Positions 1 through 35,739 are shown, numbered from the stretch's first letter. The stretch is 35,739 nt of DNA from an uncultured Adlercreutzia sp. (GCA_947426355.1 CANEDU010000007.1:1-35739); one strand, 5' to 3'. Numbers and translations are program-made. The notes: generated from the sequence alone by a model not told the origin.

Positions 1-135
1 GGCGTGTCGCGCCTGGTGCTGGAGAACTGCGATTTCGGTGTGAAGTTGCCCCAGGTGGGCGAGATTTCCTCGCTGAACGTGGCCCAGGCCTCCACGGCCT
101 GCATGTACGAGTGGCTGCGCCAGAACTGGGAATAG
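1..135 (+). CDS. 3' end of a SpoU/TrmH-family RNA 2'-O-methyltransferase (5' truncated by window)
   Basis: Frame 1 reads GVSRLVLENCDFGVKLPQVGEISSLNVAQASTACMYEWLRQNWE*; 'SLNVAQASTACMYEW' resembles the SpoU C-terminal motif SLNVSVAAAILLYE. Confidence 0.75.
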   Translation, partial: GVSRLVLENCDFGVKLPQVGEISSLNVAQASTACMYEWLRQNWE

Positions 136-150
136 CTCACAGGTCGCATT

Positions 151-693
151 ATGGCCAAGCAGCGGAAAAAGCTCCTCATCGTCGATGGGTACAACGTGCT
201 GCGCTCAGGCAGCCGGTACAAACGGCAGCCCCGCGCCGATGAGGACTATGCTGACGACTACTTCAACGCGGCGCGCGACAGGCTCATCAACGATGTGGTG
301 AACTTCGCCGGACGCGATATGGGCGCCATCATCGTGTTCGATGCGGGCGACAACGAGCTGTCCCAGGGCAGCCGCACGAAGGTGGGCGGCGTGCAGGTGG
401 TCTTCTCGCCGGCGGGACAGTCGGCCGACAAGGTGATCGAGAAGCTGGCCTACGATGCCGGCAAGCGCGGCGTGGAGACCATGGTGGTCACGAGCGATGC
501 CGCCATTCAGGACACCGTGTTCGGCGGCGGCGTGGATCGCATGAGCGCCGAGGGATTTTCTCACGAGATGGGCGAGTACTACGAGGACGCGCGGCTCGAC
601 GACACGCCGAAGGTGGCTCCGAAGCGCACCGTGGCCGACCGCATACCGGCCGACACCTTGGCGAAGCTAAAGGCTCTGCGCGACGCGAAGTAG
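151..693 (+). CDS. NYN-domain (YacP-like) putative ribonuclease
   Basis: 180 aa; N-terminal LLIVDGYNVLR motif typical of YacP/NYN proteins; directly downstream of the SpoU methyltransferase. Confidence 0.85.
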   Translation: MAKQRKKLLIVDGYNVLRSGSRYKRQPRADEDYADDYFNAARDRLINDVVNFAGRDMGAIIVFDAGDNELSQGSRTKVGGVQVVFSPAGQSADKVIEKLAYDAGKRGVETMVVTSDAAIQDTVFGGGVDRMSAEGFSHEMGEYYEDARLDDTPKVAPKRTVADRIPADTLAKLKALRDAK

Positions 694-829
694 GGTATTT
701 CCCCTGCTCAGGAGTTTCGCAACCAATAATTGCGGGAAATGACAACGCGAATTGGTCGCGCGGACGATGGCGTTTGGGTAGGCTCGATAGAGCACACTGA
801 AGGCAAACGCAGAAGACAAGGAGCACACC

Positions 830-1741
830 ATGAACGTTGAGATCGCCGAGCGCTTGGCCGCGCGCCGAAAGCTTGCTGGGCTGTCGCAGGAGGCCCTGGC
901 CGAGAAGCTGGGCGTGTCGCGCCAGGCCGTATCCAAGTGGGAGCGTTCGGAATCGTCGCCCGACACCGACAACCTCATCGCCCTGGCGAAGCTGTACGGG
1001 GTGTCGTTGGACGAGCTTCTGTACGTGGACGATACCATCGCCGACGACGTGGCCTTCGAAGCAGCCGACCGGGCCGATGCCCGACAGGGCGCGGCTGCGC
1101 CGAATGACTCCCACGGCACCGTCGAAGTTGAGGGTATCGATTTCGAAAAGGAGGGTCGCGGGCGCGTACGAGTGAGTCCGGCGGGCATCCATGTGGAAGA
1201 CGGGAAAGATTCGGTGCATGTGAGTTGGCGCGATGGCGTGCACGTGCTGGATCGCAATGGCGAAGAAGTGCACGTGGGCTGGGATGGCGTGCGCGTCCGC
1301 TCCTCGAATCCCGAGCTTGTCGACCACATTGGAAAGCATGGCTGGCACCTGGACGAAGAGGGAAAAGCGCGGGCGGCGGCATGGCTGAAGTTTCCTTTCT
1401 GGGCTCTTGTCATCGTGGCGTATCTGGTTCTGGGCATGCTGAGCGGCACGAGCTGGGGCGTGGGGCTGTTCCTGCTGTTTCTCATTCCCGTTTACTACTT
1501 GGTGGGCGCAGCGGTTGCCTCGCGTCGCGTGGCACCGATGCTGTGCGGCCTGTATCCTCTTGGCGCCACGGCGTGGTTCTTCTGGATGGCCTTCATTGTG
1601 GGCCAGTGGCATCCCGCCTGGGTCATCTTCCTCACCATTCCGCTCGTGGAGGTGCTCATCGTGAAGATCTCCGAGGCGTGGCATCGCCGCCGCGGGGAAG
1701 AGGTGGCGGATGCGGAGGTCGTTGCGGAAGACGAGCAGTGA
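830..1741 (+). CDS. XRE-family HTH regulator with C-terminal membrane helices
   Basis: HTH 'LAARRKLAGLSQEALAEKLGVSRQAVSKWERSESSPDTDNLIALAKLYGVSLDELL'; hydrophobic C-terminus. Confidence 0.9.
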   Translation: MNVEIAERLAARRKLAGLSQEALAEKLGVSRQAVSKWERSESSPDTDNLIALAKLYGVSLDELLYVDDTIADDVAFEAADRADARQGAAAPNDSHGTVEVEGIDFEKEGRGRVRVSPAGIHVEDGKDSVHVSWRDGVHVLDRNGEEVHVGWDGVRVRSSNPELVDHIGKHGWHLDEEGKARAAAWLKFPFWALVIVAYLVLGMLSGTSWGVGLFLLFLIPVYYLVGAAVASRRVAPMLCGLYPLGATAWFFWMAFIVGQWHPAWVIFLTIPLVEVLIVKISEAWHRRRGEEVADAEVVAEDEQ

Positions 1742-1783
1742 CATTTCCGAGAGGCCTTGTCGTTTAACTGAGGCACTTCTTCG

Positions 1784-1816
1784 GCCCTGCGTTCGTCGAG
1801 CGCGGGGCTTATCTTT
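1784..1816 (+). terminator. putative Rho-independent terminator
   Basis: gccctgcg-ttcgtcga-gcgcggggc stem (one wobble) followed by ttatcttttt. Confidence 0.45.
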
Positions 1817-2004
1817 TTGGTATCCTGGTGCGCACGAGAAGAACAGCGGCGTATTCCCAGGTCGTTGGCGGGGCAACCGTTGGTTGTCGCGGCTGGTTTC
1901 TGCGGGGTTTTCGAAATTGACCACAAAGGGTGCTGGTGCAACGGCAAGGGAAACCATAGGGTGAAAGGCGAGAAGTGACCACACGCAGGACACGAAAGGG
2001 AACC

Positions 2005-2967
2005 ATGATGAACGTGGAGATTGCCCAGCGCCTCGCCGAGCTGCGTCGCGAGCGCGGCTTTTCCCAGGAGGGCTTGGCCGAGCAGCTGGGGCTGTCGCGC
2101 CAGGCCGTTTCCAAATGGGAACGCGCCGAGTCGGCGCCCGATATGGGGAACCTCATCGCTTTGGCCGATCTATACGGCGTGACGCTTGACGAGCTGTTGC
2201 GCGTGAGCCCCGAGGTGGAAGAAGATGTGCGCTACGAGTCGCAGGAGCGCGCCGCCTCGTCGGAGGCCCAGGCCGCGGAAGCGGCCGAGGAGGCCCGGGA
2301 GGCTGCCGAGCGCGCCGAGGCCGCCGCGGTAGCCGTTGCGGCTCAGGAAGCGCCGCCCCAGAAGGTGGTTGTGGAAGTGAACGCGCCGGCGCCGACGCTG
2401 CCGCCGCGACCGATGGGGGCGATGCCCGGTCCGGCTGGCGCGAGCGGCGGGATGCCCGGAGCTGGCGTGCCGAACGCGCCTGCCGCAGGGATGCCCGGGG
2501 CAGCCGCCGCGGTGCCCGGTCCGGTTGGAGCGCCCGGGGTGCCCGGGGCGCCGGCGTATATGCCCGGATACCAGGCGCCTCCGACCCCGCAGCCCTTCCC
2601 GCCGGCTGCAGCCGTGCCCATCACGCCGCCGGCGCCGCCCGAGCCGAAGGATCCCCTGCGCAGCTTTCCCTATCCGCTGCTGTGCGCGGTGCTGTTCCTG
2701 CTGGGCGGCTTCTGCTTCGGCTGGTGGCATCCCGGTTGGGTGATTTTCCTTACCATTCCGTTCTACTACTGGGTGGTGAGCACGCTGGAGGCCGACCCGG
2801 CGTACCGCGAGTGGGTTGAGGAGCGGCGGCAGGCCGCGGCTGCGGTTTCTTCCACCAATGCCGCTGCTGTTGAAAGCGGGGCTCGCCCGGCGTCTGCCGA
2901 AGGATGTGCCGCCTCTTCCGAAGAGGCTTCCGCGGAGGCTTCGTCCGTTGAGGGAGGTGCCCGATGA
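2005..2967 (+). CDS. XRE-family HTH regulator with Pro/Gly/Ala-rich linker and membrane-associated C-terminus
   Basis: HTH 'LAELRRERGFSQEGLAEQLGLSRQAVSKWERAESAPDMGNLIALADLYGVTLDELL'; C-terminal 'GWWHPGWVIFLTIPFYYWVV' echoes the upstream paralog 'GQWHPAWVIFLTIPLVEVLIV'. Confidence 0.88.
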   Translation: MMNVEIAQRLAELRRERGFSQEGLAEQLGLSRQAVSKWERAESAPDMGNLIALADLYGVTLDELLRVSPEVEEDVRYESQERAASSEAQAAEAAEEAREAAERAEAAAVAVAAQEAPPQKVVVEVNAPAPTLPPRPMGAMPGPAGASGGMPGAGVPNAPAAGMPGAAAAVPGPVGAPGVPGAPAYMPGYQAPPTPQPFPPAAAVPITPPAPPEPKDPLRSFPYPLLCAVLFLLGGFCFGWWHPGWVIFLTIPFYYWVVSTLEADPAYREWVEERRQAAAAVSSTNAAAVESGARPASAEGCAASSEEASAEASSVEGGAR

Positions 2968-3914
2968 GGCTGGCGACGAGTACCTATATTAAAGTAGCGC
3001 TCATTGTGGTTCTGTGCCTGGCCGTGTGCAGCTGGCTCGGCGGGTGCGGGCGCGGCATCTGGCCCAGCTCGCTGTTCATGCCTGGCGGTGTGATAGGTTG
3101 TATGGGCGTCGATGTGGTGGACGATGTCGCTGATGAAGTTCGCCAAGGCATTGTGGAGCGCGGCGCCGTGGCGACCACCGACGAGGGTAGCCATTTCGAA
3201 ATTGCCGCTAGCGAGGTAAGCGCTCTCGAGCTGAACTGGTTGGCGGGACGGGGCACGGTGCAGGTGGTGCCCGATGCCGAGACGGGCGGCAAGGTGCTTG
3301 TGGACGAGGTGGTGAAGGGGGGCTATGCGCCCGCTATGGTATGCGAGACGGGCGGCGGCGTGCTGTCCATCAGCTACATGGAGGGCAGCGGCGGGCTTTC
3401 GGGCTGCTCGGTGTCTATGGCGAGCAAGGACCTTACGGTGAAGGTGCCCGCATCGTTGGCCGAACAGCTTGAGTTGTTCGAGCTGGAAGCAGCTTCGGGC
3501 CACTACGAGGTGGAAGGCCTTACGTGCGACGATCTTGAGCTGGGCGTGGCCTCAGGCAACGTGAACGCCACGGCCATGGCCGCCCAGCGCGCTTCGCTGA
3601 ATGTGGCGAGCGGGCAGGTGTCGGTGCAGGGCTCGGTGGCCGAGCACCTTGAGGTGGAGATAGCCTCGGGCACGACCACACTGTCATTGGGCGAGGGCGC
3701 GCCGACGCAGATGTCGGGCAGCTTGGCTTCGGGGAAGTTGGTGTTGGAAGTCCCTGCGAACACGCGTCTTGCGACCAACATCAACAAGATGAGCGGCAGC
3801 TTCAACAACGAGCTCGCTAACGGAGGAGCTGGCAGCTCCGAAGGCGATGCGTCCGCGTGCTCCCTCGACTTCGAAATCCTCAGCGGCAACTTCACCGTGA
3901 AGCCGGCGGCATAG
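2964..3914 (+). CDS. DUF4097-like beta-repeat exported/membrane-anchored protein
   Basis: N-terminal hydrophobic segment, repeated 'ASGxxx..G' short beta repeats (LEAASGHYEVEG, GVASGNVNATA, NVASGQVSVQG, EIASGTTTLS, SLASGKLVLEV); ATGA overlap with the upstream gene. Confidence 0.75.
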   Translation: MRLATSTYIKVALIVVLCLAVCSWLGGCGRGIWPSSLFMPGGVIGCMGVDVVDDVADEVRQGIVERGAVATTDEGSHFEIAASEVSALELNWLAGRGTVQVVPDAETGGKVLVDEVVKGGYAPAMVCETGGGVLSISYMEGSGGLSGCSVSMASKDLTVKVPASLAEQLELFELEAASGHYEVEGLTCDDLELGVASGNVNATAMAAQRASLNVASGQVSVQGSVAEHLEVEIASGTTTLSLGEGAPTQMSGSLASGKLVLEVPANTRLATNINKMSGSFNNELANGGAGSSEGDASACSLDFEILSGNFTVKPAA

Positions 3915-3946
3915 GGGCTCTGTCGCGCGAAGGCCGGGCGCGTTTC

Positions 3947-4068
3947 TGGGAAGAAAAAGACGGTTTTCGTAGTCTTTGAGGCTCAGACAGGCGCGGCCAA
4001 CAAGCGCGACCAGGGAAAATGCTGTCTAGGTGGGCGGCCAGACTACGAAAACCGTCTTTTTCTTCCCA
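3947..4068. repeat. 29-bp perfect inverted repeat with 64-nt loop at a convergent gene junction
   Basis: tgggaagaaaaagacggttttcgtagtct (3947-3975) and its exact reverse complement (4040-4068). Confidence 0.95.
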
Positions 4069-4076
4069 AAATCAAC

Positions 4077-4101
4077 GGGGCGCTCCTTCGAGGAGCGCCC
4101 C
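4077..4101 (-). terminator. Rho-independent terminator-like hairpin for the HtrA gene
   Basis: ggggcgctcct-tcg-aggagcgcccc, 11-bp stem; minus-strand continuation is gttgatttt. Confidence 0.65.
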
Positions 4102-4160
4102 GCTTGCTGTTATGCGACCGCTGTCGAATCCGGCTGGGCCGTCTCCGCGGTATATGCTGC

Positions 4161-5570
4161 CTAGCGCTGGCCGAACAGGTCGTCCAGGTTCAGGCCGCGG
4201 CCGTCCTGGCCATACGGGTCGCCGTAGCCGTAGTCATTGCCGCCGTCCTGGCCGTAGCCGTAGCCGTTCTCGGGCATCTGCTGCTCCTGCTGCTCTTTGG
4301 CCTCAGCCGCGGCCTTTTGGCTGGCGGCATCGTCTCCCAGGGTCACCTGCACCTCCTGCTCCTGGCCGTTGCGGTTCACCGTGAGCGTCACGGTGTCGCC
4401 CGGCTGCTCGCCGCGCACGGCCAGCATCAGATCGGAGGCTCCCTCCACCGCCTCGCCGTTCAGGGCCGTGATGATGTCGCCCTCCTGCAGGCCCGCGGCG
4501 GCCGCGCCCGAGCCCTCGGCCACGCCGGCCACATAAGCGCCGTTCTCGGTGGGCAGGCCGTAGTTGCTGGCCATCTGGTCGTTCACCGTGGACAGGCTCA
4601 CGCCGAGCTGGGCGTGGGTGGGCGTCTCGCCAGCGATGATCTGGTTCGCGAGGTTCACCGCGTAGTTCGCGGGAATGGCGAAGCCCACGCCGGAGTAGTT
4701 GCCCGAGTACGAGGTGATCAGCGTGTTGATGCCGATGAGCTTACCGTCGGAATCAACCAGGGCGCCGCCGGAGTTGCCCGGGTTGATGGCCGCATCGGTC
4801 TGGATCATGTTCGGGTAGATGGTCGTCTCGCCCGAACCGCCCGACTGGAGCGACTCGCTCGCGTCCATGATCTGCGAGCGGCTCGTGGCGCTCACGATGC
4901 CCGTGGCCACCGATTGCTCCAGCCCGAACGGCGCGCCCAGGGTCATGACCCACTCGCCGACGTTCAGGTTATCGGAGTCGCCGATTTCCATGGGGGTGAG
5001 GCCGCTCGCGTCCTTGGCCTTCAGCACGGCCACATCCGATGAGGGGTCGGTACCCACGAGCTCGGCATCGTAGGTGGTGCCGGCGATGGTCACCTTGAAG
5101 GCCGACCCGCCGTCCACCACGTGGTTGTTCGTGATGAGGTAGCCGTCCTGGGTCATCACCACGCCCGAGCCGGTGCCCAGAGCCTGCAGCTGGCCGCCCG
5201 CATTGGCGTAGGTTTCCACGAACACCACCGACGGCAGGCACTTGGCTGCCACGGTTTCGGCCAGGGTGGCGTCGCCGCTCGTGGCCAGGGCGGCCTGGGT
5301 GACGGGCGCCGGGCTGTTCACGGCCTCGGCGGTCGCAGGGTCGATGATCGCGCTGTTGATGCCCAGGGCCAGCATGCAGGCCATGGCGGCGCCGGCGAAA
5401 CCGGTGAGGAAGGTGCGGTTGCGCGCCTTCTTGGCGCCGGGCACCGTCTCGGCCACGGAGGCGGCCACCGAGCCGTCGATGTCGAAGGGCTGCGCGGTGG
5501 CGAGGATATTGTCGCGGCGGGCGTGGTTGCCGCGGATGGAGGGAACGTTGTTGCCGTTGAAGTTCGTCAT
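4161..5570 (-). CDS. HtrA/DegP-like trypsin-family serine protease with PDZ domain, membrane anchored
   Basis: Motifs GSGVVMTQDGYLITNNHVV, SSDVAVLKA, AAINPGNSGGALVDSDGKLIGIN, PDZ 'GAAAAGLQEGDIITALNGEAV'; start taken at MTNFNGNN (strong SD aaggag upstream) rather than the longer ORF. Confidence 0.92.
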   Translation of the reverse strand: MTNFNGNNVPSIRGNHARRDNILATAQPFDIDGSVAASVAETVPGAKKARNRTFLTGFAGAAMACMLALGINSAIIDPATAEAVNSPAPVTQAALATSGDATLAETVAAKCLPSVVFVETYANAGGQLQALGTGSGVVMTQDGYLITNNHVVDGGSAFKVTIAGTTYDAELVGTDPSSDVAVLKAKDASGLTPMEIGDSDNLNVGEWVMTLGAPFGLEQSVATGIVSATSRSQIMDASESLQSGGSGETTIYPNMIQTDAAINPGNSGGALVDSDGKLIGINTLITSYSGNYSGVGFAIPANYAVNLANQIIAGETPTHAQLGVSLSTVNDQMASNYGLPTENGAYVAGVAEGSGAAAAGLQEGDIITALNGEAVEGASDLMLAVRGEQPGDTVTLTVNRNGQEQEVQVTLGDDAASQKAAAEAKEQQEQQMPENGYGYGQDGGNDYGYGDPYGQDGRGLNLDDLFGQR

Positions 5571-5739
5571 GGGTGATCTCCTTGTTCGAGGGGGTCGTGT
5601 TTGTGCTGGGGCGAACTCTAGCACGCGCAAACACGCTTTTTCATGGCGGCAACCCCCCGTCACGTCCCTGACACGCAGATACATCAGATGGAGTAGTCTC
5701 CGGGTATGACGCAAAGCTCTGTACCGCATTCAGGACAGC

Positions 5740-5766
5740 AAAGAACAGGCCGCCTTTGTGGCGGCC
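5740..5766 (-). terminator. putative Rho-independent terminator of the luxR-like gene
   Basis: ggccgcc-tttgt-ggcggcc followed on the minus strand by tgttctttg. Confidence 0.55.
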
Positions 5767-5792
5767 ATCCCGGGTGAAACGCTCCGAAAGCA

Positions 5793-7379
5793 TCAGTAAC
5801 GGTCGACGAGATCGATGAGGTCTTGCTTGGAGTGGAGGCAGGTCTTTTCCAAGATGCGGCGGGTGTGGGTGCGAATGGTGGACTCGGATACGAACAACGC
5901 CTCGGCGATTACACGAGCCGAACGACCCTTGGCCAGGTAGGGGAGCACCTCTGCCTCGCGACGGGTCAGGCCGTAGTCTTCGGCGATAAGGGCGAACACT
6001 GCTTCCTCGCTCGCGGCATCCGGGTCGTCGCTCGCCTCGGTTTCCGCAGGGACGGCTGCTGTCACCGCCTCTGCGCTTTCCGCGGCGGCCACTTCGGGAG
6101 CCTCCGGCAGATGCGTGCCGAGGGCGCATTGGCTGCATGAAGCGGGCGGAACAGCACCGTCGTTTTCCGTATTCGGGGGGCGCACGGTTAGGTGGCGGTT
6201 GCTGCGCCAGAGGAACCAGAGCAGAATGACCAGCAGGTACACCGCGCCTACGCATACCCCGATGAGCGCTCCGCCGTCCATTTCGGGAATGAGCATGATC
6301 AGGTACCCGATGCCAATGCCCACAAGCCGTGCGAGAATGGAAATCGCGCGAACCAGGCCACCTATTACAAAGCCCGAAACGGCGAAGTCGTAGGCCGTTG
6401 TGGCCACCATGTACCAGATGATCACGTCGAAGATGCCGTGGACGGCACTCATGATGGCGTTGAACACCACCGGCTGTGCATGCCAGAAGAAGGGCGTTGT
6501 CGTGAACAGCGCAATGGAGATGGGGATGAGGATTTGGTAGGCGAGCGTTAAGTTGATGTGTCGTCGGGTAGCGACAACGAAGACCAGCAACGCTACTGCC
6601 GCCACAAGGTTCAGAACGAGGGGCAGCTCGTGGGCCTGAGAGGCGGAATTAGCGCTGAGAACCGTGGTCTCCCAGGCGAAGCCGAACAAAAACGAGAAAA
6701 CGAGCGCCGCGATGATGAGGGGAGCGAGCGATCCGAGGGCGGTCAAGTACCGGCGGCCGTCGGCGCGCGGCGAAGGCGCTTGCCCCGCGTCAGCCCGGCA
6801 GCGGGTGAGGCACAAAAGCGACAGCACGGGCAGGGGAACTATTAAGAGCAAGGGCGGCACGGGCACTACGGCAGTTACCAGGACAATGACGAGAAAGACC
6901 ATCGCCGTCAGCAGAAAAGCGGCTGGCGCGTAGAACGCCGTGCTAGACGGATGCGCCCGTCCGAGCACGTCGGCCCAGCTTCCCCAGAAATAGCCGTAGC
7001 CCACTCCGGTAAGAGCGGAGCCTGCGACGAGTATCGCGACGAGCGCCGCGTCTTGGAACCAGGCTCCCGCGGCACCGATGCACGCCAGTCCCGCCACAAC
7101 GAAGGCGCAGAAAAGCCACGGCGGCAGCTTCGCCAAGCTATTCGGGTCGCTCTCGACGAGCGTCGAGATGCTCAGCAGCGTGGTCATGTTCGCCAGAAAT
7201 GAGACGACGGTGACAAGGGTGTTGAACTCAGGCGTGTCGGCCGGCCCGTTCAAGAGGATGGAGCTGCGGAAGGTGAGCATGCTGCAGGCCCAGAACAAGG
7301 CGAGGCCCAAGTAGCGCGGATGAAGCGTCGGACCCAGCCGGGTGGGGGAGGCGCTCGTGCCCCCCAGAGATGCTGCCAT
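5793..7379 (-). CDS. LuxR-family regulator with polytopic membrane N-terminus
   Basis: Many hydrophobic helices, then C-terminal HTH 'LTRREAEVLPYLAKGRSARVIAEALFVSESTIRTHTRRILEKTCLHSKQDLIDLV'; start at MAASLGG (SD gggaggtgg). Confidence 0.9.
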   Translation of the reverse strand: MAASLGGTSASPTRLGPTLHPRYLGLALFWACSMLTFRSSILLNGPADTPEFNTLVTVVSFLANMTTLLSISTLVESDPNSLAKLPPWLFCAFVVAGLACIGAAGAWFQDAALVAILVAGSALTGVGYGYFWGSWADVLGRAHPSSTAFYAPAAFLLTAMVFLVIVLVTAVVPVPPLLLIVPLPVLSLLCLTRCRADAGQAPSPRADGRRYLTALGSLAPLIIAALVFSFLFGFAWETTVLSANSASQAHELPLVLNLVAAVALLVFVVATRRHINLTLAYQILIPISIALFTTTPFFWHAQPVVFNAIMSAVHGIFDVIIWYMVATTAYDFAVSGFVIGGLVRAISILARLVGIGIGYLIMLIPEMDGGALIGVCVGAVYLLVILLWFLWRSNRHLTVRPPNTENDGAVPPASCSQCALGTHLPEAPEVAAAESAEAVTAAVPAETEASDDPDAASEEAVFALIAEDYGLTRREAEVLPYLAKGRSARVIAEALFVSESTIRTHTRRILEKTCLHSKQDLIDLVDRY

Positions 7380-7435
7380 GTAATTCCACCTCCCTCGCAC
7401 CGTGTTTGAACGGGCATTTCGTTGGTCTTTCTCTA

Positions 7436-7463
7436 TTATGACCAACTTGCTCAACGGTAAATC
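7436..7463 (-). promoter_or_regulatory. possible promoter of the membrane-LuxR gene
   Basis: Minus strand TTTACC-17 nt-TAATAG, within the divergent intergenic region. Confidence 0.35.
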
Positions 7464-7529
7464 ATCAGAAACTGATGATATGGCGCGAGCCTGGTGATTC
7501 TAGCATGGGGCACGTCGAGAGGAGGTGCC

Positions 7530-8225
7530 ATGGAGGCCATGCGATCTATGCGGGAGAGGGCGAGCCGGCTGCGAATCGCCGCGGCGCTCTTCGCGCCCTG
7601 GGGCGACGACTACCGTGCGGCCTACGAGGAAGCACGCGAGGCGTTGGGCCCCCAGGCGCCCGCGCTACCGACGGCCGCCGTGCGCCGACGGCTCGAGCGC
7701 GACGTGCTCGCGGCGGGCGCGCCGGCCTCGGCGCTACCGGTGGAGTCGCTGTACCGCCCATGGGCCGCCGCTCCGGAAGGGGCTGGCGGAGGTGCGCCGC
7801 GCGGCGGTGCGGCCGACTTCGGGGCGGCGCGCCATCTGTTCCTCGGTGATAGCGCGCAGCACATGCGGGAGCTCTACCGGCGCCTTCAGCTGGAGGTGCC
7901 CCCGCCTTTCGCAGCCATGCCCGATCACGTGGTCCTGCTCGCCGAGACCGTGGACCTGTTCGCGCAGGCTGGCAACGCCGAGGCCGTGGCCGCGATGATG
8001 GACGACCACTTCGGCTGGCTGGGCGACTACCGGACAGAGCTCGCGGTGCGTCGCGAGGCCCTGGATGCCCGTGCGGATGTGGGCATTCCCCAGGCCGACG
8101 AGCTGGCGCGCGCCCTGGACCACGCGGCGGCTCTGGCCGACGGGCTCGTGGCCCTTGCAGATGACCTTGCGCTGTCCGTTCGAGCGATCGACGGGCGCTG
8201 GGATAGAGAACAGACACACCGATAA
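7530..8225 (+). CDS. TorD-like molybdoenzyme chaperone
   Basis: Position directly upstream of a molybdopterin subunit; 'LFLGDSAQHMRELYRRLQLEVPPPFAAMPDHVVLLAETV' resembles the TorD/DmsD core; start after ggaggtgcc. Confidence 0.65.
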   Translation: MEAMRSMRERASRLRIAAALFAPWGDDYRAAYEEAREALGPQAPALPTAAVRRRLERDVLAAGAPASALPVESLYRPWAAAPEGAGGGAPRGGAADFGAARHLFLGDSAQHMRELYRRLQLEVPPPFAAMPDHVVLLAETVDLFAQAGNAEAVAAMMDDHFGWLGDYRTELAVRREALDARADVGIPQADELARALDHAAALADGLVALADDLALSVRAIDGRWDREQTHR

Positions 8226-8244
8226 CACGGAAGAGGAGGGTTTC

Positions 8245-10428
8245 ATGCGGTGCAATCCAACGAGGCGGACCTTTTTGAAGGGAACCGCCGCCACAGCCGT
8301 CTTGGCGGCAGGGGGCGCCTGCTCCCTGGGAGCGTGGCAGCGCGAGCAGGCCGAGGCGGCTGGCGCGCTGACGTCGGGCCCGTCGCTGTGCAACGGCTGT
8401 TCCAGTAAGTGCGGTCTTGTGGCCACTACGCGCGACGGCCGTCTGTGGACGGTCGAGGGTATGGAGGAGCATCCCTACTCCAAGGGGACGCTTTGCGGGC
8501 GCGGCCACGGCACGGCCCAGTGGGCCTATTCCGATGGTCGTTTGACCCAGCCCATGAAGCGTGTCGAGGACGGCAGCTTCGCGCCCATAAGCTGGGACGA
8601 TGCCTTCGCTGAAATTGGCGCGAAGGTGCAGGAGATCGTGGCCGAGGCCGGCCCCGAGGCTTTAGCCATCATTCAGGACCCGCGGCCGTCGGGCAAGTAC
8701 TACAGCAAGCGGTTCATGAACGCACTCGGCTCGGCCAACGTGTACACCCACGCAGCGGCGTGCAACCTCTCGAAGGAGAGCGGCATCGAGCAGGCCACGG
8801 GCGCTCAGAACTTCTCCGTGGACTTCGCTAACACCAAGATGGTGGTCTTCATCGGCCGCAGCTACGGCGACGCTATCCGCCCCTCTTCGGTGAAGAGCCT
8901 TGCTGGGGCCGCCGCGAAGGGCGCGCGCGTGGTCATTGTGGACCCGCGTCTGAACAACACGGGCGTTTTCGCCACCGACTGGGTGCCCATCAAGCCGGGA
9001 ACCGACATCGCCTTGCTGCTCGGCATCGCCAACGTGCTGGTCACGCGCGATCTGTACGACCACGAGTTCGTGGAACAGCACGCGGTGGGCTTCCCCGAGT
9101 TCGCCGCCCAGGTGGCCGACTACACCCCCGAATGGGCCGAGGGCATCTGCGACGTGCCGGCGGCCACCATCGAGGAGCTGGCCGAGTCCTTGGCCGCCGC
9201 GGCGCCGGCGTGCGCCATCGAGCCCTCGTGGCGCGCGGCCTTCGGGTGCGCCTACCAGAACTCCTTCGAGACGGCGCGTTGCGTGTGCGCGGTGAACGCC
9301 CTGCTCGGCAGCTGGGGCCAGAAGGGCGGGGCGCTCCTGACCTCGTCTCCCAAGGCAGGCGACCTTGACCCTGCGAAGTTCCCCAAGGTGCCCGCGCCCG
9401 CTTCCCCGCGTCTGGGCGATGAGGAGTACCCGCTGGCGCTTTCCGGCACCGGCACCAACCTGGCCGTGCTGAACGGCTGCAACGACGGCGCCATCCAGGG
9501 CGTGTTCTTCTACAACTCCAACGCCGTGCAGGGCTACGCGCAGCCGGCGAAATGGCGCGAGGCCCTGGCCAAGGCGAAGCTCGTGGTGACCATCGACGTG
9601 CAAATGAGCGAGACGGCCTTGGAATCCGACTACGTGCTGCCCGAGTGCACGGTGCTCGAGCGCTTGGAACTCCCCGAGTTCATCGGCGGCAAGAAGCACT
9701 ATGTGGCCCTGCGCACGCCGGTACTCGAGCGCATCCATCCCGAGACGAAGCCGTGCGACGAGATCTTCGCGGGGCTTGCCGAGGCGTGCGGCGTGGGGCA
9801 GTACTTCCCCTTCACGGTGGAAGAACTCGCCGATGCCCAGCTGGCCAGCGTGGGCACCTCGCTTGACGAAGTGCGCGAGGCCGGCATCGTGGAACTGACC
9901 GATCCCGAGTTCGCCTACGGCGTGCCCACGTTCAAGACGCCTACGGAGAAGTTCCAGTTCACATCTGAGAAGGTGGGCACCGCGGGGCTCAACCCGGTTA
10001 TCGGCTATGTGGGCCGTCTCGTGGAGCCTGCGGAAGGCGAGTTCTTCCTCGTCGGCGGCAAGCAGGGCATCCACTCCCACACCATGACCATGAACCTGGA
10101 GGCGCTCAACGCCATTTCCCGCGAGTATGGGCTGGAGCGTTTGTGGATGGCCACGTCCGATGCGGAGTCGCTGGGCATCGCCGACGGCGATACGGTGGAG
10201 GTCGAGTCGAGCGAAGCTACAGGTCAGGTGACCGTAAAGGTGACCGAGCGCTTGAAGCCCGGCGTGCTGTTCCTGCCGACGCACTACGGCAGCACGTCGC
10301 CCTATCTGACGCGGGCGCAGGGTCTTGGCATCAACATGATGGATTTCGTTCCGCTGCACCTTGAGCCCAAGGTCGGCTCGGTTATGAGCCAGGAAGTGGC
10401 GGTGAAGGTTAGGAAGGTGGAAGGCTGA
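8245..10428 (+). CDS. Tat-exported molybdopterin oxidoreductase catalytic subunit (PsrA/PhsA-like branch)
   Basis: Tat motif RRTFLKG; 4Fe-4S motif CNGCSSKCGL...GTLCGRG; start at MRCNPTRRTFLKG; ACNLSKESG segment at the likely Mo-ligand region. Confidence 0.9.
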   Translation: MRCNPTRRTFLKGTAATAVLAAGGACSLGAWQREQAEAAGALTSGPSLCNGCSSKCGLVATTRDGRLWTVEGMEEHPYSKGTLCGRGHGTAQWAYSDGRLTQPMKRVEDGSFAPISWDDAFAEIGAKVQEIVAEAGPEALAIIQDPRPSGKYYSKRFMNALGSANVYTHAAACNLSKESGIEQATGAQNFSVDFANTKMVVFIGRSYGDAIRPSSVKSLAGAAAKGARVVIVDPRLNNTGVFATDWVPIKPGTDIALLLGIANVLVTRDLYDHEFVEQHAVGFPEFAAQVADYTPEWAEGICDVPAATIEELAESLAAAAPACAIEPSWRAAFGCAYQNSFETARCVCAVNALLGSWGQKGGALLTSSPKAGDLDPAKFPKVPAPASPRLGDEEYPLALSGTGTNLAVLNGCNDGAIQGVFFYNSNAVQGYAQPAKWREALAKAKLVVTIDVQMSETALESDYVLPECTVLERLELPEFIGGKKHYVALRTPVLERIHPETKPCDEIFAGLAEACGVGQYFPFTVEELADAQLASVGTSLDEVREAGIVELTDPEFAYGVPTFKTPTEKFQFTSEKVGTAGLNPVIGYVGRLVEPAEGEFFLVGGKQGIHSHTMTMNLEALNAISREYGLERLWMATSDAESLGIADGDTVEVESSEATGQVTVKVTERLKPGVLFLPTHYGSTSPYLTRAQGLGINMMDFVPLHLEPKVGSVMSQEVAVKVRKVEG

Positions 10429-10964
10429 TGGCCCGGTACGGAATGCTCATCAACACGAAGAAGTGCGTCGGGTGCTACGCCTGCCGCGTAGCATGCCAGA
10501 TGGTGAACAGCCTGGCGCCCGAGGAGTCCTTCATCTCGTTCAACGAGCTGGAGCAGGGAAGCTATCCCAATGTGTACGCGGAAGTGGTGCCCGTGCAGTG
10601 CATGCACTGCGAGGACGCGCCCTGCGAGGCCGTGTGTCCCACCCATGCCACCTACACCACCGATTCGGGTGTAGTGCTGGTGGACGAGGGCAAGTGCATC
10701 GGCTGCAAGTACTGCATGGCCGCCTGCCCCTACGGCGCGCGCGTGCAGATCGAGGAGACCGGCGTGATAGAGAAGTGCCGCTTCTGCTGGTACGAGGGCG
10801 AGCCGGGCAACCCGCCGCGGTGCGTGAACACCTGCATTTCGGGCGCCCGCATCTTCGGCGATTTGGACGACCCGGAAAGCGAGATCTGCCGGGAGATCGC
10901 CCGCACCAACGCCCAGCCTCTGGCGGGCAATCTGACCGCTGCGAAAATCTATTACGTGAGGTGA
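10428..10964 (+). CDS. 4Fe-4S ferredoxin-type electron-transfer subunit
   Basis: CVGCYACRVACQ, CMHCEDAPCEAVCP, CIGCKYCMAACPYGAR, CRFCWY motifs (four cluster sites). Confidence 0.93.
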   Translation: MARYGMLINTKKCVGCYACRVACQMVNSLAPEESFISFNELEQGSYPNVYAEVVPVQCMHCEDAPCEAVCPTHATYTTDSGVVLVDEGKCIGCKYCMAACPYGARVQIEETGVIEKCRFCWYEGEPGNPPRCVNTCISGARIFGDLDDPESEICREIARTNAQPLAGNLTAAKIYYVR

Positions 10965-10970
10965 TGACCG

Positions 10971-11837
10971 ATGGTTTGGGGACCTATGATCGCATGGTAT
11001 CTGTTTCTGGCAGGTGCCTCCGCCGGGGCTTTTCTCACGGCGGCGTTTGTTGAAGCGAAGTATCCCGATAGCGTGAAGATGCGCGTCGCGGGCCGCATCA
11101 TTGCCCCGGTGTTTCTGGGCGTGGGTCTGATCATGCTCATGCTGGACGCCGAGGCGGGCCTGCGCAATCCGCTGCGCTTCTTCTACCTGGTGATGAACCC
11201 GGGCTCGGTGATGACGCTGGGCGTGTACTTCATCTGCCTGTTCATGCCCGTCTCGTTGGTGGCGGCCCTGCTTGAGGTACTGCGTCGCCCCGTGCCGAAG
11301 TGGCTCACGTGGACGGGTATCGTGTCGGCGTTCTGCGTGGCGGCCTACACAGGCTTTCTGCTGGGCGTGGTGCAGGCCTACCCCCTGTGGAACAACGCCA
11401 TCCTGCCGGTGCTGTTCGTGGTGTCGGCTCTGTCGGCGGGTTTGGCCGCCACGAGTTTGGTGGGCCTGGTAACCGACCGCGAGCGCTTCGAGCAGATGTG
11501 GCTCATCAAGAAGAGCCACGTGATTCTGTCGGCCATCGAGATGGTGGTGCTCGCCACCATGCTCATCATCGTGAGCGCTGGCAGCGTAGAGGGGGCCGCG
11601 TCGGTGGCGTCTCTCGTATCGGGCGAGTACGCGCCCATGTTCTGGGGCGGCCTGGTGCTGCTCGGCCTGGTGGCGCCCTTCGCCATCGAAGGCTGGCCGG
11701 TATTCATCACGCGCAAGGTGGAGACATCCACCACATCCATGGTGGTGAGCGTCATTGGCGAAGGCGGCGTGCTGGTAGGCGGCTTCCTGCTGCGCCTGCT
11801 GGTCATCCTGGCCGCGCTGCCGGTGGTGTACTTGTAG
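10971..11837 (+). CDS. NrfD/PsrC-type polysulfide-reductase-like membrane subunit
   Basis: Polytopic protein beginning MVWGPMIAWYLFLAGASAGAFL, typical of NrfD/PsrC; operon context. Confidence 0.88.
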   Translation: MVWGPMIAWYLFLAGASAGAFLTAAFVEAKYPDSVKMRVAGRIIAPVFLGVGLIMLMLDAEAGLRNPLRFFYLVMNPGSVMTLGVYFICLFMPVSLVAALLEVLRRPVPKWLTWTGIVSAFCVAAYTGFLLGVVQAYPLWNNAILPVLFVVSALSAGLAATSLVGLVTDRERFEQMWLIKKSHVILSAIEMVVLATMLIIVSAGSVEGAASVASLVSGEYAPMFWGGLVLLGLVAPFAIEGWPVFITRKVETSTTSMVVSVIGEGGVLVGGFLLRLLVILAALPVVYL

Positions 11838-11849
11838 CTGAAGTTCGGG

Positions 11850-11875
11850 CGCCCGCTTGATGCGGGCGTCTTTTT
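11850..11875 (+). terminator. Rho-independent terminator
   Basis: cgcccgc-ttgat-gcgggcg followed by tctttttct. Confidence 0.75.
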
Positions 11876-13399
11876 CTACTCCTCGTCCAGGGTGATGCGG
11901 TCGATGCGGGCGGCCAGGTCGCTGCCGCGCTCGTAGAACTGCAGGTTCTGGTTGTGGGCGAAGTAGCGCTCGCAGCCGTGGTCGTTGATGAAGGCCATGC
12001 CCGCGCGACTCACCGACAGGTCGGTTACCAGCATGAGCATCTCCTGGCCCTCGCCGAAGGCCTCTTCCACGAACTTGAACACGTTGTCGAGCGCTGTGGA
12101 GGCCGCATCTACCGAGGCGTCAAGCTCGTCTAAGCGCTCGTTGAAGCGCTCGCGCAGCAGGTCGAACGCGGCGCCGTCGGGCAGCTCGGCCCCGGTGCGC
12201 AGCACCTCGTCCAAAAGCCCGATGGCGCGCTCGAAGGAACGGTAGCGCTCCTCGGAAAGCAGGCTCGATGCGCGTTCCACATAGCGGGTATGCGCCAGCT
12301 CGGTGCTTGTGGCGCGAATGAGCGCGGAGGCATCGGAGGCGTCGGCTATGCCCTCGGCGGCCAGACGCTCCTTCAGGTCGGCCAGCACGCCGTGGGTGAA
12401 GGCGGCGGCCTTTTCCTCCATCACCGCCTGGCGCAGCACGCCCACAGTGGCGTCCACCACCAGCCCCATCACAGCCACGCGCTCGTCGAAGGGCGCCCGC
12501 CGCGCGCGCTCGGCCAGGCCCACCTCGGCGGTGCCGTCCAAGATGCGGTCGATCTGATAGTCGCTGCGGTACTTGGTGAACAGGTCGTAGTACATCGCGA
12601 ACCGCTTCGCGATATCGGCGTTCTGCACGTACTGTTCCACCAGCAGCTCGTCCACCGCAAGGCCCTGGGCCTCGTAGAGCTTGATCATGGCCGACAGGTC
12701 GTCCCAGCCGCGGGCCGTCACGAACGACGCGCCGTCGGGGGTGGCTTCCACGGCGTAGAAGTGCCCGCGCTCGATATCCAGGTAGGTGATGACGGCCGGG
12801 TGCACCTCGCTGGCCACGGCGAACTCGCGCCACACGTCGTAGTCGGGCTCCACCTCGATGCGCTTCAAGCGGTCCCAGGTGGCAATGTCGAAATCGCGGG
12901 CCGTGCGGTTGTACTCGGGCGGGTTGCCGGCCGTTACCACAATCCAGCCGGCGGGCACCGCGTGGCGCCCGAACACCTTGTACTGCAAGAACTGCAGCAT
13001 AGCCGGCGTGAGCGTTTCGGACACGCAGTTGATCTCGTCCAGGAACAGGATGCCCTCGGTACGCCCCGTGGTTTCCATGGCCTCGTACACCGACGCGATG
13101 ATCTCGCTCATGGTGTACTCTGACACCTGGTAATCCTGGCCGCCGTAGGTCTTCGTGGCGATGAAGGGCAGGCCCAGCGCGCTCTGGCGCGTGTGGTGGG
13201 TCATGGAGTAGGACACGAAGCCCACTTCCAGCTCCTGGGCGATCTGCTCCATGATGGCCGTCTTGCCGATACCCGGCGCGCCCAGCAGGAACACCGGGCG
13301 CTGCCGCTCGGCCGGCAGCAGGTAGTTGCCGAACTCGTCCTTGGTGAAGTAGGCCACCATGGCGTTTTTGATCTGCTGCTTCGCTTCCCGAATGTTCAT
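11876..13399 (-). CDS. MoxR-like AAA+ ATPase
   Basis: Walker A 'LLGAPGIGKTAIMEQIA', Walker B 'GILFLDEINCV', AAA core; adjacent to a VWA-like protein. Confidence 0.88.
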   Translation of the reverse strand: MNIREAKQQIKNAMVAYFTKDEFGNYLLPAERQRPVFLLGAPGIGKTAIMEQIAQELEVGFVSYSMTHHTRQSALGLPFIATKTYGGQDYQVSEYTMSEIIASVYEAMETTGRTEGILFLDEINCVSETLTPAMLQFLQYKVFGRHAVPAGWIVVTAGNPPEYNRTARDFDIATWDRLKRIEVEPDYDVWREFAVASEVHPAVITYLDIERGHFYAVEATPDGASFVTARGWDDLSAMIKLYEAQGLAVDELLVEQYVQNADIAKRFAMYYDLFTKYRSDYQIDRILDGTAEVGLAERARRAPFDERVAVMGLVVDATVGVLRQAVMEEKAAAFTHGVLADLKERLAAEGIADASDASALIRATSTELAHTRYVERASSLLSEERYRSFERAIGLLDEVLRTGAELPDGAAFDLLRERFNERLDELDASVDAASTALDNVFKFVEEAFGEGQEMLMLVTDLSVSRAGMAFINDHGCERYFAHNQNLQFYERGSDLAARIDRITLDEE

Positions 13400-13456
13400 A
13401 GAGGCTCCTTAAGGGGTGCGGGGGGTGACTGGCATGCTAGAGCTGGACGGCGACTC

Positions 13457-15010
13457 TCACAATGGCTCCTCTTCCAATACGAAGGTGTCGTCCAGTACCA
13501 CTTTCATGGCCCATGGGGGCACAGGCGCGCTCGCGGCGGCGTCGTCGGAATCGAGGAACACAAAGGCGCTCTCGAAAGGCGGCCGCCGCGCGGGGTAGGT
13601 CCCTTGGCCGTCGGTGAAGTAAATGAGGCCGCCCAAATCGTTCAGCTCGCCGGCGGCCAGGGCATCTTCCACGAAGCGGAACACGGGGCGGAAGTCGGTG
13701 CCGCCGAGTCCCTTGATGACGGGGTTGTCCAGGTAGCGCTCAAGATCTTGCAGGCAGGTGATACGCGCCACGTCGGTGACGGCCGCGTCGCACTGCACGA
13801 TGAGCACGTTCATCTGTGTGAAGAAGCTGGCTTCGTCGGCTAAGATGGAGTAGGTGCGCTCGATGAACTTCCGCACGAGGCCGTCTTTGGTGGAGGCCGA
13901 GGTGTCGATGGCGATGACGAAGTCGCGGATGCGCTTCTCCTCGGCGAACTCCACCGGCTCCACGAGCGGCAGGTTGCCGTAGAGGGAGAGGCCGTAGGTG
14001 TAGAACACGTAGTCGAACTCGTCGTCGTTTACGCGAATTTGCTCGCCCATGCGCGCGAACTTCCGTAGGAAGGCGCGGTAGTCGTGCTTCTCGCGGGTGA
14101 CCTTGCGCAGGTTCATGGCGAGGTTCGATCCCTCGATGCCCCACAGTTTCGCGTAGGCGTCCAGCTGGATGCCCATTTCCAGGGCGGCGTTCTCCCACTG
14201 CTCGCGGGAGCGGTCCAGCTGCACGGTGTCGGCGAAGCGCTCGCCGATGGCTCGGGCGGCGTGCTCGGGCGCCTTCTTCTGGGTGATGTCAGCGGAGTCC
14301 ATGGCGCGATGGGCTTTGTGCGAGTAGGGCACGTCGGCCGCCTCGTCGGGAATGTCCATATCGGTGCCGGGGGTGTCGGCCGCACCGGCGGCGGCGCTGC
14401 GCTGGCCCTCGCCCTCGGCCGCCTCGCCCTCGGGTGCCGTGTCGCCCTCGCCCTCGGCGATGACGATGGCGTGCCACGGGCGGTGATCGTCCACGTGGAA
14501 GCGCGCGCCCAGGCGGGCGAGCTCGTCGTCGGTGGCGCCGGCCTCGCGTCGGTCGCGCAGGGCGGCGTACACGCGCTCGGCGGTCATGAGGCCGGCCTCG
14601 GCGGCCATGCGCTCCAGCTCGGGGCGCGAGGCCGCAGCCTGGGGCGTGCGCGTGGCGGGCAGATCCAGCTGGTCGATTACCGATTCCACCACCATGTCAC
14701 AGGCGATGTCCCACAGGTCGGGCTCGACGTTCGCGCCCGGGTACAGATGCAGAAACACGTTATGGAGCACCACGTGTAGGTAGGCGCGGCTGGCCTCGGC
14801 AGGATCGGCCGCGTAGGTGCGTGCCCAGTGAGCGGGATTGAAGCGCAGGTGCGCCCCATCGGTGGCCAGGGTTGCGCCGGGCTGCGGCAGGGGAGTCAGG
14901 CGGGCGAAGGCGGCGCTCATGAAGCGCAAGTTCACGAGCAGGCCGTTGCGCACGAGGTCGAGCGCTTCCAGCGCCAGCGCTTCCACGTCGCTGCTGCGGT
15001 TGTCGCGCAC
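13457..15010 (-). CDS. VWA-like / DUF2201-type putative metallopeptidase protein
   Basis: 'RDFVIAIDTSASTKDGLV' MIDAS-like segment; N-terminal 'HVVLHNVFLHLYPG'; paired with MoxR. Confidence 0.8.
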   Translation of the reverse strand: MRDNRSSDVEALALEALDLVRNGLLVNLRFMSAAFARLTPLPQPGATLATDGAHLRFNPAHWARTYAADPAEASRAYLHVVLHNVFLHLYPGANVEPDLWDIACDMVVESVIDQLDLPATRTPQAAASRPELERMAAEAGLMTAERVYAALRDRREAGATDDELARLGARFHVDDHRPWHAIVIAEGEGDTAPEGEAAEGEGQRSAAAGAADTPGTDMDIPDEAADVPYSHKAHRAMDSADITQKKAPEHAARAIGERFADTVQLDRSREQWENAALEMGIQLDAYAKLWGIEGSNLAMNLRKVTREKHDYRAFLRKFARMGEQIRVNDDEFDYVFYTYGLSLYGNLPLVEPVEFAEEKRIRDFVIAIDTSASTKDGLVRKFIERTYSILADEASFFTQMNVLIVQCDAAVTDVARITCLQDLERYLDNPVIKGLGGTDFRPVFRFVEDALAAGELNDLGGLIYFTDGQGTYPARRPPFESAFVFLDSDDAAASAPVPPWAMKVVLDDTFVLEEEPL

Positions 15011-15166
15011 GGCCCCTCGCCTCCTCTCGCTGGTGGGCTCGTTTTACGTTTGTGGCCACAAGCGCAATCTGCCTTGTCGTTGTGCTCGCTTGCGGCGTAG
15101 TGTAGCATGGGGCGCACACGGGGTAAACAGCCCCATGACCTCCGAATTGGGAAGGTGCACAAAATT

Positions 15167-17488
15167 ATGAACACGGACACGCTGGTCTTTCGTGACGATG
15201 CGACTTCTATAGACAATCTTGTTGCGCGCGTGTGCGAAAGCCCTCTGACTATGAGTCTGGACGATGTGACGGTGGAGGAGCCCGGTCACGCCATCGAGGG
15301 GGAGAACTGGCGTCCGCAGCTGGCGCCCTATGAGCCATGGGTGCACGATGCAGCGCTCGATGAATCCAGTGAGCTTGCCGGCGCCGACGGAGATTTGTTC
15401 ATCGTGGGGGCACTCGGCATGGGCATCTCCGATGAGGAGCGCATAGCCCTCATCGGAGATGCGGTGCACGGAGGTGCGGGGGAGCGGGAGGCGGTGCGCG
15501 GAAGCGCGGGGGAGCGGGGTACGTCGTGCGAAAGCGCGGGGGAGCAGGGCGAGCCTGCTCGCGCGCTGACGCCCCACGAGCTGTGGACGCTGGGTCAGAC
15601 GCCGCGTTGGACGCCGCCTGAGGAGGATGCTACGGATCAGCATTGTGAAACATCTGAATGCCGTGAAACACTCGAATCAAACCGTGAAACGCTCAATACC
15701 GACCGTGAAACATTTTTACAGACCTGTGAAACAATGGGAGGCGATGCAGCACCTGATGAGCTGCGCCACTTCGCTACCAATGTGCCTCTGACAGTGCGGC
15801 GCGATGGCGATGGCTTTGCGGTGTCGGCGGTGCACCTGGGCGTATTGGCCGAGCACGGGCTGCCCGCCGACAACCTGGTGGTCGTGGTTCCGTCGTCCAT
15901 CGATGGCGTGCCCGTCACGCGCATTGCCTCGGAGGCCTTCGCTCGACGCTTTACGAGCGGCGCTCACGTGCGCCTTCTGGTAGTGCCCGATACGGTGGAA
16001 GTGGTGGGCGCCCAAGCATTCGGCTCGGTGTGCGCCGAAACGGTGTATCTGGGCGCGGGCGTGCGTACCTACGATCCGGCTCCGCTGGATCTGGCGCTGC
16101 CGAACCCGCGGCTGGAGGCGCGTCGCTACCGGGTAAGCGCCGCCAACGAGCGCCTCGCCGTGCAAGACGGTTGCTTGCTGGAGAAGATGGGCGATACGAA
16201 TGCGGAAGGCTGGGGAGACTGCCATGGCGTAACAGAGGACAGGTCAAGCGGCTCTGATGCCGGGAAGAACGCGGACGTTCCGTCCGATGAGTCCACACCA
16301 TTTAGCGGCTCGTGGCGGCTGCTGTTCGCGGAAGCCCCTTACGAGGAGCGGCTCGCTCTTCCCGAAGGCGTGCGCGTGATGGGGCCGGCCGCCTTTGCGA
16401 AGAGCTGCCCACCCCCGCGCGTGCTGGACGCTCCCGACTCGCTGATGCGGGTCGACGGCGCGGTGCATCCCGAGACCATCTGGCGGGGCAGCGACCGGGG
16501 CGCTCTCGCGCGCATCGTGCAGCGCTGCGGCGGTCGCGTCACCGATTTCCAGGCGGTAGAGGAAGACCAGTGCTGGTACGGCTTCGCCGACGGCGAGGCG
16601 CGGCTCGTGGCCGGACCGCCCGCGCCCGACTCGGTGTCGCGGCGCTTCTCGTCGGCTGCCCATGCGCGGGTGCGGAAGGGCGCGGCGCTCTCGCCTCGCG
16701 AGATTGCCGCGGAAGCAGCGGCAGCCCTGGTGGCGCCCGCGCCCGTGACTGACCGGTTGGCGCTGCCCCGTATGGTTCAGGGCATGCCGCTCACGACCAT
16801 CGCCGAGCGCGCCCTCATCACGGCGCCGGCCACGCTGGCATTGCCCGACACGGTGCGCACAGTGCACGACGGAAACGCCTGCAAGGGCACGCGCAAGCTC
16901 ATGTTGCCCGCGGGCTTGCAGTCCATCGGCGCCCACTGCTTCTGCTCGCGCAGCCTGGTGGGACCGGTGCTCATTCCCGCAAGCGTGGAAAGCATCGGCG
17001 AGGGCAGCTTCGAGTACGCCGTGGTGCGGCTGGAAGCTGCCGATGCGGTGGTGCACGTCACATCCGACCAGCTCATAAGCTGCTTTACGGAAGCGGCTGC
17101 GGGTGGCGTGCCCTTCGATTTCGCCCGCTACGACGATCAACTGCTCGTCGGTCGTGGGCTGCCCGATCACCTGGGCGCCCTGCTGCATCGCGTGGCGGCC
17201 TCCTTCCGTCTCGCGCCCGAGATGCGCGCTCGCATCGTGGACGCCCTGCGCGAACGCGCCGCTGATGCCGTGGCCTACGTGGCCCGCGAGGGCGACATCG
17301 CCATGGTGCGCGCCCTGGCCGAAGCGGGCTTCCTGGACGACGCGGCGCTGTTCGACCGCCAGATCGAGCGCCTTCGGGCCAGCAACCGCACCGATTGCGT
17401 GCTCTTCCTCATGAACTGGCAGCATGATCGCACCGAGGCTGCCCGCCCCGCCACGCCCCAGCGCGCTCGCGACCGCTTCGCACTGTAG
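15167..17488 (+). CDS. Large LRR_5/BspA-like repeat protein with ankyrin-like C-terminal segment, no evident signal peptide
   Basis: Repeats like 'VPDTVEVVGAQAFGSV', 'LPAGLQSIGAHCF', 'IPASVESIGEGSFEYA'; C-term 'AVAYVAREGDIAMVRALAEAGFLDDAALFDRQIERL'. Start chosen at MNTDTLV (SD-like ggaaggtg). Confidence 0.7.
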   Translation: MNTDTLVFRDDATSIDNLVARVCESPLTMSLDDVTVEEPGHAIEGENWRPQLAPYEPWVHDAALDESSELAGADGDLFIVGALGMGISDEERIALIGDAVHGGAGEREAVRGSAGERGTSCESAGEQGEPARALTPHELWTLGQTPRWTPPEEDATDQHCETSECRETLESNRETLNTDRETFLQTCETMGGDAAPDELRHFATNVPLTVRRDGDGFAVSAVHLGVLAEHGLPADNLVVVVPSSIDGVPVTRIASEAFARRFTSGAHVRLLVVPDTVEVVGAQAFGSVCAETVYLGAGVRTYDPAPLDLALPNPRLEARRYRVSAANERLAVQDGCLLEKMGDTNAEGWGDCHGVTEDRSSGSDAGKNADVPSDESTPFSGSWRLLFAEAPYEERLALPEGVRVMGPAAFAKSCPPPRVLDAPDSLMRVDGAVHPETIWRGSDRGALARIVQRCGGRVTDFQAVEEDQCWYGFADGEARLVAGPPAPDSVSRRFSSAAHARVRKGAALSPREIAAEAAAALVAPAPVTDRLALPRMVQGMPLTTIAERALITAPATLALPDTVRTVHDGNACKGTRKLMLPAGLQSIGAHCFCSRSLVGPVLIPASVESIGEGSFEYAVVRLEAADAVVHVTSDQLISCFTEAAAGGVPFDFARYDDQLLVGRGLPDHLGALLHRVAASFRLAPEMRARIVDALRERAADAVAYVAREGDIAMVRALAEAGFLDDAALFDRQIERLRASNRTDCVLFLMNWQHDRTEAARPATPQRARDRFAL
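15644..15733 (+). repeat. Five-copy (T/C)GTGAAAC(A/G) array at 18-21 bp spacing, inside a CDS
   Basis: Copies start at 15644, 15662, 15683, 15704, 15725. Confidence 0.9.
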
Positions 17489-17521
17489 GCGGTCAGGGCA
17501 ACAGGGCGAGAGCCAACTATG

Positions 17522-17654
17522 TTGGAAAACGTGCTTTTTTGGTCAGAAGTACTTGGAAAATGTGCTTTTTGATTTCCGGAAAACACCCAGTTTCACCTGG
17601 CAATATGCGAGAAATCCCAGCTCAGAAGCCTGGACAAAATATCACATTTTCCAA
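17522..17654. repeat. Three copies of TTGGAAAA(C/T)GTG, two direct and one inverted, at a convergent junction
   Basis: 17522 (ttggaaaacgtg), 17553 (ttggaaaatgtg), 17643-17654 (cacattttccaa). Confidence 0.85.
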
Positions 17655-17721
17655 ATCTTCGAGCCGTTAGGAGTACGCTCTGAGCTCTGAGCAGCCTTCA
17701 GGCTCGGGTGCGGACGAGCTT

Positions 17722-19491
17722 CTAGCGCCCTTCTGGTTCGAAGTGCTCTACGAGGTCGATGAGCTCCTGGCGCTTGTGGATGTCCAGCTTCACGTAGATG
17801 TGCTTGGCGTGGGTGCGCACGGTGTTCTCTGACACGAACAACAACTCGGCGATGTGGGCCATGGTGTTGCCGCGGGCGATGAGCTCGGCCACCTCGGTCT
17901 CGCGCGCCGACAGGCCGTAGAATTCCCGCACCGCCGCCATGCGCTTGGAAAGCCGATCGCGGTAGGCGCCCTCTGCGGGCGCGGGGCCGGGCTCAAAGGG
18001 CGATTCGCACGCGGTTGCCGATTCGGGCTCGGCCGTTTGCTCGGGCTCGGGTGCTGCCCCAGGTCCGGTCGCCACCTCGAGCCCGGTCGCCTCAAGTCCA
18101 GCCGCCTCGAGCCCGGCTGCTCCCTCAACCGCATCCGTCGCCCCGGCTCCGCCCGTCGCCCCGGCTCCGCCCGTCGTCCCGCGTCCAGCTGCCGCCCCGG
18201 CTCCGCCCTCCGCCGCGGCCGCGGTTGCCGGCCCGCCCGCAGCGCCAATCGCGCGCGGCACACGGCGCGTGAGGGCCAGAAGCTCAATTTCCTCCGCCGC
18301 CCCCGATGCCAGCGCACGCCGGAAGCCACCCTGTCCCACGAAGTACATGATGCCCAGCAAGTAAACGGCCCCGATGGTGATGAGCGCCAGCGGGGGCAGG
18401 CCGGCCACCTGCACCGTTTCCAGGAAGCGTCCACCCAGGAACCCTACATCGTGCAGGGCGTACATGATACCCCCGAACACGCCGTAGATGAACACTGGGT
18501 TAATGCCCCCGTCGCGCGACACCTGGGCGCACTGCACCATCATGAGCACGATGGCCACCGACCACAGCGCGTACAGGCCGGCTGCCAGCGCCTCGGCATA
18601 GCCGTGGCCCAAAAGCGGCAGCAGCAGGAAGGCCGTGGTCACCACGGGGAAGAATATCCGGTAGCCCACCGACACGTTGATGCGCAGGCTCTTCGTGGCC
18701 CACGCGGCCAGCAGCGCCACGGCGGCCACGAGCGTGGCGCCCATCGAGAGCGCGTTCACGAAGGTGCCCACCGAAGGGTCGCCGATGGCCAGCGAGCGCA
18801 TGATGCCGGTGCACAGCCCCAGGGTGCCCAGGGCCAGCGCTGGCCGCCAAATGGTGGACACCACGTGGCGATAGGTGCGCACGTGCTCGCGCGGGGCGTC
18901 CTCGAACATGGGCTGGTCCAGGTCGATGGTGCGGCTCTCCAGCAGCACCGCCAGCCCGAACAGGGGCAAAAACACACAGGGAATGAGGTAGGCCGTCACG
19001 GCCACGGGAATGAGGTACAGCGCGAAGTACAGCACGGCGGCCCAAGCGGTGCCGGCCACCAGGTTCACGATGCCGCGCCGCGCGTCCTGGCTCGCGAACA
19101 GCCGCTGCCACAGCATGTAGAAGCCGGCCGAGCCCACGCCCAGCAGCGCGCCGCCCGCGGCCGCCAGGGGCACGGCGCTCGCGTGCAAATACAGGGCTCC
19201 GATGAGCAAGCACCAGCCGGCCATGTAGGGCACCGCGACAGCCTTCACGAGGAAGCGGCGGGTCTCGGCGGGGAAGAAGTAGGTGCCCACGGCGCTCGCC
19301 AGAAACGTGAGCGCGAAGGCGAGCGACTCGGCTCCGAAGAACCACAGCATCACGGCCGGCGTCTGGAAGCCCATGGGCAGAAACGGAAACACGCCGCCCC
19401 ACACGCTGGCCGCGTTGATGGCCAGAAACAGTCCGTAGCCAACCGAGGCCACGTTGGGCCGCAGCAGCTCCAGCACCGCGCGCAGGTTCAC
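17722..19491 (-). CDS. LuxR-family regulator with polytopic membrane N-terminus and low-complexity linker
   Basis: ~12 hydrophobic segments; HTH 'LSARETEVAELIARGNTMAHIAELLFVSENTVRTHAKHIYVKLDIHKRQELIDLVEHF'; GTG start with SD ggaggggaag. Confidence 0.9.
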   Translation of the reverse strand: MNLRAVLELLRPNVASVGYGLFLAINAASVWGGVFPFLPMGFQTPAVMLWFFGAESLAFALTFLASAVGTYFFPAETRRFLVKAVAVPYMAGWCLLIGALYLHASAVPLAAAGGALLGVGSAGFYMLWQRLFASQDARRGIVNLVAGTAWAAVLYFALYLIPVAVTAYLIPCVFLPLFGLAVLLESRTIDLDQPMFEDAPREHVRTYRHVVSTIWRPALALGTLGLCTGIMRSLAIGDPSVGTFVNALSMGATLVAAVALLAAWATKSLRINVSVGYRIFFPVVTTAFLLLPLLGHGYAEALAAGLYALWSVAIVLMMVQCAQVSRDGGINPVFIYGVFGGIMYALHDVGFLGGRFLETVQVAGLPPLALITIGAVYLLGIMYFVGQGGFRRALASGAAEEIELLALTRRVPRAIGAAGGPATAAAAEGGAGAAAGRGTTGGAGATGGAGATDAVEGAAGLEAAGLEATGLEVATGPGAAPEPEQTAEPESATACESPFEPGPAPAEGAYRDRLSKRMAAVREFYGLSARETEVAELIARGNTMAHIAELLFVSENTVRTHAKHIYVKLDIHKRQELIDLVEHFEPEGR

Positions 19492-19616
19492 GCTTCCCCT
19501 CCCTTCTCGTCGCGCCCAGTATACCGTGCCGGACAGTCTCCTGTCGCCCCCGAAGGGCGTGCCATCGGCCCCTGTTCATGGGGCGACCGCGGGTGATACC
19601 ATAGGGAAGTGCGAAA

Positions 19617-19667
19617 GTGTGATAGGTCTGAACTGGGGAAATGTGAAAATCACACGGAGTGTGTGAT
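19617..19667. promoter_or_regulatory. candidate operator: three GTGTGAT copies, two forming an inverted repeat
   Basis: gtgtgat 19617-19623; atcacac-ggagt-gtgtgat 19649-19667; lies between divergent luxR-like and dmsA-like genes. Confidence 0.45.
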
Positions 19668-19797
19668 ACGGCCTCGGCGCGCCGCGTCCCATAATTCCAG
19701 CCATCGGCAGCGGTGAGGAGCCGCCGCCGGAATCGCGGACCGCCCGACAGCGCGGCCCGCACGAGAGAAGATATTTGCACAAGGAAAGGGAGGGACC

Positions 19798-22221
19798 ATG
19801 ACGACTCACGAGAAGACATCGGTGTCTCGTCGCACGTTCGTGAAGGGTACGGCGCTCGCCGGCCTGGGGGCCGCCGCGGGCTCCGCCACGTTGTTCGGCT
19901 GCGCGCCGGCGACTGAGGGCGGCGCCGATTTGGCCGCCACTGGCGATGCCCCCGAGGAGAAGGTCGTGTGGGGTCACTGCGCCGTGAACTGCGAGTGCCG
20001 CTGCGCTTTGCGCTTCCACGTGGTGGACGACGAGGTCGCCTGGGTGGAGACCGACAACACTGGCGACGACGAGTACGGCAACCACCAGCTGCGCGCCTGC
20101 CAGCGCGGCCGTTCCATCCGCCGCTGGATCAACCATCCCGATCGCCTCACCGTGCCGCTCAAGCGCGTGGGCAAGCGCGGCGAGGGCAAGTTCGAGGAGA
20201 TTTCCTGGGACGAGGCTATCGACGCCATCGCCACGGCCTACAAGAAGGTGCTCGACGAGTACGGCCCCGAGGCGGTGCTCGTGCAGTACGCCACCGGCGT
20301 GCAGGACAGCAACATCCGCAACTTCGTGAAGCGTCTGGCCTGCATCAACGGCGGCTTCCTGAAGACCTACGGCTCCTACTCGTCCGCCCAGATCGGCCAG
20401 GCCCTGCCGTGGCTGTACGGCGGCCGCGAGGCCAACGGCACCTCGGATGTGGCCAACTCCAAGCTCGTGGTGCTGTTCGGCGACAACAGCTGCGAGACGA
20501 AGATGTCCGGCGGCGGCCCCACCTACCACTATATGATGGGCTTGGAGAAGTCGGGCGCCAAGGTCATCGCCGTCGATCCGCGCTACACCGACACCGCCGC
20601 GGTCCATGCCGACCAGTGGATTCCCATTCGCCCCGGCACCGACGCGGCGCTGGTTGACGCCTGCGCCTACGTGATGATCACCGAGGGCCTGGTGGACGCG
20701 GAGTTCCTCTCCACCTACTGCGTCGGCTACGACGATGCCACCATGCCCGAGCAGCTGCGCGGCCAGGGCAAGTCCTACGTCGACTACATCACCGGCAAGG
20801 GCGCCGACCAAACGCCGAAGACCCCGGAGTGGGCGAGCGCCATCACGCTCGTGCCGGCCGAGACCATCGCCGCGCTGGCCCGCGAGATCGCCACGACGAA
20901 GCCCTGCGCCATCTACCAGGGCAAGGGCCCGCAGCGCCGCGGCAACGGCGAGCAGACGGCCCGCGCCATCTGCATGCTGGCCATCCTGACCGGCAACGTG
21001 GGCATCAACGGCGGCAACACCGGTTCCGACCTGGACAGCTACTACATGCCGGCCGATTACGGCATCCCCATGCCCGACAACGGCGTGGAAACCTCCATCG
21101 GCGTGTTCACCTGGATCGACGCGGTTGATCGCGGCACGGCCATGACCGCCACCCGCGACGGCGTGCGCGGCCGCGACGCTCTGGCGGTGCCCGTGAAGTT
21201 CATCTTCAACTACGGCGGCAACTGCCTGACCAACCAGCACCACGACATCAATCGCACCCACGACATCCTGGCCGACGAGAGCAAGTGCGAGTTCATCGTG
21301 GTGTGGGACACCTTCCTCACCGACTCCGCGAAGTACGCCGACATCCTGCTGCCCGACCTCATGGCCGTGGAGCAGCCCAACATCGTGCAGAGCGAGTATG
21401 CGGGCAATATGGCCTACACCATCGCCGGCACGGCCATCACCTCGCCGAAGTTCGAGCGCCGCACGCTGTACTCCGTCCTGGCCGACATCGCCGATAAGCT
21501 GGGCCAGCGCGACGAGTTCACCGAGGGCCTGGATGAGATGGGCTGGCTCGAGCGCCTCTACGAGCAGGGCCGCGAGGGCGACCCCGATCAGCCAACCTTT
21601 GAGGCCATGCTCGAGCAGGGCGTCTACCGCAAGCTGTGCCCCGAGGGTGAGCACGTGGCCTTCAAGGACTTCCGCGACGATCCGGTGGCCAACCCGCTGG
21701 ACACCCCCTCGGGCAAGATCGAGATCTACTCGGCCGCGCTTGAGGAGGCCACGGCCGACTGGGAGCTCGCCGACGACGAGTTCATCAGCCCGCTGCCGGT
21801 GTACTGCCCCGAGTCCGAGGGCTACGCCGACCCGCTGTCCGAGAAGTACCCGCTCCAGATGACCGGCTTCCACTACAAGGGCCGCTGCCACAGCTCCTAC
21901 GGCAACATCGAGGTGCTGAAGGCCGCCAACCCCCAGGAGCTGTGGATGAACCCGCTGGATGCCGAGGAGCGCGGCCTTACCGACGGCGACACCGTGCACG
22001 TGTTCAACGATCGCGGCACCGTGGAAATCGTGGTGAAGGTGACGCCGCGTATCATCCCCGGCACCGTTGCCATGGGCCAGGGCGCCTGGCACGACGCCGA
22101 CATGGCCGGCGACAAGGTGGACAAGGGAGCGTGCATCAACACGCTGACGGCCTACAAGCCCTCGCCCTACGCCAAGGCGAACCCGTCCCACACCAATCTC
22201 GTCGAAGTGGCCCGTGCCTAG
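19798..22221 (+). CDS. Tat-exported DmsA-like molybdopterin oxidoreductase catalytic subunit
   Basis: SRRTFVKG Tat motif; HCAVNCECRCALRFHV...LRACQRGRS Fe-S region; 'TYGSYSSAQIGQALPWLYGG' resembles the DmsA Ser-ligand region; molybdopterin-dinucleotide-binding C-terminus. Confidence 0.93.
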   Translation: MTTHEKTSVSRRTFVKGTALAGLGAAAGSATLFGCAPATEGGADLAATGDAPEEKVVWGHCAVNCECRCALRFHVVDDEVAWVETDNTGDDEYGNHQLRACQRGRSIRRWINHPDRLTVPLKRVGKRGEGKFEEISWDEAIDAIATAYKKVLDEYGPEAVLVQYATGVQDSNIRNFVKRLACINGGFLKTYGSYSSAQIGQALPWLYGGREANGTSDVANSKLVVLFGDNSCETKMSGGGPTYHYMMGLEKSGAKVIAVDPRYTDTAAVHADQWIPIRPGTDAALVDACAYVMITEGLVDAEFLSTYCVGYDDATMPEQLRGQGKSYVDYITGKGADQTPKTPEWASAITLVPAETIAALAREIATTKPCAIYQGKGPQRRGNGEQTARAICMLAILTGNVGINGGNTGSDLDSYYMPADYGIPMPDNGVETSIGVFTWIDAVDRGTAMTATRDGVRGRDALAVPVKFIFNYGGNCLTNQHHDINRTHDILADESKCEFIVVWDTFLTDSAKYADILLPDLMAVEQPNIVQSEYAGNMAYTIAGTAITSPKFERRTLYSVLADIADKLGQRDEFTEGLDEMGWLERLYEQGREGDPDQPTFEAMLEQGVYRKLCPEGEHVAFKDFRDDPVANPLDTPSGKIEIYSAALEEATADWELADDEFISPLPVYCPESEGYADPLSEKYPLQMTGFHYKGRCHSSYGNIEVLKAANPQELWMNPLDAEERGLTDGDTVHVFNDRGTVEIVVKVTPRIIPGTVAMGQGAWHDADMAGDKVDKGACINTLTAYKPSPYAKANPSHTNLVEVARA

Positions 22222-22248
22222 CGCGGCACCTGAACGAAGGAGCATACC

Positions 22249-22863
22249 ATGACCTACGGATTCTATTTCAACGGCCAGCGCTGCACCGGCTGCAAGACCT
22301 GCGTGATGGCCTGCAAGGACAAGAACGACCTGGCCGAGAACATTAACTTCCGCAACGTGCTGGAGTACGGCGGCGGCACTTGGGAGAAGGGCGCCGACGG
22401 CTGCTGGGGCACCAACACGTTCGCCTACAACGTGTCCATTGCCTGCAACCACTGCGACATGCCGATGTGCATGGCCCAGTGCCCCCAGGGTGCCATCGAG
22501 AAGGACGCCGACACCGGTGAGGTGCGCAGCGATCCCGAGAAGTGCATCGGCTGCGGCACCTGCGCGACCACCTGCCCCTACGGCGCCCCGAAGGTCGACA
22601 TGGAGCAGATGAAGTCGGTGAAGTGCAACATGTGCGCCGACCGCGTGGAGGCCGGGCAGAAGCCGATCTGCGTGGAGGCCTGCCCCCTGCGCGCCCTGGA
22701 CTTCGGCGACATCGACGAGCTGCGCGCGACCTACGGCGACGTGGCCGATTTGGCCCCGCTGCCCGATTCCAGCGAGACGAGCCCGAACCTGGTCATCACC
22801 GCCCCGGCCCAGGCCGCCGCGGCGCCGGCCGGCGAGCTGCTGAACGAGCGCGAGATTTTGTAA
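22249..22863 (+). CDS. DmsB-like 4Fe-4S subunit (copy 1)
   Basis: MTYGFYFNGQRCTGCKTCVMACKDKNDL; CNHCDMPMCMAQCP; CIGCGTCATTCPYGAPK; CNMCADRV..CVEACP. Confidence 0.94.
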   Translation: MTYGFYFNGQRCTGCKTCVMACKDKNDLAENINFRNVLEYGGGTWEKGADGCWGTNTFAYNVSIACNHCDMPMCMAQCPQGAIEKDADTGEVRSDPEKCIGCGTCATTCPYGAPKVDMEQMKSVKCNMCADRVEAGQKPICVEACPLRALDFGDIDELRATYGDVADLAPLPDSSETSPNLVITAPAQAAAAPAGELLNEREIL

Positions 22864-22867
22864 GTTC

Positions 22868-22889
22868 CGATCGTCCTGGCGGACGATCG
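22868..22889. repeat. 9-bp perfect hairpin after DmsB copy 1
   Basis: cgatcgtcc-tggc-ggacgatcg. Confidence 0.85.
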
Positions 22890-22905
22890 TAAGGGCCGAC
22901 GCTGC

Positions 22906-23004
22906 GGCTCCGACAGGCACCTGCCTCTGCGCCTCACCGCTTACCCTCACGTACGAAGTACGCTCGGCCGCGGTTCAGCACAGATCCAGGCACCTGTCGG
23001 AGCC
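22906..23004. repeat. 18-nt imperfect inverted repeat with 63-nt loop between the two dmsB-like genes
   Basis: ggctccgacaggcacctg (22906-22923) vs caggcacctgtcggagcc (22987-23004): 12 bp + 2-nt mismatch + 4 bp. Confidence 0.85.
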
Positions 23005-23084
23005 TCGCTGGCTTCCTTGGGCGCACCGGGGTGCGGTAGAATGGCAACGACGGTTTTGGGGGTTTTAGAGGGAAGGGGGCGACG

Positions 23085-23708
23085 GTGCAGTACGGGTTCC
23101 ATGTTGACGCGCGGCGATGCACGGGGTGCAAGACCTGCGCTTTGGCCTGCACGGACTTCCACGACCTTTCGCCCGACATCGCCTTTCGCCAAGTGTACGA
23201 GTACGGCGGCGGCGCGTGGAGCCGCGGCGCTGACGGGCTGCCCGTCGGGAGCGCCTTCGCCTACTATCTGTCCGTGGCCTGCAACCACTGCGGCAACCCG
23301 GCCTGCGTGCGGGTGTGCCCTACCGGCGCCATGCACAAAGACGAGCGCGGGCTCGTTTCGGTGGACGCCGACCGCTGCATCGGCTGCGGGTACTGCGCCC
23401 TTTCGTGTCCCTACCGCGCCCCGAAGGTGGACCGCGCTGCCGGGCACTCAGCCAAGTGCGACGGCTGCACTCGCCGCGTAGCCGAAGGCCTTGCGCCCGT
23501 GTGCGTGGAAGCCTGCCCCCGTCGCGCGCTGGACTTCCTTCCCGCCGACGAGCTGCGTGAACGCTATGGCGACGAGGCCGACCTGCCTCCGCTGCCGCCC
23601 GCTTCGGCCACCGCCCCGAACCTGGCCATTACGCTGCCGCCGGCGGCATCCGACCTTCAGGCCGTGCGGGAGCGCGGCTGCGTGCTGAACCCGAGAGAGA
23701 TTGTCTAG
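23085..23708 (+). CDS. DmsB-like 4Fe-4S subunit (copy 2), GTG start
   Basis: Paralog of 22249..22863 throughout (RCTGCKTCALACTDFHDL; CNHCGNPACVRVCP; CIGCGYCALSCPYRAPK; CDGC..CVEACPRRALDF). Confidence 0.93.
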   Translation: MQYGFHVDARRCTGCKTCALACTDFHDLSPDIAFRQVYEYGGGAWSRGADGLPVGSAFAYYLSVACNHCGNPACVRVCPTGAMHKDERGLVSVDADRCIGCGYCALSCPYRAPKVDRAAGHSAKCDGCTRRVAEGLAPVCVEACPRRALDFLPADELRERYGDEADLPPLPPASATAPNLAITLPPAASDLQAVRERGCVLNPREIV

Positions 23709-23718
23709 GAGCCTGCTT

Positions 23719-24393
23719 ATGACCGAGACCCAGACCTGCGCCGCCCCTGTGGCTGCCGATGCGCTCGAGACGCTGGAGGCCGCGGCTTTCGCGGCATCGG
23801 CCCTGGCGCCCTTCTTCATGAATGACCCGCGCACGGGCGATGCGGCCGACGCGTTCGCTGCCCTGGCCGAGCTGGATGTGGCCGCGGCCGCCGAGGAGTG
23901 GCCCTTCGTGGACGCCGACGAGGCGGCCCGCGATTTGGGCGCCATGGTGGAGGGCCTGGCCGCCGGCGCCGATCACGACGATCTGGTGTGGGAGTACCGG
24001 CGCCTGTTCGTGGGCCCCGGACACTTGGATGCGCCGCCCTGGGGCTCGGTGTACACCGACCGCGAGTGCGTCGTTTTCGGCGAGGCCACCTTGGCGCTGC
24101 GGGCGTGGATGCGCTCCCGCGGCATCGAGCGCCTCAGCGACGAGCGCACGCCCGAGGATCACATCGGCCTCATGCTGGCGCTTCTGGCCTTCATCGCCGC
24201 CGAGCGCCCCGAGCTTTTGGACGAGTTTCTGCGCGATCACCTGCTTACCTGGGCTCCCCACTATTTAGATGGACTGGAAGCGGCCGCCGAGCACCCGTTC
24301 TACCAGGGTCTCGCCCGCCTCACCCGGGCCACGCTCGGCGGCCTTCAGGCGGTCCGCGGCCTCACGGTGACGCTGCCGCGCTTCTACCGCTAG
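23719..24393 (+). CDS. TorD/DmsD-family chaperone
   Basis: 'WEYRRLFVGPGHLDAPPWGSVYTDRECVVFGEATLALRAWMRSRGI...PEDHIGLMLALLAFI' core motif of the family. Confidence 0.9.
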   Translation: MTETQTCAAPVAADALETLEAAAFAASALAPFFMNDPRTGDAADAFAALAELDVAAAAEEWPFVDADEAARDLGAMVEGLAAGADHDDLVWEYRRLFVGPGHLDAPPWGSVYTDRECVVFGEATLALRAWMRSRGIERLSDERTPEDHIGLMLALLAFIAAERPELLDEFLRDHLLTWAPHYLDGLEAAAEHPFYQGLARLTRATLGGLQAVRGLTVTLPRFYR

Positions 24394-24402
24394 GCGCATG
24401 CC

Positions 24403-25482
24403 ATGACCGGCTTCGCCACCGCCTTCGGCGAGATCACCCTGGTGCTGTTTACCACGCTCGCACCCTCGGGAGCCGCGGCCTACCTCATCATGGGCCTGCC
24501 GGTGCTCACGGGCCGCGCGACGGGAGAGGACGCCCGGCGCCTGAACCGACTCACCTGCCTGCCGCTGCTCATCGCCATGGCGGGCCTCATTGCCTCGGCC
24601 ACGCACTTGGGAAACCCTGCGAACGCCCTGTACGTGTTCACGGGCGCGGGGCGCAGCCCGCTTTCAACCGAGGTGTGCTGCGCGGTAGCGTTTCTGGCTC
24701 TGGCCGGTATATTCTGGCTGTACTCCTTTGCCGAAGAGCCGCGCCGCTGGCTGCAGCGGGCGCTGCTTGGCGCCATTGACGTGTCCATCGTCGCCTTCGT
24801 GGCAGCTGTGGCCTATGCCTACGATGTGGACACCATCATCACCTGGAGCCTGCCGCTCGTGCCCGTGGCGCTGGTGCTGAACGCGTTGGTGGGAGGACCG
24901 CTCATTGCGCTTGTCGGCTTCGCAGCGGCCCGGTGGGCTGCGCCGTGGCGGCTGCTTGTGGCGCTGCCTGCCGTGGCGGCGGTGGCGAATGCGGCGGTGT
25001 ACGTCGTCCTCGGCGGCGATCTGGCGCCCCTGGCCAACGAGCTTGCGTCGGTGTCCCAGCTCGTGCCGGCTTACCCCGTTTGGGTGGCTGCCTTTGTCGT
25101 GTTGGTCTTCGCGGGAGTCGTCGTCGCCTGGCGCACGGGCCGCCGCACCGCAGGGATGAAAGAGGGAGCGGGCCACAAGAGGGCTGCTGCCTTCGCATCG
25201 GGCGCCCCGGCCGGCATCGGGGCTAGCTCCCCGGCCACCGCCAAGGCCACCGCCGCAGTCGGCACCGAAGCCACTGCCAAGGCCACCGCCGAAGTCGGCA
25301 CCGAAGTCACCGCTAAAGCCACCGCTAAAGCCACCGCCAAAGTCGCTGTCTGCTTTTCTCGTCGCGCTGGCCGCCGGGCCGTTGTTGGGTACTCCGCGGC
25401 CGCGTTGCTGGCCCTAGCCGGCATTTTCATCATGCGCTTCGTCTTCTACATGACGCATCTCACGCTGGGTTTGGGAGTGTAA
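24403..25482 (+). CDS. DmsC-like membrane anchor subunit with low-complexity loop
   Basis: Polytopic; MTGFATAFGEITLVLFTTLAPSGAAAYLIMG; operon position after TorD-like gene; TAKATA repeat before the last TM helix. Confidence 0.85.
   Translation: MTGFATAFGEITLVLFTTLAPSGAAAYLIMGLPVLTGRATGEDARRLNRLTCLPLLIAMAGLIASATHLGNPANALYVFTGAGRSPLSTEVCCAVAFLALAGIFWLYSFAEEPRRWLQRALLGAIDVSIVAFVAAVAYAYDVDTIITWSLPLVPVALVLNALVGGPLIALVGFAAARWAAPWRLLVALPAVAAVANAAVYVVLGGDLAPLANELASVSQLVPAYPVWVAAFVVLVFAGVVVAWRTGRRTAGMKEGAGHKRAAAFASGAPAGIGASSPATAKATAAVGTEATAKATAEVGTEVTAKATAKATAKVAVCFSRRAGRRAVVGYSAAALLALAGIFIMRFVFYMTHLTLGLGV
25234..25344 (+). repeat. Translated TAKATAxVGTE minisatellite (~36-bp unit) in the DmsC-like gene
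   Basis: ATAKATAAV/GTEATAKATAEV/GTEVTAKATAKATAKV. Confidence 0.85.
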
Positions 25483-25682
25483 CGACCCGCGCTCGGGGAC
25501 TAGGGCTTGGCGATCGGTGGCCTGGGGTCTGTCGGTCGCCGGATGGTGGGCCCTGACAGCTGCCGGGCGCTTGGGTACCTGGCAATCGCCGGACACTTGG
25601 GGCTTGTCAGCCGTCACGCGCCGGGGACGACTGTTGCTGCGAGGGCGGTCGGGCACGACGTTTCTAGGCCGGAGGAAAAAAT

Positions 25683-25835
25683 TGGCCCCAAACACCCTCG
25701 AGTGAATCTTTCCCCTTGCCCAAACCTCCCGCTCCCCCTTCTCTAGGCGGAAATCTGGCTGATTTGCTCCCGTTGTTGCGTAGTTTGTCTCCGATTTGTC
25801 CTACAGAGGGGTTCACTCGAGGACATTTCGGGCCA
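25683..25835. repeat. ~153-bp intergenic element with 26-nt imperfect terminal inverted repeats (21/26 identity)
   Basis: tggccccaaacaccctcgagtgaatc (25683-25708) vs reverse complement of ggttcactcgaggacatttcgggcca (25810-25835). Confidence 0.8.
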
Positions 25836-25902
25836 CAAAAAGAAAGCGAGCTTCCCGAACAGGACGATTTGCGCACTAATAGGGTTCGCCGAGCGCGTTT
25901 CC

Positions 25903-26421
25903 CTACGCCTCCAGCAGTACCTTGCCGTCGAGGTTCTCGATGGTGGTGTGCAGGATGCGACCGTCCTCCACGTCCATTTTCGCGACAGTGCGGCCGAAGT
26001 CGCTGCGGGGGCGAAACACCGCGCCCGGGCACAGGTAGACGCTCGCGGGCCGCGCGTCAGGGCCGGTCTTCAGCTCGGGCACGTGGGTGTGACCATGCAC
26101 GATGACGTCGGGGATGGGATCGCCCGGGGCCAGGGCGGCCGAGCCCGAGAAACTGATGCGCACGTCGCCGGGCTTGTGGCCCACGAGGAAGCGAACGCCG
26201 TCGATGACGGGGTGCGCGAAATGGCTCACGGCGCTGCCGTACTCGTCGAAGTCGTTGTTGCCGAGGACCGCCGTGACCGGCGCCAGCGTTTCCAGTTCGC
26301 GCAGAATAGCCGGGCTGCAAATGTCGCCGGCGTGAATGATGTGGTCGCAATCCGCGAGCGCCGCATAGGCCCGCGGATCCAGCGATCCGTGCGTATCCGA
26401 GATAATGCCGATGCGTGTCAT
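25903..26421 (-). CDS. YfcE/MJ0936-type metallophosphoesterase
   Basis: GIISDTHGSLD, HAGDI, LGNNDFDEY, VHGHTHVPE motifs. Confidence 0.92.
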   Translation of the reverse strand: MTRIGIISDTHGSLDPRAYAALADCDHIIHAGDICSPAILRELETLAPVTAVLGNNDFDEYGSAVSHFAHPVIDGVRFLVGHKPGDVRISFSGSAALAPGDPIPDVIVHGHTHVPELKTGPDARPASVYLCPGAVFRPRSDFGRTVAKMDVEDGRILHTTIENLDGKVLLEA

Positions 26422-26782
26422 GGGCGCTCCTTCGGTTGGGGCAAGTTTTCCCGCTTATTTTGGCGAAAAAACGCATTTGTTAGACATTGAAAAAGGGAAA
26501 GGAACGGAATAAACAGGAGGGGCTTAGCAAAATGCCCGTTCAACGGCTTCGCGCTAAGTGCCAATTGCTTTTCAGAATGCGGCAGGTGCAAACAATCGTG
26601 CTTTTTTGCAAAATCTCAGGGAAAAACTTCGCCCGAAGAGCCGGGGTGGCGCGGGAAGGGGTCGGACTGCTTTCTATAATAGAGCGAGACGCGCAGGAGC
26701 GAGCAACGCGAAACGACGCGGAGCCGCGCGAAAAACGAGCTAAGAGATAGCGCAAGAGCGCGCGAGAGAAAGCAACGAGAGG

Positions 26783-27679
26783 ATGCGGCAGATGGATTTA
26801 AGGTCGGCGGCGCAGGTGTTCGAGGAGCAGCGCCGGGAAAAGCGCATACCCTTCTCGGCGGAGATGTTCCCGCCGAAAGGCCAGCTCACGCTGGATGCGG
26901 CTCGAGAGGTTGTGGAAGGGCTGCGGGCCGCTTCGCCGGACTTCATTTCCGTCACGTGCTCTGCGGGTGGCAGCGGCAACGGCTCGGGCGGCCAGACCGT
27001 GGCCATCGCCGAGCTCATCCAGAACGAGGCGGCTATCCCTGCCGTGGCGCACTTCACCTGCGTAAACGCCACCCGCGATTCCGTTACCCAAGTCATAGGC
27101 GATTTGCGCGCTGCCGGCGTGAGGACGGTGCTCGCCCTGCGCGGCGATCTTGTCGAAGGCCAAAAGCCGGCTGATTTCCACTACGCGTGCGAGCTCATCC
27201 CGCTGTTGAAGGATGCGGGATTTTGCGTAGGTGCGGCGGCGTATCCCGAGGGCCATATCGACTGCCTGGACCCGCGCGAGAACATTCGCCATCTGAAGGC
27301 GAAGCAGGAGGCGGGAGCCGACTTCTTCATTACCCAGCTGTTCTTCAACAATGACGACTTCTATCGGTTCCGCGACGATGCCGCAGCCGCCGGTGTGACG
27401 GTGCCCATCACCTGCGGCATCATGCCCTTTTTGGGAAAGTCCCAGATCCAGCGCATGGTGTTCCTGTGCGGCAGCTCGCTTCCCGCGCCCATCATCAAGC
27501 TGCTGGCGAAATACGAGGACGACCCGGCCTCTTTGCGCCAGGCGGGCATCGAATATGCCTGCAATCAGCTGGTTGACCTGGGGCGCCAGGGCGTGGACGG
27601 TCTGCATGTTTACGCCATGAACCAGCCCGACATCGCGCACGCCGCTGCTGAGGCCATTGCCGCGGCGGGACTCAGGTAG
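26783..27679 (+). CDS. metF: 5,10-methylenetetrahydrofolate reductase
   Basis: FSAEMFPPKG; DFISVTCSAGGS; RTVLALRGD; AKQEAGADFFITQLFF; operon with metH. An alternative start at 26792 fits the SD spacing better. Confidence 0.92.
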   Translation: MRQMDLRSAAQVFEEQRREKRIPFSAEMFPPKGQLTLDAAREVVEGLRAASPDFISVTCSAGGSGNGSGGQTVAIAELIQNEAAIPAVAHFTCVNATRDSVTQVIGDLRAAGVRTVLALRGDLVEGQKPADFHYACELIPLLKDAGFCVGAAAYPEGHIDCLDPRENIRHLKAKQEAGADFFITQLFFNNDDFYRFRDDAAAAGVTVPITCGIMPFLGKSQIQRMVFLCGSSLPAPIIKLLAKYEDDPASLRQAGIEYACNQLVDLGRQGVDGLHVYAMNQPDIAHAAAEAIAAAGLR

Positions 27680-27684
27680 GCTCG

Positions 27685-28548
27685 ATGGAGCTGAAGGCGC
27701 GCGTCAAGAGAGAAGAGGCCCTGGCGTTCCTCGGTCATCGCGGGCAGGAGCTGGGCGATTTGCGCGAGCGGTTGAACCGGGCAGCGACTCTTTGCGAGGC
27801 GGAGCTCGTCCCGCGGGGCGTTTACTGCGTCGTGCCTGCCTGCGCGGCGCGGGAGGTGCTGCCTGGTGAAGATATTGCCTGCCATCTGGAAGATTGCGAC
27901 GAAGTGGCGCTGATGGCAGTGACGCTCGGCGCGCAGAGCGAGATGCTTTTGCGCCGTGAACAGGCGCTGAGCGCGACGGATGGTCTGTTGGTGGACGCGT
28001 GCGCCTCGTCACTCGTTGAGCAGGCGGCCGATGCCCTGAACGCGCTTATTGTCGAAGAGGTCGCAGCGCGCGGTCTTGCCGCTACGACGCGGTTCAGTCC
28101 CGGCTATGGCGATTTGCCCCTGAGCTGCCAGCCGGCGTTTCTCGCCGCCTGTGGTGCCGATCGCGCTCTGGGCATACGGGCTACCGCGGCCAACCTGCTC
28201 GTTCCCGCTAAATCCATCACCGCTGTCATCGGGCTTTATCCTCAAGCAAGCTCCGCTCGGGAGGGCGGACTAAAGCCCACCCCCACGGAAGGAACCTGGA
28301 GCGCGGATGCTGTCGTTGGGATCCCGGCCGGCATGGCCGCCGGAGTCTCTCCCGAGGTCATCGTTGGGACTCCCTCCTTTGCCGAAGTTTCCCCCGCAGG
28401 GGGCGATTTCAGCCGCCCCTCTGCCCCGACCGCGGATGATGTTCGAAAGGACGGCGCGCCCCGCGACGCGCGCTGCTCAACTTGCCCGCTCGCTGAGACG
28501 TGCGCCCTGCGCGCCCAAGGAAGGACCTGCCATGGCAACCCCGCGTAA
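27685..28548 (+). CDS. MetH reactivation-domain-like (vitamin B12-dependent methionine synthase activation) protein
   Basis: 'DEVALMAVTLGAQSEMLL', 'RFSPGYGDLPLSCQPAFLAACGADRALGIRATAANLLVPAKSITAVIGL'; Cys-rich C-term CSTCPLAETCALRAQGRTC; flanked by metF and metH. Confidence 0.85.
   Translation: MELKARVKREEALAFLGHRGQELGDLRERLNRAATLCEAELVPRGVYCVVPACAAREVLPGEDIACHLEDCDEVALMAVTLGAQSEMLLRREQALSATDGLLVDACASSLVEQAADALNALIVEEVAARGLAATTRFSPGYGDLPLSCQPAFLAACGADRALGIRATAANLLVPAKSITAVIGLYPQASSAREGGLKPTPTEGTWSADAVVGIPAGMAAGVSPEVIVGTPSFAEVSPAGGDFSRPSAPTADDVRKDGAPRDARCSTCPLAETCALRAQGRTCHGNPA
28258..28296 (+). repeat. Dispersed translated repeat, module A copy 1
   Basis: cgggagggcggactaaagcccacccccacggaaggaacc (REGGLKPTPTEGT). 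Confidence 0.75.
28390..28422 (+). repeat. Dispersed translated repeat, module B copy 1
   Basis: tcccccgcagggggcgatttcagccgcccctct (SPAGGDFSRPS). Confidence 0.8.
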
Positions 28549-31501
28549 GCTCACGGTAACCGACGCTCACCTGGCTGAGGCCCTGGCCGGCCGCGCCTAC
28601 CTGCTCTTCGACGGCGGCATGGGCACGCTCGTTCAGGCGGCGGGCCTGCATACGGTGCACGAGGTGCCCGACCTGCTGAATCTCACCCACCCCGACGAGA
28701 TTGCCGCTATCCAGCGACGCTACGTGGAAGCGGGCGCCGACTGTCTTACCACCAACACGTTCAGTGCGAATCGGCTGAAGCTCGCAGGCACGGGTGCCAC
28801 GGTGACCGAGGTGTACGCTGCAGCTGCCGCCAACGCGCGCGCGGCCGGCGCGCGCCTGGTCGCGGGCGATATTGGCCCCACGGGCTCGCTCCTCGAGCCG
28901 CTCGGTGCGCTCACGTTCGAAGAGGCCTACGATATCTTCGCAGAGCAGGCACGCGCTGCCGAGGCCGCGGGCTGCGACCTCATTGTTGTCGAAACCATGG
29001 CCGATTTGCTGGAAGCCAAAGCCGCTGTGCTTGCCGCTGCGGAAACCACCGCGCTGCCCGTCTTCGCCACGATGACGTTCGGCGAGGACGGCCGCACGTT
29101 CCTCGGCACGACGCCAGCCATTGCCGCCACGACGCTCTCGTCGCTTGGCGCTTCGGCAGTGGGCCTCAACTGCTCGCTGGGCCCCACCGAGCTGGCGCCG
29201 CTTGTGAGCGAGATGGCGCCCCATAATCGGGCTCTTATCATGGCCCAGCCCAATGCCGGATTGCCCCGTATCGAGGCGGGCGAGACGGTCTTCGATGTGG
29301 GTCCTCAGGACTTTGCCCAGGCCATGGAGGCAATTCTGGACGCCGGCGCCACGATTGTCGGCGGATGCTGCGGTACCACTCCCGACCATATCGCCGCGCT
29401 GCGCGCCGTTCTCGATCGGCGGATGAAGGTGTCCGCCGCGGAAGAAGCGAAAGAATCTCACGCAGGCACCCCCCGCGCTCCCCATGCGCGCTATCGCCCC
29501 GCTTTTACGGTGACCTCTGCCCAGCAGATGGTGGCGCTGCCGAGCGGCGAGGCGCGTATCGCGGTCATTGGCGAGCGCATCAACCCTACGGGGAAGAAGA
29601 AGCTGAAGGCCGCTCTGCAGGCCGGCGATGTGGACTATCTTGTAGCCGAGGCGGCCGCCCAGCAGCGAGCCGGCGCCGATATTCTAGATGTGAACGTCGG
29701 CGTGCCCGGTCTTGATGAGTCGGCGCTGCTTTCCCAGGTCACGCGCACGCTGCAGAGCACGGTGCCCCTGCCTTTGCAGTTGGATTCTTCCGACCCAGCA
29801 GCCATCGAGGCCGCCGCTCGCGCCTATGCGGGCCGGCCCATGGTGAACTCCGTGAACGGCAAAGCCGACAACCTTGCCGCCGTGTTGCCTGTGGTGGCGC
29901 GCTATGGCTGCACGGTCGTCGGCCTCACCTTGGACGAGGGCGGCATTCCCCCCACGGCTGAGGAGCGCCTGGCCATCGCTGAGCGCATCGTGGATGCCGC
30001 CGAAGCGCACGGCATTCCCCGCGAAGATGTGGCCATCGACTGCCTCGTTATGGCCGCTGCTACCAACCAGCGCGAGGTGCGCGAGATTCTGCGCGCCGTC
30101 GCACTGGTGAAGGAGCGCCTCGGCGTGCGCACGGTGCTCGGCGTGTCGAACGTGAGCTTCGGTCTGCCGGCGCGTCCGCTTGTGAACAGCACGTTTCTTG
30201 CTGCCGCCTTCGGCGCCGGTCTCGATATGCCCATTTTGAACCCGCTGAATGCCCGGTATCGCGACACGGTTGCCACCTTCCGCATCCTCAACGGCCAAGA
30301 CGTGGGCTGTCGCGCCTTTTTGGAAGACTGTGCCAATGCCCAGGACCCCTACGAAATCGCTGCTAGCGGAGCTTGTGTTGGCGGCGCCCCCATGGGCGGA
30401 AGCGCCGCCGCTCCCGGAAAAGTGGGCGAAAACGCCGCCGCTCCCGGGCAAACGGGCGGAAGCGTCGCCGTTCCCGGAAAAGTGGGCGAAAACGCCGCCG
30501 CTCCCGGGCAAACGGGCGGAAGCGCCGCCGTTCCCGGGCGCGTGGGCGGAAACGCCGCCGCTCCCGGACAAGCGCGTGGAAACGTGGGCGGAAACGCCGC
30601 CGTTCCCGGACAAATGGGCGGAAACGCCGACGCTTCCGGCCCCCTGGGCGAAGGCCTGGTCGCCTGCCCCATCCCGATTAGCGCTGCTTTCGCCGCCATT
30701 CCAGAGACGGTCGCCGCGCTGGCCGAATATGTGCTGGAAGGTCGCGGCGCGCCGGTGGCAGCTACGACTGAGGCGCTGCTGGCAACCTACGACGGGCTGG
30801 CCATCATCAACGATATCTTCGTCCCCATTCTCGATGTTGTTGGACAGAAATACGACGACGGGACGTTCTTCTTGCCCCAGCTCATGGCTTCGGCCGAAGC
30901 GGTGAAAGCGGGCTTCGACCTCATTCGCGACCACAATGCCGCAGCCTCTGCGTCTCCCGCGACCTCTCCTGCAGGGGGCGACTTCAGTCGCGCCTCGTCC
31001 TCGGGTAAGGGTGCCGCCTGGGAGGGCGAGCTACCGTCAGCCCCTACAGAGGGAAGCGCCGTTTCGATGGGCTCTTCCTCCGCAGGCGGCGATTCCGGTC
31101 GCCCTTCGCGCTCCAGTGCGGGCGAACGCTCCATCATCGTGGCGACGGTGCAGGGCGATATCCACGACATCGGCAAGAATATCGTGAAGATGCTCCTGGA
31201 AAACTACGGCTTTTCCGTTGTTGACCTGGGGCGCGACGTTGCCCCCGAGGCGGTCGTCGATGCCGCTCGCGAAAGTGGCGCGCGTCTCATTGGACTCTCG
31301 GCGCTCATGACCACCACGGTCGGCGCCATGGAGCGCACGATTAAGCTCGTGCATGAGCAGCTGCCCGGCGTGGCCGTCATGGTGGGTGGTGCTGTGATTA
31401 CCCAGGAGTTCGCCGACCAAATCAACGCCGATTACTACGCCAAGGACGCCGCCGCCTCCACCCGCATCGCCTCTGCCTTCTTCGAAGGCGATCCCTCCTG
31501 A
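28532..31501 (+). CDS. metH: Cobalamin-dependent methionine synthase (Hcy-, pterin- and B12-binding domains; reactivation domain encoded separately)
   Basis: 'LLFDGGMGTLVQAAG...NTFSANRLKL'; 'IVGGCCGTTPDHI'; 'IGERINPTGKKKLKAAL'; 'VATVQGDIHDIGKNIVKMLLENYGF'; start ATGGCAACCCCG after aaggacc. Confidence 0.95.
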   Translation: MATPRKLTVTDAHLAEALAGRAYLLFDGGMGTLVQAAGLHTVHEVPDLLNLTHPDEIAAIQRRYVEAGADCLTTNTFSANRLKLAGTGATVTEVYAAAAANARAAGARLVAGDIGPTGSLLEPLGALTFEEAYDIFAEQARAAEAAGCDLIVVETMADLLEAKAAVLAAAETTALPVFATMTFGEDGRTFLGTTPAIAATTLSSLGASAVGLNCSLGPTELAPLVSEMAPHNRALIMAQPNAGLPRIEAGETVFDVGPQDFAQAMEAILDAGATIVGGCCGTTPDHIAALRAVLDRRMKVSAAEEAKESHAGTPRAPHARYRPAFTVTSAQQMVALPSGEARIAVIGERINPTGKKKLKAALQAGDVDYLVAEAAAQQRAGADILDVNVGVPGLDESALLSQVTRTLQSTVPLPLQLDSSDPAAIEAAARAYAGRPMVNSVNGKADNLAAVLPVVARYGCTVVGLTLDEGGIPPTAEERLAIAERIVDAAEAHGIPREDVAIDCLVMAAATNQREVREILRAVALVKERLGVRTVLGVSNVSFGLPARPLVNSTFLAAAFGAGLDMPILNPLNARYRDTVATFRILNGQDVGCRAFLEDCANAQDPYEIAASGACVGGAPMGGSAAAPGKVGENAAAPGQTGGSVAVPGKVGENAAAPGQTGGSAAVPGRVGGNAAAPGQARGNVGGNAAVPGQMGGNADASGPLGEGLVACPIPISAAFAAIPETVAALAEYVLEGRGAPVAATTEALLATYDGLAIINDIFVPILDVVGQKYDDGTFFLPQLMASAEAVKAGFDLIRDHNAAASASPATSPAGGDFSRASSSGKGAAWEGELPSAPTEGSAVSMGSSSAGGDSGRPSRSSAGERSIIVATVQGDIHDIGKNIVKMLLENYGFSVVDLGRDVAPEAVVDAARESGARLIGLSALMTTTVGAMERTIKLVHEQLPGVAVMVGGAVITQEFADQINADYYAKDAAASTRIASAFFEGDPS
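30398..30649 (+). repeat. 30-bp minisatellite, 8 units, in metH between pterin and B12-cap domains
   Basis: GSAAAPGKVG/ENAAAPGQTG/GSVAVPGKVG/ENAAAPGQTG/GSAAVPGRVG/GNAAAPGQARGNVG/GNAAVPGQMG/GNADASGPLG. Confidence 0.95.
30965..30997 (+). repeat. Dispersed translated repeat, module B copy 2 (in metH)
   Basis: tctcctgcagggggcgacttcagtcgcgcctcg (SPAGGDFSRAS). Confidence 0.8.
31019..31057 (+). repeat. Dispersed translated repeat, module A copy 2 (in metH)
   Basis: tgggagggcgagctaccgtcagcccctacagagggaagc (WEGELPSAPTEGS). Confidence 0.75.
31076..31108 (+). repeat. Dispersed translated repeat, module B copy 3, diverged (in metH)
   Basis: tcctccgcaggcggcgattccggtcgcccttcg (SSAGGDSGRPS). Confidence 0.65.
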
Positions 31502-31572
31502 CGCAAGAACACCCTCGTCGCCCGACGCAGCGAGGCACGAGGTACACGGCCGTGCAGGACGCGGCACAGGCG

Positions 31573-31617
31573 GCGTTGCGCGGCATGGCGTTGCGCGGCA
31601 TGGCGTTGCGCGGCATG
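31573..31617 (+). repeat. 15-bp tandem repeat, 3 exact copies
   Basis: gcgttgcgcggcatg x3. Confidence 0.95.
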
Positions 31618-31856
31618 GCACGGCGCGGAGCGGCACCGTGCGGGATGGGGCATGCGAGACGTTGCGCGACACGGAACGAGGAGCCATGCGAGTTGGCACG
31701 CGGCGCGGTGCGAGGCACGAGATGGGAGCCATGCGGGACGCCACGTGGCACGGAATCACCACGCTGCGCGGCATCGCCTGACACTGCGCGGCATGTCAGG
31801 GAGAGCCTGGGCGCGAGGAACTTGGCCAAATATGCGGGATATGGACACTCCGAGCA

Positions 31857-31886
31857 GCCCTCTTGGCTCGCAAGAGCCAAGAGGGC
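31857..31886. repeat. 13-bp perfect stem with GCAA tetraloop
   Basis: gccctcttggctc-gcaa-gagccaagagggc. Confidence 0.9.
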
Positions 31887-31929
31887 CCAGGTCAGATTTT
31901 CCGATTGGCGCAAAACGCGGAACAGAAGT

Positions 31930-32046
31930 GTCCATATCGGCCGTTTCTGGCCGATTTCCCCCGGCGCGCGTCCATATCGGCCGTTTCTGGCCGATTTCCC
32001 CCGGCGCGCGTCCATATCGGCCAAATTTGCCCAGTTTCGCCGCGCG
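31930..32046. repeat. 40-bp tandem repeat: two exact copies plus one diverged ~37-bp copy
   Basis: gtccatatcggccgtttctggccgatttcccccggcgcgc at 31930 and 31970; gtccatatcggccaaatttgcccagtttcgccgcgcg at 32010. Confidence 0.95.
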
Positions 32047-32150
32047 TATGTCAAATATCGGGGCTTTGGACACGACGGAGGAGCGAAGCGCCCCGACGCG
32101 CTATCATGGAAGCATTCGCAACCCGCATTGATCGGAGAAAAGGAGCCTCC

Positions 32151-32468
32151 ATGGGGAAGAAGGACGTTGAAGCCCTCGAGATCACCATCGACGAGCTGCC
32201 CACTTACCTGCACACGAACCACTCCATTTATATGGAAGTGGCCGACGGGCTGTACTACCTCACTGACGTGAACGACCGCTACTGGCGCGCCCAGGACACC
32301 AACCGGTTCAACGAGAAGGGCCACTATGTTGATGCAAGCCCGCTCGTCCCCACCATCGCTGAGTTTCTCGATCTGCCCTTCCATGAGGGCAAATCCGTGA
32401 ATGACCTGTTTGCCGAAGCCACCTTCTATGCTTCCGGCGACGGCAAGGACATGCCCGAAAATTTCTAG
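32151..32468 (+). CDS. Small conserved-looking hypothetical protein (105 aa)
   Basis: MGKKDVEALEITIDELPTYLHTNHSIYMEVADGLYYLTDVNDRYWRAQDTNRFNEKGHYVDAS...; good SD (aaaaggagcctcc). Confidence 0.75.
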   Translation: MGKKDVEALEITIDELPTYLHTNHSIYMEVADGLYYLTDVNDRYWRAQDTNRFNEKGHYVDASPLVPTIAEFLDLPFHEGKSVNDLFAEATFYASGDGKDMPENF

Positions 32469-32521
32469 CCCTCGCGATGCTCTCGCTGAAACAGGAAGAC
32501 AGTGCCGCGCCGAGCCATCGG

Positions 32522-32549
32522 TTGCGGCACTGTTGCGTTGTGCTATGAT
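32522..32549 (+). promoter_or_regulatory. putative sigma70-type promoter for mrp
   Basis: TTGCGG-16 nt-TATGAT. Confidence 0.5.
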
Positions 32550-32612
32550 GCCCAGCGAACTATTCTCGAGCGGCCATAAAGCTGCTGACCAGTGACAAGA
32601 AAGAAGGAAATC

Positions 32613-33461
32613 ATGGCAGAAGAATGCTCGCATGAGTGCTCCAGCTGCGGCGTGTCCGGCTGTGGCGATCGTACCGCTGAGGCGGGTCCCAGCACTCTTG
32701 AGCCCAACAAGCGCACCAACGTCAAGCACGTCATCGGCGTGGTGTCCGGCAAGGGCGGCGTGGGCAAATCCCTCGTGACCAGCCTGCTTGCCTCCGAGAT
32801 GAACAAGCGCGGCCATAAGGTGGCCATCCTGGATGCTGACATCACCGGCCCGTCCATCCCGAAGTCCTTCGGCGTGGATGCGCGCCTGACGGCCGACGCC
32901 GACGGCATCAACCCGGCTCAGTCCGCCAGCGGCATCGAGGTCATGTCCGTGAACCTCATGCTGCCCGAGGGCGACATGCCCGTGGCTTGGCGCGGACCGG
33001 TGGTCACGGGCGCCATCAAGCAGTTCTGGCAGGAAGTGAACTGGGGCGATGTGGACTACATGTTCGTCGACATGCCTCCGGGAACCTCCGATGTGTTCCT
33101 CACCGTGTTCCAGTCGCTGCCGGTGGACGGCATCGTCACCGTGTCGGCTCCGCAGGAGCTCGTGGCCATGATCGTGGGCAAGGCCGTGAACCTGGCGAAG
33201 TCGCTGGAGGTGCCGGTGGTGGGCCTCGTGGAAAACATGGCCTACTTCAAGTGCGACGAGTGCGGCAAGGAGCACCACATCTTCGGCGAGCCCCAGGGCG
33301 CGGCCGTGGCCGAGAAGTACGGCATTCCCGCCGTGGCCACCCTGCCCATGGATCCCTCCTTCGCTCGTCTGGTGGACGAGGGCAAGGTGGAAGCCTACGA
33401 AGTGGAAGGTGCGCTGGACGGTATCATCGACCAGATTATCGCCACCACTGAAGCCGCGTAG
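32613..33461 (+). CDS. mrp: Mrp/NBP35-family P-loop Fe-S carrier ATPase
   Basis: Deviant Walker A 'VVSGKGGVGKSLVTSLLA'; 'DADITGPSIPKSFG'; 'DVDYMFVDMPPGTSDVFLTV'; N-terminal Cys-rich CSHECSSCGVSGC; start after aagaaggaaatc. Confidence 0.93.
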   Translation: MAEECSHECSSCGVSGCGDRTAEAGPSTLEPNKRTNVKHVIGVVSGKGGVGKSLVTSLLASEMNKRGHKVAILDADITGPSIPKSFGVDARLTADADGINPAQSASGIEVMSVNLMLPEGDMPVAWRGPVVTGAIKQFWQEVNWGDVDYMFVDMPPGTSDVFLTVFQSLPVDGIVTVSAPQELVAMIVGKAVNLAKSLEVPVVGLVENMAYFKCDECGKEHHIFGEPQGAAVAEKYGIPAVATLPMDPSFARLVDEGKVEAYEVEGALDGIIDQIIATTEAA

Positions 33462-33481
33462 AATTTTTTTCAAAAAAGTTC

Positions 33482-33509
33482 TTGCGCGATGCGAGCACTG
33501 TGTTAATAT
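33482..33509 (+). promoter_or_regulatory. putative promoter of tRNA-Ala
   Basis: TTGCGC-16 nt-TAATAT, ~17 bp before the tRNA 5' end. Confidence 0.6.
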
Positions 33510-33526
33510 AGTCCTCGCACTTTTTC

Positions 33527-33602
33527 GGGGCCTTAGCTCAGCTGGGAGAGCGCATGGCTGGCAGCCATGAGGTCAGGGGTTCGATCCCCCTAGGCTCCAC
33601 CA
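33527..33602 (+). tRNA. tRNA-Ala(GGC), CCA encoded
   Basis: Cloverleaf: GGGGCCU/AGGCUCC acceptor with G3-U70, D-loop agctcagctgggagagc, anticodon loop CTGGCAG, T-loop ggttcgatcc, 3' ACCA. Confidence 0.97.
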
Positions 33603-33610
33603 AACTTTCA

Positions 33611-33637
33611 AGCCCGCCTTATGGCGGGCTTTTTTTG
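33611..33637 (+). terminator. Rho-independent terminator after tRNA-Ala
   Basis: agcccgcc-ttat-ggcgggct followed by tttttt. Confidence 0.9.
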
Positions 33638-33925
33638 TCGATGCTGCAGGTTCATAAAATGACCCACTATCTCGTCTTTTAAGGTTCTTTCAGAAACTTT
33701 ACAGGTATGTGCGGAAATTGTTGCAGGGGTGTGTGGCCTGGGTGATTCGCTTCACCTTTCGCGCGCGCATTGGAATAATGGCGCCCTAACCTGACGAAAA
33801 GGTTACAATATCCAGTTAGCGCTCATGAAGGAAGGGCGGGAACCCCGCGGAGGGAGCGGGAGCGCGCTCAATGAGCCCTGCGTTGGCAATAGGGCCGACG
33901 CAACGTCATGAAAGGTTGAGGATAA

Positions 33926-35287
33926 ATGAACGTTACCTCGTTCAAGAGCTCTGCTCTGAAGAGCGTCGGAGCGGTTTCGCTCTGCGTCGCTCTCGGCGCT
34001 GGCCTGGTGGGCTGCGGCGGCGGCGAAGGCGGTGCCGGTGGCGCCGTGGCTGCCACGGTCAACGGCCAGGAAATCATGGAGCAGACGGTCACCGATTACG
34101 TGGCCGACTTCCGTGCCAACACGTCCCTCGAGACGGACGAGGCTTGGGGTGAGTGGATGGTTGCCAATGGCTACACCCCTCAGTCTGTCCGCGAGGAAGT
34201 TATCGACTACTATGTGAACCAGGACCTCTACGAGCAGGCTGCCAACGAGTATGGCGTTGCCGTCGAGCAGGCCGATGTGGATGCCGCTCTGGAGGAGACC
34301 AAGGCGATGTTCGAGTCCGAGGAGGCCTTCCAGGAGGCTCTCGAGGCGTCGAACATGACTGAGGAGTCTTACATCGAGGACGTTATTCGTCCGAATCTGC
34401 TGCAGACCAAGCTCGCCGAGGCCGTTTCTGCTGAGGAGTCCGGTGCCGAGGGCGAGGATGCCCAGCTGGCTCAGGCTCAGGCCATGGCTGATCAGTGGAA
34501 TGGCGCCAAGCGCTCCAGCCACATCCTGCTCCAGGCTGAGGAGGGCGAGGACGACGCTGCTCTGGCCGCCCGCGCTCAGGCCCTGCTCGACCAGATTAAC
34601 GCTGGTGAGATCAGCTTCGAGGATGCTGCCGCCCAGAACTCCACCGACACCGGCTCCGCTGCCAACGGTGGTGATGTGGGTTGGGACGCCCTGACCACCT
34701 TTGTGACCGAGTACCAGGATGCCCTGAACGGCCTCGAGAAGGACCAGATCGTTGCCGAGCCCGTGAAGAGCGAGTATGGCTACCACATCATCAAGGCGAC
34801 GGATGTCTTCGAGGTTCCCGAGGGTGGCATTACCTCTATGGATCAGGTGCCGGCCGAGTTCCAGGATTACCTGACCGCCATGGAGCAGAGCAACTCTTCG
34901 CAGAACTTCTCCACCTGGTTCCAGGAGTATCGTGACGCTGCCGATATCGTCATCAACGAGATGCCCGAGGGCCTGCCCTACGATATCGACCTGACCCCCT
35001 ACGAGGAGGCTGCCGCCGCTGCTGAGGGCACTGAGACCGAGCCTACGGGCGTCGAAGATCAGGCCGCGGCCGACGCCGCCGCTGACGCTGCTGCTGCCGA
35101 CCAGGCTGCTGCCGACGCCGAGGGCGACGCTGCCGCTGATGCTGCTGCCGAGGGCGACCAGGCTGCCGCCGATCAGGCCGCTGCCGATGCTGCCGCCGAC
35201 CAGACCGCTGCCGACCAGGCCGCTGCGGACGCCGCTGCCGACCAGGCTGCTGCGGACGCCGCTGAGGGCGAGGCTGCCCAGCAGTAA
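33926..35287 (+). CDS. Parvulin-type peptidyl-prolyl isomerase lipoprotein (PrsA/SurA-like)
   Basis: Lipobox-like LVGC; 'RSSHILLQAEEGEDDAALAARAQALLDQINAGEISFEDAAAQNSTDTGSAANGGDVGW...EPVKSEYGYHIIKATD'; Ala/Asp/Gln-rich tail. Confidence 0.9.
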   Translation: MNVTSFKSSALKSVGAVSLCVALGAGLVGCGGGEGGAGGAVAATVNGQEIMEQTVTDYVADFRANTSLETDEAWGEWMVANGYTPQSVREEVIDYYVNQDLYEQAANEYGVAVEQADVDAALEETKAMFESEEAFQEALEASNMTEESYIEDVIRPNLLQTKLAEAVSAEESGAEGEDAQLAQAQAMADQWNGAKRSSHILLQAEEGEDDAALAARAQALLDQINAGEISFEDAAAQNSTDTGSAANGGDVGWDALTTFVTEYQDALNGLEKDQIVAEPVKSEYGYHIIKATDVFEVPEGGITSMDQVPAEFQDYLTAMEQSNSSQNFSTWFQEYRDAADIVINEMPEGLPYDIDLTPYEEAAAAAEGTETEPTGVEDQAAADAAADAAAADQAAADAEGDAAADAAAEGDQAAADQAAADAAADQTAADQAAADAAADQAAADAAEGEAAQQ

Positions 35288-35313
35288 AACCGAACTTCAT
35301 ATCGGTTCTTTCG

Positions 35314-35346
35314 AGGGCCCGTGCAAAGCGCACGGGCCCTTTTTTA
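35314..35346 (+). terminator. Rho-independent terminator
   Basis: agggcccgtgc-aaagc-gcacgggccct then tttttt. Confidence 0.92.
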
Positions 35347-35739
35347 CGTCAAAAATTGCGAGATGCGGCCCATAATTGGCCGAATAGCCATTCAAAAGAA
35401 GAGCGTTAGCCTGTCAAAATATGAGAAAATCGCTTAGCGCATCACAATTCAGCGTCTTTCCAGCCATAAGCCGACGACATCTTTAGCCAAATAATGCCCT
35501 GTTCAAGCCACTTAAGTAACGTGAAGGTAACGTCGCCGTCAACCTGCCGTTACCTTCTGGACAACATGAAGAAAAGTTTTAGAATTCGTTACTAAGTGTC
35601 AATGTACGCAAATTGCGTCTTGATGAGGGAAAATGTCAGGGTTTTGCCTCATCCATTGGGAAGGAAAGCCAATGCGACCTGCAACTTTGCGTGAGATAGG
35701 AAACTGAGCGAGGAACTAGCGAAGACATGGCGAATTTTA

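Follow-up and report, generated by a model that had tools for sequence, protein, structure and literature searches.

In-frame copies of a probable GTAG-type REP family in linkers of methionine synthase and its activation protein in Adlercreutzia

We analysed a stretch of 35,739 nucleotides from an uncultured Adlercreutzia sp. (GCA_947426355.1, CANEDU010000007.1:1-35739), referred to here as the window. A preliminary description of this DNA had noticed two repeat modules, A and B, translated in the same frame inside both methionine synthase (MetH) and its activation partner. As set out below, the repeat is very probably a repetitive extragenic palindrome (REP), and it is called REP throughout. 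Bit scores are those of covariance model R1, which was built from 32 copies, all from outside the window. The features concerned are:

27685 to 28548, plus strand: gene of a MetH activation (AdoMet-binding) domain protein, a 287-aa ORF that is distinct from MetH and bears two REPs
28253 to 28458, plus strand: linker insert of the activation protein, about residues 190-258 with approximate boundaries, holding both REPs and absent from the closest ortholog, that of genome G001
28261 to 28292, minus strand: REP, module A, in the activation protein gene; 36.0 bits, GTGG variant of the GTAG foot, frame rev0, peptide EGGLKPTPTEG
28390 to 28421, plus strand: REP, module B, in the activation protein gene; 39.3 bits, GCAG foot, frame fwd0, peptide SPAGGDFSRPS
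28532 to 31501, plus strand: metH, B12-dependent methionine synthase; probable start at 28532 (MATPRKLTV) from ortholog alignment, the listed ORF running from 28307
30949 to 31122, plus strand: MetH linker from the B12 cap to the B12-binding domain, enlarged by a REP array as judged from an alignment of 12 orthologs
30965 to 30996, plus strand: REP, module B, in metH; 32.4 bits, peptide SPAGGDFSRAS
31022 to 31053, minus strand: REP, module A, diverged, in metH; 19.9 bits, peptide EGELPSAPTEG
31076 to 31107, plus strand: REP, module B, diverged, in metH; 23.4 bits, peptide SSAGGDSGRPS

MetH has the Pfam domains S-methyl_trans, Pterin_bind, B12-binding_2 and B12-binding and is without an activation domain. 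The protein encoded at 27685 had no match in Pfam or NCBIfam. Its AlphaFold model matches 1j6r, the MetH activation domain of T. maritima (E 8.8e-11), and the gene has a metF-like gene on one side and metH on the other. The structure match and this position indicate that the name given to the gene in the preliminary description is correct.

We found that modules A and B, which had been taken as separate, are one element in opposite orientations, since a side-by-side reading of genomic copies shows A to be the reverse complement of B. The unit is 28-32 nt long and has the form CC-GTAG-(8-bp stem)-TTCA-(8-bp stem)-TC; the alignment consensus is a 32-nt GTAG hairpin with CCGTAG ahead of the stem. 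The main stem versions of the own genome are GGGCGGAC/GTCCGCCC and GGGGCGAC/GTCGCCCC, while copies in Adlercreutzia mucosicola DSM 19490 (G006, 99% complete) have other stem tips, such as CC/GG and GC/GC, and those of G001 have CTTG or TTTA loops. Across the stem 96% of cells are paired, and both sides had changed in 30 cells compared with 8.6 in shuffles (0 of 500 shuffles as high). The GTAG foot is an unpaired tetranucleotide, read in the window as GCAG three times and as GTGG and GTAG once each. Many intergenic copies have perfect stems. An Rfam scan at the window repeats gave no family above the gathering score, the only match being a tRNA at 33527-33599. We consider it very likely that the repeats are a GTAG-tagged REP family of Adlercreutzia, whose members stand alone or form inverted dimers and arrays.

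When R1 was run on the 35.7 kb window, exactly five strong sites were obtained (39.3, 36.0, 32.4, 23.4 and 19.9 bits), the next best scoring 12.1. All five sites first noticed (A at 28258 and 31019; B at 28390, 30965 and 31076) are present, at 19.9-39.3 bits, and in the frames claimed for them. Since R1 comes from outside copies and the covariation is strong, the observation in the window lies far beyond chance. Consistent with this, when up to 3 mismatches were allowed a 23-mer taken from module B had 8 matches in the own genome and its reversed control had 0, and the region from 28255 used as a query led to more copies on other contigs. The two copies of the activation protein gene form a tail-to-tail dimer with a spacing of 129 nt, and the metH copies form a + - + array with spacings of 57 and 54 nt. 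An intergenic locus of A. mucosicola has the same + - + layout, with spacings of 57 and 49 nt.

Each B copy had been said to form a small hairpin. Folded as DNA, the copies at 28390 (-7.2 kcal/mol) and 30965 (-7.7 kcal/mol) do so with z about -2, but the copy at 31076 folds no better than shuffles, and the same is true of those at 28261 and 31022. The MetH array folded as a single strand gave nothing above shuffles. The window copies are partly decayed as hairpins, and because three of them fold no better than shuffles it is the family as a whole, and not every single copy, that carries the hairpin claim.

In both proteins the copies lie in linkers, as first described. The REP stretch of MetH, about residues 808-863, has very low model confidence and is predicted to be disordered. 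Residues 190-261 of the activation protein have pLDDT below 50 in the AlphaFold model, and its REP stretch is likewise probably disordered. Relatives lack the inserts in both genes. In the G001 activation ortholog, which is 79% identical over residues 1-194, the residues matching 194 and 261 of the query are adjacent. The cap/B12-binding linker of G001 metH is short and REP-free on inspection of the DNA, and the linkers of the other Adlercreutzia genomes scanned vary and hold no REP. Overall identity to the nearest relatives is about 75-83%, yet these are without the window inserts. G001 MetH has a REP pair of its own, in G001's own version, in the other linker (pterin-binding to cap), where it would be read as IPVGGDLGRPSSSK.

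That other linker is also occupied by repeats of different origin. In the window, 30393-30644 is a 30-bp coding minisatellite with a 10-aa unit in about 8 units, which relatives lack. In G011, a member of another genus, the same linker holds an unrelated 124-bp palindromic repeat in frame (L103, about 1348-1497; arms GTCATCCTGAGC...GAAGGATC) that is found at about 42 places in the G011 genome.

Sequence searches, together with extracted stretches around the matches, gave 23 REP copies in the own genome (80% complete), 83 in G001 and 92 in A. mucosicola. Six other Adlercreutzia genomes had few: A. muris DSM 29508 (G005) had 5 and the rest 0 or 1. Among 140 genomes of the family, REP matches were obtained in Adlercreutzia and in no other genus. 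REP pairs of the + - type are 56-57 nt apart in the own genome and mostly 55-61 nt apart in G001. Each REP-rich genome favours its own loop and stem versions, which suggests, from sequence comparison, that the REPs multiplied after the species split. We examined 17 clusters of the own genome, 53 of G001 and 51 of A. mucosicola and called 7, 11 and 5 of them, respectively, intragenic. The family is predominantly extragenic, the remaining clusters (10, 42 and 46) not being so called. Intragenic calls combined the ORF, coding score, Pfam, comparison with orthologs and inspection by eye, in place of a full gene caller. They replaced a classifier based on codon scores only, which linker cases had escaped.

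In three species we found 36 in-frame REP copies in 21 ORFs. Besides metH and its neighbour, the REP-bearing genes encode DnaX, ABC-F ATPases, PrmC, a TsaB-RimI-TsaD fusion, iron-sulphur proteins, RecQ, QueH, two U32 peptidases, a histidine kinase, a Ser/Thr kinase and, named from its sequence alone, a methylase-like protein. REPs interrupt or separate Pfam domains in RecQ, QueH, a U32 peptidase, the histidine kinase, PrmC, DnaX and ABC-F. With dimer members taken as separate, 18 copies are read in fwd0, 13 in rev0, 3 in fwd1 and 2 in rev1. Thus 31 of 36 use two of the four stop-free frames, and none of the 36 uses the two frames with TAG or TGA. The preferred readings are hydrophilic and rich in Gly, Pro and Ser (xVGGDFSRPS or EGGLKSAPTEG). 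Dimer spacing is divisible by three in 12 of 13 intragenic dimers compared with 25 of 52 others (p = 0.004). A test for selection on the encoded peptides, by synonymous against other changes, gave p = 0.07 for the own genome, and G001 and A. mucosicola showed no trend.

MetH, PrmC and TsaB-RimI-TsaD bear REPs in more than one species. In PrmC the REPs form a head-to-head pair (own genome) or a tail-to-tail pair (A. mucosicola), or there is a single copy (G001); TsaB-RimI-TsaD has REPs in two different linkers. The ABC-F proteins of the own genome and G001, whose REPs both precede the C-terminal domain, were considered as a further orthologous recurrence and left out as paralogs (26% identity). 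Two in-frame copies of G001 are diverged, one in TsaB-RimI-TsaD (21.6 bits; L273, about 2348-2379) and one in PrmC (31.9 bits; L264, 1960-1991). This suggests that old in-frame insertions decay below detection, in which case the coding REPs counted here are a minimum.

The preliminary description had proposed that a palindromic family invaded coding linkers in frame. Our data agree with this: the repeat is dispersed through the genome, mostly between genes with a minority in frame inside them, its frames are biased, and the window segments are not a linker conserved among orthologs. We therefore regard it as highly probable that a mobile GTAG-REP family is at work and that its intragenic survivors are those in frame in flexible linkers. 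Copy number, the dimers and presence or absence between genomes suggest that the REPs are mobile. The family would act as a miniature mobile element inserting anywhere in the genome, and copies that break genes would be lost by selection. The few intragenic copies to survive would be those that keep the frame and fall in a flexible linker between domains. The host ribosome would translate such a REP as a small hydrophilic Gly/Pro/Ser-rich stretch of the kind that linkers of multi-domain proteins may tolerate, and REP DNA is probably now made into protein. The inserts would be near-neutral.

A different possibility is that REPs are kept in genes for a function, as a protein-binding DNA site, an mRNA hairpin, a pause site between domains or a helpful longer linker. 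Recurrence in MetH, PrmC and TsaB-RimI-TsaD across species would fit, as would the roles that REPs have elsewhere with DNA gyrase, IHF and mRNA (in the reviews given by PMC3733652 and PMC6006769). We consider it unlikely, as the stems in the window are partly decayed and most relatives' linkers are REP-free. That the other MetH linker is filled by the minisatellite and by the unrelated G011 palindrome suggests that linkers are permissive, rather than that the REP has a function. Purely local spread from one gene to the other, by conversion as had also been suggested or by duplication, would account for copies that are alike in two genes that adjoin. It is very improbable and indeed unneeded, since REPs occur at many unrelated loci in the own genome and the sister species, and the two layouts differ (tail-to-tail at 129 nt against + - + at 57/54 nt). 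That the segments are ordinary Ala/Pro/Gly-rich linkers, alike by chance or codon bias, has almost no probability left: all of them do lie in low-complexity linkers, and linker length varies in all orthologs, but R1, made from copies elsewhere, gives no strong site in the window besides these five, reversed controls had no match in the own genome, and the dispersed intergenic copies, with their perfect stems and covariation, refute it.

GTAG REPs inside genes were reported in 2013 in Opitutus terrae, Thauera, Stenotrophomonas maltophilia, Xanthomonas and others, and that work already proposed that linkers tolerate them (Di Nocera et al., PMC3733652). As described there, GTAG REPs resemble ours in having a GTAG (or GYAG/GTRG) foot, a variable stem of 6-9 bp with compensating changes and a short loop. 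They occur as single and grouped units and as head-to-head dimers mostly 20-100 bp apart, with a minority inside ORFs where dimers or groups encode 20-30 aa. The Adlercreutzia case thus joins a known phenomenon. Relative to the account in PMC3733652 it differs in that no RAYT gene was found, an odd feature, and it adds the frame bias, the spacing bias and the repeated hits on orthologous linkers with empty-site relatives. The main text of PMC3733652 does not mention Coriobacteria or Actinobacteria, and our search of the open-access literature gave no report of such REPs for Adlercreutzia or Coriobacteria.

REPINs (Bertels and Rainey 2011, PMC3116915) are similar in being inverted REP pairs with a preferred spacing that appear to act as a unit, but they are defined as extragenic and come with RAYT, whereas Adlercreutzia has many single copies and yielded no RAYT. 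In subclass 2.4 of the tnpA-REP genes (PMC6006769) REPs are likewise inserted between protein domains with the frame intact, although the host gene there is the REP's own transposase gene. The Rickettsia palindromic elements, to which the repeats had been likened, are the classic precedent (Ogata et al. 2000/2002, in PMC10969869). The analogy holds for in-frame insertion in unrelated conserved genes, but as summarised in PMC10969869 those elements are specific to Rickettsia and of greater length, about 150 bp in the first reports. The 32-nt GTAG hairpin of Adlercreutzia appears to work like such an element and is not one.

RAYT is the usual mover of GTAG REPs. In nine Adlercreutzia genomes, including the 92-copy A. 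mucosicola genome, we obtained no match to RAYT (NF047646) over the cut-off, and PF01797 had no match in the own genome (80% complete), A. mucosicola and five other Adlercreutzia genomes. The Y1_Tnp frames of G001 and G003, 151-200 aa long, fall below the RAYT cut-off. The mobilising enzyme is thus missing or unrecognised. RAYT may have been lost, its gene may belong to the part of the own genome that is missing (no explanation for the 99%-complete A. mucosicola), or another enzyme may act. It is a doubtful though conceivable extension that the REPs multiply to this day with no RAYT at all, by means of an enzyme so far not tied to REPs, and that in-frame landings have become a regular source of new protein linkers in this lineage.

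We also considered an IS200/IS605-type element of G001 that might carry REPs as its ends. This was rejected, as only one of three compared copies has a REP at its edge and that copy is inserted into a REP dimer. The element in question (L152, G001:C1:1177700-1182700, about 2113-2991) lies directly 3' of a REP and splits the dimer. Another copy lies 3' of a second, different hairpin that carries a T run, which would fit an element targeting hairpins followed by T.

If our preferred reading of mobile REPs surviving in linkers is right, the locus offers a recent and clean example, backed by comparison of filled and empty sites in sister species, of how selfish DNA turns into part of a protein. 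The same genes are struck repeatedly, and the frame and spacing biases would let the selective filter be seen at work. Coding REPs are thereby extended to an actinobacterial genus of the gut that is present in culture collections, and this raises the testable question of what spreads GTAG REPs where RAYT was not found.

The window contains several further tandem arrays. Two are intergenic and 3' of metH, one at 31572-31628 with a 15-bp unit (GGCGTTGCGCGGCAT, 3.2 times) and one at 31930-32022 with an exact 40-bp unit (2.3 times) that has the near-palindrome GGCCGTTTCTGGCC inside. Others lie at 25234-25342 and 35063-35277 and consist of 36/12-bp units and Ala-Asp-rich units.
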